64,000 nt of DNA. It comes from Terriglobia bacterium (GTDB lineage Bacteria > Acidobacteriota > Terriglobia > Bryobacterales > Bryobacteraceae). This document shows positions 1 to 64,000 of this stretch, piece by piece. A program made the position numbers and the translations under genes. Position 1 is the first letter of the stretch; each line of letters begins with the position of its first letter. Location: NCBI GenBank assembly GCA_020073145.1, contig JAIQFS010000011.1:1-64000 (forward strand), written 5' to 3'. The notes beneath the pieces were generated by a model, which searched no databases, was not told the origin of the DNA, and saw nothing but the letters and a program-made list of their open reading frames with translations.

Positions 1-139
1 GATGGTGATGCCGGGGGACAACGTGAACCTGAAGGTGGAGCTGATCACGCCGGTCGCCATGGACAAGGGATTGCGGTTTGCGATCCGTGAAGGCGGCCGC
101 ACGGTGGGCGCCGGCACGGTCACCGAGATTATAAAGTAG
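1..139 (+). CDS. tuf: Elongation factor Tu, C-terminal end (partial)
   Basis: Only the last 45 codons are in the window; the start lies upstream. The peptide reads [20 protein letters not shown] and ends in TVTEIIK, which is the end of domain 3 of EF-Tu, the GTPase that brings aminoacyl-tRNA to the ribosome. rpsJ follows 7 bp after the TAG stop, the usual tuf-rpsJ junction of a str/S10 operon, so the ribosomal genes downstream are probably co-transcribed with it. Identity is very secure although only a fragment is seen. Confidence 0.95.
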
Positions 140-146
140 GCAATTC

Positions 147-467
147 ATGGCGCTGAGAGAACGTATTCGCATCCGACTGAAGGCATACGATCACCGAGTG
201 CTCGATCAATCGACCACGGAGATCGTAGATACCGCGAAAAGGACGGGCGCGACGGTGGCCGGTCCGATTCCGCTGCCGACGTCGCGGAGCATTACCACGG
301 TATTGCGTTCGCCGCACGTCGATAAAAAATCGCGGGAGCAATTTGAGATCCGGACGCACAAGCGGCTGTTGGACATTTTGGAGCCAACCCAGCAGACGGT
401 CGACGCGCTGATGAAGCTCGACCTACCGGCAGGCGTGGACGTGGAAATTAAGGCGTTCGGTAAGTAG
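147..467 (+). CDS. rpsJ: Small ribosomal subunit protein S10
   Basis: 106 residues, normal for S10 (about 102-105). The family motifs [13 protein letters not shown] near the N-terminus, GPIPLPT in the middle and HKRLLDI in the C-terminal half are all present. S10 sits in the 30S head and, in E. coli, also joins the NusB antitermination complex. It is the first ribosomal gene of this superoperon, following tuf closely. A 66 bp spacer with a small hairpin separates it from rplC, wider than most gaps here. Confidence 0.97.
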
Positions 468-482
468 GCGAGGCATGCCGCA

Positions 483-500
483 GCCTGCAACATGGCAGGC
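483..500. repeat. Small inverted repeat between rpsJ and rplC
   Basis: GCCTGC and GCAGGC flank a six-base loop, making a perfect 6 bp hairpin. It lies in the spacer before rplC. It could be a weak attenuator or RNA-processing site, or a fragment of the palindrome family seen elsewhere in the window; the sequence does not decide. Confidence 0.45.
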
Positions 501-533
501 GCGGAGAGCCGGCCCACCAAAAGGAAGTAGAGA

Positions 534-1166
534 ATGATTCCAGGAATCCTTGGGAAAAAGATCGGGATGACGCAGATGTTCCGGCCCGACGGCCAAGCCG
601 TGCCGGTGACATTGCTCAAGGCGGGTCCCTGCATGGTGGTGCAACGCAAAACGCCCACCACCGACGGATACGATGCGGTGCAGCTCGGGCTGGTGGAGTT
701 TGTGAAACCGCAGCGGATCAACAAACCGGCGACCGGGCATCTAAAGAAAGCCGGGGCGGAGGGAGCGAAGTTTCTGCGCGAGTTCACCCTCGGTCCGGGC
801 GATGACGATTTCAAGCCCGGGGACAAAGTCCTGGTGGATCAGTTCAAGCCTAAGGACAAAGTGGACGTCATCGGCGTCAGCAAAGGCCGCGGGTTCGCCG
901 GTGTCGTCAAACGCCACCACTTTCGCGGCGGAGAAGCTACCCACGGCTCCATGTTCCACCGCGCTCCGGGATCGATTGGCGCTTCCAGCTTTCCGTCGCG
1001 AGTGCTTCCGGGCATGCGAATGGGCGGCCACATGGGCCACGCGCGGGTGACGGTGCGCAACCTGGAAGTCATCGATGTGGACGCGGAGGACAATGTGCTG
1101 GTGGTGAAGGGCGCAGTGCCTGGCCCCAACGGCGGGTACGTGGTGGTCCAGAGGTCGAAGAGGTAA
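534..1166 (+). CDS. rplC: Large ribosomal subunit protein L3
   Basis: 210 residues, the usual L3 length. The start [16 protein letters not shown] is the classical L3 N-terminus, and an AGGAAG Shine-Dalgarno lies just upstream. The long extended loop with the conserved [18 protein letters not shown] stretch reaches toward the peptidyl-transferase centre in known structures, and [11 protein letters not shown] follows. L3 is an early-assembly 50S protein. rplD starts 5 bp after the stop. Confidence 0.97.
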
Positions 1167-1171
1167 GGGCG

Positions 1172-1798
1172 ATGCCGACGGTGGACGTAGTCGATTGGAA
1201 CAATCAAAAGGTCGGGGAAATCGAGCTCGCCGACGAAGTTTTTGGCGCTGAAGTCAACCAAGCGCTGTTGTACGAAGCGGTGCGTCAGTTCCAGGCCGGG
1301 AAGCGCGCCGGCACCCACAAGACCAAGGTTCGGTCCGAAGTCGCCGGGTCGGGCAAGAAACTCTGGAAGCAGAAGGGCACGGGGCGTGCGCGGGTGGGCT
1401 CGGTGCGCTCCCCTCTTTGGAGACACGGCGGAACGGTACACGGTCCGGTGCCGCGCGACTACAGCTATAAGCTGCCGCGAAAGATGGTGGCGGGCGCGCT
1501 GAGGTCCGCACTTTCGGCTAAAGTGCGCGATGGCGAACTGAAGGTGGTGCAGGCGTTCAATTTCGCGGATCACAAGACCAAGAACGCGATGAATGCGCTG
1601 GCTAACGTTGTGACCGGCCGCACAGTGCTGGTGGTGGATAACGGTGAGAACCGGAATCTGGCGCTGGGCATCCGCAATCTGGACGGCGTCACGCTGCTGC
1701 CCACCAGGGACGTCAACCCGTTTCACGTGCTCGGCCATCAGAGTTTGCTGCTCTCGGAAGCCGCGGCGCGCAAGTTCTCGGAGGCGCTCGCAAAATGA
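1172..1798 (+). CDS. rplD: Large ribosomal subunit protein L4
   Basis: 208 residues, as expected for L4. The extended loop that lines the exit tunnel is recognisable by KLWKQKGTGRARVGS and the following WRHGGTVHGP. In E. coli L4 represses its own S10 operon; whether it does here cannot be told. The stop overlaps the start of rplW by 4 bp (ATGA), indicating translational coupling. Confidence 0.97.
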   Translation: MPTVDVVDWNNQKVGEIELADEVFGAEVNQALLYEAVRQFQAGKRAGTHKTKVRSEVAGSGKKLWKQKGTGRARVGSVRSPLWRHGGTVHGPVPRDYSYKLPRKMVAGALRSALSAKVRDGELKVVQAFNFADHKTKNAMNALANVVTGRTVLVVDNGENRNLALGIRNLDGVTLLPTRDVNPFHVLGHQSLLLSEAAARKFSEALAK

Positions 1799-2082
1799 GG
1801 ATCCAGGAAGTCATCCAGCGACCGCTGGTTACAGAGAAGGGCGTGGAGAAGAAGGACAACGAGCGCACGCTCTGCTTCGCGGTGGCGCTCGACGCCAATA
1901 AGACTCAGGTGAAGGCCGCCGTCGAAAAGTTTTTCAAGGTCAAGGTAGAGGAGGTGCGCACCGCGACATTCGAAGGAAAGTTGCGGAGGCGCGGCCGCTT
2001 CGCCGGTTATCGCTCGGACTGGAAGAAGGCCTACGTCAGGCTGAAGAAGGGCGAGAAAGTGCCCGACTTCGCGGAGATTTAA
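1795..2082 (+). CDS. rplW: Large ribosomal subunit protein L23
   Basis: 95 residues, normal for L23. RPLVTEKG near the N-terminus and KTQVKAAVEKFFKVKVEEV in the core are family signatures; GKLRRRGRFAGYRSDWKKA is the positively charged rRNA-binding loop. L23 sits at the tunnel exit and docks trigger factor and SRP. It overlaps rplD by 4 bp and precedes rplB by 3 bp. Confidence 0.96.
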   Translation: MRIQEVIQRPLVTEKGVEKKDNERTLCFAVALDANKTQVKAAVEKFFKVKVEEVRTATFEGKLRRRGRFAGYRSDWKKAYVRLKKGEKVPDFAEI

Positions 2083-2085
2083 GAG

Positions 2086-2916
2086 ATGCCAATCAAGACA
2101 TACAGGCCGACGACGCCGACGCGCCGCTTTCAGACGGTGGTTTCGCGCGAAGACATCACCAAGGACCGTCCCGAGAAGTCGCTGGTCGAGTCGAAGAAGA
2201 GGACCGGCGGGCGTAATAGTACAGGCCGGGTCACGTCCCGGTTTATTGGAGGCGGCGCTAAGAAAGCCTACCGGGTGGTGGACTTCAAGCGTGACAAGAC
2301 CGGCATTCCGGCGGTGGTGGCGGCAGTAGAATACGATCCCAACCGGTCGTCGCGTATTGCTCTGCTGAACTACGCCGATGGCGAAAAGCGGTATATTTTG
2401 CAGCCCGACGGGCTGAAGGTGGGGCAGAAGGTAATGTCCGGTCCGGATGCCGATATTCTGCTCGGCAATGCGCTGCCGATGAAGAACATCCCTGCCGGCA
2501 CGGTCGTCCACAATATCGAGCTCAAGCCGGGAAAGGGCGGCCAGATGGCGCGCTCAGCCGGATCGCAGGCGCAGTTGATCTCGAAGGAGGCGGGGATGGC
2601 GCTGCTCAAGCTGCCCTCCGGCGAGGTCCGCCGAGTTCCCTTGGACTGCATGGCGACGGTGGGGCAGGTCGGCAACGTCGACCACGAGAACGTATCGCTG
2701 GGCAAAGCGGGGCGCACGCGGTGGCTGGGCAAGACCCCGCACAATCGCGGGGTATCCATGAATCCGGTGGACCATCCGCACGGCGGTGGCGAAGGCAAGA
2801 CCTCCGGCGGGCGGCACCCGGTGACGCCGTGGGGCCAGCCGACGCGCGGGTTCAAGACACGCAACAACAAACGCACCGATAAATGGATCGTCACGCGAAA
2901 GGCCAAGAAGAGGTAA
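2086..2916 (+). CDS. rplB: Large ribosomal subunit protein L2
   Basis: 276 residues, the standard L2 size. The C-terminal signature [18 protein letters not shown] is intact, including the universally conserved His of the HPHGGGEG loop near the peptidyl-transferase centre. The N-terminal [12 protein letters not shown] is also typical. L2 is needed for subunit association. It is followed by rpsS after 6 bp. Confidence 0.98.
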
Positions 2917-2922
2917 GGACAC

Positions 2923-3213
2923 ATGGGTCGTTCCGTCAAAAAAGGGCCGTTCACCGACACGCATCTGGAAGCCAAGATGGCGGTGCTTACAGCCAGCAAC
3001 GAAAAGAAGGTCGTGCGCACCTGGTCGCGCCGTTCCACCATTCTTCCGGAGTTCGTGGGGCATACCATCGCGGTGCACAACGGCAAGAAATTCATCCCGG
3101 TTTACGTCACCGAGAACATGGTGGGGCACAAGCTTGGCGAGTTCTCGCCCACCCGCACCTTCAAAGGGCACTCGGTGAAGGCGGCCACGGAAAAGACGGC
3201 CAAGCCGGCATAA
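2923..3213 (+). CDS. rpsS: Small ribosomal subunit protein S19
   Basis: 96 residues, typical for S19. It begins [10 protein letters not shown], and [20 protein letters not shown] and [12 protein letters not shown] are the family's conserved blocks. S19 forms a complex with S13 in the 30S head near the A site. Spacing on both sides is 6-10 bp. Confidence 0.97.
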
Positions 3214-3223
3214 GAGGAAAGTC

Positions 3224-3565
3224 ATGGAAGCCAAAGCGGAAGCACGCTACATCCGAGTTTCCCCGCAGAAAGCGCGGCTGGTGGTCGACCTGATCCGCGG
3301 CAAGCAGGCAGGGGCGGCGCTGAACACGCTGCGCGCCACCAACAAGCGCATTGCTCCGGCGGTCGAGAAAGTACTGCAATCGGCCATCGCCAACGTGCAG
3401 GACCGGTTCGAAGACGTGGATGTGGACCGGTTGATTATTTCCGAAGCGTATGTGCACGACGGGCCGCGAATGAAGCGCGTGCGGCCGGCGCCCATGGGCC
3501 GCGCCTACCGGTATCAACGCCGGTTGTCGCACATCGTCATTAAGGTGGCGGAGAAGGAATCGTAA
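3224..3565 (+). CDS. rplV: Large ribosomal subunit protein L22
   Basis: 113 residues. The N-terminal RYIRVSPQKARLVVDLIRGK and the hairpin GPRMKRVRPAPMGRAYR are diagnostic; that hairpin lines the exit tunnel and is where macrolide-resistance changes arise in other bacteria. A GAGGAAAG Shine-Dalgarno precedes the ATG. The stop directly abuts the ATG of rpsC. Confidence 0.97.
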   Translation: MEAKAEARYIRVSPQKARLVVDLIRGKQAGAALNTLRATNKRIAPAVEKVLQSAIANVQDRFEDVDVDRLIISEAYVHDGPRMKRVRPAPMGRAYRYQRRLSHIVIKVAEKES

Positions 3566-4504
3566 ATGGGACAGAAGGTTCATCCATACGGTTTTCGACT
3601 GGGATTCAACAAGCCATGGCGGTCCCGATGGTTCGCCAAGCAAGGCTACGCCAAGCTGCTGCAGGAGGACCTCGAACTGCGGGAAGGGCTGCGCGAACGG
3701 CTCAAATCGGCCGGGGTCAGCTCGATCGAAGTGGACCGACCCGGCAACAAGCTGAGAGTTACGATTCGCACGTCGCGCCCGGGGATCATCATCGGACGCA
3801 AGGGCGCCGAGATCGAGAAGCTCAAGCAGGACATGGCCAAACGGACCAAGCGCGAAGTCTTCATCGACATTCAGGAAGTGCACAAGCCCGAGCTCGATGC
3901 GCAGCTGGTTTCCGAATCGATCGCGCTGCAATTGGAGAAACGCGTGGCCTTCCGGCGCGCCATGCGCAAAGCGGTGGATTCGGCGCTACGTTTCGGCTGC
4001 AAGGGAATCAAGGTGCGTGTTTCGGGCCGTCTCAACGGGGCGGAAATCGCCCGCAGCGAGTGGTATTTGCAAGGCCAGCTACCGCTGCACACGCTGCGCG
4101 CCGATATCGATTACGGCTTTGCCGAGGCGCGGACCACCTACGGAGTGATCGGGGTGAAGGCCTGGCTCTACAAGGGCGAGATCCTGGATACCACCAAGCG
4201 GAGGGGTTTGCTGCCGGAACCGGAGCCGCGTCGCGAATCGCGGGACCGCCGCGACCGGCCCGACCGCCGGCGCGAGCGTGAAACGCACCCCCCTGTTCAG
4301 GCGACGGGTTCGGCCATACAGGCGCAGCCTTCGGAACTGCCCCACCCGGCGGCCCGGCCATCGGCCCCGATTTTGCCGCCGTTGATGGCGCCGCAACAGC
4401 CCTCCTGGAAGCAGGAGGCCCGGCACGAAACGCATCCGGCTGAAGAGAAGCCCGAAGGCACCCCGCCAAGCGGACCGGCCGAGGGTTCCGGCGAGAAGCA
4501 GTGA
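3566..4504 (+). CDS. rpsC: Small ribosomal subunit protein S3 with long C-terminal tail
   Basis: 312 residues, against about 210-240 in most bacteria. The first 215 residues are a normal S3: [13 protein letters not shown] at the start, the KH domain with [14 protein letters not shown], and the C-terminal domain ending [12 protein letters not shown]. After that come about 95 residues that are rich in Pro, Arg, Glu and Ala, beginning with an Arg/Asp-rich stretch and ending in a Pro/Glu/Gly-rich segment, with no recognisable fold. S3 lines the mRNA entry channel and helps unwind mRNA. The tail stays in frame with no sign of frameshift and ends 14 bp before rplP. Confidence 0.96.
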
Positions 4505-4518
4505 GGATATAGACCGCC

Positions 4519-4935
4519 ATGATGATGCCAAAGAAGGTGAAGTACCGGAAGCAGCAGCGCGGACGAATGGCCGGTAAGGCGTGGCGCGGTTCCGATATTT
4601 CGTACGGCGAATTCGGTCTCAAGGCGATGGAGTGCGCCTGGATCACGGACCGGCAGATCGAGGCCGCGCGCGTGGCCATGACGCGCTCGATCAAGCGCGG
4701 CGGCAAGGTCTGGATCCGGCTGTTTCCGGACAAACCGATCACCAAGAAGCCGGCTGAAACGCGCATGGGAAAAGGGAAGGGCGCCCCTGAACAGTGGGTG
4801 GCGGTGATCCGCCCTGGGAAAGTTCTGTTTGAGATGGAGGGCGTGGACCGCACGACGGCAGAGGCCGCGATGCGGCTGGCCGCTCACAAGCTGCCCATCA
4901 AGACCAAGTTCATCAGCCGGGAGGGCGTGGAGTAA
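4519..4935 (+). CDS. rplP: Large ribosomal subunit protein L16
   Basis: 138 residues, normal for L16. Three ATG codons stand in a row; the first gives [17 protein letters not shown], which lines up with the usual MLMPKRVKYRK start. [19 protein letters not shown] is the family signature. L16 helps position tRNA in the A site. rpmC begins 5 bp downstream. Confidence 0.97.
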
Positions 4936-4940
4936 GGCGT

Positions 4941-5138
4941 ATGAAAGCGGATAAAGTTCGCGGCCTCGACGACGAGGAATTGCGGCGGCAGTTGCAGGAT
5001 ATGGAAGACCAGTTGTACCGGTTCCGGTTCCAGATGTCGATGGGGCAGATGGAAGGGCTGAAGAAGGCGCGGGCTATGAAGAAGGACCGCGCGCGGATCC
5101 ACACGGTTCTGCGCGAACGCGCGGAAGGGAAGAAGTAA
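4941..5138 (+). CDS. rpmC: Large ribosomal subunit protein L29
   Basis: 65 residues forming the usual two-helix hairpin: DEELRRQLQDMEDQLYRFRF, then KARAMKKDRARIHTVLRER. It sits at the tunnel exit beside L23. The last base of its TAA stop is the first base of the rpsQ ATG. Confidence 0.95.
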   Translation: MKADKVRGLDDEELRRQLQDMEDQLYRFRFQMSMGQMEGLKKARAMKKDRARIHTVLRERAEGKK

Positions 5139-5446
5139 TGCCCGAGGCACAGGTCAAGAAACAGGGACTCAAGAACGAGAAGGTCGGTGAGGTGGTTTCG
5201 GCGAAGATGCAGAAGACCATCGTGGTGGAGGTCAGCCGCCGCGTGCCGCACCCGTTGTATAAGCGCATTATTGGAAAGCGCAAGAAGTTTTACGCGCACG
5301 ATGAGCAGGGGACTGCCAAGCCGGGAGATGTCGTGCGGATCGTGGAGTGCCGGCCGCTGAGCAAGCTGAAGCGATGGAAGCTGGCCGAAGTGATCCGGCG
5401 CGCGGCTCAAGTTGGAGCGCAGCCGGCGGATCTGGACATCAAGTGA
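5138..5446 (+). CDS. rpsQ: Small ribosomal subunit protein S17
   Basis: 102 residues, somewhat longer than the usual 80-90 because of a short charged N-terminal lead and a C-terminal tail. The OB-fold signature GEVVSAKMQKTIVVEVSR, the KRIIGKRKKFYAHDE block and GDVVRIVECRPLSKLKRW are complete. It binds helix 11 of 16S rRNA. A 79 bp spacer follows before rplN, one of the few gaps in this operon. Confidence 0.96.
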   Translation: MPEAQVKKQGLKNEKVGEVVSAKMQKTIVVEVSRRVPHPLYKRIIGKRKKFYAHDEQGTAKPGDVVRIVECRPLSKLKRWKLAEVIRRAAQVGAQPADLDIK

Positions 5447-5525
5447 ACGGAAAAAGTCAAAAAGCCGCAGACGCGCTTAGGATCACATTTGGCTTTTGCC
5501 TTTCGGGTCTTTCTTTGGAGCTCTT

Positions 5526-5894
5526 ATGATTGGAATGCGAACAATCCTCGAGGTCGCCGACAACTCCGGCGCGCGAAAGCTGGCGTGCATTCTGCCGCGC
5601 GGAGGCGACCTGGGGCTGCGGGCGGGACTGGGTGACGTGATCACCGCCAGTGTCAAGGAGGCCGCCCCGGATTCGCAGATCAAGAAGGGGAAAGTGGTGC
5701 GCTGCGTCATTGTCCGCATGCGCAAGGAGACCCGGCGCAAGGATGGAACGTATATCCGGTTCGATTCGAATGCCGCGGTCCTGATTAACGAAGTCGGAGA
5801 GCCGGTTGGAACCCGCGTGTTCGGACCGGTGGCCCGCGAGCTGCGCGACAAGAAGTTCATGAAGATCGTCTCGCTCGCTCCGGAGGTGATTTGA
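5526..5894 (+). CDS. rplN: Large ribosomal subunit protein L14
   Basis: 122 residues from the ATG at 5526, exactly the usual L14 length. The start [21 protein letters not shown] matches the family, and a GGAG Shine-Dalgarno stands 5 bp upstream. A TTG 30 bp earlier is in frame but would add residues no L14 has. L14 lies at the subunit interface and is the docking site for the silencing factor RsfS. Its stop overlaps the ATG of rplX. Confidence 0.97.
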
Positions 5895-6265
5895 TGGCAA
5901 GTGCAAAATCCAAGATAGCCGAGCCGGTGCGCATCGACCTGAAGAAGGACGACACCGTGAAAGTGATTGCCGGCCGCGACCGCGGCAAGACCGGGCGCGT
6001 GCTGCGCGTGGACCGGGAGACGGGCAAGGTTCTGGTGGAGCACGTAATGATCGTGAAGCGCCATACGCGGCCCAATCCCGCCAAGCAGATCAAGGGCGGG
6101 ATCGCGGAACGCGAGAGCCCCATTACGGTTTCCAATGTGATGATCGTATGTCCGGGGTGTAACAAAGCAGTGCGCATCGCGCATCACATGGATGCGACAG
6201 CCAGCGGGCAGGCGCGGCGCACGCGGGTTTGCCGCAAGTGCGGGCAGGCATTGGACCGGAAGTAG
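5894..6265 (+). CDS. rplX: Large ribosomal subunit protein L24
   Basis: About 123 residues from the ATG at 5894, which shares one base with the rplN stop (TGATG). The KOW motif is clear: [18 protein letters not shown]. The C-terminal half carries CPGC and CRKC, a four-cysteine zinc-ribbon pair seen in many but not all bacterial L24 proteins. L24 initiates 50S assembly. Confidence 0.95.
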
Positions 6266-6278
6266 GAGTGAGGGATTC

Positions 6279-6821
6279 ATGGCAGCACGTTTGAGAGATC
6301 ACTACCAGAAAAAAGTCGTACCGTCGCTCTCCAAGGAATTCGGGTACAAGAACCAGATGGCGGTGCCCAAGCTGGAGAAAATCTCCATTAATATCGGGAT
6401 GGGCGAGGCGACGCAGAACGCCAAGCTGATGGATGGCGCGGTCAACGAATTGGGGCAGATCGCTGGCCAGAAGCCGGTGGTCACCAAAGCGAAGAAATCG
6501 ATTGCGCAATTCAAACTGCGCGAGGGCCAGTCGATTGGGTGCATGGTGACGCTGCGCGGCGAGCGTATGTATGAGTTTTTCGACCGCCTGGTCAACGTGG
6601 CGCTGCCGCGCGTGCGTGATTTCCGCGGGGTCTCGACCAAATCGTTCGACGGGCGCGGCAACTACACGCTCGGGGTCAAGGATCAGTTGATCTTTCCCGA
6701 AATCGATTACGCCAAGGTGGAGAAGACCAAGGGCATGAACATTTCGATCACCACCACCGCCCGCACCGATGCGGAGGGACTGGCGCTGTTGCGGCAAATG
6801 GGGATGCCGTTCCGGCAGTAG
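6279..6821 (+). CDS. rplE: Large ribosomal subunit protein L5
   Basis: 180 residues from the ATG at 6279, the normal size; the frame is open further upstream into rplX but that part is not L5-like. [17 protein letters not shown] opens the protein; [23 protein letters not shown] and the C-terminal [16 protein letters not shown] are family blocks. L5 binds 5S rRNA and forms a bridge to S13. GAGTGAGGG upstream is the likely Shine-Dalgarno. Confidence 0.97.
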
Positions 6822-6852
6822 CGCTCGCGACGGCGAGAGAAGAAAGGAAGAC

Positions 6853-7092
6853 ATGGCGACCACTGCCAAAATCGCGAAAGACTTGAAACTGGAGCAGATT
6901 TGCAAAGAGTCTGCTCGCAGAAAGGCCGAAAAGCGGCCGGGAATCGAGAAGCTGCCGACCCGGCATCGCAACCGCTGCTGGCGCTGCGGTCGTCCGCGCG
7001 CGTTTCTGCGCAAATTCGGCGTGTGCCGCCTGTGCTTCCGCTTGCTCGCGCTGAACGGCGAGATCCCGGGAGTGGTCAAGGCTAGCTGGTAG
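6853..7092 (+). CDS. rpsZ: Small ribosomal subunit protein S14, zinc-binding type
   Basis: 79 residues. Cys42, Cys45, Cys58 and Cys61 form the C-x2-C-x12-C-x2-C zinc knuckle of the short S14 type (about 61 residues), and the C-terminus [13 protein letters not shown] is diagnostic. The roughly 18 extra N-terminal residues ([18 protein letters not shown]) make it longer than the common zinc form. AGAAAGGAAG precedes the ATG. The zinc form suggests either a single S14 or a zinc-independent second copy elsewhere. Confidence 0.96.
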
Positions 7093-7111
7093 GAGGCGAA
7101 GCAGAAGACTC

Positions 7112-7507
7112 ATGATTACTGATCCCATTGCCGACATGCTGACGCGCGTGCGCAACGCGATCCAGGCCCGGCACCCCAAAGTCGACGTGCCCGCTTCCAA
7201 GCTGAAGGCTGAAATCGCGCGCATTCTCAAGGAAGAAGGCTACATCAGCAATTTCAAGGTGGCGGAAGAAGGGGCCAAGAAGACAATCAAGATCTATCTG
7301 AAGTACAGCCCTGACAACGCTCCGGTGATCTCGACGATTGAACGGGTCTCGCGCCCGGGCTGCCGAGTCTATGTCGGGCAAACGGAGATTCCGCGCGTGC
7401 TGGGGGGCCTCGGCATCAACATTCTGACGACTCCGCGCGGTGTGATGACGGGACGCGATGCGCACAAGGAGCGCGTGGGCGGCGAGATTCTCTGCCGCGT
7501 CTGGTAG
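7112..7507 (+). CDS. rpsH: Small ribosomal subunit protein S8
   Basis: 131 residues, typical. [14 protein letters not shown] at the N-terminus, and the C-terminal [17 protein letters not shown] with GGEILCRVW, are the S8 rRNA-binding blocks. S8 binds helix 21 of 16S rRNA and in E. coli represses the spc operon through a matching hairpin near rplE; no such hairpin was identified here. Confidence 0.97.
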
Positions 7508-7536
7508 AGCTTTCCCAAGCGAGGTTTGCGAGGTAT

Positions 7537-8073
7537 ATGTCACGAATTGGAAAAAAGCCGATCCCGGTGCCGAGCGGCGTGAAGATTCAGGTCGGCGCAC
7601 AACTGGAAGTGACCGGTCCCAAGGGCAAGCTGTCGGTGCCGATCCCGGAGGGAATCACCATCCAGCAGGCGGACGGGAAGTTGGAGATTAAGCGGGCCTC
7701 CGACGAGCACGCCGCTCTGCATGGACTAACGCGCGCCCTGGCGGCCAACGCGGTGCAAGGCGTTTCCGGCGGATTCACCAAGGAGTTGGACATCGTCGGT
7801 ATCGGCTATCGCGCCGATGTGAAGGGCAAGCTGGCGACCTTTACGCTGGGCTACTCCCATCCCATCGAAGTCCTGCTACCCGATGGTGTCGATCTGAAGA
7901 TCGACAAGCAGACCCATCTGGTGCTGACCGGATTTGACCGGCAGTTGCTGGGGCAGGTGGCGGCGAATATCCGGGCGTTGCGCAAGCCGGATCCGTACAA
8001 GAACAAGGGAGTGCGCTACACGGGTGAAGTGCTGCGCAAAAAGGTCGGTAAGACCGGGGCAAGTGCCAAATGA
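7537..8073 (+). CDS. rplF: Large ribosomal subunit protein L6
   Basis: 178 residues, normal for L6, with its two homologous domains. [12 protein letters not shown] is the classical start and [20 protein letters not shown] the classical end. It binds near the sarcin-ricin loop. A GCGAGG motif precedes the ATG. The stop overlaps rplR by 4 bp (ATGA). Confidence 0.97.
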
Positions 8074-8462
8074 TTCGGAAAATCGAAAAGAAAGAAATTC
8101 GGAGCCGCATCCACGACCGCATCCGGCGAAAGCTGCGGGGGACCGCGGAACGGCCGCGCTTGGCGGTGTTCCGCAGTGTGGCCCACATTTACGCGCAGGT
8201 CATCGACGACGGCGAAGGCCGGACGCTGGTGGCGGCGTCCTCGGTGGACAAAGGCGCGAAGCCGGCCAAGGCCAAGGGCGGCAAGACCAGCAAGACCAGC
8301 GGCGGCAATGTCGCGGCCGCCAAAACCATCGGCAAATTGGTGGCGGAGCGCGCCAAGGAGAAGGGCATCACGAGAGTGGTGTTCGATCGCGGCGGGTATC
8401 AATATCATGGTCGTGTCAAGGCGCTGGCGGATGCCGCGCGAGCCGCGGGACTGGAGTTCTAA
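8070..8462 (+). CDS. rplR: Large ribosomal subunit protein L18
   Basis: 130 residues, a little longer than the usual 115-120. [20 protein letters not shown] and the C-terminal [20 protein letters not shown] are diagnostic. Between them lies a low-complexity Lys/Gly/Ser insert ([18 protein letters not shown]), where most L18 proteins have only a short loop. L18 brings 5S rRNA into the 50S together with L5. It overlaps rplF by 4 bp. Confidence 0.96.
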
Positions 8463-8466
8463 CTAG

Positions 8467-8973
8467 ATGGCTATCGTCAAACGCATCGATCCGGCGACCC
8501 TCAACCTCAAAGAGCAAGTGGTTTCCATCAATCGCGTCACCAAGGTGGTGAAGGGCGGCAAGAATCTGAGCTTCTCAGCGTTGGTGGTGATCGGCGATCC
8601 CTCGGCCAAAGTGGTCGGCTACGGCGTGGGGAAGGCGAAGGAAGTGCCATCGGCCATTCGCAAGGGCATTGAAGCCGCGAAGAAGGGTCTGCGCAGGGTG
8701 CACGTGCTGGAAACGACGATTCCGCATCAGGTGCTTGGTATTTATGCCAGCTCGCAGGTATTGTTGAAACCGGCGCCGGAAGGAACAGGAGTGATCGCCG
8801 GCGGAGCGGTACGCGCCGTGATTACGGCCTGTGGCATCCCCAACGTCCTAACCAAATCGATTGGCCGGCGCAATCCGCATAACGTGGTCAAGGCAACCAT
8901 CGTTGCGCTCGAATTGCTGCGCGACAGAAACGCCGTGGCCGAGTTGCGCGGAATAGCCGTGGACAAACTGTAA
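8467..8973 (+). CDS. rpsE: Small ribosomal subunit protein S5
   Basis: 168 residues, typical. The N-terminal dsRNA-binding-like domain has [20 protein letters not shown] and [15 protein letters not shown]; the C-terminal domain carries [14 protein letters not shown]5 is at the mRNA entry channel and affects decoding fidelity. It begins 4 bp after rplR. Confidence 0.97.
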
Positions 8974-8988
8974 GAAAGGCGAAACTGA

Positions 8989-9168
8989 ATGGCAGGCACA
9001 ATCAAGATCAAGCTCGTGCGCAGTCCGATCTGCACGCCGGAAAAGCACAAGAGGGTCGTCAAAGGCCTGGGCCTGCGGAAGCTCAACCAAGTAGTGGTAC
9101 GGCCCGATTCGCCGGTATTTCGGGGGATGGTGAAGAAGGTTCCGCATCTGTTGGAAGTGGTGGAGTAA
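8989..9168 (+). CDS. rpmD: Large ribosomal subunit protein L30
   Basis: A 59-residue protein beginning MAGTIKIKLVRSPICTPEKH and ending VKKVPHLLEVVE, matching L30 in length, fold blocks (LVRSPI, LGLRKLNQVVVRPDSP, GMVKKV) and position between rpsE and rplO. AGAAAGG lies upstream of the ATG. It is short enough to be missed by a 60-residue cut-off. Confidence 0.95.
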   Translation: MAGTIKIKLVRSPICTPEKHKRVVKGLGLRKLNQVVVRPDSPVFRGMVKKVPHLLEVVE

Positions 9169-9178
9169 GGAGCGAGAG

Positions 9179-9631
9179 ATGAATCTGACCGGATTGAAGC
9201 CGCCGGTAGGGCAGAAAAAGAGCCGGAAGCGCATCGGACGCGGCATGGGATCGGGGCACGGCAAAACCGCGACCCGCGGCAGCAAAGGGCAGCACGCCGG
9301 AACCGGATTCGCCCAGAAGCGCGGTTTTGAAGGCGGCCAGATGCCCATCCACCGGCGCTTGCCCAAGCGCGGATTCACCAATATTTTCAAAAAGGAATTC
9401 GCCATCGTCAATCTGGGCCGGCTGGAGAAGCTGGATGGCGATTCGTTCGGAGTCGACCGGCTCGTGGAACTCGGAGTCATCAAGAAACTGGGCGACGGTC
9501 TCAAAATCCTGGGGTCCGGGCAGTTGACGCGTAAAATCACGGTGGAAGCTCACCATTTCTCCAAGTCGGCGCTGGAGAAGATTCAGAAAGCCGGAGGGAC
9601 GGCGCAAGTGATCGGCGCGGCCGCCCAATAG
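9179..9631 (+). CDS. rplO: Large ribosomal subunit protein L15
   Basis: 150 residues, normal. The Gly/Arg-rich N-terminal extension that threads into 23S rRNA is present (KKSRKRIGRGMGSGHGKTAT), followed by FEGGQMPIHRRLPKRGF. The C-terminal domain ends with the usual V-EAHHFSKSALEKI pattern. GGAGCGAG precedes the ATG. secY follows after 21 bp. Confidence 0.97.
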   Translation: MNLTGLKPPVGQKKSRKRIGRGMGSGHGKTATRGSKGQHAGTGFAQKRGFEGGQMPIHRRLPKRGFTNIFKKEFAIVNLGRLEKLDGDSFGVDRLVELGVIKKLGDGLKILGSGQLTRKITVEAHHFSKSALEKIQKAGGTAQVIGAAAQ

Positions 9632-9652
9632 CGCCAGGAATCGAAGGGTGTC

Positions 9653-11050
9653 ATGAGGCTTTTGGAAGCGTTCGCGAATATATTTCGTGTCCCCGATCTC
9701 CGCAAGCGGCTGATGTTCACGCTGGCATTGCTGGCGGTGTATCGTCTCGGCGCCCAAATACCCACTCCCGGCATCAATCCCAAGGTCTTGGAGGATTTCT
9801 TCAATTCGGCCCAGGGGTCGATCTTTGGTTTCTTCGACTTGTTCGCCGGCGGAAACCTACGCCGCCTGACGATCTTCGCCCTGGGCATCATGCCCTACAT
9901 CACGGCGTCGATTATTCTCCAGTTGCTGACGGTGGTCGTCCCGACCCTGGAGAAGCTGCAGAAGGAAGGCGAACTCGGCCGCCGGAAGATCACCCAGTGG
10001 ACGCGCTACCTCACCATTATCCTGTCGGTTCTGCAGTCATTCGGTATCGCGCAGGGCCTCCAGACCATGCAGGGCGGCGTCGTGATCAACCCCGGCATCG
10101 GCTTCGTGGCCATGACCATCATCTCCCTCACCACCGGAAGCGCGTTCATCATGTGGCTGGGTGAGCAGATCAGCGAGCGCGGCGTGGGCAACGGCATGTC
10201 GCTGATCATCTTCACCGGCATTGTGGTCGGCCTGCCCAACGCCATTTCGAATGTTTACCGCAACGCGTTCGTCACCCATGAATGGGGCGTGCTGACCTTA
10301 ATCGCTTTGCTGGTCATGATGGTGGCGGTGGTTGCGTTCATCGTCCTGGTGGAACGCGGTGAGCGGCGCATCCCGGTGCAGTATGCCAAGCGCGTGGTTG
10401 GCCGGCGAGTAATGGGCGGCCAGTCCACCCATATGCCTCTCAAGGTCAATGCGGGCGGCGTGATTCCGGTCATTTTCGCTTCTTCCATCCTCGCCTTCCC
10501 GCAGACTCTGGCGGCCGTTCCCGCCGTGAAGAACATGGCCTGGTTGTCGAGCACGCTGCGCAGCATTCAGCACGGCGAGCCGCTTTATTACGCGCTCTTT
10601 GTGGCGGGCATTATCTTCTTCTGTTTTTTCTACGTTTCCATCATCTTCAACCCCAATGAAGCAGCCGACAACATGCGCAAGTACGGCGGTTTCATTCCGG
10701 GAATCCGGCCCGGCCGCAACACAGCCGATTACATGAACACCATCCTGACGAAAATCACGGTGGTCGGCGGCATCTACCTGTCGATTCTCTGCCTGATCCC
10801 GGACATCATGATTTCGGGCATCAAGCTGAATCACCTGCCGTTGGTAGGCAACTGGATCGACACTGTGTTTCCACGGTTCCTGCTGGAAGGGCTCAACGTA
10901 CAGTTCTATTTTGGCGGCACCTCGCTGTTGATTGTGGTGGGCGTGGCGATGGATACGATCAACCAAATCGAAGCGCAGCTCATCATGCGCCATTACGAAG
11001 GGTTTACGCCCCGGTCAGGACGAATTAAAGGCCGCAGGAGCACGTTCTAG
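9653..11050 (+). CDS. secY: Protein translocase channel subunit SecY
   Basis: 465 residues with the ten membrane segments of SecY, somewhat longer than the E. coli 443. FANIFRVPDLRKRLMFTL starts the cytoplasmic N-terminus; the plug/TM2 region contains GIMPYITASIILQLL, and GERRIPVQYAKR is the cytoplasmic loop that contacts SecA and the ribosome. FIPGIRPGRNTADY marks the loop before TM8. It ends with the short basic tail GRIKGRRSTF. It forms the inner-membrane export pore with SecE and SecG, which are not in the window. Confidence 0.97.
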   Translation: MRLLEAFANIFRVPDLRKRLMFTLALLAVYRLGAQIPTPGINPKVLEDFFNSAQGSIFGFFDLFAGGNLRRLTIFALGIMPYITASIILQLLTVVVPTLEKLQKEGELGRRKITQWTRYLTIILSVLQSFGIAQGLQTMQGGVVINPGIGFVAMTIISLTTGSAFIMWLGEQISERGVGNGMSLIIFTGIVVGLPNAISNVYRNAFVTHEWGVLTLIALLVMMVAVVAFIVLVERGERRIPVQYAKRVVGRRVMGGQSTHMPLKVNAGGVIPVIFASSILAFPQTLAAVPAVKNMAWLSSTLRSIQHGEPLYYALFVAGIIFFCFFYVSIIFNPNEAADNMRKYGGFIPGIRPGRNTADYMNTILTKITVVGGIYLSILCLIPDIMISGIKLNHLPLVGNWIDTVFPRFLLEGLNVQFYFGGTSLLIVVGVAMDTINQIEAQLIMRHYEGFTPRSGRIKGRRSTF

Positions 11051-11063
11051 GATGGACGCCAGA

Positions 11064-11091
11064 AGGCAAAAGGCAAGAGGCAAAGGGCAAA
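11064..11091 (+). repeat. Four tandem 7-bp units between secY and adk
   Basis: AGGCAAA, AGGCAAG, AGGCAAA and GGGCAAA stand head to tail in the 120 bp spacer between secY and adk. The purine-rich array is in none of the operon's genes. It is a simple tandem heptamer repeat that could vary in copy number by slippage; no regulatory role is visible. Confidence 0.7.
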
Positions 11092-11170
11092 GGACGAGAG
11101 TAAACCGGAGCCTGGGCGCTTTTGATGGGCGATGCCGCACCAACGACCGCGGCATAGCCGCTGACTCTTT

Positions 11171-11836
11171 GTGAACGCACTCGTTTTGTTTGGCTCCCCA
11201 GGTTCGGGAAAAGGCACGCAGGCCAGGTTGCTGCATCAGTGCCTGGCGATTCCGCACGTGTCGACGGGCGATATGCTGCGCGCGCAGGCGGCCGAGGTGG
11301 GGAGTGAAGTGGTCGCCACGATGCATGCCGGCGCGCTGGTTTCCGATCAAGTGGTGAATCGGATGGTGGAAGAGCGGCTGACCGAGCCGGACGCGGGTAA
11401 GGGGTTTATTTTAGACGGTTATCCCCGCACCCAGGCGCAGGCGGCGCACCTTTGCAACTGGTTCGATGAGCGGGGAATCCGCGAGTTGGTGATTCATCTC
11501 GCGGTTGATTACAATATTATTATCGCCCGTTTGACTGGCCGCAGGCAGTGTCCGGCGTGTGGAACTCTGTATAACATCAATTCCAAACCGCCTCGCGTGG
11601 ATGAGTTGTGCGATTTGGATGGTCACACGCTGGTAATTCGGGACGATGACGGGGAATCGGTGATCCGTGAGCGTCTGGACGCCTATGAGCGCCAGACTCG
11701 GCCGGTGCTGGAGTATTTTCGCTCGGCCGGCCGCCGGATTCACGAAGTGGACGCTAGTAACGGTTCTCCCGAAACGATTTTTCAGAAGATTCGCCAGTCG
11801 TTGAATTCGCATGATCGTTCGAAAAACGGCCGCTGA
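11171..11836 (+). CDS. adk: Adenylate kinase, zinc-lid form
   Basis: 221 residues from a GTG start; no strong Shine-Dalgarno is visible. It interconverts ATP + AMP and 2 ADP. The P-loop GSPGSGKGTQ is at residues 8-17, STGDMLR binds AMP, and DGYPRT is the usual DGFPRT motif. The long LID carries Cys-x2-Cys (CPAC), then Cys-x2-Asp (CDLD) 16 residues on, the Cys3-Asp zinc site known from Bacillus adenylate kinase. The last 26 bp overlap map. Confidence 0.96.
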   Translation: MNALVLFGSPGSGKGTQARLLHQCLAIPHVSTGDMLRAQAAEVGSEVVATMHAGALVSDQVVNRMVEERLTEPDAGKGFILDGYPRTQAQAAHLCNWFDERGIRELVIHLAVDYNIIIARLTGRRQCPACGTLYNINSKPPRVDELCDLDGHTLVIRDDDGESVIRERLDAYERQTRPVLEYFRSAGRRIHEVDASNGSPETIFQKIRQSLNSHDRSKNGR

Positions 11837-12581
11837 ACTCGAAAAAATGCGAGCAAGCGGCCTGCTGGTTTGGCGGGTCTTGCAGAAGCTGAAGGAGATG
11901 GCGACGGAAGGTGTCAGTACGATGGACCTTGAAGTGGCTGCCGAGAAGATGATCGCGGAGGCGGGCGCCCGGCCGGCCTTCAAAGGCTACTTCGTGCCAG
12001 CCGCCGGTGAGGCCTATAAGTTTGTGTTGTGTACTTCGGTGAACGACGAGATCGTCCATGGGATGCCCAATCCCAAGCGGATCCTGAAGAAGGGCGACAT
12101 TGTCTCGATCGATACCGGGGTGAAGCTGGATGGATATTACGGCGATTCAGCCATCACGGTGCCCGTTGGGGAAGTGGGCGAGGAAACCGTGAAGCTGCTG
12201 GATGTGACCCGCGAGTCCTTGGAGCGGGCCATCGGTCAGGTGCGGGCAGGGAATCGGCTGTTTGATGTGTGCGGAGCGGTGGAGCAACACGTCACCAACA
12301 ACGGGTTTTCGATCGTGCGGGAATATGTGGGCCACGGCATTGGGACTCAGCTCCATGAGGAGCCGCAGGTTCCCAACTACGTGGACCGCAAGAATGAAAA
12401 TCCGCGGCTAAAGGAAGGCATGGTTCTGGCCGTGGAGCCAATGGTGAACGCCGGACGGCCAGAGGCCGTGGTGTTGAAGGACCGGTGGACGGCCGTGACG
12501 AAGGATGGCAGGAATTCGGCCCACTTCGAGCATTGTGTGGCAGTGACCGAGAACGGTCCGTGGGTTTTGACAAGGCCGTGA
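11811..12581 (+). CDS. map: Methionine aminopeptidase, type I
   Basis: 256 residues, normal for type Ia. It removes the initiator Met. The five metal ligands are in place: Asp in SIDTG, Asp in YYGDSA, His in GHGIG, Glu in VEPM and Glu in HFEH. The gene starts inside adk (26 bp overlap, +1 relative frame) and its stop overlaps the infA start, so adk, map and infA are translationally linked. Confidence 0.97.
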   Translation: MIVRKTAAELEKMRASGLLVWRVLQKLKEMATEGVSTMDLEVAAEKMIAEAGARPAFKGYFVPAAGEAYKFVLCTSVNDEIVHGMPNPKRILKKGDIVSIDTGVKLDGYYGDSAITVPVGEVGEETVKLLDVTRESLERAIGQVRAGNRLFDVCGAVEQHVTNNGFSIVREYVGHGIGTQLHEEPQVPNYVDRKNENPRLKEGMVLAVEPMVNAGRPEAVVLKDRWTAVTKDGRNSAHFEHCVAVTENGPWVLTRP

Positions 12582-12787
12582 AAGTGGAAGCCACGGTGGT
12601 GGAGGAACGGCCCCGTGCGGTGTATAAGGTTTTGCTGGAGAATCAGCATCAGGTTCTAGCCCACCTGGTGGGCATGGTGAAACGGAATTTCGTCCGGCTG
12701 GCGCCGGGCGACCGGGTCGAGGTGGAGTTGGCGCCGCACGATCCGACGCGCGGCAGAATCGTGCGGAAGCTGGGGAAAACGATATGA
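12578..12787 (+). CDS. infA: Translation initiation factor IF-1
   Basis: 69 residues from the GTG at 12578, which overlaps the map stop (GTGA). The S1-like OB fold is clear: [19 protein letters not shown], then [20 protein letters not shown] and [16 protein letters not shown]. The usual MAKED lead is missing, so the protein begins directly at the first strand; an upstream in-frame GTG exists but lies inside map. IF-1 blocks the A site during initiation. Its stop overlaps rpmJ (ATGA). Confidence 0.92.
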
Positions 12788-12897
12788 AGGTACGAGCGTC
12801 CGTGAAAAAGATTTGCGATAAGTGCAAGGTGATCCATCGCGAAGGCGTGGTGCGGGTCATCTGCGTAAACCCCAAACACAAGCAGAGGCAGGGGTAA
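12784..12897 (+). CDS. rpmJ: Large ribosomal subunit protein L36
   Basis: A 37-residue protein starting [15 protein letters not shown] and ending NPKHKQRQG. Cys11, Cys14, Cys27 and His32 form the CCCH zinc site of the zinc-binding L36 type. The position between infA and rpsM is canonical. It overlaps infA by 4 bp. Confidence 0.96.
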
Positions 12898-12910
12898 GAG
12901 AGGAACAACC

Positions 12911-13297
12911 ATGGCACGTTTAGCCGGTGTGGATCTGCCGCCCGCGAAGAGGGCCGAGATCGGGCTGACTTATATCTACGGCATTGGCCGTACCCGTTCC
13001 CGCTCGCTCCTGCATCGGGCCGGCATCGATTTCGACAAGAAGGTGCGCGATTTGACCGAAGATGAGGTCAACCGCGTGCGCACGATCCTGGAAGAGGAAG
13101 GCGCGGTGGAAGGCGATCTGCGCAAAGAAGTCTCGATGAACATTAAGCGCCACATCGAGATGGGTTCGTACCGGGGGTTGCGGCACCGCCGCGGTCTGCC
13201 GGTGCGCGGCCAGCGTTCGCATACCAATGCCCGCACGCGCAAAGGCCCGCGCCGCGGAACCATTGCCAACAAGAAGAAGGCCAGCGCAAAGACATAG
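12911..13297 (+). CDS. rpsM: Small ribosomal subunit protein S13
   Basis: 128 residues. [14 protein letters not shown] starts the protein; [16 protein letters not shown] is the helix-hairpin region and [20 protein letters not shown] the C-terminal signature. The basic tail reaches tRNA in the P site. GAGAGGAAC precedes the ATG. Confidence 0.97.
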
Positions 13298-13306
13298 CGG
13301 AGACGT

Positions 13307-13714
13307 ATGGCGAAGGCACCAGCGAAAACAGGCAAGAAGAAGAGCTTCAAGAAAAAAGAAAAGCGCGTTGTCCATACCGGCATCGTGCATATCCAGGCCA
13401 CGTTCAACAACACCATCGTGACCATTGCCGACCAGGAAGGGAACACCGTCTCCTGGTCCAGCGCCGGCTCGCTCGGATATCGCGGGTCGAGGAAAGGCAC
13501 GCCGTTCGCCGCCCAGCAGGCCTCTCTGACGGCGGCCAACAAAGCGGTAGAAAGCGGGTTGCGGTCGGTCGAAGTGCGGGTCAGCGGTCCCGGTTCGGGC
13601 CGCGAATCCGCCGTACGCGCGCTTTCCACCGCGGGCATCGAAGTCCGGGCCATCAAGGACGTCACTCCGATTCCGCATAACGGTTGCCGTCCGCCCAAGA
13701 AGCGGCGCGTGTAG
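13307..13714 (+). CDS. rpsK: Small ribosomal subunit protein S11
   Basis: 135 residues with a Lys-rich N-terminal lead. [32 protein letters not shown] and the C-terminal [18 protein letters not shown] are all diagnostic. S11 shapes the platform of the 30S. A 131 bp spacer with nothing recognisable follows before rpsD, the largest gap inside the alpha part of the operon. Confidence 0.97.
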
Positions 13715-13845
13715 GCGTTCCGTAGCCGCGACCGTAAGGAAGCGGTTTTGATTCAGCCCTTTACGAGAAGGGGCGAGTAGCAGTAAGCGGGAAGAAGGCC
13801 GGCCAGGCTGTAAACCGCACCTGAAAGAAAGGTAAGGAGAATCAA

Positions 13846-14478
13846 TTGGCACGATACATCGGCCCGGTTTGCCGGCAATGCCGGCGCGAGGGCATGAAAC
13901 TCTATCTGAAGGGCGAGCGCTGCCATACGGAAAAGTGCGCCATCGAAAAGCGCAACTTCGTTCCCGGGCAGCACGGCAAGGACCGCAAGGCGAAGATCGT
14001 AGGCTACGGCCTCCAACTCCGCGAAAAACAGAAGGTGCGCCGCATCTACGGGGTTCTGGAGACGCAGTTCCGCAATACCTACGAGAAGGCTGCGCACGCG
14101 AAAGGCATCACCGGCGACAACCTGATGTCGGCTCTGGAACGGCGGCTCGACAGCGTGATCTACCGCATGGGTTTCGGCACCAGCCGCGCCCAGGCCCGCC
14201 AGATCGTGCGGCACGGCCATATTGAGGTCAACGGCCGCAAGTGCAATATTCCGTCGGCGCAAGTCAAGGTTGGCGATGTGGTTTCGGTCCGCGAATCCAG
14301 CAAGAACCATCCGACCATTCTGGCGGCGCGCGACGCCACCGCACACGCCCCGGCCCCGAACTGGATCGATGTGGATCGCGAGGCGTTAAAGGGTCGCATT
14401 CAGAGCTTGCCCAAGCGGGACGAGCTCGTGCAGATTCAGTTGAACGAGCAGCTTATCGTCGAGTTGTATTCGAAATAA
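13846..14478 (+). CDS. rpsD: Small ribosomal subunit protein S4, zinc-binding type
   Basis: 210 residues from a TTG start, which is preceded by a strong GGTAAGGAGA Shine-Dalgarno. [20 protein letters not shown] follows. Cys9, Cys12, Cys26 and Cys31 make the N-terminal zinc knuckle of the C+ S4 type. The S4 RNA-binding domain is at [21 protein letters not shown]4 nucleates 30S assembly and in E. coli represses the alpha operon. Confidence 0.96.
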
Positions 14479-14490
14479 AGATTTTTTGAG

Positions 14491-14507
14491 GCGGGTTTCA
14501 AACCCGC
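14491..14507. repeat. 17-bp palindrome between rpsD and rpoA
   Basis: GCGGGTT-TCA-AACCCGC, a perfect 7 bp stem with a 3-base centre, lies 12 bp after the rpsD stop, just before the rpoA Shine-Dalgarno. It has the same layout (seven-base arms, short TTxxxAA-type core) as palindromes at 52,992, 59,536 and 63,226. It could lower or separate rpoA expression from the genes before it. Confidence 0.6.
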
Positions 14508-14524
14508 CCGTAATGAGGTTTTCT

Positions 14525-15568
14525 ATGTTTAAAGGCTTCCAAAAACCCAAACGGTTAGTCGCCAATACTGAGACTTTGACGGAACGGTATGGCATGTTCA
14601 CCGCCCAGCCCTTTCAACGCGGCTTTGGCACCACCATCGGCAACAGTCTGCGGCGCGTCCTGTTGAGCTCCATCGAAGGGGCCGCCATCACGGCGGTTCG
14701 CATCGAAGGCGTCGAGCACGAGTTCAGCCCCATCCCGGGCGTCGTGGAAGACGCCACCGACATCATCCTCAACCTCAAGCAGATTCCGTTCAAGATCATG
14801 GGAGAGGGTGTAAAGACCGTGCGCCTGACCGTCGAGCACAACGGAGATGTGCGAAGCGGCCAGATTGAGACGGATGCCGACGTCGAAGTGCTCGACCGGG
14901 ATGTCCACATTGCGACCGTCAGCGAAGGCGGCAAGCTGTCCATCGAGATGCGCCTGAAGACCGGCCGCGGCTACGTCAGCGCCGACAAGAACTTCGATGA
15001 AGATCTGGCGCTCGGCTACATTCCCATTGATTCGGTGCATTCACCCGTGCGCAAGGTCAACTTCGCGGTTGAGGCCGCGCGCCTCGGCCAAATGACCGAC
15101 TACGATAAGCTGACCCTCGAAGTCTGGACCAACGGCGCCGTTTCGCCCCAGGATTCCATTGGCTACGCCGCCAAGCTCCTCAAGGACCACATGTCCATCT
15201 TCATCAACTTTGAGGAAGTGGCCGAGGCCTCCGAGGAAGTCTCCGAACGCGGGCTGGACAAGATCAACGAGGTCTTGAACCGTTCCGTGGAAGAGCTGGA
15301 GCTGAGCGTTCGCTCTTACAATTGCCTCAAGAACGCCAATATTCAGACCATCGGCGAACTGATTCAGAAGACCGAAGCGGAGATGCTGCGCACCAAGAAC
15401 TTCGGCCGCAAGTCGCTCAACGAAATCAAGGAGATTCTGGCCAACATGGGCCTCTCGCTGGGCATGCGTATTGACCAGCACGGACGCCTGGTCGCTCCGC
15501 CGCCTTCCTCTGGCATGTCCATGGACATGGGCCCGGAAGAGAACGAGCAAGGGCCGTACCCGGAGTAG
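14525..15568 (+). CDS. rpoA: RNA polymerase alpha subunit
   Basis: 347 residues from the ATG at 14525, which has GAGG 6 bp upstream; an ATG 12 bp earlier is possible but lacks this spacing. The N-terminal dimerisation domain contains [20 protein letters not shown] and [16 protein letters not shown]. The C-terminal domain, which contacts UP elements and activators, has [19 protein letters not shown] and [19 protein letters not shown] short Pro/Met-rich tail follows. Confidence 0.98.
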
Positions 15569-15571
15569 CTC

Positions 15572-16024
15572 ATGAGACATAAAGTTGCCGGATTTAAACT
15601 CAAGCGGCCGGTAGACAGCCGCAACGCGCTCCTGCGGAATCTCGTTACCAGCGTGATTGAGCACGAGCGCGTGATCACGACCGTGCCCAAGGCCAAGGCC
15701 GTCCGCCCGCTGGTGGAAAAGATGATCACGCTGGCCAAGGCGGACACGCTCCACACCCGGCGTCAGGCGGCGGCAGTGCTGCGGACGCCGGATTCGGTCA
15801 AGAAGCTCTTCGACACGCTCGGCACGCGATTCGGCCAGCGCAATGGGGGCTATACTCGCATTACGCGCCTCAGACCGCGCAAGGGCGACGGCGCCGAGCA
15901 AGCCATGATCGAGTTGGTGGGTTCCGAACTCGTCAAGCGCGCCGCGGACCGTGCCAAACGCCGCGAGGAGCGCCTCAAAGCTCAGCGCGAAGGCCGCGAA
16001 GGCGAAGAGGAAACGGCAGAATAG
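15572..16024 (+). CDS. rplQ: Large ribosomal subunit protein L17
   Basis: 150 residues, longer than the usual 115-130 because of a charged tail of about 28 residues rich in Arg, Glu and Lys. [20 protein letters not shown], the [20 protein letters not shown] block and [18 protein letters not shown] are diagnostic. It is the last gene of the superoperon; a hairpin follows, then the convergent kinase gene. Confidence 0.96.
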
Positions 16025-16032
16025 GCAGGTGG

Positions 16033-16050
16033 GGCAGGCATTAGCCTGCC
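16033..16050. repeat. 18-bp inverted repeat after rplQ
   Basis: GGCAGGC-ATTA-GCCTGCC, a perfect 7 bp stem with a four-base loop, lies 8 bp after the rplQ stop in the 33 bp between it and the convergent kinase stop. It may end transcription of the ribosomal operon, but only a weak T stretch follows. It resembles the dispersed palindromes listed elsewhere. Confidence 0.55.
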
Positions 16051-16057
16051 TCTTGCC

Positions 16058-18688
16058 CTACTTCCGCAAACCCGCCTGCCAGTTCGAAACCACCGTCAAT
16101 GGCGTCGCGTTCCCTGCCGCGCCCGAGAGAATGATCAGGAACCGCTGACCGTCCGGCGTCACGTCGAACTGGCGCAGCCCGCCGTTCCCAAAATCAGCGC
16201 GGAACAGCATTCGCGGCGCCTCGGCCCGAATCCCTTGCGGCCCAGCCTGAAGCGCCACGGCCATCATCATTCCCGAACCATCGCTGGTTTCGTAGTACAG
16301 TTCTTTTCCGTCTCCCCGCCACCGGACATCGTAGCCGCTGCCATTAGAGACTTGCCATCGTCCCGCTGGCCCGCCGCTACCAGGGAACGCTTGCACATAG
16401 ATCTCGGCGTGACCGGAATCGTTCGAGGAGTAGGCCACCCACCGTCCATCTGGGGAGACCGCCCCCGTGCTTTCTTCGAACTGCGTCTTCACTACGGCGA
16501 TCGGTTTCCGGTCGCCTTCTAGTGGCAGCGCCATCAAGTCCCTTCCCGTTCCCGGGTTTTCCTCGCGGTAGAGCAGGTACTTGCCGTCTTTGCTCCAGCC
16601 CAGCAGCGACTTGGGATTTCCGCCTTCGGTCAGGCGTTCCTCCTGGCCGGCCCCGGATGCCGGTTTCCGGTACAGTTGCAACACGCCGCCGTCGCGGGGG
16701 GACGAGAACGCCACCTGCGTGCCGTCGGGCGACCAGGCGGGCAATGCGTCCTTGGCCGCGTCGAACGTCAGCCGTGTGGTGATCCCGCCCCGGAATTCCC
16801 GTACCCAGATATCCCAGTTGGTTTGGCTCGGTTCCAACCTTTCTAGGGCCACCCGCTCCCCGCCTGGCGCCAGGGCCAGGCTTCGCACCACCTCGGCCGG
16901 CGAAGCCGCACCGAGGGTCTTCCCATCCCGGCCGATCCACACCGTCTGCACGGGGGCCGCCGATGGAGCCGCGAAATAGGTCAGCAAACCTGCATCGGAC
17001 GCCCAGTACGATGCCCGTACCGTGTTCGACGGATTCCGTCCGATCTCCTCCGCCACCGACACCGGATCGCCCCCAAGTTCCAGCGAATCCGCGTTGAAGC
17101 GTTGGGCCACCAGCGTCTGGCCTTGCAGCCACAGCAGGTACCCCGGATACGCGCCGCGAGGCGAAACATACACGGCTTTGGCGGACGTCCGCACAATCTG
17201 CTTCCGTTGTTCCGGATTGCGCAGAGAACTGGCATACACCCCTTGCACCTTCTCGTCCGCGCTGGCGACGAAGTACAGAAAACGGTTGCCGTCCGCAAGG
17301 AACTGCGGGTACCCGTGGCCGGACTCCTTCCCCGTCACTTTGGTGAGGGCGGTCACGCCGCCACCCGAAGCGGAAACCCGCTGCAGGCCCGCCGCGCTGC
17401 CAAATAGGATCACGCCGTCACGGTTCCAGGCGCCTGTGGGCGTCACCGCGGACTGCGCGGTTTCACCCAGCGTCAGCGGAGCGCCGCCGGTGATCTCGAT
17501 CCGCTGCAGCTTGCCTTTCGCAGAAAAGACCAGCGACCGGCTGTCGGGGGACCAGGTGGGATAATTGGCGTCCTCCGTGCTAGGCAACTGCCGCGCCGCC
17601 AGTGAATCCAGCGGCCTCAGCCAAAGGGAAGGCGCCAGCTTGCTGCGCACCGTAACCACCACGTAACGCCCGTCCGGCGAGACCGCGAAGCCGGCGTACT
17701 CATCGGTGAAGGTGGTGTCCGCCGGCGCGGGCAGAAGAAACTTCACAGCCTGACCCTCGGGAGGCGTTTCGCGAAAATGCACGAACCCCAGAGCTGCTAA
17801 ACCGGCCACAGCCGCCGCGGCCACCGCCCAAGGCCACCACGCGAACCGCGCGGCCGGTACCGCTACCACCGCCGCCGCCGGAGCCGCCGTTGCGTCCAGC
17901 AGCAGCGCCACTCCGCTGATATCGCGCAGCCGTTTCTTCGGGTCCTTCTCCAGGCACTTCTCGATCAACCGCCGCACCGCCGCCGGCGCGCCGCTCAAAT
18001 CCGGCTTATCCCGCACCACCGCCGCCAGCGTCTCGGTCAGGTCCTCGCCTTCGAACAACCGCTTGCCGGTGAGCAATTCATACAGCACCACCCCGAACGC
18101 CCAGATGTCGGCCCGCTTGTCCACATTGCCGCCCTTGGCCTGCTCGGGCGCCATGTACGCCGCGGTTCCCAGAATGATGCCTGCCCGCGTCGCCGCCATG
18201 CTCAGCGTCGGCGAATTCTCCTGCGACGCTTCGCCGCTGGCGGCCGTAACTATTTTGGCCAGCCCAAAGTCCAGCACCTTGACCGTGCCTTCGGGGGTGA
18301 CTTTGATGTTTCCCGGCTTCAGGTCGCGGTGCACGATTCCTCGGTCGTGCGCCGCTTCCAGCGCGTCGGCCACCTGCCGCGCAATCTGAAGGGCTGCCTC
18401 CAGTTCCATCGGCCCCTGGGACGATGCGCCTTCCACGTACTCCATCACCAGGTAGTTCGGGCCGACGTCGTAGAGCGTGCAAATGTTGGGATGGTTGAGC
18501 GCGGCCACCGCCCGGGCCTCCCGCTCGAAGCGCTCGTTGAAGCGCTCCTTCGAGATCTTGATCGCGACGTCCCGCCCCAAACGCGGATCCCGCGCCCGAT
18601 ACACCTCTCCCATCCCACCAGCACCGATCGCCGACAGGACTTCGTAAGGACCGAGTTTGTCACCGGTTTGGAGGGCCATGAATCCCAT
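16058..18688 (-). CDS. Ser/Thr protein kinase with C-terminal beta-propeller
   Basis: 876 residues. The ATG at 18688 has GGAG 8 bp upstream; ATG 18679 is an alternative. Residues about 14-275 are a Hanks-type kinase: [10 protein letters not shown]-loop, Lys44 in [12 protein letters not shown] at 120-127, DFG at 140-142 and YMAPEQ. A single membrane segment follows ([21 protein letters not shown] without its last residue), so the kinase is cytoplasmic and the rest outside. The outer part has repeated WSPDxxxLVFS-type blades, as in TolB/WD40-like propellers. This layout is abundant in Acidobacteriota. Substrate and ligand are unknown. It lies 158 bp downstream of two selenoprotein-like genes on the same strand and could be co-transcribed. 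Confidence 0.93.
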
Positions 18689-18846
18689 CAATTCTACTCC
18701 AGCAGCCACAGCCCTTGGAATTTCTTTTCCGTTTTCTTCCGGGGGAAGTCGCGGCGTTTCCGGCTGCTCTAGATCAGGACGGGAGAACCGCCTTAAGTCT
18801 TCTGCGAGTGAATCGACTGCGGCCGGCGCGATTCAGGTCGATGCGC

Positions 18847-19575
18847 TCAGCGCCGGGTCGGAACGGCGTTCGCCCCAGTCACGGTCCGCAGAGCCTGTTC
18901 CAGTCCCTGGGACGAGAAACCGTAGGGGCCGGGTAGAGTCTTGAAGATGACCCGGCCATCGGTGCCGATCAGGTACAGGCGATCGGGCCAGCCTGTGTAG
19001 GCCTGTTCAATCCGGTTGTCCATGCCGTCCAGCAAGGCGGGAATGCGAATGCCCAGGTTCCGGACACAGGCGGAAGCGGTTTCGGTCCGCTCACCAGATG
19101 TATGAGCCGACGCGAACAGCACGCCATCGCGCACATTGGCAGCCATTTCCCACAAGTCCGTGGGATGCGCTTCCTGAATATAGACAACGTAAAACGCCAC
19201 ACGATCCCGATACTGGTCGAACAAACGGTTGAGCGCGGGAACCTCCCGGCGAAATGGCGGTCACGTGTAGCTGCCAAACACCAGGACCACGGGGCGCTCG
19301 CGCCACTCGGCGGAGAGGCGGACCACGCCACTCTTGTCCAAGCGGGGCAGCGAGAAGTCGGGCGCGGCGTCTCCGGCGCGCAGGCTGCCCCGCCGCGCCG
19401 ACATCCAGAGCGGCTCAAACGGCAGCACGATCATGGCGACGCTGGGAACCTTCGCCATGATGGCGCCAAACCTCTCCGGAGTTTGGTGCATCGCCGCGTA
19501 AAGGGCCGCCGTGCAGACTCCATACGCTAAGAGTAAGGCCCCAAGAATCCCGGCAAGCAGCTTCCGCCGTCTCAT
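18847..19575 (-). CDS. Deiodinase-like thioredoxin-fold selenoprotein (UGA = Sec105)
   Basis: Read through the in-frame TGA at 19261-19263, the gene encodes 242 residues. Residues 6-30 form a membrane anchor (LLAGILGALLLAYGVCTAAL); the redoxin-like domain starts at GDAAPDFSLPRL. The active site reads VLVFGSYT-U-PPFRREVP, the place and context of selenocysteine in iodothyronine deiodinases (SCT-U-PPF). YIQEAHPTDLW and GWPDRLYLI also match deiodinase blocks (EEAH.xDxW and PERLY). Both halves are in the same frame with no indel, conserved sequence continues directly across the TGA, and a GG-loop hairpin follows it, so a decoding event fits better than a broken gene. The reaction is unknown; bacterial members probably act on peroxides or disulfides rather than thyroid hormones. 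It starts 14 bp after the AhpD-like gene. Confidence 0.88.
19236..19263 (-). promoter_or_regulatory. Putative bacterial SECIS after UGA codon of deiodinase-like gene
   Basis: The TGA occupies 19261-19263. On the minus strand, CGGGA-GGT-TCCCG forms a perfect 5 bp stem with a GGT loop; the loop G residues are the 18th and 19th bases after the TGA. Bacterial SECIS elements are short hairpins just 3' of the UGA with a G in the apical loop about 16-37 bases away, which SelB recognises. The match is in placement and loop; function is inferred. Confidence 0.75.
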
Positions 19576-19589
19576 CTCAGGCTATCCTA

Positions 19590-20186
19590 TTACTTTCGAA
19601 CATAGCCGTGCAAAGCGGTGCGCTTGCCGCCTTCCTGATGAGCTTCGGGCGACAACGCGTGAACGCCCGTCGCGTCGATCCAGCGGTTATAAAAATTAAA
19701 GAGGGCGCAGACGGAAATCGCGAAATAGATGGCCTCATCATCCCAGCCGACAGCATACAAGGGTTGCATGTCGGACGGGCTGATCCGTGGGGAATCGCCG
19801 TTCACTTTATCGATGAATCGAAACAGCGCCTTTTCCTTTTCCGCCAAAGGCGAAGTTTCCAGGTCGCGGAGCACGCTCCACACCAACTCTTTGCTGCCAA
19901 GCAGTTCCACCGCGACCGCGGCGTGTGCGTGCAGTCAAAACGGGCAATCGTTGCGGTACGAGGTGTACGCCGCGATTAGCTCCCGCAGGCCCGGCTCGAT
20001 CGGCGCCGGGCCGCGCATAATCTCTTGAGTGAAGCGGGCGAGGTGGTCCGTGGCCTCGGGGCGGAAGGCAAACAGATGCCAGATCTGCGGGTATTCCTTG
20101 CCGGCTCCTCGCATCGCTTGGATGTTGTCGGTGTAGGGACCCGGACGTGGGTTGTTTTCGACACCAGGCAGAAACATCGGTTTCAC
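19590..20186 (-). CDS. AhpD-like / carboxymuconolactone-decarboxylase-family selenoprotein (UGA = Sec84)
   Basis: Read through the in-frame TGA at 19935-19937, the gene gives 198 residues from the GTG at 20186, which has an ideal GGGAGG Shine-Dalgarno 7 bp upstream. The usual AhpD active site C-x2-C-x3-H appears as YRNDCPF-U-LHAHAAVA, with Cys81 and Sec84. After the TGA come ELLGSKELVWSVLRD and the second-half block AIYFAISVCALFNFYNRW, as in peroxidase-related AhpD-like proteins. AhpD-type enzymes reduce peroxides or act as disulfide reductases. A GGUC-loop hairpin follows the TGA. It is upstream of the deiodinase-like gene (14 bp gap), so both would be made from one message and both need SelA/B/C/D, which are not in this window. 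Confidence 0.88.
19908..19937 (-). promoter_or_regulatory. Putative bacterial SECIS after UGA codon of AhpD-like gene
   Basis: The TGA is at 19935-19937. CGCCGC-GGTC-GCGGTG on the minus strand makes a 6 bp stem (one G-U pair) with a GGUC loop whose first two bases are the 18th and 19th after the TGA, exactly the same spacing and GG as in the deiodinase-like gene. This is the expected form of a bacterial SECIS. Confidence 0.75.
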
Positions 20187-20325
20187 GGCGCTTCCTCCCA
20201 TCGACTCGAAAAAACTGACCTCCTGAGAGCTTATCACCGCTAGCCGGTCTCACGCGTTCATCCGATAGATCGGCCATAGGTTCCAGCCGCCCGAAGCGGC
20301 TACACTAACGGTGGAGCATCGACTG

Positions 20326-21729
20326 ATGAGAGACATTCTTGCGTTTTCGGCGACCCACCTGGCATCCCTCATTCGGGAACGGCAGATCTCGTCGGTCGAA
20401 CTGGTGCAAGCGCACTTGCAGCAGATCGAGCTTCTGGCTGCCCATGTGAACGCCACGGTTGCCGTCTGTTCGGAAACCGCATTGGAGGAAGCCCGTCTCG
20501 CAGACGAAGCCACAGCCCGGCGGGAGTCCGCAGGGCCCCTTCACGGAGTGCCGTTCAGCATCAAGGATTCGATCGCGATGGCGGGCACTGTCTGCACGGC
20601 GGGGACGTGGGGCCGGCGCGATGCGGCCGCGTCACGCGAAGACGCGACGGTGGTGGCGAGGCTGCGAGGCGCCGGGGGGATCCCGATTGCCAAGACCAAT
20701 CTGCCCGACCTCTTGTTTGCGTTCGAGACGGATAACCTTCTGTTTGGCGCGACGAAGAATCCGTACGATCTGTCCCGAACCAGCGGAGGAAGCAGCGGAG
20801 GTGAGGCGGCCTTAATCGCGGCCTGTGGTTCTCCGTGCGGCCTGGGTAGTGACGCGGCCGGGAGCGTTCGCGTGCCGGCGGCTTTCTGCGGGATTGCCAG
20901 CCTGAAGCCCACTTCGGGCCGCCTACCGCGCACGGGGCACGTTCCCCCGGCGGGCGGCTGGATCGAGACCTTGTGGCAGATCGGCCCCATGGCCCGTCAC
21001 GTGGAGGACCTCTGCACGGTGATGCGGGTGCTGGTGGGGGGGGACGGACAGGACGCCTCGGTCATCGACATGCCCTTCAACGACCCCGGCAATCTCTCAC
21101 TTCGGGATCTGCGGATCGCCTTCTATACCGGCAATGGGTTTGTGCCGACGACCGGCGACGTGGCTCACGCGGTCAGCGCGGCCGCCCAAGCTTTGTCCTC
21201 TGAGGTCACGTGTGTCGAAGAGGCGCGGCCGTCTTGCCTGGCGGACGCGTACGACCTGGAGATGAAACTGCTCGGCCCTGATGGCGGGGACGCTCTTCGG
21301 CTCTATCTCAAACAGGTGGGTTCCGACCGGCTGCACCCGCTGCTGACTGCCTGGCTTGACAAGTTAGAACCCTATCGGGGCAAGCTTGACGATTTCGCCG
21401 GTTATTGGGCCGAACTCGATCAATACCGCGCCGGGATGCTGGCGTTCCTGCGCCGTTACGACGCGATCCTCTGCCCGGTCTATATCCAGCCCGCATTGCC
21501 TCACGGAACCTCGACGCAAGACGACAAGTTTCGGGGCTTCAGCCACACCATGGCCTATAACGTGACGGGGTGGCCCGTGGCGGTTGTGCGCTGCCAGACA
21601 TCGGGCGAAGGCTTGCCGATTGCCGTGCAAGTGGTCGCGCGGCCCTTTCGTGAAGATGTCGCGTTAGCCATCGCTCTGCGATTGGAAGAACGCTTCGGCG
21701 GATGGAAACCGCCGGTTTCGGCAATGTAG
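20326..21729 (+). CDS. Amidase-signature hydrolase
   Basis: 467 residues from the ATG at 20326; a GTG 15 bp upstream is also in frame. The Ser-cisSer-Lys triad of amidase-signature enzymes is visible: Lys80 in PFSIKDS, the cis-Ser in GGSSGGEAAL (about 156) and the nucleophile in GSDAAGSVRVP (Ser180). The fold continues to GWPVAVVRCQTSGEGLPIAV near the end. It hydrolyses an amide of unknown substrate. It is not GatA of the tRNA amidotransferase by context, since gatB and gatC are absent. The next gene starts about 20 bp later, so co-transcription with the sugar genes is possible. It diverges from the selenoprotein operon across 139 bp. Confidence 0.9.
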   Translation: MRDILAFSATHLASLIRERQISSVELVQAHLQQIELLAAHVNATVAVCSETALEEARLADEATARRESAGPLHGVPFSIKDSIAMAGTVCTAGTWGRRDAAASREDATVVARLRGAGGIPIAKTNLPDLLFAFETDNLLFGATKNPYDLSRTSGGSSGGEAALIAACGSPCGLGSDAAGSVRVPAAFCGIASLKPTSGRLPRTGHVPPAGGWIETLWQIGPMARHVEDLCTVMRVLVGGDGQDASVIDMPFNDPGNLSLRDLRIAFYTGNGFVPTTGDVAHAVSAAAQALSSEVTCVEEARPSCLADAYDLEMKLLGPDGGDALRLYLKQVGSDRLHPLLTAWLDKLEPYRGKLDDFAGYWAELDQYRAGMLAFLRRYDAILCPVYIQPALPHGTSTQDDKFRGFSHTMAYNVTGWPVAVVRCQTSGEGLPIAVQVVARPFREDVALAIALRLEERFGGWKPPVSAM

Positions 21730-21751
21730 CGTGTGCGGTAGCCTTGAGGGT

Positions 21752-22852
21752 ATGTTCCAAAATGGTGAGGCAGGCTGGCATCGATTTCTGCCTCAGTCTC
21801 AAGAGGGGGATGTCGGGAGCCTGTTTGCCGCCGCTCATTCCGCCTGTTCGGTATTGATCACCGGAGCAGGCGGTTCCATCGGCTCGGCGCTGGCGCAGGC
21901 GCTCGCACGTGCCGGAGTGCGACGCCTCGTGCTCTTGGATTCCTCCGAAGCCCGCTTGAACGGGATCCAGCGGCGCCTGGCGCAGACCCCGGCGCCCGTC
22001 GAAATGGCCTTAGGAAGCATCGACGACGCAGGCTTCGTGGATACTCTCCTCAGCCGACATCGCGTCGACGTGGTCTATCACGCGGCGGCGTGGAAGCACG
22101 TGCCGCAGTTGGAAAGCAATCCGTTTTCGGCGGTGCGCAATAACGCCCTGGGAACCTTCACGCTGGCGCAGTCGGCCCTCCGAGCCGGTGTGCCGAGCGT
22201 GACGCTGATTTCAACCGACAAGGCCGTGAATCCGCGCAGCATCATGGGCGCATCCAAGAGAATCGCCGAGCTGGCCGTGACCTCGCTGAGCGACCCTGCC
22301 TGCCGGATGAATGCCGTCCGCTTGTGCAATGTGATCGGCTCGAGCGGCAGCGTGGTGCCGATCTTCCTGGAGCAGATCGGGCGGCGGCAACCGCTATCCG
22401 TCACCGATCCGCGAGCCAGCCGTTGGTTTCTCACCACGCAGGAAGCGGTGGGGGCAATTCTGGGCTGCGGAGTGTCGGGTCAGCATGGAAAGATCCTGCT
22501 GCCCCCGGTGGGGCTGCCCGTACGGATCGCGGAGTTGGCGGAGTTTCTCATCCGCTCGGCCGGCAGCGCCGCAGAAATCAGTTACATCGGTCTACGGCCC
22601 GGTGAGAAGCTGACGGAAGAGTTGGTTTTTGAAAGCGAGCGCGAGGTGGGAACAGTGGGATCGCTCCGAGTTCTAGAGACTTCCCGGCTTGACCGAGGGG
22701 AACTGACCGGGCTGTTCGCGGATCTTGGCAGCTCCATTCAGCTTAGCGATCTAAGCGGATTGCTTCGGGCCGTGGGTCGCGCCATCCCCGAATATGTACC
22801 GAGCAGCCAACTCCTGGGGCAGGTTGTGGCGGCTGCAGGCGCTACCGCATGA
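21752..22852 (+). CDS. FlaA1/CapD-type nucleotide-sugar dehydratase (SDR)
   Basis: 366 residues from the ATG at 21752; a GTG at 21731 is an alternative and neither start has a well-placed Shine-Dalgarno. The Rossmann motif is TGAGGSIGS. HAAAWKHVPQLE and STDKAVNPRSIMGASKRIAE are the signature of the FlaA1/CapD/PglF family, where Met replaces the usual SDR Tyr next to Lys. Such enzymes remove water from UDP-GlcNAc (4,6- or 5-inverting) at the start of amino-sugar pathways. It lacks the N-terminal membrane domain of PglF/WbpM, so it is a soluble form. Its stop overlaps the next ATG by 4 bp. Confidence 0.9.
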   Translation: MFQNGEAGWHRFLPQSQEGDVGSLFAAAHSACSVLITGAGGSIGSALAQALARAGVRRLVLLDSSEARLNGIQRRLAQTPAPVEMALGSIDDAGFVDTLLSRHRVDVVYHAAAWKHVPQLESNPFSAVRNNALGTFTLAQSALRAGVPSVTLISTDKAVNPRSIMGASKRIAELAVTSLSDPACRMNAVRLCNVIGSSGSVVPIFLEQIGRRQPLSVTDPRASRWFLTTQEAVGAILGCGVSGQHGKILLPPVGLPVRIAELAEFLIRSAGSAAEISYIGLRPGEKLTEELVFESEREVGTVGSLRVLETSRLDRGELTGLFADLGSSIQLSDLSGLLRAVGRAIPEYVPSSQLLGQVVAAAGATA

Positions 22853-23994
22853 AGCGCAGGATCGCCGTTCTGACGACTTCCCGCGCCGATTACGGCCATC
22901 TGTATTGGCCCTTGCGCGATTTGTCAACTTGTCCGGATATCGATCTCAAGATCATCGCGATGGGGCCTCATCTTTCGCCGGAATTCGGCAATACCGGACG
23001 GGAAATAGAGAAGGATGGGTTCTCCATCGAGGTCCGCATCGAATGTCTGCTGAGTTCGGATAGCGACATTGGTATGGCGAAGACCATCGGCGTGGCCACT
23101 CTGGCCCTGTCCGACTGTCTCGGCCAGATGCGTCCGGACCTGTTGTTGTTGGCCGCGGATCGCTATGAACTGCTCGCGCCGGCGTCGGTGGCGCTCGCGC
23201 TGCGAATTCCGATGGCGCACATTGAGGGCGGGGAAGTCAGCGAAGGGGCCATTGACGATGCGGTCCGGAATGCACTGACCAAGCTGTCTCACGTGCATTT
23301 CACATCGACGGCGGCGGCACGCGCCCGCGTGATTGCCATGGGAGAAGAAGACTGGCGGGTCCACTACGCGGGAGCCCCTTCCCTGGACCATGTGCGCCGC
23401 AGCCGGTTACTCTGCAAGGAGGAGGTCGAAGCGCGCCTCGGCTTTCGTCTGGTGGGGCCTTCCACACTAGTGGCATATCATCCCACGACGATCGCGCGCG
23501 ATACCACTCGCGAGGCCGATGCGGTCTTCGAGGCCTTACAGTACGTCTGCGGTCAGATCCTTTTCTGTTACCCGAACAGCGATGCCGGAAGCCGTTCGTT
23601 GATCGACCGAGCCGAACGGTTCGTGAGCGAGCGAGGGAACGGCAAGGTCTTCGTGAACCTGGGAGCTATCGAATACTGGAGCTTGCTCAAGCAGGTGGAG
23701 CTGATGCTGGGGAATTCGAGCAGCGGGATCATGGAGGCGGCTTCCTTCGCGCTGCCGGCGGTTGACATCGGAATCCGGCAGCGGGGAAGGGAACGGGGCC
23801 GCAACGTGATCACTTCCCATGCCTCCGTTGACGCCATTCTGGATGCGGTGAAACTAGCGAATAGCGCTGAATTCCGGGAATCTTTACAGGGCATGGACAA
23901 CCTTTACGGCGATGGCAGCGCGGCACTCAAGATCCTCAACGTGCTACGCAGTGTGCCCCTGGGCGAAGAGTTACTGGTCAAGCGATCCTTATGA
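22849..23994 (+). CDS. NeuC-like UDP-N-acetyl-hexosamine 2-epimerase (hydrolysing)
   Basis: 381 residues, normal for the family. TTSRADYGHLYWPLR near the N-terminus is the NeuC/LegG signature; LLAADRYELLAPASVAL and AHIEGGEVSEGAIDDAVRNA form the UDP-binding region, and GNSSSGIMEA the nucleotide-binding C-terminal domain. Such enzymes release the 2-epimerised sugar from UDP, the step before sialic-acid-like sugar synthesis. It overlaps both neighbours by 4 bp, so three genes make one translationally coupled unit. NeuB and a CMP-sugar synthetase are not in the window. Confidence 0.9.
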   Translation: MKRRIAVLTTSRADYGHLYWPLRDLSTCPDIDLKIIAMGPHLSPEFGNTGREIEKDGFSIEVRIECLLSSDSDIGMAKTIGVATLALSDCLGQMRPDLLLLAADRYELLAPASVALALRIPMAHIEGGEVSEGAIDDAVRNALTKLSHVHFTSTAAARARVIAMGEEDWRVHYAGAPSLDHVRRSRLLCKEEVEARLGFRLVGPSTLVAYHPTTIARDTTREADAVFEALQYVCGQILFCYPNSDAGSRSLIDRAERFVSERGNGKVFVNLGAIEYWSLLKQVELMLGNSSSGIMEAASFALPAVDIGIRQRGRERGRNVITSHASVDAILDAVKLANSAEFRESLQGMDNLYGDGSAALKILNVLRSVPLGEELLVKRSL

Positions 23995-25166
23995 GAATCA
24001 GGATTCCACTTTCCGCGCCTGACGTTTCGGAAGCGGATATCGACGCCGTGGTGAGCGTGTTGCGCACCGCGCGACTGAGCATCGGCCCAAAAATGGAAGA
24101 GTTCGAGCGCGCCGTGGCCGATTACGCCGGTGTCCGCCACGGTGTGGCCGTGAGTTCGGGGACAGCCGGTCTGCATCTCAGCCTTCGGGCCTTGGGGATC
24201 GGCGAAGGCGATGAAGTCATTCTTCCTTCCTTCACATTCATCGCCGCCGCACATGTGCTCCTGTACGAGAGAGCAATTCCCGTATTTGCCGATATCGATG
24301 CGGTCACGCTCAATCTCGACCCTGAAAAACTCGAGGAATTAATCACGCCCCGCACGCGCGGTATCGTAGTGGCTCACACGTTCGGATATCCCGCCGACCT
24401 GCGAGGCATTCTGGATATTGCACTCAGGCATGGGCTGCCAGTCCTCGAGGATGCGTGCGAGGCGATCGGGGCCGAATCTCACGGGCGCAGAGCCGGAGGC
24501 ATCGGGCAGGTCGGGGTGTTCGCGTTTTATCCAAACAAGCCAATCACCACGGCCGAGGGTGGGATGGTCGTCACGGATGATGGCGAACTGGCGGAGACCA
24601 TCCGGGCGCTTCGCAATCAGGGCCGCAAGGACACTGACGGATGGTCGGATCATCGCTTGTTGGGGTACAACTACCGGCTGTCCGAGCTTCACTGCGCCCT
24701 AGGCGCGTCGCAGATGCTCCGGTTGGACGAGATCCTGCGCCGCCGCATGGATCGGGCGCTCCGGTATTCACGGGAGCTCCAAAGTATCCCCGAAGTGATG
24801 GCGCCACCCCTTGTAGCCTCCGACGGGCGGGTGTGCTGCTTTGCTTTTGTCGTCCGCCTGACCGACGAGTTCACGCAAGCGGATCGAGACGTCATTCACG
24901 AGTACCTCACCGAGCATGGCATCGGCTGCGGGCGCTACTTCGCCCCAATCCACCGGCAGCCGCTGTATGCCCGTTTTGCGGAAAGAACGAGGGGCGGCCT
25001 GCCTGTGACCGAGCACGTGTCCGTACGCACACTGGCGCTTCCGTTCTTCAACGCCATCACGGACGGACAGATCGCCGAGGTCTGCGAGACCTTGCGCGAG
25101 GGCATCGGTCGGGCGCGGCGGAGCGGCGCTCATTCCACAGCAGCCGACGCGGGATGCAGCAGATAG
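23991..25166 (+). CDS. DegT/DnrJ/EryC1 PLP-dependent sugar aminotransferase
   Basis: 391 residues, typical. SSGTAGLHLSLRALGIG contacts the cofactor phosphate, VLEDACEAIGA carries the Asp that pairs with the pyridine N, and Lys183 in FYPNKPITTAEGG is the Schiff-base lysine. YNYRLSELHCALG is a further family block. It likely aminates the keto-sugar made by the upstream dehydratase. The last 37 bp overlap the end of the convergent methyltransferase gene. Confidence 0.93.
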   Translation: MRIRIPLSAPDVSEADIDAVVSVLRTARLSIGPKMEEFERAVADYAGVRHGVAVSSGTAGLHLSLRALGIGEGDEVILPSFTFIAAAHVLLYERAIPVFADIDAVTLNLDPEKLEELITPRTRGIVVAHTFGYPADLRGILDIALRHGLPVLEDACEAIGAESHGRRAGGIGQVGVFAFYPNKPITTAEGGMVVTDDGELAETIRALRNQGRKDTDGWSDHRLLGYNYRLSELHCALGASQMLRLDEILRRRMDRALRYSRELQSIPEVMAPPLVASDGRVCCFAFVVRLTDEFTQADRDVIHEYLTEHGIGCGRYFAPIHRQPLYARFAERTRGGLPVTEHVSVRTLALPFFNAITDGQIAEVCETLREGIGRARRSGAHSTAADAGCSR

Positions 25167-25861
25167 AGCAGATTGCCCTGTACGCCGAAGCGCCGGATTT
25201 GGCCGGTCTTGTAGTCGATGACAAATCGCCGATCGATGGTCAAACCGGCGGCATGGGCGAGCGCCCGGACCTCCCGGTGAGTGAACACATGACCGGGCAC
25301 GCGGCACTTCACGCCAGCGATGTTCCAGGCGACCAGGACATCGCCATTGTTCTCGGACGGGCGGATCCGGTCTTGCAGAAAGCGGAAGCCGGTGCGGGCT
25401 GGTCCGTAGAGTGCAGCATTGTAACGATGGTTGACGTCCACGAAAATGAGCCCTCGGGGCGCTGTCAGTCGAGCAAACTGACGCATGACTTCGACCCGGG
25501 CGGCGTTGGGGAAGATGTGCCCGAGTACATTCCAAAGGCAAACGATCACGTCAAAGCTTCCTTTCAGGGAATCGAGCTGTTCCGCGCGCCACGCGAGGAA
25601 CTGGGGGGCCGCCGGGTTGCGGCGCTGCATCCCCTGGGACGGCTCTAGCAGAACCAGTTGAGTCAGGCCCCGAGCCTGGGCGATACGCAGGGCGCGGCGG
25701 CCGTCGCCGGCTCCTACATCCAGAAGAGAGCGGCTGCCGGCGGGTACGTGAGAGATGACAAGCTCGTCGACCCGATCGAGATATCTCATCCGCTGTTCGG
25801 ACAGCTGCGAGAAGTTGGAAGCCACGCGATCGTAAGCGGCGACGGGGTCGTCCGTGTCCAT
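25130..25861 (-). CDS. Class I SAM-dependent methyltransferase
   Basis: 243 residues from the ATG at 25861. SLLDVGAGDGRRALRIA is motif I, LLEPSQGM motif II (acidic residue binding the ribose), and FDVIVCLWNVLGHIFP motif IV/post-I. The substrate is unknown. It starts 5 bp after the ASPIC/UnbV gene on the same strand and is thus the last gene of that operon; its 3' end overlaps the convergent aminotransferase by 37 bp. The frame is open further upstream into the neighbour, but that part is not family-like. Confidence 0.87.
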   Translation of the reverse strand: MDTDDPVAAYDRVASNFSQLSEQRMRYLDRVDELVISHVPAGSRSLLDVGAGDGRRALRIAQARGLTQLVLLEPSQGMQRRNPAAPQFLAWRAEQLDSLKGSFDVIVCLWNVLGHIFPNAARVEVMRQFARLTAPRGLIFVDVNHRYNAALYGPARTGFRFLQDRIRPSENNGDVLVAWNIAGVKCRVPGHVFTHREVRALAHAAGLTIDRRFVIDYKTGQIRRFGVQGNLLYLLHPASAAVE

Positions 25862-25866
25862 GCGGA

Positions 25867-27507
25867 TCAGAGTTGACGGACCACCAAATGTTGTCCGGCC
25901 GACACGTCCGTCAGCACCTGGCGAGCGCCCGCAGGCCAATCGATTTCCACCCGGGTCGCTTTTTCGTCCCGGCCCAGCCCGAAGGTGAGGGAGAGGTCAC
26001 TGGCGGAACAATAGCTGGAACCGCTGTGCACCGTCTGCCACTGCGTCCCTCCCGCAGTGGTCACTCGCACGACGGCTCCGATGCCATCACGGTTTGAGCG
26101 CGTGCCTTCGAGCTTGACGTTCAGCCAATGATTGATGTTCGCGCCATCGTTGCGATACAGATACGCAGGGCCGTGGTTGGTGGCGATGAGCACATCCAGG
26201 TCGCCGTCACGATCATAATCACCATAAGCCATTCCGCGCGCCACCATCGGCGTAGGGAACGCGTCCACTTCCTCGAACATTCCTCCGCCGCGATTTCTCA
26301 ACAGGAGCGGCGTCTGCCGATAGCGGACCTTCGGCTGTACCCGCTCGATCGCTTCATCGAGATGGCCGTTAGCCGTCAGGATATCCGGATAGCCGTCCAG
26401 ATCGTAGTCGAAGAAGAATAGCCCGAACGTCAGCTTCAACAAGCTGGCGCGCCCCACGGTGGACCGGGGCGCCTCGTCCACGAATAGCCCGTTGCCTTCG
26501 TTGTGGTACAGGCTCAGCATTTGATTGGAAAAATTGCCAACAATCAGGTGCGGCCTGCCCGAGCGGTCATAGTCGGCGGCATCCACACCCATTGCCGCGC
26601 GCGCGACACCGTCCTCGCCAAAGGCGACACCCGAAGCCAAACCTACTTCCTGAAACCGGCCGTTTTTCAGGTTGTGGTACAGCTTATTGGGCTGGGTATC
26701 GTTGGACACAAAGAGATCGGTCCAGCCATCGCCATCATAGTCAAACGGCGTCACGCCCAGCGCCTTCCCGTTGGGGTCACCCAAACCGGCCTGCTCGGTC
26801 ACGTCGGCGAACTTGCCTCCCCCCAGATTCCGGTACAGCTTCGACGACGTGCCCTTGTAAGACTCCGGCGTACAGTAAGACTTGGTCGCGCCGTCCAGAG
26901 AACACCACAGATCGGCCTGGGGAGTCCACTGCACATAGTTGGCGACGAAGAGATCGAGCTTACCGTCCAAATCGTAATCCAGCCAGGCGGCGCTGGTGCC
27001 AAAGCTGGCGTTGTGAAAGCCGGCCTCGGCAGTAACATCGCGGAAGTGTCCCCCGCCTTCGTTGTGGAACAGTCGGTCGCCCCCGAGCGTGGTGATGTAC
27101 ACATCGTCGCGGCCGTCGTTGTCGTAATCGCCGATGGTTACTCCCAGGCTGTAGGCTTCGAAATCCAGCCCGCTGCCCTTGGTGATGTCCTCAAACGTTC
27201 CGTCGTGGCGGTTGCGATAGAGAGCCGCGGTGGTGTGGCGGCCGTGATCGGTCCAATCCTTGCCGTTCACGATCAGAATATCCAGCCAGCCATCGCCATC
27301 CGCGTCGAAGAAGGCGCAGCCCGGCCCCAGCGCCTCGGGCAGCCACTTCTTCCCGTCACTTCCGGAATTGTGCTGAAAGTGAAGGTTGGCCTGATTGGTG
27401 ACGTTGGTGAACCGAACCGGCGCCTCTGTGGGACGCGGGGGCGCCGCCCGGCATCCCATTAGACAGACCAGGCTCAGGAGCATGATCGTGGATCGGCTGT
27501 CTCTCAT
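25867..27507 (-). CDS. ASPIC/UnbV FG-GAP repeat lipoprotein (CRTAC1-like)
   Basis: 546 residues. MLLSLVCLMGC is a lipoprotein signal with the acylated Cys near residue 19. Then come repeated FG-GAP/VCBS calcium-binding blades (FFDADGDGWLDILIVNG, IGDYDNDGRDDVYITTLGG, WLDYDLDGKLDLFVANY, FDYDGDGWTDLFVSND), a seven-bladed integrin-like propeller. The C-terminus (HWLNVKLEGTRSNRDGIGAV to RVEIDWPAG) is the ASPIC/UnbV domain. The protein is expected outside the inner membrane; function is unknown. Its first 150 bp overlap the 3' end of the cytochrome gene in another frame. Confidence 0.92.
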   Translation of the reverse strand: MRDSRSTIMLLSLVCLMGCRAAPPRPTEAPVRFTNVTNQANLHFQHNSGSDGKKWLPEALGPGCAFFDADGDGWLDILIVNGKDWTDHGRHTTAALYRNRHDGTFEDITKGSGLDFEAYSLGVTIGDYDNDGRDDVYITTLGGDRLFHNEGGGHFRDVTAEAGFHNASFGTSAAWLDYDLDGKLDLFVANYVQWTPQADLWCSLDGATKSYCTPESYKGTSSKLYRNLGGGKFADVTEQAGLGDPNGKALGVTPFDYDGDGWTDLFVSNDTQPNKLYHNLKNGRFQEVGLASGVAFGEDGVARAAMGVDAADYDRSGRPHLIVGNFSNQMLSLYHNEGNGLFVDEAPRSTVGRASLLKLTFGLFFFDYDLDGYPDILTANGHLDEAIERVQPKVRYRQTPLLLRNRGGGMFEEVDAFPTPMVARGMAYGDYDRDGDLDVLIATNHGPAYLYRNDGANINHWLNVKLEGTRSNRDGIGAVVRVTTAGGTQWQTVHSGSSYCSASDLSLTFGLGRDEKATRVEIDWPAGARQVLTDVSAGQHLVVRQL

Positions 27508-30091
27508 TGTTATCCTCGGGACTCAGCTGTCTGGGCTGGGCCGTCAATTGCTGGGAGGCCTCATCGGCCTTGAAACGCCGGAACAATGCCTCTTCGCGCG
27601 TGGCCTCGTTGGTCCTTCCCAGCCCGCGGTAGCAGAGCATCAAATCGTAGTGTGCCTGCACATCCTCGGGGTCCACGGCCAACACCTGGTCCAGAGCCGC
27701 GACGGCTTCCTGGTAGCGGCGGTCGAGAAACAGGATGCGGCCGATCTGGTTCAGGACGACGCGGTCTCTTGGATACTGCTCCCGAACCTGCGCCAGGCTT
27801 TGCAGCGCGCCTTCGTAGTTGCCGTCGGCCTTCTGGATCAGAGCCTGGAAATACTGGGCGCGCGCCAGGTTGGGACTCAGTTTCAAAGCCTGCGCGACGA
27901 ACGGACGCGCCGCGCCGGTTTCACCCTCTTGGATCAAGACCCGAGCGACGTTCACCCACCCGTCGGCATAGGAAGGTTCGATCTCGGTAACCTGGCGGAA
28001 CGCGTATTCGGCTCCCTTCAGATCGCCTTGCAGCAGCAATCCAATCCCCCAGTCATTCCAGCGCTCGCGGTCCAGCTTGCGGGCAACCGGCTGCCACAGC
28101 GGCTGTCCCACGCCAACGGTCGCTTTGGCGGCAGCCAAGGTGACGATCGGCAGCTCCGGAACCGGCTTGGAGTCAAAGGTGTACTGGCGGCTGTCGAAAT
28201 CGAGACCCGCACGGCCAGACTGAGCCACTCCCGCGTAGGCGAACTTGGTGAAGTAGTCGCTGAACTTCCGGTAGTTCAAGCGCGCTTCCAGGGTCACCGG
28301 CCCTTCCGCATCCTTGGGAATCGGCAAAAGGAAATGCACGGTGTCCGCGGCGCCCGGAGGGATCAGCCGCACGTACAACACGCTGCGGGCCTGCCAGGCA
28401 TTACGCTTGTTGATCGGGTTGCCTTTTCCGTCCAGTTGGTAGGAACGGTAGAAGTGCGCGCCCTTTTCCACCGGCCCCCGTCCGTTGTCCTCCACGCGTC
28501 CACTCCAGGTGAGCACCCTGCCCTTGGCGTCCAGTGCCTTGAATTCCAGCCACACGTCGAAGGCGTCCACGGTGCCGGCCGGGAAAAAGTGCCCGATTTT
28601 TCGCGTTCGCACGACCGCATCGACTCGGACGGTGGCGCCCGGCGCGAACCGAACACCGGGCGCATCGAGCGGCGCAGCCACTCTGCCGACCTCGCGGAGG
28701 ACCGCGGGCGCATTGGCTTCCGCTTCTTCACCTACTGCGAATGTGGATGATAAAGCCAGGGAGTCCGCGGCGCGCCGCAGCATTTCGGTTTTCCCTTTCG
28801 TTTGCGTCACCTCCGTGGCCGCGAACAAATCCACGGTAATAAATCCCGATTGGAGAAAGTCCTCTGTGGCCTTCAGCTGTGTCGCATCATGGTTCACGGA
28901 TGCGACTGCGGTGTTCGCCGCTGCGAAGCGATGCGAATGGATCATGCCTCCGTGATTGCCTGGATCGTGGGATGCTACCAGCGGCATATGGCAGGTGCCG
29001 CAGGCCGCCGCGTCGGGAGGATAGTAGAAGGACCGCGCGCCCTGTCCCGATACACCGCTTGCTTGCCAGTTGTCGTATTCGTCGAATCCACGGAACCAGC
29101 GGTAATGGTTCACGGGCTCGTCGAGGTGAACCTTGTGGCAGGCCGAGCAGTATTCGGCCGAGTCCTGGCGCATGAAAGCTTTCATGAATGTGCGCCGGTG
29201 GGGCTCCGGATTCAGGTAGGTTACGAATTGATCCAGCTTCTTGATCCATGGATTCTTGCTCGAAGCCAGCCGGTGCAGTGGAGGATATTGGATGGTAAAG
29301 TCGCCATTGCCCATGGAGCCATCCACATGGGCGATCGAGTGGCAAGAAACGCAGCCTAGCCCGTTTTGCGCCTCCGGCGTATCCACCTGCTCTTTGATGG
29401 GGCGATCGAACCGGCCGTTGAAGAATACGGCGTGGTCGTGACATCCGGCGCACCATTTACTGCCTTTTGTTCCGCTCAACTCCTGCATGTGCTCGATCGA
29501 GCGCCGATAGAACTGGTTGTTGAACGAAGCGAAGTGATGCATGGAACTCTTCCATTGCTGGTAGATGTCCTTGTGACACTCCCCGCACAACGCCGAGTCC
29601 ATAAAGAAATCGGAGGGAATCAGGCCGCCCGTATTGGTCCTTGCGGAAGAAGGCCAGAAGGGCGACTTCGGGCCGGCGCCTTCTCCGGCCATGGAAACAG
29701 GAACCGTTTGAGAATTGCGGATGCGCTCCGGGGCGCGGCCGAACCGCAGCGCTGCTGCCGCGATAGCAAGCGTCGCCAGTGCGGCGCGCCAGCGGGCGGA
29801 TGGCAGCAGCAGGGCCAACCCGGTTACTGCTAGTACGATGTGTCCCCACAATGCCAGGCGATGATCGGTGGTGGCGCCCTCGACCAGGAGGAATCCGCCT
29901 AGAAGCGCGGCCGCAACTAATAGCGCCGTTTTCGGGCTGCGTCGCCACTGCCAGCACAGCACCAGAACCCCGGCGAGCCCCAGCCCTACGTGCAGCAGGA
30001 CGTTGCCCACGTAAAAGATGGTGGCCGAGGGCAATGCGGCCACGTACGCGGCGTTCAGCAGCAACAGCGCGATGAGCCAGTTCTTCTTCAT
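27356..30091 (-). CDS. Membrane-anchored five-heme cytochrome c with TPR repeats
   Basis: 911 residues. Hydrophobic segments around 5-25, 30-48, 56-72, 80-98 and 102-117 anchor the N-terminus. CxxCH heme motifs start at residues 169 (CGECH), 214 (CAGCH), 247 (CVSCH), 315 (CSACH) and 364 (CGTCH), with many His residues between them that could be distal ligands, as in cytochrome c554-type folds. A beta-rich region follows (about 440-640), then TPR repeats to about 850. It probably moves electrons in the periplasm; partner unknown. The last 50 codons overlap the next gene out of frame. Its ATG overlaps the upstream stop by 4 bp. Confidence 0.92.
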   Translation of the reverse strand: MKKNWLIALLLLNAAYVAALPSATIFYVGNVLLHVGLGLAGVLVLCWQWRRSPKTALLVAAALLGGFLLVEGATTDHRLALWGHIVLAVTGLALLLPSARWRAALATLAIAAAALRFGRAPERIRNSQTVPVSMAGEGAGPKSPFWPSSARTNTGGLIPSDFFMDSALCGECHKDIYQQWKSSMHHFASFNNQFYRRSIEHMQELSGTKGSKWCAGCHDHAVFFNGRFDRPIKEQVDTPEAQNGLGCVSCHSIAHVDGSMGNGDFTIQYPPLHRLASSKNPWIKKLDQFVTYLNPEPHRRTFMKAFMRQDSAEYCSACHKVHLDEPVNHYRWFRGFDEYDNWQASGVSGQGARSFYYPPDAAACGTCHMPLVASHDPGNHGGMIHSHRFAAANTAVASVNHDATQLKATEDFLQSGFITVDLFAATEVTQTKGKTEMLRRAADSLALSSTFAVGEEAEANAPAVLREVGRVAAPLDAPGVRFAPGATVRVDAVVRTRKIGHFFPAGTVDAFDVWLEFKALDAKGRVLTWSGRVEDNGRGPVEKGAHFYRSYQLDGKGNPINKRNAWQARSVLYVRLIPPGAADTVHFLLPIPKDAEGPVTLEARLNYRKFSDYFTKFAYAGVAQSGRAGLDFDSRQYTFDSKPVPELPIVTLAAAKATVGVGQPLWQPVARKLDRERWNDWGIGLLLQGDLKGAEYAFRQVTEIEPSYADGWVNVARVLIQEGETGAARPFVAQALKLSPNLARAQYFQALIQKADGNYEGALQSLAQVREQYPRDRVVLNQIGRILFLDRRYQEAVAALDQVLAVDPEDVQAHYDLMLCYRGLGRTNEATREEALFRRFKADEASQQLTAQPRQLSPEDNNERQPIHDHAPEPGLSNGMPGGAPASHRGAGSVHQRHQSGQPSLSAQFRK

Positions 30092-33039
30092 CGCGGCTCC
30101 AATGGCTCGGTTAACACCTGTGCCGGTCGCGTGTTGTAGGTGCGTTGATACTCGTCATGAACCGCATCTCGCGGGTAGCGTTCGCCAGCCGGATAAGGAT
30201 ACCGCGACATCCCATGGAACGGCAATGGGAGCACACTCTGGGAGAAAGCTGTGTTGGGGTCGCGATCCTTGGCCCAGCCGTCCACCTTCAGGAGAAAGTC
30301 CCGGCTCCATCCCTGCGGCAAAGGAGGCAGCCGACCCCCATCGAACTCGATCCTCAGCTCATCGCCTGAGCCCATGATCACCAGACGGTCGTCGGCATCC
30401 CGCAATAACTCTTCCACCGAGCCCAGTCTTGTGTACAGACCCGGCGTGGGATTCCAGAAAGAGGTCGCGGAAACACGGCCATAGTCGAACCGGTCCGGCT
30501 GCAGGCGCCGGGGGTCCACGCGTGTCTCCGAGAATCCGCGAAACTGCAGGTCTGCGGACATCACAGGCACCAGCTCCGGTGTCGCTCCCGCGTTCGACTC
30601 TCCTTCGCTCAAAAAGACGCGGTCCCAATAGACGCACAGATTCGTGACGATCCGGACCCTGCGACTCGCCGCGGGAAACCGCACCGGAACTACAATCGTC
30701 TTGGGCTTACCTGCCGGCATGCCCATGTCCGGGTCCGCGGTGATCCAACGGCCGTGGCCGTCTTGCACCTGCAGGTAGGGCATCACCAAACCCACCTTGG
30801 TCTCCTGGGACGCGCGGCGGAAGGTGCTGCCGTCCGGCCAATCGACCCATCCGCTCAGCACCAGGATCGCGGCGCCGGATGGCGCGGCCGTCCCGAAGTC
30901 CAGCTCCAGCGTGTGCAGGTCCGCCACACCGGTTTCCGAGCGCCGGAACTGGTTGGGATACCGCTGGTCGATCGCCAGCAGTAGCGGCCGCACATCCCGG
31001 CCTTGATCGTCGCGAGCCGACTGGGGATCGATCTGCCGCTCGACGCTGAACAACCGGAATGGGGGATAGGGCGGTCCTTTGAATTTGTCGTTGGTGAAAA
31101 TCTCGGTGTGGACGGGGTGATCGACAGCGAGCAACTGGATTTGATCGAGATACGAGACCTCGCTCAACTCCTCGGTAATGTGGACGTTGTAATGGCCGCG
31201 CACCGGCCGTAGCGACTCGCCTGGAATCCGCACATACTCAACATGGTTCACGGGGAAATAGCTGCCATCGCCATCGCTGGCGCCCAGCGGAGCGACGCCC
31301 AGCACGTCGGTGATGAACTCGAATCGGCGCCCGTTCCATGTCCACACCATGGGGCAAGAACCGGACAGGCGCTGGGCTTCGACGTAAGTGTGGGTCTGAT
31401 TCGTCGGCTGCCGGACCTCGTTCTGGATCAGCCCGTTGGGCCAGGTGATGCGAACCGTATCCACCGAGGCATGATCGCCGGCATCGAACAGCAGCGGCAC
31501 GCCAGTGTAGAATTCGCGGCGATACAGGCTGCCGGCTTTGATCTCCACAAAAGCGTCCTGCGCCAGCTGCAGACTCCGCACGCCGGTCAGGCGGACGCCA
31601 ATCCAGTGCCGGTCCAGAGGACTCTCGTTATGCATGAGGTGCACGGTACCGCTCGCATCGATTCGGGCACGATCCAGGCGGCCGTCGCCATCAAAATCAG
31701 CATTTACTTCGGTACGAACCGGCGGGTTCCCCTGGAATGCCTCCACGCTGTATCGGCCGCCGAGCCGATCGCGATACAGAACCGGTGCGTGGTCGCGGTA
31801 GTACACGGCGAGATCGAAAGCCTTGCTGTCCGGAAGAAGGCGGGTCTTCTGGGCGCCAGAGACCGCGCCCTGGATGAATGGGAAGTCGCCGGTGCGATTG
31901 GTCCATCCCGCGGCGCCCTGGTTTCGCAAGAGTGCTGGCCGGTCTCCCAGTAATACCAGGTCCAGGTCGTAATCATGATCGTAATCGAGCCACACCGCCC
32001 TCTCGAAACGGCCAGTGGGCAGTTTCGCAGGGACTCGCACAAATGTGCCCTTCCGGTTGCGGTACAACGCGGGACCGGCTGTCGTCAACACGCACAGATC
32101 CATGAAGCCGTCGTTGTCAAAATCGCCGGGGGCCACGTCAAGGATGCCCGTCAATCCTTCCAGTCCGGTGACGGCGATAAGTTGCTGGCCGCGCAAATAC
32201 AGCCGGATTCCCGTCGAGGACCACACCAACAGATCGGTTGCGCCGGTCCCTGCGGCGTCGATCAGGGTGAGTCCCGCGGTGGCCGCGTCTACGTTGTCTT
32301 TGAACTGCGTTTCGGCAAAGGTGGGTTCCGGCAAGGCGGGAGCGGCAATGCGGGCCTCCGGAGGGTCGTAAATTTCGGCGTACACACACCATTCCACGTC
32401 TTCCGCCGTCACCCAGCTTTTCTGAATCGTTTGGATGCGTTGAAAACCGGCCAGGTAAGCGTCGGCCTGCGCCGCACTGCCGGTCACACGATATAGGTTG
32501 TAGAGCTGGAAGGGCGCAGCCGCAAGTAGTGGATCCAGCTCGGCGGCTTTCGCGAACTGCGCCTCCGCATCCGCGTTCCGGTTCAGTTGTCGATACAGGG
32601 CTCCAAGCTGATAATGCCCGATGGCCTCGTCAGGCACTCGCGCGATCATGCCTTCGAATTGCGCGACCGCCCGGTTCACGTCGCCCCGGTGCTTATAGTA
32701 GATCCCGAGGTTGAACCAGGTATGCGGCAAGGAGGGATCCTGGCGCTGCACCTCGATCAGGAGCCGCACGGCTTCTTCGTCGGGTCCCGAAGCCCGCAGC
32801 AAAGCGAGGGCGAAGTTCAGCTTCTCGCGGGCCGAGTCCGGCGCCAGATCGAGCGCCTGCCGGAACTCGTTCACCGCTTGCTGTTGGGTGGCGGGATTCT
32901 CATAGAGCGCCTTGCCGAGATTGCGGTGCTGCGTTAGAAGTTCGGTGGTATCCCGGCGCGAGCACGATCCCAGAGTGAGAAGGGCAAGCCCCGCCGCGAG
33001 CGCCCAGCGAGACCGGCCTGAGAGCCGACGAGGCCTCAT
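30088..33039 (-). CDS. Large TPR / FG-GAP / ASPIC-UnbV lipoprotein
   Basis: 983 residues from the ATG at 33039, which overlaps the upstream stop (ATGA); the frame is open 82 codons further but inside the neighbour. LALLTLGSC gives a lipoprotein signal. TPR repeats fill about residues 30-230 (FNLGIYYKHRGDVNRAVAQF, YQLGALYRQLNRNADAEAQF). An FG-GAP propeller follows (GDFDNDGFMDLCVL, YDHDYDLDLVLLGD, NADFDGDGRLDRARID), then an ASPIC/UnbV-like domain (HWIGVRLTGVRS ... RITWPNG). The last 400 residues, beginning WTWNGRRFEFITDVLG, form a unit I do not recognise. Function unknown; likely a surface or periplasmic protein-interaction scaffold. Confidence 0.9.
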   Translation of the reverse strand: MRPRRLSGRSRWALAAGLALLTLGSCSRRDTTELLTQHRNLGKALYENPATQQQAVNEFRQALDLAPDSAREKLNFALALLRASGPDEEAVRLLIEVQRQDPSLPHTWFNLGIYYKHRGDVNRAVAQFEGMIARVPDEAIGHYQLGALYRQLNRNADAEAQFAKAAELDPLLAAAPFQLYNLYRVTGSAAQADAYLAGFQRIQTIQKSWVTAEDVEWCVYAEIYDPPEARIAAPALPEPTFAETQFKDNVDAATAGLTLIDAAGTGATDLLVWSSTGIRLYLRGQQLIAVTGLEGLTGILDVAPGDFDNDGFMDLCVLTTAGPALYRNRKGTFVRVPAKLPTGRFERAVWLDYDHDYDLDLVLLGDRPALLRNQGAAGWTNRTGDFPFIQGAVSGAQKTRLLPDSKAFDLAVYYRDHAPVLYRDRLGGRYSVEAFQGNPPVRTEVNADFDGDGRLDRARIDASGTVHLMHNESPLDRHWIGVRLTGVRSLQLAQDAFVEIKAGSLYRREFYTGVPLLFDAGDHASVDTVRITWPNGLIQNEVRQPTNQTHTYVEAQRLSGSCPMVWTWNGRRFEFITDVLGVAPLGASDGDGSYFPVNHVEYVRIPGESLRPVRGHYNVHITEELSEVSYLDQIQLLAVDHPVHTEIFTNDKFKGPPYPPFRLFSVERQIDPQSARDDQGRDVRPLLLAIDQRYPNQFRRSETGVADLHTLELDFGTAAPSGAAILVLSGWVDWPDGSTFRRASQETKVGLVMPYLQVQDGHGRWITADPDMGMPAGKPKTIVVPVRFPAASRRVRIVTNLCVYWDRVFLSEGESNAGATPELVPVMSADLQFRGFSETRVDPRRLQPDRFDYGRVSATSFWNPTPGLYTRLGSVEELLRDADDRLVIMGSGDELRIEFDGGRLPPLPQGWSRDFLLKVDGWAKDRDPNTAFSQSVLPLPFHGMSRYPYPAGERYPRDAVHDEYQRTYNTRPAQVLTEPLEPR

Positions 33040-34457
33040 GGGCGTGGTGTCACTTGTGCCAGTTCCTGGTCGATCTGCGCCAGCAGCGCTGGAGGGCCTT
33101 CCTGGCGCACCCGGTTTCTCGCCTGTTCCAGATACTGACGCGCCTTGGCGGCGTCGCCCGTGGTGTGATAGGCCTCGGCTATCAAGACCAGGCGGAGTGC
33201 GGAGTACATGTCCTCGATCGGAAGAGCCTCGAGCAATGCGGGTATCACTTCGCGGCCCTGGCCGTGAATGATGAGCAACCGCCACAGGTTCATCTGAACC
33301 GCGCGATCGGGGCCTTGGGCCAGCGCTAGTCGATACTGCGCGATTGCCTCATCCGGCCGGCTCTGCCTTTCTAGTATCTCGCCAAGCTGGGCGTGAGCCT
33401 CCGGATAATCCGACCGCAGCTCCACGGCCCGTCGCAGCGCGGCTGTGGCTGCATCGTACTTTCCCTGGCGCGCCATGGCTGCGCCATAGTAGTCGTAAAT
33501 AAGTGGGACTTGCGGGTTGATTCGTTTCGCTTTCGAATAGAGGTCGTCCAATTGACCGTCGAACCGGTCCAGGAAACGCGCCAGGTATAGGAGGTTCAGC
33601 AGCACCGTAAAATTTTCAGGGTCTTTCTTGAGAAGGGCTTCGTTTAGTTGCGCCGCCTCCTCGATCCGTCCCTTCCGGGCAAACTGGTCGCCCTGCGCGA
33701 GGCGGTAATAGACGCCAGTTGCCATCGCGCTAACCTGGTCGGCGATGGAATCGCTAGCTGGCGGATGATCGGCGGCGTATCGTTGAGCCAAGTCGAAGTC
33801 TCGAGTCGCTTGCGCGTCTTTCCCTAGCCGCCGTTCGGTCGTGGCTAACCCGTAGTAGGCGGCGCCGAAGGTCTGGTATGCCCGGCAAGCCCGGCTGTAA
33901 AAATCCTCGGCCCCGGACAGATCCCCTTCGGCGAACTTGACTCGAGCCATGCCGTAAAGCGCCATGGCGGATCCCGGATCTTCCGAAAGGAGCGACTTGT
34001 AGAGGTCGCCGCTTTCCTTCAAGCGGCCCAATTGAAATAGCAGATCGCCTTTTCTGAGTGCCGCTGGCGCATAGTCGGGACGGATGCGCAGCGCGGCCGA
34101 CAGTGCGGCCAAGGCCCTCTCGGATTCGGACAGCTGTTGATACACGACCGCGAGATAATAGCGCCACGCGAATTCCTTCGGCTCCAGGCGGATGGCTCGC
34201 TCGTAGGCGAGTAGGGCCGGTTGATAGACCGCATGCGCCTGCAGCACCATTCCCAGGCGTCCGGAAGCTTGCGCGCTCGATGGGTCGGCGGCGGCTTGTT
34301 GGTGAGCCGTCACGATGGCATCGCGCACCTCGGGATCGAATCCGGCCACCTGCGGAGTGGGCACCGGCGGCACCGGACCCGCGCAGGAACAAAGAACAAC
34401 CGCGGTGAGAATCGGGACCGTCAGTGCGAGACTACGCAACACCCCGTTTGCGGGCAT
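33036..34457 (-). CDS. TPR-repeat lipoprotein
   Basis: 473 residues from the ATG at 34457. LTVPILTAVVLCSC is a lipoprotein signal; the rest is a long TPR solenoid (AHQQAAADPSSAQASGRLGM, YERAIRLEPKEFAWRYYLAV, PLIYDYYGAAMARQGKYDAA and more). It has no catalytic motif. It is the first gene of the minus-strand envelope operon and is divergent, across 50 bp, from another ASPIC/UnbV lipoprotein gene. TPR proteins scaffold complexes, so it may hold the cytochrome and FG-GAP proteins together; that is inference. Confidence 0.9.
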   Translation of the reverse strand: MPANGVLRSLALTVPILTAVVLCSCAGPVPPVPTPQVAGFDPEVRDAIVTAHQQAAADPSSAQASGRLGMVLQAHAVYQPALLAYERAIRLEPKEFAWRYYLAVVYQQLSESERALAALSAALRIRPDYAPAALRKGDLLFQLGRLKESGDLYKSLLSEDPGSAMALYGMARVKFAEGDLSGAEDFYSRACRAYQTFGAAYYGLATTERRLGKDAQATRDFDLAQRYAADHPPASDSIADQVSAMATGVYYRLAQGDQFARKGRIEEAAQLNEALLKKDPENFTVLLNLLYLARFLDRFDGQLDDLYSKAKRINPQVPLIYDYYGAAMARQGKYDAATAALRRAVELRSDYPEAHAQLGEILERQSRPDEAIAQYRLALAQGPDRAVQMNLWRLLIIHGQGREVIPALLEALPIEDMYSALRLVLIAEAYHTTGDAAKARQYLEQARNRVRQEGPPALLAQIDQELAQVTPRP

Positions 34458-34472
34458 GTTCACCCAGGATTG

Positions 34473-34501
34473 TTGACAGTCTATCACGCTTATGCAATTC
34501 T
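34473..34501 (+). promoter_or_regulatory. Weak sigma-70-like promoter in divergent spacer
   Basis: A perfect TTGACA at 34473-34478 is followed after 17 bp by AATTCT, a poor -10 match (3 of 6). It would start transcription at about the GTG at 34508, giving a nearly leaderless message. The only other divergent signal is weaker. Treat as tentative. Confidence 0.3.
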
Positions 34502-34507
34502 GATCGG

Positions 34508-36241
34508 GTGAAATTGAGGGCGGTATTGCTTGCCCTGACTGCCCTCTCGCTCGGGTGTCAGTCTGCGCGCCATAGCGCTCCTCCATTTGAAGACGTCGCC
34601 AAACAGACCGGCCTCGACTTTTGGCAGTCTTCCGGCGCGAGTGGAGAATTTCTTTTGCCCGAAATCACGGGATCGGGCGGCGCCTTACTGGATTACGACA
34701 ACGATGGGGATCTGGATGTCTATTTAGTCCAAGGCGCACCGCTCAATCCCCGGAGTCCAGGCAAGCTGGTCGTCCCGTTGCCGCCCGGCTGGAAGCCGGG
34801 TAATCGGCTCTTTCGAAATAATCTCGCCCGCACCGGCAAACTTTCGTTCACGGATGTCACCGCAGAGGCTGGTGTCGGTTCCAGCGGCGCGGGCATGGGC
34901 GTTGCCGCCGGAGATTACGACAACGACGGCTACGTCGACCTGTACGTGACCAACTTCGGCCACAACGTTCTCTATCACAACAACGGGAACGGCACCTTTA
35001 CGGACGTGACCGGCGCGGCCGGGGTGGAATCGTCCGGATGGTCCACCAGCGCGGCATTCATCGACTATGACCGCGACGGCTATCTCGATCTGGCGGTGGT
35101 GCATTACGTCGAGTTCGACAACCGCGCTTGCTATCTTCCCTCGGGCCGGCGGGAATATTGCGGGCCGCAGGTGTTCGGTAGAACCGTCACGCAACTCTAC
35201 CGGAACTTAGGCAACGGACGATTTGAAGATGTCACCGTGGCTGTCGGGCTGAACTCGAAACGTGGTCCTGGCCTCGGTATCCTGACCGGGGATTTCGCCT
35301 CCAATGGGTGGCCTAGTTTCATGGTTGCCAACGATGGCGCCGCCAATCACCTGTGGCTGAATGAACCGCGGAGTCCAGGCGGCAGTCCGAATGACCGGGT
35401 GTTTCGTGAAGCGGGATTGGTGCGCGGACTGGCCTATGCCTCGGACGGCCGTGCTCGCGCGGGCATGGGGCTGGCGGCCGGGGACCTTTATGGGGATGGC
35501 GGGGAGAGCATTGTCGTTACCAATCTCCCCAATGAAGGGTTTACGCTGTTCCAGCGCCAGGCGGCTGGAGATTTCATGGATTCCACGGTCCAGGGCGGAA
35601 TGCTCCAGCCGTCGCTGCCGCATACGGGTTTTGGCGTTGGCTTATTGGACATCGAGAATCGCGGCCTGCTGGATATGTTCAGTGCCAATGGAGCCGTCCT
35701 GTCGGTTCCCACAGCGCGCCCGGATGATCCTTATCCCTATGGGGAGCGCAATCTGCTGCTCCGCAATCTTGGGAAAGGCAAGGGTTTTGCGGACGTCACT
35801 GCCTCTGCGGGGCCGGCGCTTGCATTTGTCGACGTGGGCCGGGCTGCGGCCTTCGGCGACGTGAACAACGACGGTGGAGTCGATATCCTGGTGACCAACA
35901 ATAATGGCCCCGCGCGCCTGCTATTGAACACCACCCCGGATCGCGGGCACTGGATCCAGCTTCGGCTGGAAGGAGTCCGGTCCAACCGTTCGGCCTACGG
36001 AAGCGTGGTCGATCTGATCCGCAAGGATGGGACGTCGGTCAGGCGTTGGGTTCGCGGAGACGGAAGCTACCTTGCGGCTAACGATCCTCGAATCCACTTC
36101 GGGCTAGGCCAATCGACCGAAGTGGAACGGATTCAGGTCCGATGGCCGGCCGGGGGGTGCGATTCGTGGAAGCAGATCGCGGCGGACCGGATCCTGACCC
36201 TGCGCGAAGAAAGCGGCCAATCCTGTCAGTCAGCTCATTAA
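34508..36241 (+). CDS. ASPIC/UnbV FG-GAP repeat lipoprotein (CRTAC1-like), second copy
   Basis: 577 residues from the GTG at 34508, chosen because LLALTALSLGC then forms a lipoprotein signal; no clear Shine-Dalgarno. FG-GAP blades include LLDYDNDGDLDVYLVQG, GDYDNDGYVDLYVTNFG and IDYDRDGYLDLAVVHYV, and later FGDVNNDGGVDILVTNNNG. The ASPIC/UnbV domain is at HWIQLRLEGVRSNRSAYGSV to RIQVRWPAGG. It is a divergent paralogue of the protein at 25.9-27.5 kb and probably works in the same envelope system. The downstream receptor gene has its own promoter. Confidence 0.9.
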   Translation: MKLRAVLLALTALSLGCQSARHSAPPFEDVAKQTGLDFWQSSGASGEFLLPEITGSGGALLDYDNDGDLDVYLVQGAPLNPRSPGKLVVPLPPGWKPGNRLFRNNLARTGKLSFTDVTAEAGVGSSGAGMGVAAGDYDNDGYVDLYVTNFGHNVLYHNNGNGTFTDVTGAAGVESSGWSTSAAFIDYDRDGYLDLAVVHYVEFDNRACYLPSGRREYCGPQVFGRTVTQLYRNLGNGRFEDVTVAVGLNSKRGPGLGILTGDFASNGWPSFMVANDGAANHLWLNEPRSPGGSPNDRVFREAGLVRGLAYASDGRARAGMGLAAGDLYGDGGESIVVTNLPNEGFTLFQRQAAGDFMDSTVQGGMLQPSLPHTGFGVGLLDIENRGLLDMFSANGAVLSVPTARPDDPYPYGERNLLLRNLGKGKGFADVTASAGPALAFVDVGRAAAFGDVNNDGGVDILVTNNNGPARLLLNTTPDRGHWIQLRLEGVRSNRSAYGSVVDLIRKDGTSVRRWVRGDGSYLAANDPRIHFGLGQSTEVERIQVRWPAGGCDSWKQIAADRILTLREESGQSCQSAH

Positions 36242-36328
36242 ACCGGACCGCTGGGGGCGCGCGGGGTCGGAACCTGGTTAATTAATGGCATCTCACGTTC
36301 CAACTTCAGTCAAATCCGGAAAAATGCG

Positions 36329-36357
36329 TTGACCCTGGGGTTATCTTTCGATATACT
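36329..36357 (+). promoter_or_regulatory. Sigma-70-type promoter for the TonB-receptor-like gene
   Basis: TTGACC, a 17 bp spacer, then TATACT: five of six matches in each hexamer with ideal spacing. It lies about 73 bp before the ATG at 36430, in a 188 bp non-coding gap. This is the best promoter match seen in the window. Confidence 0.75.
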
Positions 36358-36429
36358 CCAGCAGACTGGAGCTCGTCTCACCCGGCACCTTGGCTGAAGG
36401 TGGGCAGGCTTCTTTGGAGGGGTCCAAAT

Positions 36430-39400
36430 ATGCGTTCGTTGTTCGTCGCCGGTGGTCTACTTTTTTGCGCTCTGCTTGGATTTGCCCAAGTGAACGGTAC
36501 GATTACAGGTACGATTTCCGACCCGGCGGGTGCTGTGGTCCCGGGCGCTGCCATTCAAGTCAAGAATACCGATACCGGCGCAGTGTTCGCCGGCGGTACG
36601 TCGGCAACCGGCAACTACGTAGTCTCGTTGCCGCCCGGTAAGTACGAGCTGGATGTGACCGTGCCCGGATTCAAGAAGTTCATTCGCCAGAACCTGCAGA
36701 TAACCTCTTCAGTTGACACACGATTGGACGTCACCCTAGATGTCGGCGCGGCTACCGAGTCGGTGACCGTCGAGGCGGCAGCCCCTCTGCTGAAGACGGA
36801 GAGCGGCGAGGTCAGCCACAGTGTGACCGGCAACGACGCGGACGAACTTCCGGTGCTCTCAATCACTGGCGCCACTGCCATCTTGGCCGGTAATGGATTT
36901 GGGAACATCCGCGATCCGCTGGCGGTTTCGTTGCTGGTCCCTGGCGTCAACTACGCCGTGGACGGCGGCATCACCGTGAATGGATTGCCCGCCTCATCCG
37001 AAGCGATCCGCATCGAGGGTCAGGACGCCACCAACGGCACCTGGAACCAAAAGACGCAGATCAACCAGAGCGGTATGGACGCCATCCAGGAAGTCTCGAT
37101 CCAGACCAGCAATTTTGCCGCGGAGTATGGACAGGCCGGCGGCGGCTATTTTAACTACACCATGAAGTCGGGAACTAACCAGCTCCATGGAAGCGCCTAT
37201 CTCTACTCGGCCAACGACGCCTTGAACGCAGGCTTGCCCTTTACCGACGCGGGTATTACCAATAGCCAGCGGGCAGGACAGCACGTCCGGAACGCGGACC
37301 GCAAGTTCGATTTCGGCGGTACGATCGGCGGACCCGTCGTCATCCCCAAGGTGTACGACGGCAAGGATAAGAGTTTCTTCTTCTTTAACTTTGAGCGGTA
37401 TCAAGAAAACCAAAGTTTCACCCCGCAAGAAACGGTTCCTACCGCTGCCGAGCGCGGGGGAGATTTTTCCGGTATCCTGAACCCCTTTGGCCTCCCGTTC
37501 CCCCTGGCCCTGAGTTCTGCAGGTTTCTTTGGCCCCCCGTCTAACGATGCACTCGGCCGGCCGATGTTCTATAACGAGATCTATGACCCCAACACCACCC
37601 GAACCCTAACGAGTGGCGCGATTGTTCGCGATCCCTTTCCGAACTTTCATATTGATCCAACCCGCTTCAATCCGGTTGCCTCAGCCATACAGAATCTGAT
37701 TCCACAGGCCAATGCGCCCGGCCTCAAGAATAACTTCAATCTGGGTTCGTATAGTGACTACCAGCACACCACCAACTGGTCCATTAAAGCGGACCATTCG
37801 TTCAGTCCCACCATCAAAATATCGGGGTATTTTTCGCATATCCTGACCTTCAACCCCAATCTCAATGGCATCCCCGGACCGGTTGAACAGCCATCGGCAA
37901 CCAACAACTCTTCGAGCACTGTCCGGATCAACTACGATCAAACTCTGAGGCCGACGTTGCTGCTGCACTTGGGGGTTGGTTACATCCACACCTATATCCC
38001 CTCCGGGGCTGCCAACTATAACGAAAACAGCCTGGGGTTAACAGGATATCCCGTTTCGAATTATTTCCCCAATGTCACCGGCTTGAGCGATTTCTTTACC
38101 GGCGGCGTGAGTTTGGCGGCCGGTCCCTTTGGCGGCGGCACCATCGGTCCGGCCGGGTTCCTGCAGGATGTCTGGGATGAAAAACCCACCGCGAATGCCA
38201 ATTTGACTTGGGTCAAGGGCAACCACACCTATAAATTCGGCGGCGAGATGATGATCGAAGGGTTCCCGGATAAAGGTGTGAACCGCGCCAATGGTAATTT
38301 TGGCATTTCCCCCACGGAAACCGGGAATCCCGACGAGCAACGGGTGGGGTTGAGTGGGAGCACCGGGACCACCGGGTTCGGCTATGCCAGTTTCCTGTTG
38401 GGCCAGGTGGACAACCTGAATATCAACCCGGCCACCCAATCCAAGTTGGGCTATCACTCCTTTGCATTCTATGCCCAGGACAGCTGGAAGGTCACCCGAA
38501 AGCTGACCCTGGATTATGGCCTGCGCTACGACTTTGAGTCCTACTTGAAGGAACAGTACGGCCGCATGCCGAATACCGTGTTCAACGTGATGAATCCGGT
38601 AACGAATACACCCGGGGCGACGCTCTTTGAGGGATATGGCGGCGGGCGTTGCAACTGCGCCTTCTCCCATAGTTATCCGTTCGCGTTCGGTCCGCGCCTG
38701 GGGGTCGCCTATCAGGTGACGCCCAAGACGGTACTTCGAGGCGGTGTGGCGCTTCAGTACGCCCAAGCATCGAACAATGCGTTCCTGTCCTACAATGACA
38801 CCGTGTTCTACGCCGTCAGCGGGCCCTCCTACGGCCAACCGTTCATGACTCTGGGTCCCAATCCTTACGCGCCGGGCAATCCTTTCGGCAACCCTGCGCT
38901 CGTCTATCCGAACTTCAACGCTGGCGTTTTCCCCGTCCCGACGGGTGGTTTGTTACCTCCGGATTCTCCGTTCATCAACATCGACCGGAGTTCCCGGCCG
39001 CCCCGAATTTTCAACTGGAGCTTTGGCCTCCAGCGTGAGATCACACCCAACCTCGTCGCGGAAGCCACCTATGTGGGCAATCGCGGAGTCTGGTGGACGG
39101 CGCCCGAGCTCGATGCCACCGACTACAATGCCCTTCAACCTTCAGACTTGGCCCGGTGGGGACTCAATATCCACAACCCGGCGGACCAGCAGCTCCTGCT
39201 AACGCCGATCAATTCGCCGGCGGTGGTTGCACGCTTCCCGCAATTGGCAAATCCCAACAATGTGTACAAGGGATTTCCTGGGAGTCAACCCTTGAACCAG
39301 GTGATCCGCCTGGCTCCCCAGTTTCTCGGCGTGCCCCCGTTCCTGGGTCCGCCACTGGGCGACACCTGGTACGATTCACTCCAAGTGAAGGTCACCAAGA

Positions 39401-40206
39401 GGTTTTCGCACGGGTTGAGCATCCAGGGTTCCTATACCTATAGCAAAAACGAGGTTCTGGGAGTCAGCGCCTCTACGCAGTACTTCACGCCGGGCACTCC
39501 GCTTGTCAACGACGTCTACAACCGCGGCATCAACAAACAGTTGGCTCAAAACACGACGCCCAGCCTGTTGATCGTTTCGGGGATGTACGTGACGCCGCGG
39601 TGGGGCCAAAACAGGCTCGTCAAGAACGTGGTGGGCGGCTGGCAGATCGCCGCTGTGCTGCGTTATCAGAATGGCGCGCTCATTCAAACTCCCCCGTCGG
39701 TTAACAACCTCCTGACGGAACTGGATCGCGGGCCTTCCAATAACCCGGCTCTGTGGGGGGGCGGAAATACCTTCTGGAACCCGGTTCAGGGTCAGTCTTG
39801 TCTGTCGGTGGATCCCAATCAGAAGGGCTTCGATCCGAGTTCGACTCTCGCGCTCAATCCCAAGGCTTGGGTGGATCCGGGCCCAGGGAACTTCGGTGCT
39901 GCCGCGCCGTTCTATAACAACTGCCGTTGGCAGCGGCAACCGCAAGAGAGCATGAGCTTCGGCCGGAACTTCCGCATCAAGGAGAGAGGGAACCTGCAAT
40001 TCCGCATCGAGTTCCAAAACGTCTTCAATCGCTTGTTCTATTCCATGCCGTCGGTAGGTAGTTTTGGGGCAACCAATCCCACCACGCCGGCAACGAACAC
40101 GAACCCCAACAACGGGTTGTCCGGAGGCTACGGCTTCGTACCCTACATTAACGGAGTGGGCGATACGCCGCGCACCGCTCAAGCGGTGATCCGATTCACG
40201 TTTTGA
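36430..40206 (+). CDS. TonB-dependent receptor-like outer-membrane protein (Oar/carboxypeptidase-regulatory type)
   Basis: 1258 residues from the ATG at 36430, with GGAGG 10 bp upstream. A signal peptide ends at LLGFAQ. Residues about 22-105 are a carboxypeptidase-regulatory-like beta-sandwich (GTITGTISDPAGAVVPGAAI, YELDVTVPGFKKF). A plug-like region follows (about 130-260, with IRIEGQDATNGTWNQ), then a barrel of many aromatic beta strands ending in AQAVIRFTF, with the terminal Phe typical of outer-membrane proteins. No TonB box is obvious. Such receptors are strongly expanded in Solibacter-like genomes and are thought to import large substrates. Its neighbours suggest a link with the ASPIC/UnbV system. 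Confidence 0.92.
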   Translation: MRSLFVAGGLLFCALLGFAQVNGTITGTISDPAGAVVPGAAIQVKNTDTGAVFAGGTSATGNYVVSLPPGKYELDVTVPGFKKFIRQNLQITSSVDTRLDVTLDVGAATESVTVEAAAPLLKTESGEVSHSVTGNDADELPVLSITGATAILAGNGFGNIRDPLAVSLLVPGVNYAVDGGITVNGLPASSEAIRIEGQDATNGTWNQKTQINQSGMDAIQEVSIQTSNFAAEYGQAGGGYFNYTMKSGTNQLHGSAYLYSANDALNAGLPFTDAGITNSQRAGQHVRNADRKFDFGGTIGGPVVIPKVYDGKDKSFFFFNFERYQENQSFTPQETVPTAAERGGDFSGILNPFGLPFPLALSSAGFFGPPSNDALGRPMFYNEIYDPNTTRTLTSGAIVRDPFPNFHIDPTRFNPVASAIQNLIPQANAPGLKNNFNLGSYSDYQHTTNWSIKADHSFSPTIKISGYFSHILTFNPNLNGIPGPVEQPSATNNSSSTVRINYDQTLRPTLLLHLGVGYIHTYIPSGAANYNENSLGLTGYPVSNYFPNVTGLSDFFTGGVSLAAGPFGGGTIGPAGFLQDVWDEKPTANANLTWVKGNHTYKFGGEMMIEGFPDKGVNRANGNFGISPTETGNPDEQRVGLSGSTGTTGFGYASFLLGQVDNLNINPATQSKLGYHSFAFYAQDSWKVTRKLTLDYGLRYDFESYLKEQYGRMPNTVFNVMNPVTNTPGATLFEGYGGGRCNCAFSHSYPFAFGPRLGVAYQVTPKTVLRGGVALQYAQASNNAFLSYNDTVFYAVSGPSYGQPFMTLGPNPYAPGNPFGNPALVYPNFNAGVFPVPTGGLLPPDSPFINIDRSSRPPRIFNWSFGLQREITPNLVAEATYVGNRGVWWTAPELDATDYNALQPSDLARWGLNIHNPADQQLLLTPINSPAVVARFPQLANPNNVYKGFPGSQPLNQVIRLAPQFLGVPPFLGPPLGDTWYDSLQVKVTKRFSHGLSIQGSYTYSKNEVLGVSASTQYFTPGTPLVNDVYNRGINKQLAQNTTPSLLIVSGMYVTPRWGQNRLVKNVVGGWQIAAVLRYQNGALIQTPPSVNNLLTELDRGPSNNPALWGGGNTFWNPVQGQSCLSVDPNQKGFDPSSTLALNPKAWVDPGPGNFGAAAPFYNNCRWQRQPQESMSFGRNFRIKERGNLQFRIEFQNVFNRLFYSMPSVGSFGATNPTTPATNTNPNNGLSGGYGFVPYINGVGDTPRTAQAVIRFTF

Positions 40207-40215
40207 GGTAACCTT

Positions 40216-40268
40216 GCCCGGTTCGCTGGCCGCTCGGAGTTCCCGCGCGGCCAGAACCGGGCTTTCTT
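40216..40268 (+). terminator. Rho-independent terminator after the receptor gene
   Basis: GCCCGGTT and CTGGCCGC pair with GCGGCCAG and AACCGGGC, a 16 bp stem with a 2-base bulge and a 13-base loop, followed by TTTCTT. It begins 9 bp after the receptor stop. The convergent aldehyde dehydrogenase ends 23 bp further, so it may serve both directions. Confidence 0.88.
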
Positions 40269-40290
40269 GCGTTTTGGGGTTGATTCTTCT

Positions 40291-41820
40291 TCAGACTTTG
40301 AACTGAATCCCTTGCGCGAGTGGCAATTGTGTGGACCAGTTAATCGTATTGGTCTGCCGCCGCATATACGCTTTCCACGCGTCGCTGCCCGATTCTCTGC
40401 CGCCTCCGGTGTCTTTCTCGCCGCCGAACGCTCCGCCAATTTCCGCGCCGCTCGTCCCGATGTTGATGTTGGCGATGCCGCAATCGCTGCCGCGATGGCT
40501 CAGGAACGTCTCCGCCGCAACCAGGTTGGTGGTGAACAACGACGACGAAAGCCCTTGCGGCACGTCGTTGTGCCAGTGTATGGCCTGGTCCAGATCGTCA
40601 AACTCGACTACGTAAAGAATGGGCGCGAAGATTTCTTCCTTCAAAATCGGCATGTCTGGGCGCGCGCGAACCAGCGTGGGTTGCACGAAACAGCCCATAA
40701 TCGGCTCGCCGCCAAATAAAACTTCGCCGCCTTGCTCACGAATTCGGCGGAGTCCGTCCATCATGTCCTCGACGGCCCGGCGGTTCACCAGGGGCCCCAT
40801 CAAGGTCGTTTCCTCCATCGGATCCCCGATGTTGACCTGACGGTAGGCTTTTACCAACGCATCGGTGGTCTTCTGAGCGATTCCCCTTTGCAGAAACAAC
40901 CGCCGTGTCGTGGTACAGCGCTGCCCCGCCGTACCCACGGCGCCGAACAGTACTGCCCGCAGCACCAGATCCGGGTTGGCGTCATCGGCGACGATGATTC
41001 CGTTGTTGCCACCCAGCTCCAGAATGGTTCTTCCCAGACGGCCCGCCACTACCTCGGAAACGTGACGGCCTACTTCCGTGGAACCCGTGAAACTGATCAG
41101 CGGAATCCGCCGGTCGTGGATCAGAGCCTCACCCACTGGCTTACTGGCTCCGATCACCAGGTTGAACACTCCCTTCAATCCGTTCGCTTCCATCACCCGG
41201 TTGCAGATCTTCTGTACCGCGATGGCCGTTAGCGGAGTCTCCGAGGAAGGCCGCCACAGGACACAATCTCCGCACGCTGCCGCGATCATGGCGTTCCACG
41301 ACCATACCGCCACGGGAAAATTGAAAGCGCTGATCACCCCCACAATTCCGAGCGGGTGCCATTGCTCGTACATGCGATGCGCTGGCCGCTCACTGTGCAT
41401 CGTCAAGCCGTAGAGTTGGCGCGACAGACCCACGGCGAAATCCGCGATGTCAATCATCTCCTGCACTTCACCTAACCCTTCGGGCAGGATCTTTCCCATT
41501 TCCAACGTCACGAGGGCGCCAAGATCCGCTTTATGAGCCCGCAGTTCGTTGCCGATCTGGCGTACTACTTCGCCGCGCTTCGGGGCTGGTACCATACGCC
41601 AGTCCAAGAACGCTTCTTGAGCGCTAGCCGCTACCCGCTCGTAGTCCTCCGGCCCCGCCCGGAGGACCTTAGCCAGAGGTTCACCGGTGGCAGGATTGAT
41701 GGATTCGATCTCGCCACCCGACGGATCGGCGATCCAGTCCCCATAACAGGCGCCGGAGTTCACCGGCTCAATGTGAAGTCTCTCGAGGATGTCGGGAATG
41801 GGACCAAGTGACGTGGGCAC
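40291..41820 (-). CDS. NAD(P)-dependent aldehyde dehydrogenase, ALDH7 (aminoadipate-semialdehyde) type
   Basis: 509 residues. SFTGSTEVGRHVS is the cofactor-binding turn, ILELGGNNGIIVADDA carries the general-base Glu, and GAVGTAGQRCTTTRR the catalytic Cys. KEEIFAPILYVVEF is the usual C-terminal block. GIANINIGTSGAEIGGAFGG, together with the conserved ELGGNN (not ELGGK), points to the ALDH7 family, which oxidises alpha-aminoadipic semialdehyde in lysine breakdown. Substrate is inferred from family only. It appears to be transcribed alone. Confidence 0.92.
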   Translation of the reverse strand: MPTSLGPIPDILERLHIEPVNSGACYGDWIADPSGGEIESINPATGEPLAKVLRAGPEDYERVAASAQEAFLDWRMVPAPKRGEVVRQIGNELRAHKADLGALVTLEMGKILPEGLGEVQEMIDIADFAVGLSRQLYGLTMHSERPAHRMYEQWHPLGIVGVISAFNFPVAVWSWNAMIAAACGDCVLWRPSSETPLTAIAVQKICNRVMEANGLKGVFNLVIGASKPVGEALIHDRRIPLISFTGSTEVGRHVSEVVAGRLGRTILELGGNNGIIVADDANPDLVLRAVLFGAVGTAGQRCTTTRRLFLQRGIAQKTTDALVKAYRQVNIGDPMEETTLMGPLVNRRAVEDMMDGLRRIREQGGEVLFGGEPIMGCFVQPTLVRARPDMPILKEEIFAPILYVVEFDDLDQAIHWHNDVPQGLSSSLFTTNLVAAETFLSHRGSDCGIANINIGTSGAEIGGAFGGEKDTGGGRESGSDAWKAYMRRQTNTINWSTQLPLAQGIQFKV

Positions 41821-42305
41821 GCTTCCATTTTATCGGTAGGTGGATGAGGAAGCGGCGGGCGTTTGCTGAAGAATCCGACTTAGACAGTTCTGTCAGCCTT
41901 GAGAAAGAGCTGGAATACGATCTTCAGCACGTGGGTTCCTGGCCGGAAACCGAGAAGCGGCGCTGGTAGTGAGGCGTCCGTCTCGAACGCCACGACCAGC
42001 GGAAGGTTCGCTCTAAGGCCCTTGGAGGGAGCGACGAAAGGACACACAGCAATGCGGCATGGCGCTTGGGTCCAATTCTACAGCAGACACGGACCTGGTT
42101 CTCCGGCCAGTCGAACGCTGGTAAGGAACCGATGCATTCAATCCCGCTCTAGAGCATCCGACAGCGACACTCACCCCTATTGCCTCGGTTTGCCGGGTCT
42201 GAGGTCCGGCTAGTGAATCAACGGTAGCGTGAACCAGGGAGATTCCCAACGTATCTTTTGGCTAGTGTGGAACAGCACATGAAGCGCATGGGCGGCAGAT
42301 TGCCT
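41821..42305. other. 485-bp gap with no supported gene
   Basis: Short open frames occur but none has a Shine-Dalgarno or a recognisable protein. A palindrome GACAG-TT-CTGTC lies at 41883-41894, about 60 bp upstream of the aldehyde dehydrogenase start, and could be an operator for it. Nothing else is visible. Confidence 0.6.
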
Positions 42306-42950
42306 TCAGAGCTGGTTCTCATATTGCTCGAAGACCACGCGCACGAGTTGGCCTCGCGTGCGCACCCCGGTCTTCTGGAACAGGCTCTGGACGATAGCCT
42401 TGACATAACTTTCTGAAATCTGGAGCCGCCATGCGATCTCCTTATTGGACAGGCCCTCTAAGACGAACCGCAGGACTTTGCGCTGGCGGTCGTTGAAGAT
42501 GGGGGAAATCACTTCTTCGGTGGTGTTGCCCTCGGAGCCGATCCGGCCGAACGACCGGTCGACGAAGGTTCCGCCTTGAGTCACCAGACGTACGGCTTCC
42601 TTCAACTCTTCAAGAGGTGCTTGTTTGAGGAAAATGCCCGATACGCCCTGACGGAGAAGGCGCCGCGCCTCGTTCTCACTAACCCAAGCGGTCACCACCA
42701 GCACCCGCCCATCGAATCCGGCTTCCCGAGCGGCGGGCACGAATTGCGACGCACGCTCTGCGCCCAGATCGTGGTCGAGTAGGACAATATCGAAAGGACG
42801 TTGCGAAAGGATCTCTAGCGCCTCCCGGATGCTTCCGCAGTGCTCGACCTCGATATCCGGTTCCGCCCCGAGGGCACTCGACACGCTCTCGCGGAACAGA
42901 GTATGATCATCGACCAGCAACGCGCGATGAACTTGCTGAGCTTTCGGCAT
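42306..42950 (-). CDS. NarL/LuxR-family response regulator
   Basis: 214 residues from the ATG at 42950. The receiver has the acidic pair LLVDDHTLF (Asp14-Asp15), phospho-acceptor Asp59 in IVLLDHDLG and the conserved Lys in GIFLKQAP. The LuxR-type HTH at the C-terminus is FNDRQRKVLRFVLEGLSNKE to YVKAIVQSLFQKTGVRTR. It overlaps the end of the histidine kinase gene by 44 bp and is surely its partner. Targets are unknown; the nearby divergent or palindromic sites are candidates. Confidence 0.93.
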   Translation of the reverse strand: MPKAQQVHRALLVDDHTLFRESVSSALGAEPDIEVEHCGSIREALEILSQRPFDIVLLDHDLGAERASQFVPAAREAGFDGRVLVVTAWVSENEARRLLRQGVSGIFLKQAPLEELKEAVRLVTQGGTFVDRSFGRIGSEGNTTEEVISPIFNDRQRKVLRFVLEGLSNKEIAWRLQISESYVKAIVQSLFQKTGVRTRGQLVRVVFEQYENQL

Positions 42951-44352
42951 CGCTCTGTATTCCACTCTCCTCCGGCCAGAGTTCCACTGCAAAACAACTA
43001 CCCGACGGCTGGGGCTCATACCGTAATCCCCCGCCGTGTGATCTCAGAATGGCCCGTGAGATGTACAGCCCCAAGCCGGCGGAGTGCGCCCCGGGCTGAA
43101 AGGGCTTGAAGAGCTCTTCGGGATGCGCGACTCCGGGGCCTGAGTCATAAAACCGGACGACCACCACGTCGCTTTCCAGGCCCGCGGTAATCCGCAAGTG
43201 CCGGCGCTCGCAAGGTTCCAGGACGCATTTGATGTTGCGTGCCAGATTGACGAACACCTGAAGCAGGCTGTGATGATCGGCCTGTACCAACGGAAGACCA
43301 TCGTTCAGCTCCCACACCACGTCGATATCGGCGTCTCGAAGGAGGGGCTCGATCACAATGCGGGTTTCATCCAGCAGCGTGCCGAGATCGGTTACGGCCG
43401 ACTCCCTCTGCGAAGCTAGATGCAGCCCGGATGTCGCAATCCGTTCGAGCGCGTGGATCAGGCTTCCGAGCGCCTCGTACTGCTTATTGTCGGCGGTTCC
43501 TTCGAGCATCCCCAGAGCCCCATAGGAGGAAGCCGCGGCAGAGGCCAGATTGCGGATCTCGTGTGATAGGGCGCCCACCAGAACGCGCGAGGTGGCCAGC
43601 ATCGAATCCAGACCCGCTCCCTCCCGGTCGCGCAGGTTCTCGGAAGCGTCCCAAATGACAGCGGCCAGCCCCGGGCCGCTGGAGGTGCGATACGTCGAGA
43701 ACCAGACGTGAGCCAGGAAGACCTCGCCGCTGCGCCGCCTCGCGTTGCACTCCACATTGGTGCGCATGTTTCCCGCCGAATGTTGGCTCTGCAGCATGCG
43801 AGGCAGGATGGGCAAGTAAGGCGTCACGTCCGTGCCGCGCAGACTGGCTTCGGTGAAGTCCAGCACCTCCCGTGCCGATTCATTCGCCAATAACACGTGT
43901 CCGGAGCTGTCGAGAGTCAAAATCGCCAACGGGCTGGTTTCAATCAGGGTACGGACCTGGGACTCCGCGTCCTGCCGCCGCCGCACCTCGATCTCCAACT
44001 GGTCCAGATGCGCTTTCAACTGGCGGCGACGCTGGTTCAGTTGCACGACAAAGAAACCGGTCATGGTAAATCCAGCCAGAGTGGCCAGGATTCGGCCGCT
44101 CGCCCCCGCGGACCACTCGAGTGGGTCAAACGCCTCCCGCAACACACTGCACAGCCCAGCCAAAACGATGATTTGAAATCCGTTCAGCGCCGCCGCCGAA
44201 ATCAGGATGGGGAACAGGTATAGAAACCCCATAGAGGCGGTCGGCAACAGGAAATCGACCCAGGCGATCAGCGCGACCATTACCCCGGCGATGACGCAGA
44301 CCGTGACCCTATGAGATTCGGCGTACTCCAGAAAGCTGTCGAGTCGTGTCAT
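42907..44352 (-). CDS. Membrane PAS histidine kinase
   Basis: 481 residues. Three to four membrane segments lie within residues 17-105 (VCVIAGVMVALIAWVDFLL, then two more), followed by a short coiled coil (110-130) and a PAS domain (about 132-240; LIETSPLAILTLDSSGHVLL). The phospho-acceptor is His264 in ALSHEIRNLA. The ATPase domain has the N box NLARNI (about 369-374), G1 DSGPGV (403-408) and G2 GLGLYI. The dimerisation helix is not the classical HisKA. The signal is unknown. It is the first gene of a two-gene operon with the response regulator. Confidence 0.93.
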   Translation of the reverse strand: MTRLDSFLEYAESHRVTVCVIAGVMVALIAWVDFLLPTASMGFLYLFPILISAAALNGFQIIVLAGLCSVLREAFDPLEWSAGASGRILATLAGFTMTGFFVVQLNQRRRQLKAHLDQLEIEVRRRQDAESQVRTLIETSPLAILTLDSSGHVLLANESAREVLDFTEASLRGTDVTPYLPILPRMLQSQHSAGNMRTNVECNARRRSGEVFLAHVWFSTYRTSSGPGLAAVIWDASENLRDREGAGLDSMLATSRVLVGALSHEIRNLASAAASSYGALGMLEGTADNKQYEALGSLIHALERIATSGLHLASQRESAVTDLGTLLDETRIVIEPLLRDADIDVVWELNDGLPLVQADHHSLLQVFVNLARNIKCVLEPCERRHLRITAGLESDVVVVRFYDSGPGVAHPEELFKPFQPGAHSAGLGLYISRAILRSHGGGLRYEPQPSGSCFAVELWPEESGIQSDAESSASSSRVAGR

Positions 44353-44400
44353 GATCGTAAGACCGATCCGGCCAATTACGGCTCACGCTACCATCATAAC

Positions 44401-45087
44401 GTGCTCCCCCGACGTGGCAAACGTATCCTTCGGGCCATCCTCTTGGGAATGGCCGGCTTAGCCTTAGGGTTCTACGTTCTCGCGATCGCCGGATTGGTGG
44501 CCTTGCGGTGGCTCGACCCTCCCACCACTACCGTGCAGGTCGAGCGGCGGATGGAAGCCTGGTTACGCGGCGAACCCTACCGCAAGCATTACCAGTTCGT
44601 GCCGCTGGCTGCGATTTCCCCTCATCTCCGGCACGCGGTTGTTTCCGCCGAGGACGGCCGATTCTATGAGCATCATGGAATCGATTGGAAAGAAGTACAG
44701 CAGGTAATCGACCAGGACGTCGAGCAAGGCCGCCTGGGCCGCGGTGGATCGACGATTACCCAACAACTGATCAAGAACCTGTTTCTGACCACCCACCGCA
44801 ACCTCCTGCGCAAAGGGGTGGAATTCACTCTCGCGCCCGTGGCCGAACGCCTTCTCCCGAAACCGCGGATCCTGGAGTTGTATTTGAACTTGGTTGAGTG
44901 GGGACCTGGGGTGTTCGGCGCGCAGGCGGCGGCTCGCGCCTGGTACGGAACGACGGCGGCGCGGCTGACGCGGGAGCAGTCCGCGCGCCTAGCCGCCCTG
45001 CTGCCCGCACCCTTGCGCCGCAAGCCTGCCCGCATGGACCGGTACGCCGGAGAGATTCTCCGGCGCATGTCCCAACGCGGTTGGTAA
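44401..45087 (+). CDS. mtgA: Monofunctional peptidoglycan glycosyltransferase (GT51)
   Basis: 228 residues from the GTG at 44401, with no obvious Shine-Dalgarno; the frame is open upstream but inside the divergent kinase gene. One membrane segment (ILLGMAGLALGFYVLAIAGL) is followed by the GT51 domain with all five motifs: VSAEDGRFYEHHGIDW including the catalytic Glu, GRGGSTITQQLIKNLFL, RKGVEFTLAPVAERLLPK, ILELYLNLVEWGPGVFGAQA and AARLTREQSARLAALLPAPL. It polymerises lipid II glycan strands outside the inner membrane. No transpeptidase domain is present. Confidence 0.95.
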   Translation: MLPRRGKRILRAILLGMAGLALGFYVLAIAGLVALRWLDPPTTTVQVERRMEAWLRGEPYRKHYQFVPLAAISPHLRHAVVSAEDGRFYEHHGIDWKEVQQVIDQDVEQGRLGRGGSTITQQLIKNLFLTTHRNLLRKGVEFTLAPVAERLLPKPRILELYLNLVEWGPGVFGAQAAARAWYGTTAARLTREQSARLAALLPAPLRRKPARMDRYAGEILRRMSQRGW

Positions 45088-45111
45088 CCGGACTCCATAA
45101 CGACGCATAGG

Positions 45112-45131
45112 TACTAGGTCCCGACCTAGTA
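45112..45131. promoter_or_regulatory. Perfect 20-bp inverted repeat, candidate operator
   Basis: TACTAGGT-CCCG-ACCTAGTA is a perfect 8 bp inverted repeat with a 4 bp centre, 25 bp after mtgA in a 179 bp spacer whose second half is AT-rich. No T-tract follows, so it looks more like a protein-binding site than a terminator. It precedes a group of signalling genes. Confidence 0.55.
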
Positions 45132-45266
45132 TGCATAGATATTCCGAACGGATAAAGTTTGAATATTCTCTACTAAAGAGATCATTATTAGCTGGGTGGT
45201 TTGCGGCTCCCCAAACGGAGTAAGCCACGGGTTGTCTCGCGCCAGCGCCGAAGGAGTCTGACCAAC

Positions 45267-45731
45267 ATGCTCGACCAAGCCGGAGTTGCCCCCCGCTTCT
45301 CCATTGCGGTCTTGGGTGTTAGCCCTATACCCGCCGACCAACGGGTCCTGCGTTCGATCTGCGCGAGCTCGAAGTGGAATTGGAATGGCGTCGCAACCTT
45401 GGAGAGAGCCCGCCTCTGGATGACACGCCGGGGCCTACCCGCGGTAATCATCTGTGAACGAGACCTTCCCGATGGCAATTGGAAACTATTGTTTCAAGAG
45501 ACCCAAGCACTGGCACATCCTCCGAAGTTCGTCGTTTCATCGAGGTTGGCAGACGAGTATCTTTGGGTGGAAGTCTTGAATCTTGGCGGGCACGATGTGC
45601 TGGCCATTCCCTTTAGCGATCGCGAGGTCTTCCACGTAGTTCGGAGTGCCGCGGAATCCTGGTTGGGGCGGTGGGGGACCAATCTACAACGTCAGAAGGC
45701 GTACGGGGCGGGAGGCGGCGCGATCCACTAG
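45267..45731 (+). CDS. Degenerate response-regulator receiver protein
   Basis: 154 residues from the ATG at 45267, with AGGAG 11 bp upstream; the frame is open another 22 codons. The fold is receiver-like: SIAVLGVSPIPADQRVLRSI, then AVIICERDLPDGNW, where Asp66 is in the phospho-acceptor position, and VLNLGGHDVLAIPFSDREVF. The N-terminal acidic pair and the conserved Lys are missing (Pro replaces Lys), so it may be a pseudo-receiver. No output domain. It heads a group with DUF2934 and Crp/Fnr genes. Confidence 0.75.
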   Translation: MLDQAGVAPRFSIAVLGVSPIPADQRVLRSICASSKWNWNGVATLERARLWMTRRGLPAVIICERDLPDGNWKLLFQETQALAHPPKFVVSSRLADEYLWVEVLNLGGHDVLAIPFSDREVFHVVRSAAESWLGRWGTNLQRQKAYGAGGGAIH

Positions 45732-45790
45732 GCCTGACCCGAGAATTCCATATGGTCCCGAAAGAGAGCAGAAAGAGGAGGTCAAATCCC

Positions 45791-46084
45791 ATGGGAAGAG
45801 TGTTCCTTTCGAAAGAAAAAGAACGAGGAAAAGAGAATTCAAATGTCCGAGATTCCCGTACTGCGGAAACGGATTTGAGTTCCCGGGACGCAAGCGAGAT
45901 CGCCCGGCTGGCTTACTCATATTGGGAAGCACGCGGGTGCCAAGGAGGCTCGGCGGAGGAAGACTGGCTTCGCGCGGAAAACGAACTTGCCGAACCTGCC
46001 ACAACGGGAAGCCACCAGCCGCCACGGTCGGAGATCGCACGGGAACCAGTGCTCGCCCGTCGGGCGGGCAGTGGGGCACGCTAG
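45791..46084 (+). CDS. Small DUF2934 protein
   Basis: 97 residues from the ATG at 45791, preceded by a near-perfect AGGAGGT Shine-Dalgarno at 8 bp. A Lys/Glu-rich N-terminus leads to DASEIARLAYSYWEARGCQG and EEDWLRAENEL, the DUF2934 pattern (A-x-x-I-x-x-x-A-Y-x-x-W ... W-x-x-A). Function is unknown; such proteins are common in Acidobacteriota. Its TAG stop shares a base with the GTG start of the Crp/Fnr gene. Confidence 0.82.
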   Translation: MGRVFLSKEKERGKENSNVRDSRTAETDLSSRDASEIARLAYSYWEARGCQGGSAEEDWLRAENELAEPATTGSHQPPRSEIAREPVLARRAGSGAR

Positions 46085-46746
46085 TGTCGCCCGTAAAGCG
46101 AAAAGAGCCTCCGGTCACAAGCCTGCGGGTCATTCTGGCACGCAGGGAAGGGGCCGCCAAGCTAACCGACTACGCGAAGAACGAGATGATCTATGTGCAG
46201 GGAGACGCGGCTGACGCCGTTTTCTATCTGGACAAGGGCAACATCAAGCTGACCGTCAGCTCGCCAAACGGCAAGGAGGCCGTGATTGGGATATTGGGTC
46301 CGGGTGACTTCTTCGGTGAGGCTTGTCTGGCAGGCCGGTCCCTTCGCGTGTCCAGCGCTGTCACTCTTTCGGAGTGTTCGGTGATGCAATTGGCCCAGCC
46401 CCTGTTGAAGCGGCTGCTGCAGGAGGAGTCGTTGGTTGCCGAGGCCTTTGTTGCCTATGTGCTCGCCCGTAACATTCGAATCGAAGAGGATCTGGTGGAT
46501 CAGTTCTTCAATTCCTGCGAGAAGCGGCTGGCGCGCCTGCTCCTGCTCCTCGCCAACTTCGGCTCCGAGGACTGCCCGGAATTGGTGATCTCTAAGATGA
46601 GCCAGGAGACGCTGGCCGAAATGATCGGTACCACCCGTTCTCGGGTGAATTTCTTCATGAACCGGTTCCGCAAGCGGGGCTTTATTGAGTACAACGGCGA
46701 TATCAAGGTCTACCGTTCGCTGCTTAATGTGGTCCTGAACGACTGA
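46084..46746 (+). CDS. Crp/Fnr-family transcription regulator
   Basis: 220 residues from the GTG at 46084, which overlaps the DUF2934 stop (TAGTG). The frame is open far upstream, but that part is the shadow of the DUF2934 gene. A cNMP-binding-type beta-roll spans about 25-125 (VQGDAADAVFYLDKGNIKLT, GILGPGDFFGEACLAGRSL). The C-terminal winged helix has MSQETLAEMIGTTRSRVNFF as recognition region. The N-terminal Cys cluster of Fnr is absent, so oxygen sensing via 4Fe-4S is unlikely; the ligand is unknown. Confidence 0.92.
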   Translation: MSPVKRKEPPVTSLRVILARREGAAKLTDYAKNEMIYVQGDAADAVFYLDKGNIKLTVSSPNGKEAVIGILGPGDFFGEACLAGRSLRVSSAVTLSECSVMQLAQPLLKRLLQEESLVAEAFVAYVLARNIRIEEDLVDQFFNSCEKRLARLLLLLANFGSEDCPELVISKMSQETLAEMIGTTRSRVNFFMNRFRKRGFIEYNGDIKVYRSLLNVVLND

Positions 46747-47179
46747 CCGCGCACATTCCCTCAGCTCCCCGACTCGAGAATACCTTCACCATCCTTCATC
46801 CAGAGCAAGATCCTGACGGTGGATTCGGGCCGCCTTGGGGACTCTGGAGCGCCGAACCATGGACGAGATGTGTGCGATTTGGGACGCTCGGCAGGAACCT
46901 GAAGCATGCTAAATTCTGTACGCCGTTGAGGATTTCCACAGGGCGCAGGAATATTCTAGCGGGGTGAATCCCTGTTCGGGGCAGCGTGCACCTGAGCAAC
47001 CTCATGAAACCAGAATCCCTTAGCGGAGTGATGGAACTTAAATTCCATTACGTTTAGTACTTATGCACGATTTAAATCCTCAAGAATAGGCCGATGAGTG
47101 TGTGACACCCCTAATTGGAGCTACGGCCCCAAATTTACTGGCTGAAGAGAGACGATTTTCGGTTAAAGTATTCTTGGGA
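46747..47179. other. 433-bp gap with no supported gene
   Basis: No open frame here has a plausible start and protein. The last third is AT-rich and may hold the promoter of the next receiver gene, but no hexamer pair with proper spacing was found. Confidence 0.55.
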
Positions 47180-47629
47180 ATGAACAAACCATCGAGATCG
47201 CCACGTGTTCGCGGTCAACGGCAAGGGTTAGATCTTGCGCGAGTTTTGGTAGTGCACGGAGAGTTGACGCCCCGTTTAGCGTTACAGACCATCTTGCAGG
47301 CCGGAGGCTATACCGTCGACGTTGCGGGTACTCCCGCAGAGGCTCTCACCAAGATGGACGAGCGCCCTTACGAACTGGTGCTCAGCGATGCCCGATTTGG
47401 CTCCAGCGAAGCTGGGCCCGATTTGTTGGCGTATGCGCGCGTCAAGGATTACCGCCCAGCCACGGCGTTGATTACCTCCTACGAACCATACTTGCGGAGG
47501 CGCGCTGCACGACCGAGCCAGCACGTGTCCGTTTACACAGAGAATCTGCCCTCCTTACTCGGTAAGGTCGCGGAACTGATTGGAGTCCGGGCCAGCCGCC
47601 GCTACCGGCCGCTCCGTCAGGCCGTGTAG
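47180..47629 (+). CDS. Stand-alone receiver-like protein
   Basis: 149 residues from the ATG at 47180; the frame is open 26 codons further and the true start is uncertain. ARVLVVHGELTPRLALQTIL and YELVLSDARFGSSEAGPDLL follow the receiver pattern with an Asp at the phospho-acceptor place, but the first acidic pair is VHGE and the conserved Lys is replaced in VYTENLP. It may not be phosphorylated. No output domain; partners unknown. It is convergent with the nucleotide-sugar dehydrogenase (6 bp between stops). Confidence 0.75.
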   Translation: MNKPSRSPRVRGQRQGLDLARVLVVHGELTPRLALQTILQAGGYTVDVAGTPAEALTKMDERPYELVLSDARFGSSEAGPDLLAYARVKDYRPATALITSYEPYLRRRAARPSQHVSVYTENLPSLLGKVAELIGVRASRRYRPLRQAV

Positions 47630-47635
47630 CACTGA

Positions 47636-48961
47636 CTACAGACGGACTATTTTTTCGGACCGGAGCCCCTTGAGGGCATTGCGCGTGTCCACGATCAGCC
47701 GGGCTCGCCTCGTCAGCGCCGGATAGTCGAAGCTGGAGTGGTCTGTGATGATGACCACACAGTCGGCCGCCTCCGCAGCCTCCTCGGGTTGGGCCAGCAG
47801 AGTGAGGCCGTCGAGATGCAACACGGGCACATGGGGATCGCTGAAGCTGATGATTGCGCCCATCCGATTGAGGAGGAGCATGACGTCCAACGCCGGCGAC
47901 TCGCGAACGTCGTCAATGTCTCGTTTGTAGGCAACCCCGAAGACGTGGATGCGCGAGCCGCGCACCGCCTTGGTGGCATTATTGAGTGCGTCCCGCACTT
48001 TCTCCACGACAAAGTGGGGCATCTGTCCGTTAATGTACCCCGCCAGTTCGATGAACCGTGCCTCGATCCCGGCCTGCTTCGTTTTCCAGGAGAGATAGAA
48101 CGGGTCGATGGGGATGCAATGACCGCCTAAGCCGGGACCGGGGTAGAAGGGCATGAAGCCGAACGGTTTGGTGGCCGCCGCGTCGATGACCTCCCAGACG
48201 TTGATGTCGATTCGATCGCACATCATCGCGATCTCATTGGCCAGGCCGATGTTGATCATGCGGAACGTATTCTCGAGCAGCTTTACCATTTCGGCTACCC
48301 GCGTCGAACTGACCGGAACCACATGTTCGAGCGCTTGGTCGTAGAAGAGGCGGCCCAGCTCGGTGCAGGTTGCGGTACAGCCGCCCACCACCTTGGGGAT
48401 GTTGGCGGTTTGGAACTTAGGATTGCCAGGGTCGACCCGCTCGGGCGAAAAGCATAAGAAGAAGTCGCGGCCCACTTGCAGATCGGGCGTCGCCAGCGTC
48501 GGTAGCACCAGCTCATCGGTGGTGCCGGGATAAGTGGTGGATTCCAGGATCACCAGCATCCCCGGGTGAAGGTGCGCCGCGATCTGCTCGCAGGCGGACA
48601 CGATGAAGCTCATGTCCGGATCCTTGGTTTTGCGCAGCGGAGTCGGAACACAGATGTTGATGGTATCCAGGTCCCGCACCGCAGCGAAATCAGTGGTGGC
48701 TCGCAGTTTGCCGGAGTCGACGAGCGGGGCCAGGGTTTCATTGGAGATATCTCCCACATAGGAGTCCCCGGCATTCACCCGTTGGGTCTTGGCGTCGCTC
48801 ACATCGATTCCGGTTACGGTAAAGCCTGCCTTAGCCAGCTCCACCGCAAGAGGAAGCCCTACGTAGCCCAGGCCGACAACGCCTACGCGCGCTTGGCGGG
48901 AGCGAATCTTTTCCGCCAGATCCTTGGCGATCGCGTCCATGATAATTGGTTCTTTTGGCAT
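47636..48961 (-). CDS. UDP-N-acetylhexosamine 6-dehydrogenase (WbpA/WecC type)
   Basis: 441 residues, normal. VGVVGLGYVGLPLA (residues 26-39) is the NAD-binding Rossmann motif, ICVPTPLRKTKDPDMS and LESTTYPGTTDELV are family blocks, and Cys282 in PGLGGHCIPIDP is the catalytic thiol. GVAYKRDIDDVRESPALD is the UDP-binding part. Such enzymes oxidise C6 of UDP-GlcNAc or UDP-ManNAc to the uronic acid for surface polysaccharides; the choice between them is not clear. It starts 12 bp after dapF and is the last gene of the minus-strand operon. Confidence 0.92.
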   Translation of the reverse strand: MPKEPIIMDAIAKDLAEKIRSRQARVGVVGLGYVGLPLAVELAKAGFTVTGIDVSDAKTQRVNAGDSYVGDISNETLAPLVDSGKLRATTDFAAVRDLDTINICVPTPLRKTKDPDMSFIVSACEQIAAHLHPGMLVILESTTYPGTTDELVLPTLATPDLQVGRDFFLCFSPERVDPGNPKFQTANIPKVVGGCTATCTELGRLFYDQALEHVVPVSSTRVAEMVKLLENTFRMINIGLANEIAMMCDRIDINVWEVIDAAATKPFGFMPFYPGPGLGGHCIPIDPFYLSWKTKQAGIEARFIELAGYINGQMPHFVVEKVRDALNNATKAVRGSRIHVFGVAYKRDIDDVRESPALDVMLLLNRMGAIISFSDPHVPVLHLDGLTLLAQPEEAAEAADCVVIITDHSSFDYPALTRRARLIVDTRNALKGLRSEKIVRL

Positions 48962-48973
48962 AGGATGAACGTG

Positions 48974-49774
48974 CTACTCCTGTCTGAAAAAGTTGCCTTG
49001 GCCGATGATTTCGGCGGGTCCGGTCAGATAGGCTTCCTGCTCCAACCGCAAGTCGATCGGTCCAGCCGGCGTGTTGACGCGCACCGGGGAAGTCGCCGCG
49101 CCGCGCGCGGCTGCAGCGGCAGCGGCACCGGTCGAACCGGTTCCCGAACTCATGGTCTCGCCCGCCCCTCGCTCGTAGAACCGCGCCTCGATGGTGTGCG
49201 CGTCAACCCCCCTCCAGAATGACACGTTGGTGCGGCCGGGAAAGTGCGGATGGGACTCGATCTCGGCACCCAGGGCGCGCCAGTCGAAATCGAAATCGGT
49301 TACGGGCACGGCGCATTGCGGATTCCCCACCCACAAGAGCGTGACATCCCGCGGTCCGGCTTTGAGCGGCAGAGCAAAACGCTCGGCTTGAATCTCGACC
49401 CGCCCCATGTTCATTTCAAAATCGAAAACCAGCGCGTCGCGCCGCAACAGACGTAGCGTCTTGATCCCCGCCCCAGTTCGGATGCGCACCGTCTCGGTGG
49501 CATAGCTGTGATGAATCAAGAAAGCCGCCGCGCACCGCGTGCCGTTCCCCGAGATCTCCGCCTTGCTGCCGTCGGAGTTGAAAAGCTCGATCGCGCTCTC
49601 GGCCTGCGACGCGGAGGGCGGCGAAATCAGGATCCATCCGTCGCCGCCGATCCCGGTGTGCCGGTCGCAGAGGTCGCGGGCCAATTCCGCCAGGTCCGCC
49701 GCCGGGGCCTCGCTCCGCCAGGTCAGCAGAAAATCGTTCTTGGCCCCGTGCGCCTTGGTAAACGGAATCGTCAT
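48974..49774 (-). CDS. dapF: Diaminopimelate epimerase-like protein with one active-site Cys replaced
   Basis: 266 residues, close to the family's 270-275. DapF turns LL- into meso-diaminopimelate for lysine and peptidoglycan. The first active-site thiol is present (Cys81 in SGNGTRCAA). The second motif, normally ET-x-ACGTG, reads [11 protein letters not shown], so the second catalytic Cys is Ser210. [22 protein letters not shown] and RTNVSFW are otherwise normal. The change suggests slower epimerisation, a different reaction, or a tolerated lineage variant. It overlaps the ybjQ-like gene by 4 bp. Confidence 0.88.
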
Positions 49775-50109
49775 TTGGCTGAGGGTTCGAGAGTCACCGC
49801 AGTCCCGTACGCCAGCACTTCGGTCACCCCGCCCATGATCTCGGTGGCGTCGTAACGAGCCCCGATGACCGCATCGGCGCCCAGGTCCGTCGCGTGTTGG
49901 ATCATCAGGTCAAAGGCATCCGACCGCGTTTTCTCGCACAGTTTGCTGTAGAGCGAAATGTTGCCGCCTACAATGGTCTGCAACCCGGCTCCAATCGTGC
50001 CTACGATGGAGCGAGAGCGCACCACGATGCCCCGCACCACGCCAAGGTTGCGCTTCACCCGGAATCCCGGTAATTCGAACGCGGTGGTCACGTATTCATG
50101 CGGAACCAT
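49771..50109 (-). CDS. YbjQ-family protein
   Basis: 112 residues from the ATG at 50109. [40 protein letters not shown] and [20 protein letters not shown] are the full YbjQ (formerly DUF74) pattern; the family forms pentamers and has been called a heavy-metal-binding domain, but its role is not settled. It overlaps the glycosyltransferase gene upstream by 14 bp and dapF by 4 bp. Confidence 0.9.
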
Positions 50110-51709
50110 GTCTGCCTCCGATGCGCCGGTAGATTTCGATCGCCGGCGAGTCTTTGATGGGGATGGTTTTCTCCAGCCGGTACCGGATTCCATAGCTGCG
50201 AGCACGCTCGACGCTCTGCTCCACGGCATCGCCGCCGATGGCCAGTGCCCATTCCTGCCAGAGGAAGATTTCGGGACGCCGCACGGTGGCCAGCCAGAGC
50301 AGGCCGTTGTCGTTGCTTAGGCTTTCTCGCAGAGGAATCCCAAGTTCGCGATAGACCGCTCGAAATTCACCCGAAGCGCTGAGAATTCCAGACCCGCGGT
50401 CATATCGAGGCGCCAGGTACTCGGCCGTTTCTCGCACCCAGGTGCGTCGGCCTTCCGAATTGACGCGCGATTCCTTCCAGGCCACCCATTGCTCGGGGCT
50501 GGAGTGAAGGGCCCAATATCCGACGCCCGCGGCGGCCACCACCACGGCCGCGGCGACGTGGGCCCGACGGGGCGACAGCGCCACCAGGCCCGCCGCGGCC
50601 AGGGACAGCAGCGGAAGCGCCGCCAGTCCGTAGCGCGTGTTGTAGTAGGTATTCGGCCAAAGCGTAGGCACAAAGATCGGAGTAGCCGCGGAATGCATGC
50701 TCCACACGTAGAACAGCGCCGGCAGCGCGAATAGGGCCACCGGCCAGAATACGCGTTTCACCAGCGTGGCCGCGATTCCAGCCAAGCCGATCCACCACAG
50801 TCCGGCACCGGCACACAGTTCCGCCGCAGTCCGAAAATAAAGCCAGGACAGCGCCCAGTTGCCCCGCCCCGGATAGGTCGCTGGTCCTTGAATGGCGATC
50901 GCCGAATAGGGTCCGCGGTAGAACTCCAGAAGGTCTCCAGACAGCCACCAATTGTGGGCCAGCCAATAAGCCGGTCCGAGGGTCGCTAGAATGCCAAAGA
51001 GCGCCGCCACTGCCCACCGCTTCCGTGTCGCCTGAAAAAGGAAGTAAGCCGCCACGAAGGGGATGAGAAACCAGGCTTCATACCGGGTCAGCGCCCCCAA
51101 GCAGCAAGCCACGCCTGCTCCCGCAACGGCGCCCCAGCCCTGCGTTTCCTGGAATCGGATGGTGAAGTAGAGGAGGGCCATCAGGCAGGCGAAAAAGATC
51201 GCCTCCGTCATGGCGGTGGATTGCAGGTAGAGCAGATTGGGATTGCCGGCGAATACAGCCGTGGATGCCGCCGCCGCCGCGGAATCGAAGATGCGGCGCA
51301 CGGCGGAGAATAAAAATCCTCCCGCCACTACGAACGAAAGCGCAGATGGGAGCGCCGCGGCGAGACCGTTCCGCCACCAAGTGTCGATGGCGGCCAGCGG
51401 CGCCAGCAGCAGGTGGGGCAGGGGAAGCCAAACGGTGCCGATTTGGTCGTATCCGGGTGTTCGCGAATCGACGATCCGCCGCGCGATGTCCCAGTGCGCT
51501 TCCGCATCGCCGTAAAAGAAAAGTCCGCCGTGAGCGGAGAACAACCAGACGGCGGCCGCGCTGCTCGCCGCCAGCAGCGCCAGACAGAGCCCTGGGAACG
51601 TCAGCTTCCGGGCTGTTAGAACGCGGTGCAGTTCTTGAACTCCTGGTAGCGGGCCTCGACTTCGTCGTGGCTCAGCGTCCGAAACCGGTCCACTCCGAAT
51701 TTTTCGCAA
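50096..51709 (-). CDS. Polytopic membrane glycosyltransferase, GT39/ArnT-like
   Basis: About 535 residues with 10-12 membrane segments. [20 protein letters not shown] in the first outer loop holds the acidic residues typical of C-type, lipid-sugar-dependent glycosyltransferases; a soluble tail follows from about residue 420. It likely moves a sugar from a polyprenyl phosphate donor outside the inner membrane. The start is unresolved: no ATG or GTG lies near the first membrane segment. The TTG at 51709 is within the sugar-kinase gene; a CTG at 51631 has AGGAG 8 bp upstream and would give a better-sized protein of about 511 residues. Confidence 0.85.
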
Positions 51710-52536
51710 CAGAAGCTCCCCATGACGGAGCCGTAGATCACCGCACGCCGCAATTCCGCCATGTCCATGTGGCCTTCCTTCGGCCGGATCCCGTGACCCG
51801 CCAGATACCCCATGAAACCGCCGGCAAAGCAATCGCCCGCGCCCGTGGGGTCGAAGACTGTTTCTAACAGGTATCCGGGCGCCATGAAGTGGTGCCCGCC
51901 GTGGAACAATACGGCGCCGTACTCGCCCCGCTTGATCACCAGCGTCCGCGGACCCATCTGATGGATCTTGGCCGCCGCGCGCCGGAGGTTTTGCTCGCCG
52001 GACAGCAGCCGCGCTTCCCCGTCGTTGATCAGCAGGAAGTCCCAGGTCTTCAAGGTCTGGAGCAACTCGCCGCGGAAATCGTTGATCCAGTAATTCATGG
52101 TGTCGCCGCCGGTGAACTTCACGCCGCTCATCTGCCCGTGGACGCTGCGTTGCAGCGCTGGCTGAATGTTGCCCAGCAACAGGTAGGGCGCCGCGCGGTA
52201 TGGCTCGGGAAGCTTGGGCTTGAAATCCGCGAACACGTTGAGGTCGGTTTGCAACGTGGTCCGGTCATTCATGTCGGACGAATACACGCCCTTCCAGAAG
52301 AAGGTCTTCCCGCCTTTCACCGTCTCCATCCCGGCCAGGTCGATTTTGCGCGAAGCCAGAAGCTGGCGGTCCTGGTCCGCGAAATCATCGCCGACCACAG
52401 CGACTATTTTCACGTCGGTGAAATAGCTGGCGGCCAGCGAGATATAGGTGGCCGCGCCGCCCAGCATGCGGTCCACTGTTCCATGGGGCGTTTCCACCCC
52501 GTCATACGCAACGGATCCAACCACGACGAGTGACAT
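51616..52536 (-). CDS. PfkB-family carbohydrate/nucleoside kinase
   Basis: 306 residues, typical. MSLVVVGSVAYDGVETPHG opens the fold; LGGAATYISLAASYF is the substrate-side Gly-Gly motif, and FDPTGAGDCFAGGFMGYLAG contains the catalytic Asp and anion hole of the PfkB signature 2. The substrate (ribose, adenosine or another sugar) cannot be told. It overlaps the glycosyltransferase gene downstream. The small membrane gene upstream ends 34 bp before it. Confidence 0.93.
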   Translation of the reverse strand: MSLVVVGSVAYDGVETPHGTVDRMLGGAATYISLAASYFTDVKIVAVVGDDFADQDRQLLASRKIDLAGMETVKGGKTFFWKGVYSSDMNDRTTLQTDLNVFADFKPKLPEPYRAAPYLLLGNIQPALQRSVHGQMSGVKFTGGDTMNYWINDFRGELLQTLKTWDFLLINDGEARLLSGEQNLRRAAAKIHQMGPRTLVIKRGEYGAVLFHGGHHFMAPGYLLETVFDPTGAGDCFAGGFMGYLAGHGIRPKEGHMDMAELRRAVIYGSVMGSFCCEKFGVDRFRTLSHDEVEARYQEFKNCTAF

Positions 52537-52570
52537 GTGTAAGAGAAGATTGTAGCGCAGGGCCAGGGCA

Positions 52571-52867
52571 CTATTCGGGGAAAATCTGGTGAGTCAGGTC
52601 TTCCGGCTTCGGTGAGCGATTGGTGGCCCACCAACCCGCGGCGAAGGCGGCCGCGGCCAGGACCCACACGGCCAGAGCGATCGTGTCCAGCGAATGCCGC
52701 AGAGCCAGCGCGACCCCGCAGGCTGCCGCCCGCAATACCCACGCATAGAGCCGCGAGACCCTCTGCTGGCCGTTTCGCACGGCCGCTCCTGAGCGCCCTG
52801 CCATATGGGCGAACAGCACACAGAGCACGCCCAACACGCCGCGCAGGAATTCGAACGAGGCCGCCAT
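52571..52867 (-). CDS. Small membrane protein of unknown function
   Basis: 98 residues from the ATG at 52867. Hydrophobic segments lie at about 5-21 (FEFLRGVLGVLCVLFAHMAG), 44-55 and 60-80 (TIALAVWVLAAAAFAAGWWA), joined by a basic loop. I do not recognise the family. It is first in the minus-strand group that continues with the sugar kinase, and may be co-transcribed with it. Confidence 0.7.
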   Translation of the reverse strand: MAASFEFLRGVLGVLCVLFAHMAGRSGAAVRNGQQRVSRLYAWVLRAAACGVALALRHSLDTIALAVWVLAAAAFAAGWWATNRSPKPEDLTHQIFPE

Positions 52868-52991
52868 CGAACTAAAGATGGCGCATGGGGCGCACATTTG
52901 CAAGAGGGCGCCGAAGAACGGCTCTTCGCGTGGCCCGCAAGGCCTCGTGCGCGGCCGCCCCCGGCCGGCTGGACCCATTGCCAGCGGGTCC

Positions 52992-53008
52992 GCAGGTTAC
53001 CAACCTGC
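52992..53008. repeat. 17-bp palindrome with TT-ACC-AA core
   Basis: GCAGGTT-ACC-AACCTGC, a perfect 7 bp inverted repeat with a 3-base centre, sits in the 194 bp gap between the small membrane gene and the RimI-like gene. It has the same design as copies at 59,536 and 63,226. The rest of this gap shows nothing recognisable. Confidence 0.65.
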
Positions 53009-53061
53009 CCTACAATCTCCGCTGGGGTGCGGTTTAGTGGACGCGGCGGCGGGTAGGCGGT

Positions 53062-53523
53062 TTAGGCGATCGTCTTCCCCATGGCGATGCCGTCTCCTCC
53101 ATCTTCGTAGTATCCGCGGATCAGCCGTATCCGGCGAAAGCCGTACTTCTCGTAAAAAGTCCGTGCCGGCCGGTTGGTCACTCGCACCACGAGGTGGATC
53201 CGGCGCACGCGGCGCCGGCGGAGCCGCCGAAGGGTGCTATCGAGTAATGCCGAGGCAACTCCCGCCTGGCGCCGGGCCGGGTCCACCGCGACCGAGACCA
53301 GTTCCGCCCGCGGGCCGGAAGCGGCTCCCCGCAGACTAGTCATGATGTACCCACAAACTTTCCCGCGGGATTCTGCCACCAGGAACAGTTTCGGCCAGCG
53401 TTCCCGGTAATATGCAAATAGCTTGCGGTCATAGGCTTCCGGGCCGAAGCTGGCTCGTTCGAGGGCCAGGATGCGGTCCAGATCGCTAGTACGTACCGGA
53501 TGGATGCGGTATTGCACTCGCAT
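53062..53523 (-). CDS. GNAT acetyltransferase, RimI-like
   Basis: 153 residues from the ATG at 53523, with GAGGA 7 bp upstream. IHPVRTSDLDRILALERASF at the N-terminus, LVSVAVDPARRQAGVASALL (acetyl-CoA-binding Q/RxxGxG/A) and the C-terminal NRPARTFYEKYGFRRI are typical of RimI-like N-alpha-acetyltransferases, which modify ribosomal protein S18 or other N-termini. The exact target is unknown. It is divergent from feoA across 116 bp that contain a palindromic operator. Confidence 0.88.
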   Translation of the reverse strand: MRVQYRIHPVRTSDLDRILALERASFGPEAYDRKLFAYYRERWPKLFLVAESRGKVCGYIMTSLRGAASGPRAELVSVAVDPARRQAGVASALLDSTLRRLRRRRVRRIHLVVRVTNRPARTFYEKYGFRRIRLIRGYYEDGGDGIAMGKTIA

Positions 53524-53604
53524 GCGATATCCTCTATTCTGATGCAGTTGGAGGCAGTTGCAACAGGGTGGCCGCAAAAAAGCTCAGCAAACCGTCTCCG
53601 GCCC

Positions 53605-53633
53605 TTGACAACAATTTCGGACTCCCCCATACT
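53605..53633 (+). promoter_or_regulatory. feoA: Sigma-70-type promoter for feoAB
   Basis: A perfect TTGACA and CATACT (4 of 6) are separated by 17 bp. The expected start of transcription, about 7 bp after the -10, falls on the A of the ATG at 53640, so the feoA message may have no leader. The operator-like palindrome starts 9 bp after the -10. Confidence 0.7.
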
Positions 53634-53639
53634 AAAGCC

Positions 53640-53924
53640 ATGTTGCAACTGAGTGGCAACAGAGGCCAACCGGAAGTCCTCCCGACCCTGGTGGATCTGC
53701 GCCGCGGAGACGCCGCCATTCTGGAAACCATCGATCTTCCCCGGGAGGAGGCCCGCCGTCTGATGGAGCTTGGGTTCTTGCCCGGCACCCAGATCACCGC
53801 GGGACGCAGCGCTCCAGGCGGGGACCCACGGGTGTTTCAGGTGGACGGTTCCGAAATCGCGCTCCGGCGGGAGACCGCCCGCTGCCTGCGAGTCAAACTG
53901 GAGCGCAAAAAGAGGCCCGTGTGA
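53640..53924 (+). CDS. feoA: Ferrous iron transport protein FeoA
   Basis: 94 residues from the ATG at 53640, favoured because the promoter places the RNA start there; a GTG at 53568 is in frame but lies upstream of the promoter. The SH3-like FeoA domain is clear: TLVDLRRGDAAILETID, RLMELGFLPGTQITAG and GSEIALRRETARCLRV. FeoA helps or regulates FeoB in Fe(II) uptake. Its stop overlaps the feoB GTG (GTGA). Confidence 0.92.
   Translation: MLQLSGNRGQPEVLPTLVDLRRGDAAILETIDLPREEARRLMELGFLPGTQITAGRSAPGGDPRVFQVDGSEIALRRETARCLRVKLERKKRPV
53643..53659. promoter_or_regulatory. 17-bp palindrome over feoA start, candidate iron-repressor operator
   Basis: TTGCAACTGAGTGGCAA is an 8-1-8 palindrome with a single mismatched pair, lying over codons 2-7 of feoA just after the transcription start. 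A second half-site, CAGTTGCAA, is at 53555-53563 in the same divergent spacer. Size and symmetry suit a Fur-like repressor and the gene it covers is for iron uptake, so Fur-type control is a good guess, not proven. Confidence 0.55.
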
Positions 53925-55810
53925 GCGATTGTCACGATTGCGCGGCCTCGTCGGTGGTGACCTTCCCAGGTCCCGCCCAGACGGTTGCCGGCAATGCCCG
54001 CGTGGCCCTCATCGGACCCCCCAACAGCGGAAAGACCACGTTGTTCAATCGCCTGACTGGCCTTCGTCAGAAGGTGGCTAACTTTCCGGGCGTCACGGTC
54101 GAGCGGCACACGGGAGTGGCCGTGCTTCCGGATGGGCGCGCCATTCCAGTCATCGACCTTCCCGGTCTCTATAGTCTTTCGCCCCGCTCCGAAGATGAGC
54201 AAATCGCATATGATGTACTGACCGGGCAACGCGGCGACACTGGCAAACCGCAGGCTGTCCTGCTGGTTCTCGATTCCACCAATCTGGCCCGCCACCTGAT
54301 GCTGGCCGCACCGATTCTGGCGCTGGGCATCCCGACGCTGATCATCCTCAACATGGCGGATGACCTCCGCAAGCGCGGCGGCCATGTCGATTTGACCGCC
54401 CTATCGGCCGAATTGGGCGCGCCCGTGGCCTTGGTCAGCGCGCGCCAGGGCGAAGGAATCGATCAGGTTTTCGAGTTTCTGGCGGGGGCCATGCCCAAGC
54501 CCGCTCCCAAATACTTGCCGATCCTCCAGGATGTGCCGAAGTGCCGCCAGTGGGCCGGGCGCATCGGCCAGGAAGCCCGCTACCATGCGCCTGCGCCCCC
54601 CAAGTGGACCCGCCGCCTGGATGCCGTTTTCCTGCATCCGGTGGCCGGGCTGCTCATTTTCCTGGCGGTGGTGGTGGGCGTGTTCCAGACCATCTTTACG
54701 GTGGCCGACCCGGCCAAGGACGCGGTCGATTGGGTCATTCATCTTACCGGCAACTGGGTTGCATCTGTGCTTCCCGCTTCGCTGTTCCGCTCGCTCCTGC
54801 TGGATGGCATCTGGACCGGCGTCGGCTCGGTGGTGGTGTTTCTGCCGCAGGTCCTGCTGCTGTTCCTGTTCATCGGAATCCTGGAAGATTCCGGCTACCT
54901 GGCGCGCGCCGCTTTGATTGCGGACCGCACCATGGCGCGCGTCGGGCTGCAGGGCAAGTCCTTCATTCCATTGCTTTCCGCCTATGCCTGCGCGGTCCCG
55001 GCCATCATGGCCACCCGCACCATCGAAAACAAGCGCGACCGCATGGCCACCATCCTGATCGCGCCCTTCATGACGTGTTCGGCGCGGCTGCCGGTCTACA
55101 CCTTGATCATCGCCGCGTTCATCCCCGACCGCCCGGTGCTCGGCCGGTTGCTGGGGGCGCGGGCCGTCACCATGCTGGCTCTCTACGCCTTGGGCTTCCT
55201 GGCGGCGGTGGTGACCGCGCGCCTGCTGAAATCCTCCATTCTGAAGAGCGGCCGCACGCCGTTCCTGCTGGAGATGCCGTCGTACCGCTGGCCGACCGTG
55301 CAGTCGCTCGGCCTGCGGCTCCTGGACCGCTCTGTGGTCTTCCTGCGCCGCGCCGGCACCGTCATCCTGCTGGTGATGGTGGTGCTCTGGGTGATGGCTC
55401 ACCTGCCGCTGGTCGGCGGCCACCCGCCCACCATCGATCACAGCCTGGCCGGGATGCTGGGCCACACCATCGAGCCCGCCATTCGGCCGCTGGGCCTAAA
55501 CTGGAAAGTCGGAATCGGCCTGATCACGTCGCTGGCCGCGCGCGAAACCATCGTGGCCACCCTTGGCTCGATTTACGGCATGGATGGGCAAACCAACGAT
55601 GCTGGCCTGCAGACCGCCCTCCAGCACGATCTCTCGTTCGGCGGCGCCGTGGCCCTGCTGGTCTTCTTTGCCTTCGCCATGCAGTGCATCTCCACCATCG
55701 CGGTGGTGCGTCGCGAAACCGGCGGGTGGAAGTGGCCCGTCCTGCAATTCACTTACATGGGGGCACTGGCCTACGCGGGTGCGTTCGTCGCCTTTCACGT
55801 CCTGCGGTGA
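53921..55810 (+). CDS. feoB: Ferrous iron transporter FeoB
   Basis: 629 residues from the GTG at 53921. The cytoplasmic G domain has G1 GPPNSGKT (about 32-39), G2 region NFPGVTVERHTG, G3 DLPGLYSLSPRSEDEQ and G4 NMAD. The membrane part carries the two FeoB Gate domains: LLLFLFIGILEDSGYLARAA, then YACAVPAIMATRTI with the conserved pore Cys, and TCSARLPVYTLIIAAF. It ends soon after the last helix, without FeoC. It moves Fe(II) across the inner membrane. Confidence 0.96.
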   Translation: MSDCHDCAASSVVTFPGPAQTVAGNARVALIGPPNSGKTTLFNRLTGLRQKVANFPGVTVERHTGVAVLPDGRAIPVIDLPGLYSLSPRSEDEQIAYDVLTGQRGDTGKPQAVLLVLDSTNLARHLMLAAPILALGIPTLIILNMADDLRKRGGHVDLTALSAELGAPVALVSARQGEGIDQVFEFLAGAMPKPAPKYLPILQDVPKCRQWAGRIGQEARYHAPAPPKWTRRLDAVFLHPVAGLLIFLAVVVGVFQTIFTVADPAKDAVDWVIHLTGNWVASVLPASLFRSLLLDGIWTGVGSVVVFLPQVLLLFLFIGILEDSGYLARAALIADRTMARVGLQGKSFIPLLSAYACAVPAIMATRTIENKRDRMATILIAPFMTCSARLPVYTLIIAAFIPDRPVLGRLLGARAVTMLALYALGFLAAVVTARLLKSSILKSGRTPFLLEMPSYRWPTVQSLGLRLLDRSVVFLRRAGTVILLVMVVLWVMAHLPLVGGHPPTIDHSLAGMLGHTIEPAIRPLGLNWKVGIGLITSLAARETIVATLGSIYGMDGQTNDAGLQTALQHDLSFGGAVALLVFFAFAMQCISTIAVVRRETGGWKWPVLQFTYMGALAYAGAFVAFHVLR

Positions 55811-55817
55811 CAGAACA

Positions 55818-55852
55818 GGCCTGAAACCTGCAGCGCCATGGTTTCATAGGCC
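55818..55852. terminator. Hairpin at the convergent feoB / transglycosylase ends
   Basis: GGCCT-GAAACC pairs with GGTTTC-AT-AGGCC (11 bp stem with a 2-base bulge and an 11-base loop). It spans the gap between the feoB stop and the last codons of the convergent gene. No T-tract is present, so termination strength is uncertain. Confidence 0.5.
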
Positions 55853-57316
55853 GGGAAGCGAGGCGGCTGCGTCCTGGAACACCGTGGTGAAGAAGTCGCG
55901 GGAACTCGGCGATGCGCCGACGTGCAGGGTGTCCATCCCCTCTTCCACGAATCCCAGGTAGCCGTCCCACCCCAGATCGTCCAACACGAAGCTCAGGCAT
56001 TCGTATTCGGCCGGAGGCAGCCCCGCGTAGTCGATGTCGAACACCTGCCCGGTGCCGTGCGAGCGCGCTTCGCTGCGCGACGTCCGCACCGCGTATTCTT
56101 CTGGCTCCACCAGCGAAGTCACTTCGAGCGGCCGGAAGCGCTCGCCCTGCGGCTTCATCTCTTCCCACAGGCGGCGCGTCTCGAAGGCGATGTAGGTCAA
56201 AGCGCCGACGGCCGCAGGCGAGGCCTGCGAGAAGAACTCCAGATCGTCGGGGGAATCGGGCTCGATGCGCAGACGGTACCCGAAGAAGTCGGGGCGGTCG
56301 AAGGGCCGCACCAGGGCCGTGCCCATGCCGGCGCGGATATCGTCGTCGGTGTTGAACCGCAGGTCGTCGCGCTTGAGCCACACCGAGAGCCGGTGGGGCG
56401 CGCGGCGCTGCAGGCCGGCGGCTTCGGCGAACTGCATCTTGTACTGGTCGGCCAGGGATTCGAACCCATCGGGATCTTCCCGGTAAGACGCCAGCAACTG
56501 CTGGGCCCGCATAATGCGGAACCAGTAGGTGGGCGAATAGTCGCGCTCCATCTGCATCTGAATCGCCTGGTAGAGCTCGCGGTTCCGGGCCGGGCTGCAG
56601 GAGAAGAACATGCGCGCCACGGTGAACTGGTCGGGGGGAATGCCGCGGGCGCGGCGGGTCAGCTCCTGCATTTCGGCGGCGCAACCCTCGCCGCAGTGGT
56701 AGGCAAAGATGGCCCAGTCGCGGCCGCCGAATTTTTGCTCCATGGTGGCCAGGTAGCGGGCGGCGGCGGGGATGGCGCGTTCGGGCACCAGGCGATCATC
56801 GCGGCCGGGGACGGTGTACGGGACTTTGTGGCGGACGGTGCGGGTGACGAGCTTGCCCTTCTTGTTGCGGACCTGGACCTTCTCTTTGACGGTCCGGTAC
56901 CGCGTGGCGCGGACCACACGCAGCCCGATGCGCCGCGCGGTGGCCTGGGACATCTGCATGATGCCTCTCGGACCGGTGATGCTGGTGGCCTTGGGATTGC
57001 CCCAGCTTTCCAGATAGACGACGGCTTCGATCAAAGAGGCCGGCCAGCCGCTGCGCTCGGAGGCCTGGCGAAACAAGGCTTGCAGTTTCTTGTCATGGGT
57101 AACGCGTTTCGCCCCGGGCACGGCCTCGGGATCGCGCAGGATGCTGAAGGTCTGCGACTGGATCATGAGCTCGGTGCGGGTGTCGATGGTTTCGTCGGAA
57201 AGATCGTCGCGCGAAGCGCCGATGCCGGAGAGAGTGTGAGCGGGCTGGAAGTAATCGGGGGCCGCGGCGTAGGCCAGCGGCAGGAGGCCGAGGAGAACGG
57301 AAATCGCGAGTCGCAT
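55844..57316 (-). CDS. Lytic transglycosylase with C-terminal DUF5715-like domain
   Basis: 490 residues. MRLAISVLLGLLPLAYA is a signal peptide. The SLT lysozyme-like domain (about 85-260) has the catalytic Glu in AVVYLESWGNPKATSITGPR, followed by GIMQMSQATARRIGL and AYHCGEGCAAEMQ; a Lys/Arg-rich insert separates the halves. The C-terminal part (about 330-490) has RSHGTGQVFDIDYAGLPP, whose H-x(6)-D spacing recalls M15/DUF5715 metallopeptidase-like folds. So it may cut glycan strands and also bind or cut peptides, a combination inferred from motifs only. Confidence 0.87.
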   Translation of the reverse strand: MRLAISVLLGLLPLAYAAAPDYFQPAHTLSGIGASRDDLSDETIDTRTELMIQSQTFSILRDPEAVPGAKRVTHDKKLQALFRQASERSGWPASLIEAVVYLESWGNPKATSITGPRGIMQMSQATARRIGLRVVRATRYRTVKEKVQVRNKKGKLVTRTVRHKVPYTVPGRDDRLVPERAIPAAARYLATMEQKFGGRDWAIFAYHCGEGCAAEMQELTRRARGIPPDQFTVARMFFSCSPARNRELYQAIQMQMERDYSPTYWFRIMRAQQLLASYREDPDGFESLADQYKMQFAEAAGLQRRAPHRLSVWLKRDDLRFNTDDDIRAGMGTALVRPFDRPDFFGYRLRIEPDSPDDLEFFSQASPAAVGALTYIAFETRRLWEEMKPQGERFRPLEVTSLVEPEEYAVRTSRSEARSHGTGQVFDIDYAGLPPAEYECLSFVLDDLGWDGYLGFVEEGMDTLHVGASPSSRDFFTTVFQDAAASLPGL

Positions 57317-57459
57317 GGCTCACCCTTAGTGTAGTGCCCCGGCGGCGGATTCTGTCACCGCATTTGCCGCGTCGGGCGGCGCATGGCTCCGGGAGCCTTG
57401 CGCAGCGCGTAGCGCCCAAAGCCGGAACCTTGGGCGTCTCGTGATATGCTCACGGCAGG

Positions 57460-58290
57460 ATGAGGGCGCTGTGGGCATTGGCAGGGGCTCTGACCGCGTG
57501 GGCGGCCGTCACCGAAGTCCATCTGCCGTTCCGCGAATATCCAGGCATCGAGTACAACGATTTTCCGCTCCCGCCCGATTACCGGGAGCAGACTGAATTC
57601 GCCTTCGCCCGGCTGATGTACCCGCCCGCCCCGACAGCGCGCTTTGACCGCAGCGGCAGCCGCAATGGCGGCAGCGGCTGGACCCAGGGCTACTCCAGCT
57701 GGACCCAGGACTACCCGCGCGCCGACCGCCACTTCGTCGCCGCGCTCCGCCGCCTCACCCGCCTGCACGTCCGCTCCGTCGAGCAGTCCGTCAATCTCGA
57801 TAATGGCGATCAGTACGACTGGCCGTGGCTCTATGCCGTCCGCCCGGGCGAATGGAAATTGAGCGACGCTGAGGCCCGCGCGATGCGCGAATACCTGCTG
57901 CGCGGCGGCTTCTTCATGGCCGACGATTTCTGGGGCAGCGCCGAATGGGCCGTCTTCATGGAGAGCTTGCGGAAGGTCTTTCCGGACCGGCAGGTGGTCG
58001 ACATTCCCAATCCCGATGCCATCTTTCATCTGGTCTTCGATTTGGATGACCGCTACCGCGTGCCGGGCGCGTGGGGCGTCTATTCTTCCCAGCCGTATCA
58101 ATACGACGGCAGCGTGCCGTATTGGCGCGGCATCTACGACGATAAGGGCCGGGTCATGGTGGTCATCGTAGCCAATTCCGACCTGGGCGATTCCTGGGAA
58201 TTCGCCGACGATCCGGGGTATCCGGAAAAGTACTCCGCCCTCGGTATCCGGATCGGCGTAAACTATATTGTTTACGCCATGACGCACTGA
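57460..58290 (+). CDS. Secreted DUF4159-domain protein
   Basis: 276 residues with a short signal peptide (MRALWALAGALTAWA). The domain runs from about residue 45 to the end: LMYPPAP, YPRADRHFVAALRRLTRL, LRGGFFMADDFWGS and the final VNYIVYAMTH match the DUF4159 pattern, a glutamine-amidotransferase-like fold without a known reaction. A Gly/Ser-rich loop at 65-85 is unusual. It is 23 bp before the next gene and likely co-transcribed with it. Confidence 0.87.
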   Translation: MRALWALAGALTAWAAVTEVHLPFREYPGIEYNDFPLPPDYREQTEFAFARLMYPPAPTARFDRSGSRNGGSGWTQGYSSWTQDYPRADRHFVAALRRLTRLHVRSVEQSVNLDNGDQYDWPWLYAVRPGEWKLSDAEARAMREYLLRGGFFMADDFWGSAEWAVFMESLRKVFPDRQVVDIPNPDAIFHLVFDLDDRYRVPGAWGVYSSQPYQYDGSVPYWRGIYDDKGRVMVVIVANSDLGDSWEFADDPGYPEKYSALGIRIGVNYIVYAMTH

Positions 58291-58313
58291 AGACTCCCGG
58301 GACCCTGACGACC

Positions 58314-59504
58314 ATGAAATTCGGCGGCTTTTACGAACATCAGCTTCCACGCCCCTGGGCGCCGGATTCTGAACACCGACTCCTCAAAAACGCGTTGGAG
58401 CAAGTGGAACTCTCCGACCGCGGCGGCTACGACTACATCTGGGCCACCGAGCACCATTTTCTGGAGGAGTACGCCCACTCCTCCGCGCCCGAAGTTTTTC
58501 TGGCGGCGTGTACCCAGCGCACCAGGAACGTGCGCATCGGGCACGGCATCGTGCAGATGCCTCCGTACATCAACCATCCGGCGCGCGTGGCCGAGCGGGT
58601 GGCTACGCTCGACCTCATCAGCGACGGCCGCGTGGAATACGGCGTCGGCGCTGGCGCCACCGAAACCGAACTCGGCGGCTTCCACGTTCCGCAGGCCGAA
58701 AAGAAAGAGATGATGCTCGAAGGCCTGCGCGCCGTGGTGCGCATGTTCGTCGAGGACCCCTTCGGCGGCTTTGAAGGCAAGTACGTCACCGTGCCGCCGC
58801 GCAATGTCGTGCCCAAGCCTCTCCAGAAACCGCATCCGCCGCTGTGGATGGCGTGCTCCAACCGGGCCTCGATTCTCCAGGCCGCCCGCCTGGGCGTGGG
58901 CGCGCTGACTTTTTCCTTCGTCAGTCCGGAAGAAGCCAACCAATGGGTGAAGGATTATTACGCGGCGTTCGAATCCGAAAGCGTGCCTGTCGGCTACGCC
59001 GTCAATCCCAATTTCGCTGTCACCTGCCCGTTCTTGTGCGATCGCGACGCACGCCGCATGGGCGAGCTCGGCATGGAGAGCTACGGCTTCTTCATCTACG
59101 GCCTCGGCCACTACAGTTTCTTCGGCGACCACGAGCCCGGAGTTACCGACCTTTGGGACGAGTTCAAAAACCACCCCCACGACTTTGCGCCGCCCGAAGG
59201 CCGCATCCAGGATTGCGTCGGGACGCCGGAAATGATCCGCAAGCGCCTGCGCGAGTTCGAGGCCGTGGGCATCGACCAGGTGATCTGCCTGTCGCAGGCC
59301 GGCAAGATCCCGCACGAGCTGTTATGCTCGTCCATCGAGTTGTTCACCAAAGAAGTGCTGCCCGAGTTCAAGGAGCGCGATCAGAAGTGCGCGCGCCAGC
59401 GGGCGGAACGCAATGCGCGCCTCTCCGAAAAGGCGATGGCGCGCAAACCGAAGGTGGAGGCGCCGCCGGCCCGGACCGTGATTCACGCCGCCGGCCATCA
59501 CTAG
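58314..59504 (+). CDS. Luciferase-like (LLM class) flavin-dependent oxidoreductase
   Basis: 396 residues forming a TIM-barrel of the bacterial-luciferase family: MKFGGFYEHQLPRPW, GYDYIWATEHHFLEEYAHSS, IGHGIVQMPPYINHPARVAE and LISDGRVEYGVGAGATETE. It should use FMN with a reduced-flavin partner; the substrate is unknown. The Lys/Arg/Ala-rich tail ends PARTVIHAAGHH. The last 60 codons recur almost intact at 63,010-63,193 as a pseudogene fragment, just upstream of an aromatic-ring dioxygenase, so the two genes may once have been neighbours in a degradation operon. Confidence 0.93.
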   Translation: MKFGGFYEHQLPRPWAPDSEHRLLKNALEQVELSDRGGYDYIWATEHHFLEEYAHSSAPEVFLAACTQRTRNVRIGHGIVQMPPYINHPARVAERVATLDLISDGRVEYGVGAGATETELGGFHVPQAEKKEMMLEGLRAVVRMFVEDPFGGFEGKYVTVPPRNVVPKPLQKPHPPLWMACSNRASILQAARLGVGALTFSFVSPEEANQWVKDYYAAFESESVPVGYAVNPNFAVTCPFLCDRDARRMGELGMESYGFFIYGLGHYSFFGDHEPGVTDLWDEFKNHPHDFAPPEGRIQDCVGTPEMIRKRLREFEAVGIDQVICLSQAGKIPHELLCSSIELFTKEVLPEFKERDQKCARQRAERNARLSEKAMARKPKVEAPPARTVIHAAGHH

Positions 59505-59535
59505 GAAGCGGTGTGGGTAGCATGGCATCCTGCGC

Positions 59536-59552
59536 GGCGGTTACCAACCGCC
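59536..59552. repeat. 17-bp palindrome after the LLM oxidoreductase gene
   Basis: GGCGGTT-ACC-AACCGCC is a perfect 7 bp inverted repeat. It is preceded by GGCATCCTGCGC, which also precedes the copy at 63,226. Flanking GTGGG and CCCCAC could close an outer stem. It lies 32 bp after the oxidoreductase stop and fits a REP-like element. Confidence 0.65.
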
Positions 59553-59595
59553 TCAGTCCGGCAGGCTGCCCCACGTTTCCTGCGCTCTCCGCGGC

Positions 59596-60438
59596 TTAAT
59601 TCTCGGAAGGCATCGCCAGGTGGTCCACAACCAAGACTTCCACTAAACGGCGATCCGGCTCCAGTCTGAGCCCGAGTTGTTCTCGAAGCGCCGTCACCAG
59701 CGATGGCGCTTCGGCGTCCGGCCCGTTCGTGGCGGCGAGTCCCGACGGCAGCTCGCGAGTCCATTCCAGTTGGTAGTCGTAGGTCCCCGTAAGGCCCGTC
59801 TCGTCGAAAACCGGGCGTCCGGCGAAACTGGAGAGCGAAAGCGCAAGCTGCGTCATGGCGGCCTTCGCGACCGTCAGGCGGTTCAAGGTCGCACCCGGGC
59901 GCAAAGTCGTCGAGGGAACGTCAGCCGCGCTCACCTTTAGCTTGGACCCACCCGCGGCGACGCGTAAGGCGAAGACGGGCATCTCCTTGTTTTCCCGGTG
60001 CAACCTCAACTCAAACCGCTCCGACAGGAAGGTTTGGAGCATATGACGCATTTGGTCCGGAGTGGGGGTGGCCTCGCCTTCCGCCTTGGCATCAATATCG
60101 TAGAGGAAATCCAGGCCCCTTCCTGCAATCCAATCCGGTCCGCCCACAATCTGGTAGGCCTTGACGTCGTAAGCTCGCATGATAATGAAGGTGACCGAAG
60201 TCCCCCGGATTGTTACTCTGGGGCCGGATATCGATGTCCCCATGCCGGGGGACGGGCCGGCAAAGGAATGGCGCTTGACGGATGCCACCTCGAATGCGGC
60301 TCGTGGGGGAACTTCCTGCCGAGGCTGAGTCTGGCTTTGGTGGGCGAGGCAGAACCCCGCTAGCAGCACGGAGGCGAAGCCCCCGGGTCTTAGAAGCAAT
60401 CGCCGCGTCCTTGGATCCCGCAAGGGAGTGCCCTCCAT
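59596..60438 (-). CDS. TIGR03435-family secreted protein
   Basis: 280 residues from the ATG at 60438; an ATG at 60474 is also in frame. A signal-like segment (GGFASVLLAGFCLAHQ) precedes FEVASVKRHSF, the hallmark of the TIGR03435 soil-acidobacterial family. YQIVGGPDWIAGRGLDFLYD, MLQTFLSERFELRLHRENKE and FDETGLTGTYDYQLEW are the other family blocks. Its role is unknown; Solibacter-like genomes hold dozens. The 5' end overlaps the redoxin gene by about 50 bp, and a TATAAT lies 16-21 bp before the ATG. Confidence 0.88.
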   Translation of the reverse strand: MEGTPLRDPRTRRLLLRPGGFASVLLAGFCLAHQSQTQPRQEVPPRAAFEVASVKRHSFAGPSPGMGTSISGPRVTIRGTSVTFIIMRAYDVKAYQIVGGPDWIAGRGLDFLYDIDAKAEGEATPTPDQMRHMLQTFLSERFELRLHRENKEMPVFALRVAAGGSKLKVSAADVPSTTLRPGATLNRLTVAKAAMTQLALSLSSFAGRPVFDETGLTGTYDYQLEWTRELPSGLAATNGPDAEAPSLVTALREQLGLRLEPDRRLVEVLVVDHLAMPSEN

Positions 60439-61106
60439 GATCGAGTCGAGCCTATTATACCGAGTGAGTGACATGCCGCTTCGGGCCTCTTGCCGGGCGC
60501 CTGGAGGCGAACAGGGTCAGTCGGGGCCCAGCGTAGTTCAGGCAGCTGGATCGAGAAGAACGCCTCCACTTCTGGTTTAACACTGCCGGTGAACGCGCCT
60601 GACCACACCTTGAGCACTTCGCCGCCCTTCCCCACAACGATGGTTTGAGGCGTGATCCCGAGCCGGTACTCGCGGGCGGACCTCGGTGACACGTCCGCAT
60701 ATACGGGAAAGGCCACCTTTCGAGTCCCGAGGTAAGTTGTAACGTCTTTCCGGGAAGCTGTGGTGATTCCTATGAACCGGAACCGGCCATCTGGCCGGGA
60801 CGCCAGTTGATTGATACTGACGAGGTTTCTCTCACACCAAATACAGGAAGGCCCGAATACATAGAACACCGTCGACACGCGATCGTCAAAACCAAGTAGG
60901 ACATCGTGCCCACTGAGATCCCGCGCCGCCAAGGCGGACACCGCCATCCCGTCGCGGAGTTGCGGGAGTGAGTTCGCTGCGTCCAGCGAACTTTCCAATT
61001 TCTGAATAGCAGCTCGTTGGACGACGTTCAGACCCAAGGAAGCGGCCAATACACCAATCAATGGAAACGTCCGCCATTGGAAGTGAGATATCAACCGCGC
61101 GATCAC
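60390..61106 (-). CDS. Membrane-anchored redoxin with CxxC motif
   Basis: 238 residues from a GTG start. An N-terminal hydrophobic segment (FPLIGVLAASLGLNVV) anchors it. The thioredoxin-like domain has VFYVFGPSCIWCERNLVSIN, with the CIWC redox pair, then FIGITTASRKDVTTYL and LGITPQTIVVGKGGEV containing the cis-Pro. It resembles TlpA/MauD-type disulfide proteins that act outside the inner membrane. It lies between a TIGR03435 gene and a propeller gene; a nearby Cys-rich secreted protein is a possible client. Confidence 0.87.
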   Translation of the reverse strand: MIARLISHFQWRTFPLIGVLAASLGLNVVQRAAIQKLESSLDAANSLPQLRDGMAVSALAARDLSGHDVLLGFDDRVSTVFYVFGPSCIWCERNLVSINQLASRPDGRFRFIGITTASRKDVTTYLGTRKVAFPVYADVSPRSAREYRLGITPQTIVVGKGGEVLKVWSGAFTGSVKPEVEAFFSIQLPELRWAPTDPVRLQAPGKRPEAACHSLGIIGSTRSWRALPCGIQGRGDCF

Positions 61107-61150
61107 CCTAAAACTCCTCGTTCGCCAAAGGCTGACGGGATCTGCTGCCT

Positions 61151-62125
61151 TTACTGGAGCGGCATCCAGGAGATCTCCGATGGACTACCCATGCCCACGA
61201 GGGAACTGCCGTCTGCTCCCACAATTCCGACAAACGCGGAGTGCCAGCCCAATGGCTCGACACTCACCCATTGACTATCATCGGTGTCGAGGCGGAATAT
61301 GGCGTTGCGGAAGTTGATATAGAGGTCATCGTTATCCGTGAACACAACCCCTGACGTCAGCCACCCGTGATCGCTGTCCGATGGCAAGTAAGGCAGGCGG
61401 CGCGTCTTCATCAATTCTCCGTTGGCGGCAAATTCCAGCCACTGCCGACACGAGGGAAGGAAAACACCCACGCGATTCTTTGCCGCCACGAGCTGCTGCG
61501 TGGGATGCGAGTGGCTGCACTCACTGTCCGGCCACTGAAGGTGCTGATCCAGGAGGTTGCCCTTCCGGTCGTAATGGCGGAGCGTCGAGTGGGGGGCCGC
61601 CGTGTTGAGTTTACGCCCGGGACCCAGTTCCCACCCCAAAACCCACACGTCCAGATCCGGCCCGATGGCTATGTTCGTTGCCTCGAAAGGCGATGTCCGG
61701 ATAATCGTTGCGGTCCCCCCTCCGGGCGGGAGCCAACCCCAAAAGCCTGCCACCGCGCCCGAATCCGCAAATACGACTCCGGCTATGGCGATCGTGCCTG
61801 CATTCGAGATGGCCGCGTCGCGGATCTGCACTGTAGATGCATCCGGAATCCAGACCCGCTGTCGAAAGAGGATGTGGCCGTCACGGTCGTAGACGTGAAG
61901 ATTGTCGCTCGTCTCGGAGGCTGAGGTCTCGACTCGCCACCAAAGCAAGGCGTTTGTAGACCATTTCGGCACACGCCAGCCAGGCCCCTGCGTGGGCGGC
62001 GTAATGGTGACAACCCGTGTTGGGCTGGCGAGACGCTGCGCTGTGGCAGGACACCAGATCAAACAAAATGCCGCGCCAGCCAGAACCCTCAGCGACCTTT
62101 GACGCGTCACTCTCGTCATACCCAT
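61151..62125 (-). CDS. Secreted beta-propeller-like protein, unknown function
   Basis: 324 residues from the ATG at 62125. VLAGAAFCLIWCPATAQ is a signal peptide. The mature part is beta-rich with repeating 'D-x-x-G-x-L' turns (LHVYDRDGHILFRQRVWIP, LRHYDRKGNLLDQHLQWPD, WLEFAANGELMKTRRLPYLP), as in six-bladed NHL/6-blade proteins. No catalytic residues are evident. It is co-directional with the redoxin 44 bp downstream and the Cys-rich gene 31 bp upstream. Confidence 0.78.
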   Translation of the reverse strand: MGMTRVTRQRSLRVLAGAAFCLIWCPATAQRLASPTRVVTITPPTQGPGWRVPKWSTNALLWWRVETSASETSDNLHVYDRDGHILFRQRVWIPDASTVQIRDAAISNAGTIAIAGVVFADSGAVAGFWGWLPPGGGTATIIRTSPFEATNIAIGPDLDVWVLGWELGPGRKLNTAAPHSTLRHYDRKGNLLDQHLQWPDSECSHSHPTQQLVAAKNRVGVFLPSCRQWLEFAANGELMKTRRLPYLPSDSDHGWLTSGVVFTDNDDLYINFRNAIFRLDTDDSQWVSVEPLGWHSAFVGIVGADGSSLVGMGSPSEISWMPLQ

Positions 62126-62156
62126 CGAGTCACACTGTGCTAATTCTTTCGGTCTT

Positions 62157-62435
62157 CTAGCCGCAGTCGCATGGAGCTGGGGCACAACAAGCCCCGCCCG
62201 CACCACACGGATAACTTACAAGCATCGCACCGCATGGGCCGCCTCCAGCAACATTATACGTGGGACACCCACCTCCGCCGGAGTACGACGGATCATAGAA
62301 GAAATAAGCGTAGATTTGTTCGTAATACCCGCCCCACAAGCTTGGGCATGGGCGGTCGCAGGACTGACCCACGCAAGGGCCGCTCACCATACTCGCGACA
62401 ACAACCCTTCTTTTCGAGCTGCATTTGAACCACAC
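62157..62435 (-). CDS. Cys/Gly-rich segment, probable frameshifted end of the upstream protein
   Basis: An open frame of 92 codons from a GTG that has no Shine-Dalgarno. It contains 11 Cys residues, a Tyr-rich middle (WGGYYEQIYAYFFYDPSY) and Gly-rich turns (SGGGGCPTYNVAGGGPCG), ending PCGAGGACCAPAPCDCG. Joined to the preceding frame through a single -1 shift near 62,433, it would give one secreted protein of about 184 residues. Alternatively it is a separate small Cys-rich peptide. Pairs of Cys next to a redoxin gene suggest disulfides. I do not recognise the family. Confidence 0.55.
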   Translation of the reverse strand: MWFKCSSKRRVVVASMVSGPCVGQSCDRPCPSLWGGYYEQIYAYFFYDPSYSGGGGCPTYNVAGGGPCGAMLVSYPCGAGGACCAPAPCDCG

Positions 62436-62713
62436 GCCGAGGTTTGGCCGGCCCTGCTTCTGGAGTAGAATCCTTGCAATTCTGCCGCTGAAATCGCAGG
62501 CGACCCGGAGCCCTCGAAAATCGAGGCCAATGGGACGCCGGATTCGGTCTGAGTTTGATATTTCCAGGAGAAGCCGTCGGCGTTAGGCGTCCGGAGGAAC
62601 ACGAGCCCTGAAACTAGCAATGCGCACAAGATCGGAGCCAAGCGGGTTCCTCGGAACGAGCCGGACACAAGACCGCGCTTTGTGGCGATCAATCGCCTCA
62701 CTCGGTCAAACAT
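62384..62713 (-). CDS. Exported protein of unknown function, N-terminal part
   Basis: 109 residues from the ATG at 62713, which has a strong GGGAGG Shine-Dalgarno 7 bp upstream. A basic N-terminus and hydrophobic stretch (LAPILCALLVSGLVFL) form a signal or anchor. The exported part begins FSWKYQTQTESGVPLASIFE and ISAAELQGFYSRSRAGQTSA; the last 16 codons overlap the Cys-rich frame and look less protein-like. I do not recognise it. It is probably the front half of a single gene with the Cys-rich frame. Confidence 0.6.
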   Translation of the reverse strand: MFDRVRRLIATKRGLVSGSFRGTRLAPILCALLVSGLVFLRTPNADGFSWKYQTQTESGVPLASIFEGSGSPAISAAELQGFYSRSRAGQTSACGSNAARKEGLLSRVW

Positions 62714-63009
62714 GAAACGCCTCCCAATCCTTTCTAAACCAGTGGCCCCAACTCCTCGGTGCCAACACCTGCGCTCTTTCTTAGGAGCATCCTAGTGTTA
62801 GCGTATTCTCACCGAATCATAATGGGAAAAGCAATAAGGAAAACAGCTGCATAAAGGAAACACACGCGACAATTCAAAGTGTGTCAAGTTTCGGATTTGC
62901 GTGCCGAAGCGCCAGACGTGCAGTACCGGCGGCCGGGCGCATGGTTCCCACGGAGGAGCTGGTGTGCGGGATGATGGCGTGGAGCGGTCGGCAGGGCCCT
63001 TGGTTTTCT
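62714..63009. other. 296-bp gap without a gene
   Basis: The first 170 bp, upstream of the exported-protein gene, are relatively AT-rich and probably hold its promoter, but no hexamer pair was certain. No repeat or RNA gene was recognised. The pseudogene fragment follows directly. Confidence 0.5.
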
Positions 63010-63193
63010 GTTATGCTCATCCATCGAGCTGTTCAATAAAGAAGTGCTGCCCGAGTTCAAGGAGCGCGATCAGCAGTGCGCGCGCCAGCGGGCGGAACGG
63101 AACGCACGCCTTTCGGATAAGGCGATGGCGCGCAAGCCCAAAACGGAAAGTACGCCGGCCCGGACTGTGATTCACGCCGCCGGCCATCACTAG
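63010..63193 (+). pseudogene. 3'-end remnant of an LLM oxidoreductase gene
   Basis: The 184 bp here match the last 184 bp of the oxidoreductase gene at 59,321-59,504 with no insertion or deletion, and both end in the same TAG. It reads LLCSSIELFNKEVLPEFKER ... PARTVIHAAGHH against LLCSSIELFTKEVLPEFKER in the intact copy. No start codon or upstream barrel is present, so it cannot make a functional enzyme. Differences are mostly silent or conservative, which suggests it was once a working paralogue and was then truncated. Confidence 0.88.
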
Positions 63194-63225
63194 GAAGCGG
63201 CGTTGGGCAGGATGGCATCCTGCGC

Positions 63226-63278
63226 GGCGGTTGGCAACCGCCGCCGGCCGATTGCCAATCGGCCGCAGCTTGCCAAGC
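63226..63278. repeat. Array of three TT-NCC-AA-type palindromes
   Basis: Three hairpins stand nearly head to tail: GGCGGTT-GGC-AACCGCC (63226-63242), GGCCGATT-GCC-AATCGGCC (63246-63264) and GCTT-GCC-AAGC (63268-63278). The stems differ in sequence but keep the TT-3-AA centre. The array begins 32 bp after the pseudogene stop, the same place as the palindrome after the intact copy, and ends 31 bp before the dioxygenase ATG. Confidence 0.75.
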
Positions 63279-63309
63279 GGCCCCACAACACGGGGTGAGA
63301 GAGGGAAAT

Positions 63310-64000
63310 ATGATCGCAATCGACGAAAAGACCATTACCGATGTCGCGCTGGCTCAGATGGCGGGGACGCGGGATCCACGCCTCAAAGAGATCATGGCGT
63401 GCCTGGTCAAACACCTGCACGCCTTCGCGCGGGAGATCGATCTCACGCCCGAAGAATGGATCGACGGCATCAAGTTCCTGACGGCGGTGGGGCAGACCTG
63501 CACGCCGTACCGGCAGGAGTTCATCCTGCTTTCCGATACGCTGGGATTGAGCAGCCTGATCAACTCCCTGCATGACCGGCGCGCCCTGGAAAACGGCACC
63601 AAGACCAGCCTGCTCGGGCCGTTCTACCGCCAGGATTCGCCGCAGCGCAAGCTGGGTGAGTCGATCGCGGCCAACCCTGGGCCCGCGGAGATTTGTATCC
63701 ATGGACGCGTGGTGGACACCGCCGGCAAGGGCATTCCCAACGCCTCCGTCCAGATCTGGCAGACCGACGACGAGGGTGTTTACGACCTGCAACGCAACGA
63801 TCCCTCGGTGATGGATCTGCGCGGCACCTATCACGCCGATGCCGAAGGCCGCTACAACCTGCGGACCGTGCGCCCGCTGGGCTACATGATCCCCATGGAT
63901 GGCCCGGTGGGCGATATGATTCGCGCCCAAGGCCGCCACGGGTACCGCCCCGCCCACATTCACTTCCTGATCGGCGCACCGGGGTACCGGGAACTGGTGA
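63310..64000 (+). CDS. Intradiol ring-cleavage dioxygenase (partial)
   Basis: The first 230 residues are present; the gene runs off the window. GAGGGA lies before the ATG at 63310. The N-terminal helical domain (TPEEWIDGIKFLTAVGQTC) and LLGPFYRQDSP lead into the catalytic beta-sandwich with VHGR-like IHGRVVDTAGKGIPNASVQ, IWQTDDEGVYD, TYHADAEGRYNLRTVRP and HGYRPAHIHFLI, whose HIH supplies two of the Fe(III) ligands. Such enzymes open catechol or hydroxyquinol rings between the hydroxyls. The helical N-terminus fits catechol/hydroxyquinol 1,2-dioxygenases rather than protocatechuate 3,4-dioxygenase. Confidence 0.93.
   Translation, partial: MIAIDEKTITDVALAQMAGTRDPRLKEIMACLVKHLHAFAREIDLTPEEWIDGIKFLTAVGQTCTPYRQEFILLSDTLGLSSLINSLHDRRALENGTKTSLLGPFYRQDSPQRKLGESIAANPGPAEICIHGRVVDTAGKGIPNASVQIWQTDDEGVYDLQRNDPSVMDLRGTYHADAEGRYNLRTVRPLGYMIPMDGPVGDMIRAQGRHGYRPAHIHFLIGAPGYRELV

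Follow-up and report, generated by a model that had tools for sequence, protein, structure and literature searches.

Adjacent genes for a deiodinase-like and an AhpD-like selenoprotein in Acidobacteriota probably belong to one redox pathway

A deiodinase-like (Dio-like) and an AhpD-like protein, both apparently containing selenocysteine (Sec), are encoded by adjacent genes in the 64,000-nucleotide stretch of a Terriglobia genome analysed here (the window), and the pairing recurs in related bacteria, suggesting that the two genes probably serve one redox job. In our main reading (probability roughly 0.6), they form a bicistronic selenoprotein operon whose products carry out successive or coupled steps of a single redox pathway; this pathway is best read as a Sec-dependent process of two enzymes that acts on an imported organic compound or peroxide.

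The frames of the two genes, each open only if one in-frame UGA is read through, confirm what had been read from the sequence alone, namely two UGA-containing genes on the minus strand that are 14 bp apart (Table 1). The AhpD-like gene starts with a GTG located behind GGGAGG and ends with TAA, and the Dio-like gene extends from an ATG to a TGA stop. The pair, which is flanked by a protein kinase gene and an amidase gene, is probably one transcription unit; a pattern scan found no promoter or terminator, which counts against the main reading.

Table 1. Coordinates of the gene pair and its elements in the window.
Feature	Position	Strand	Details
AhpD-like (TIGR01926, peroxidase-related) selenoprotein gene	19590..20186	-	198 aa; E69-x11-C81-P-F-U84-x3-H88
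Deiodinase-like (Dio-like, PF00837) selenoprotein gene	18847..19575	-	242 aa; S102-Y103-T104-U105-P-P-F, Y132, E135-A-H137
Sec UGA codon 84, AhpD-like gene	19935..19937	-	
Sec UGA codon 105, Dio-like gene	19261..19263	-	
SECIS hairpin, AhpD-like gene	19908..19923	-	loop GGUC at 19914-19917
SECIS hairpin, Dio-like gene	19233..19250	-	5-bp core at 19236-19248 with bulged pairs outside it; GGU loop at 19241-19243
N-terminal membrane helix, Dio-like protein, residues 2-29	19489..19572	-	predicted from model helix H2-29 and hydropathy
Cys170 codon, Dio-like gene	19066..19068	-	candidate resolving cysteine

Each UGA is followed by a GC-rich hairpin with GG at the 18th and 19th bases (CGCCGC-GGUC-GCGGUG in the AhpD-like gene, CGGGA-GGU-UCCCG in the Dio-like gene), just as the sequence-only reading had described. 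Both hairpins agree with the bacterial SECIS model in the available text of PMC13188914 (loop of 3-9 nt with a G in its first two bases, stem of 4-16 bp, N1-N2 pair, MFE at most -7.5, 16-37 nt from the UGA), the Dio hairpin failing the energy rule for a strictly uninterrupted stem and passing it (-9.8 kcal/mol) only with a one-base bulge. The folding energies of the hairpin regions are unremarkable (z-scores of -0.84, +1.16, -0.31, and -1.37) and were rejected as proof of SECIS function. An uninterrupted hairpin resembling a bacterial SECIS follows 106 of the 1600 TGA triplets (6.6%) in this GC-rich window, and in only two of the 1600 cases does a GG loop begin precisely at base 18, one of them at the AhpD site; an Rfam scan of the window at the gathering cut-off gave no matches. 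Because energies alone do not reveal a SECIS element, the status of the hairpins was decided by comparison with homologues.

Among 36 distinct Sec-AhpD sequences, 98.8% of the cells in the 7-bp stem are paired, two-sided changes occur in four of the seven pairs, and covariation is 0.260 vs. 0.120 in shuffled alignments that ignore kinship (0 of 500). The pair that closes the loop (18-21) is GC in 24, AU in 11, and CG in one of these sequences, which fits the N1-G-[G/U]-N-N2 rule given in the accessible part of PMC13188914. The Dio stem is 87.1% paired, with two-sided changes in all five pairs and a covariation of 0.470 vs. 0.125 in shuffles that likewise ignore kinship (0 of 500). These values represent 34 of the 37 distinct Sec-Dio sequences; the other three (L120, L122, and L123) have a hairpin shifted downstream, with GG at bases 22-23. 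The same three loci also encode a Cys at the position of Cys168 of the animal enzymes.

The search with covariance models that had been proposed along with the initial reading recovered both sites. Separate models were built for the two genes because their stems pair in different registers; a joint model was aligned and then dropped. Built without the window's own sequence, the models had their best window matches at 19905-19937 (AhpD; E 5.6e-8) and 19231-19263 (Dio; E 9.1e-12), with the next-best match of each at 0.031, whereby the E-values are rough and part of the signal is coding similarity.

The hairpin is degraded in Cys-type homologues: 3-5 of the seven AhpD pairs form in all nine Cys-AhpD examined, compared with 6-7 in all 36 Sec-AhpD, and 1-2 of the five Dio pairs form in the three Cys-Dio compared. 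Loss of the hairpin in homologues that keep the UGA, which would have spoken against SECIS function, is absent from the 36 Sec-AhpD; eight of the 37 Sec-Dio sequences form at most two of the five pairs in the register of the window. Of these eight, three are those with the relocated hairpin, three are fully paired when shifted by one base (L124, L125, and L127), one pairs at three of five positions when shifted (L126), and one has a different hairpin (L129). The original argument that two equally spaced hairpins point to SECIS elements holds only in part: covariation backs the assignment, but the equal spacing taken by itself is no strong evidence, as three Dio homologues carry their GG at 22-23. 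On the strength of these comparisons, both hairpins behave as real SECIS elements, which would direct Sec insertion via SelB. A Dio homologue in another genome (L034, G013) has GGA (Gly) at the Sec position followed by an intact SECIS-like hairpin, which represents either a recent loss or a sequence error.

The genome that contains the window (6.3 Mb in 88 contigs) encodes tRNA-Sec (74.2 bits), SelB (351.9 bits), SelA (488.4 bits), and SelD (355.9 bits), and SelB scores above the cut-off in 86 of 101 relatives. The selD gene (L073; G000:C68:26523-27446) has an in-frame TGA near its start (VKAAGUASK) and is likely a third selenoprotein gene, encoding a Sec-type SelD.

The AhpD-like protein belongs to the CMD family of Pfam and scores 84.4 bits with TIGR01926 (curated cut-off 81.8). 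Its active site aligns with those of five AhpD-like chains in the PDB, and E69, C81, and H88 are present in all 42 aligned homologues, with residue 84 being U in 37 and Cys in five (homologues of at least 150 aa were used in the residue-conservation alignments). The resulting E-x11-CxxC/U-x3-H arrangement matches the proton-relay residues of AhpD (Glu118, Cys130, Cys133, and His137) reported in the available portion of PMC3141380. A role as hydroperoxidase is predicted, and the protein, which by eye has no signal sequence, looks cytoplasmic. Three other loci (L078, L079, and L114) have AhpD-family genes in tandem next to MFS, receptor, or Dio genes; these tandem genes share 32-56% identity with that of the window and are of the Cys type where they were read.

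The Dio-like protein scores 90.6 bits with PF00837 (T4_deiodinase; gathering cut-off 27) and also matches AhpC-TSA (4.7e-9); it misses the cut-off of the NCBIfam deiodinase family NF038285 (187.9 of 250 bits), covering only positions 141-340 of the 347 in the profile. Its sequence matches the animal deiodinase 4tr3 at 1.5e-17, and its segments GSYTUPPF and YIQEAHPTDLW can be aligned to corresponding segments of Dio3 and Dio2, yielding the common motifs GSxTUPPF and YIxEAHPxDxW. The Dio3 residues Ser167, Thr169, Sec170, Tyr197, Glu200, and His202, to which the available text of PMC12025243 assigns roles in the active site, align with S102, T104, U105, Y132, E135, and H137, which means that counterparts of the hydrogen-bond network of deiodinases (Sec, Ser, Thr, Tyr, and Glu) and of His202 are present. 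The substrate clamp Arg275 and the resolving cysteines Cys168 and Cys239 of Dio3 have no counterpart, with P215, Y103, and I178 in their places, a lack that counts against the main reading; three distant homologues carry a Cys at the position of Cys168. Dio3 His219, a member of the proton-transfer network, aligns with H158 of the window protein, one of only three among 46 sequences that have a His at this position. Deiodination of iodothyronines by the window protein would be a hypothetical activity.

The UPPF motif occurs in the window and in the homologue rows that bear the UGA, among which the UxxC of review tables was not encountered; a DNA pattern for the motif matched only 5 of 228 loci and was abandoned as unhelpful. 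Cys170 is kept in 35 of 46 aligned Dio sequences, and 10 of the remaining 11 carry a Cys at position 103, 153, 171, or 192 (the last one has a frameshift). The varying position would fit a moving resolving cysteine, presumably Cys170 in the window protein. Frames of Dio genes are broken by frameshifts in several assemblies (L029 in G047, L032/L151 in G018, and L037 in G017). In three further loci (L038, L039, and L121), Dio-like domains of Cys type (GSYTCPNFR, GSYTCPNLR, and GSYSCPNFR) follow a long, repeat-rich N-terminal part that is TPR-like by eye, in frames of 565-591 aa.

The predicted structure of the Dio-like protein (pLDDT 83.5) resembles those of ResA, Dio2, DsbE-like proteins, Dio3, and AhpE. 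Animal deiodinases carry an N-terminal membrane anchor, and an N-terminal membrane helix is likewise predicted in 85 of 92 Dio homologues, in which the hydropathy averaged across 19 residues exceeds 1.6. Positive charges are more numerous before than after the helix in 37, equal in 23, and fewer in 32 of 92 homologues (counted in sequences of at least 50% identity and free of X), a distribution that does not settle the orientation of the protein.

Dio was detected in 28, AhpD in 43, and both in 23 of the 101 relatives (Dio at E <=1e-45 and AhpD at >=47% identity, cut-offs that exclude weaker or partial Dio and less similar AhpD). AhpD is present in 23 of the 28 genomes with Dio but in only 20 of the 73 others (Fisher p 8.6e-7, uncorrected for kinship). 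Across the phylum, sampled evenly with 396 genomes, Dio occurs in 20 (E <=1e-20) and AhpD in 14 (E <=1e-35). When named genomes were scanned with the part of Dio that follows the Sec, at least 538 relatives were confirmed, the best 80 of which were kept; these carry names of Acidobacteriota lineages except for one labelled Nevskia soli, and 78 of the 80 have the UGA (one is frameshifted and one not covered). Carriers include Occallatibacter savannae AB23, Acidobacteriaceae bacterium KBS 83, and Acidobacteria bacterium AB60, which bear strain names and no MAG label.

The pair is not confined to the window, a prospect that would have weakened the initial reading; the proposed look at Sec/Cys and pair conservation in other Acidobacteriota shows both the Sec residues (U in 37 of 42 AhpD, UGA in 78 of the best 80 Dio loci) and the pair to recur. 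In G058 (L163), a Sec-AhpD of the window's subfamily adjoins a Sec-Dio. In 10 loci of the Acidobacteriaceae type (L155, L165, L166, L169, L170, L176, L198, L201, L219, and L224), a second TIGR01926 Sec-AhpD, here called subfamily A2 (CPYULDSHAYFLRVQGA; 27-31% identical to the AhpD of the window; 100.3 bits with TIGR01926 in L155), is located about 23-46 bp upstream of a Sec-Dio. The pairing therefore exists with two AhpD subfamilies; the A2 loci were found through Dio and are thus uninformative on A2 genes without Dio. All 10 A2 genes have a likely SECIS element (CUUCCUG-CG[U/G]GUU-CAGGGAG) that is too invariant for covariation; it folds alone at -8.6 kcal/mol (four tested) but outranks the other folds of a 40-base stretch only in L219. 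Another Sec-type AhpD (41% identical to A2) lies 15 bp from a Dio gene fragment in L081 (G098). Within the AhpD subfamily of the window, as many as 34 of the 37 genes of the Sec type (genes present in two loci were counted once) have no Dio in their flanks, which often comprise only 1.5 kb on each side. Pairing is a minority state, which counts against the main reading.

According to the main reading, SelB bound to the hairpin past each UGA would lead to the insertion of Sec, giving rise to an AhpD-like protein that looks cytoplasmic and has its proton relay at a CxxU site, and to a membrane-anchored Dio-like protein with a peroxiredoxin/ResA fold and a lone Sec. The Sec of the latter would attack an electrophilic substrate, either an organic peroxide or a halogenated or oxidised organic compound, and form a selenenyl-sulfide with a second Cys (here Cys170), to be regenerated by thiols, and AhpD may respond to the same stress, or act on the same compound, as a Sec-peroxidase/reductase. 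Because AhpD lacks a signal sequence and Dio has a membrane helix, the two proteins may be located on opposite sides of the membrane, a point against this reading; whether AhpD feeds electrons directly to Dio or acts in sequence with it depends on the side that harbors the Dio domain.

If both proteins face the cytoplasm, they may form a couple resembling AhpC/AhpD, with the Dio-like protein as peroxidase and AhpD (CxxU) as its dedicated electron donor, an alternative that we consider possible but less likely than the main reading. In its favor are the match of the Dio-like protein to AhpC-TSA and the similarity of its model to ResA, Dio, and AhpE, and it is in line with the occurrence of the pair with two AhpD subfamilies and with the role of AhpD as the adaptor that completes the AhpC/AhpD system (PMC3141380, as far as its text was available). 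It is weakened by the absence of AhpD from the examined flanks of most Dio loci (best 80 of at least 538). Moreover, by analogy, the membrane anchor and the ResA-like fold would suggest that the catalytic domain of the Dio-like protein lies outside the cytoplasm.

The neighborhoods in relatives are in agreement with another arrangement, in which the two selenoproteins would not be in contact: a compound enters through an outer-membrane receptor, is processed by Dio on the periplasmic side, possibly by reductive dehalogenation, is moved inward by an MFS transporter, and reaches the Sec-AhpD in the cytoplasm. One subfamily (>=45% identity) of TonB receptors (CarboxypepD_reg/outer-membrane barrel) is present at 27 places in 22 of the 101 genomes, and at 19 of these places an AhpD-family gene is no more than 5 kb away (16 for AhpD of >=47% identity); in 15 of the best 80 Dio loci (of at least 538), the receptor is equally close to Dio, with some of the matches partial. 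An MFS transporter of the monocarboxylate type (the nearest NCBIfam models are those for lactate and oxalate/formate, below the cut-off) is located directly beside AhpD in 10 of 26 AhpD neighborhoods. The gene orders TonB-AhpD-MFS-Dio (L077), TonB-AhpD-Dio (L075), HK-RR-ASPIC-TonB-AhpD-Dio (L076), and TonB-Dio-HK-RR-ASPIC (L215) support this arrangement, as do the retained Sec, Tyr, Glu, and His of the deiodinase site. We consider it possible, though less likely than the main reading. Against it, AhpD is of the Cys form in L076 and the Dio frame is broken in L077, the clamp residue Arg275 is missing, and a His at the position of His219 is restricted to 3 of 46 sequences, including that of the window. 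Furthermore, the genome of the window lacks both a receptor of this subfamily (19 receptor matches at E <=1e-50, the best with 32% identity) and an orthologue of the MFS transporter (best match 34%), absences that count also against the main reading.

Genes for histidine kinases, LuxR-type regulators, ASPIC/UnbV proteins, and DUF3179 proteins are recurring neighbors in relatives. Those of DUF3179, a family listed among the selenoproteins in reviews (in the portions available), recur near AhpD in L106, L112, L100, L108, and L078. The window itself has a cluster of ASPIC/UnbV FG-GAP, TPR, and cytochrome-like proteins at 25867-40206; the outer-membrane barrel protein in this cluster (36400-40206) is not among the receptor matches. 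The most far-reaching interpretation, which we regard as rather unlikely, places the pair at the center of a so far undescribed pathway by which Acidobacteriota would take up and reduce an organic compound with the help of selenium. Its components would be a dedicated outer-membrane receptor, a membrane-bound Dio-like selenoenzyme that reductively dehalogenates or otherwise reduces the compound, a transporter of the monocarboxylate type, and a Sec-AhpD in the cytoplasm. If true, bacteria would have their own equivalent of the deiodinase chemistry of animals.

That the genes encode two unrelated antioxidant selenoproteins, adjacent by accident, is improbable. Most copies are unlinked in the examined flanks, and the kinase and amidase genes next to the pair in the window are unrelated to it; by contrast, Dio and AhpD are no more than 5 kb apart in 6 of the 23 genomes that hold both (those of the window, G058, G068, G047, G018, and G034) vs. 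about 0.04 expected in a rough uniform model, and A2 pairing adds 10 loci. Among the linked genes, AhpD is of the Cys form in G068, G018, and G034, and the Dio frame is broken in G047 and G018. It is barely credible that the UGAs terminate translation or stem from misassembly and that the hairpins are chance products of GC-rich coding DNA, as the unremarkable folding energies and the 6.6% background might suggest, because the same UGA is present in dozens of genomes, the stems covary, the hairpin is degraded in Cys-AhpD, and the Sec machinery is complete.

The Dio-like gene is similar to that of an animal enzyme which removes iodine from thyroid hormone, and the AhpD-like gene to that of an enzyme of peroxide defence; the bacterial pair could show how the deiodinase chemistry of animals arose. 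Bacterial Dio-like selenoproteins were reported in 2005 (PMC1088965), and the available text of that paper and of a 2026 review (PMC13188914) gives no established function for them. The recurring Sec-AhpD partner, the receptor, the transporter, and carriers with strain names turn this function into a testable question.

Both AhpD-like and bacterial Dio-like families have already been listed as selenoproteins (PMC1088965, PMC13188914), and adjacent selenoprotein genes as such are also in print (PMC13188914, PMC2398784). Of the undescribed selenium-dependent thiol/peroxide pathway postulated at the outset, two genuine-looking selenoprotein genes and their recurrence as a pair stand, whereas the families are not new. 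What appears to be new is the pairing of Dio with AhpD: in the parts of the literature available, no description of it was found, and PMC13188914 and PMC9312934 mention both deiodinase and AhpD without joining them; a 2025 study of selenoprotein neighborhoods (PMC12013261) could cover it.

As far as the accessible text of the respective papers goes, the AhpD-like selenoprotein from the Sargasso Sea (TIGR01926; PMC13188914) agrees with that of the window in family score, CxxU motif, and bacterial SECIS, but the latter is paired with a Dio-like selenoprotein and its relatives are often located near a TonB receptor and an MFS transporter. The Dio-like selenoprotein from the same environment (PF00837; PMC1088965, PMC13188914) likewise has Sec at the deiodinase position and a bacterial SECIS; unlike the bacterial Dio-like proteins in the review tables (UxxC), that of the window has UPPF, i.e., the UxxF of the aligned animal Dio2 and Dio3. 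The neighboring redox selenoprotein genes described in PMC2398784 are similar in being two adjacent genes of redox families; here, however, the partner is Dio-like and the pair recurs in genomes of Acidobacteriota. With the mycobacterial AhpC/AhpD system (PMC3141380), the pair has in common an AhpD-type relay protein beside a redoxin related to AhpC/TSA; it differs in that both partners contain Sec and that the redoxin is membrane-anchored and Dio-like. The animal iodothyronine deiodinases (4tr3, 9h48) share the GSxTUPPF and YIxEAHPxDxW motifs with the window protein, which differs from them in the lack of counterparts of Arg275, Cys168, and Cys239; at the position of His219, it is one of only 3 in 46 sequences with a His.
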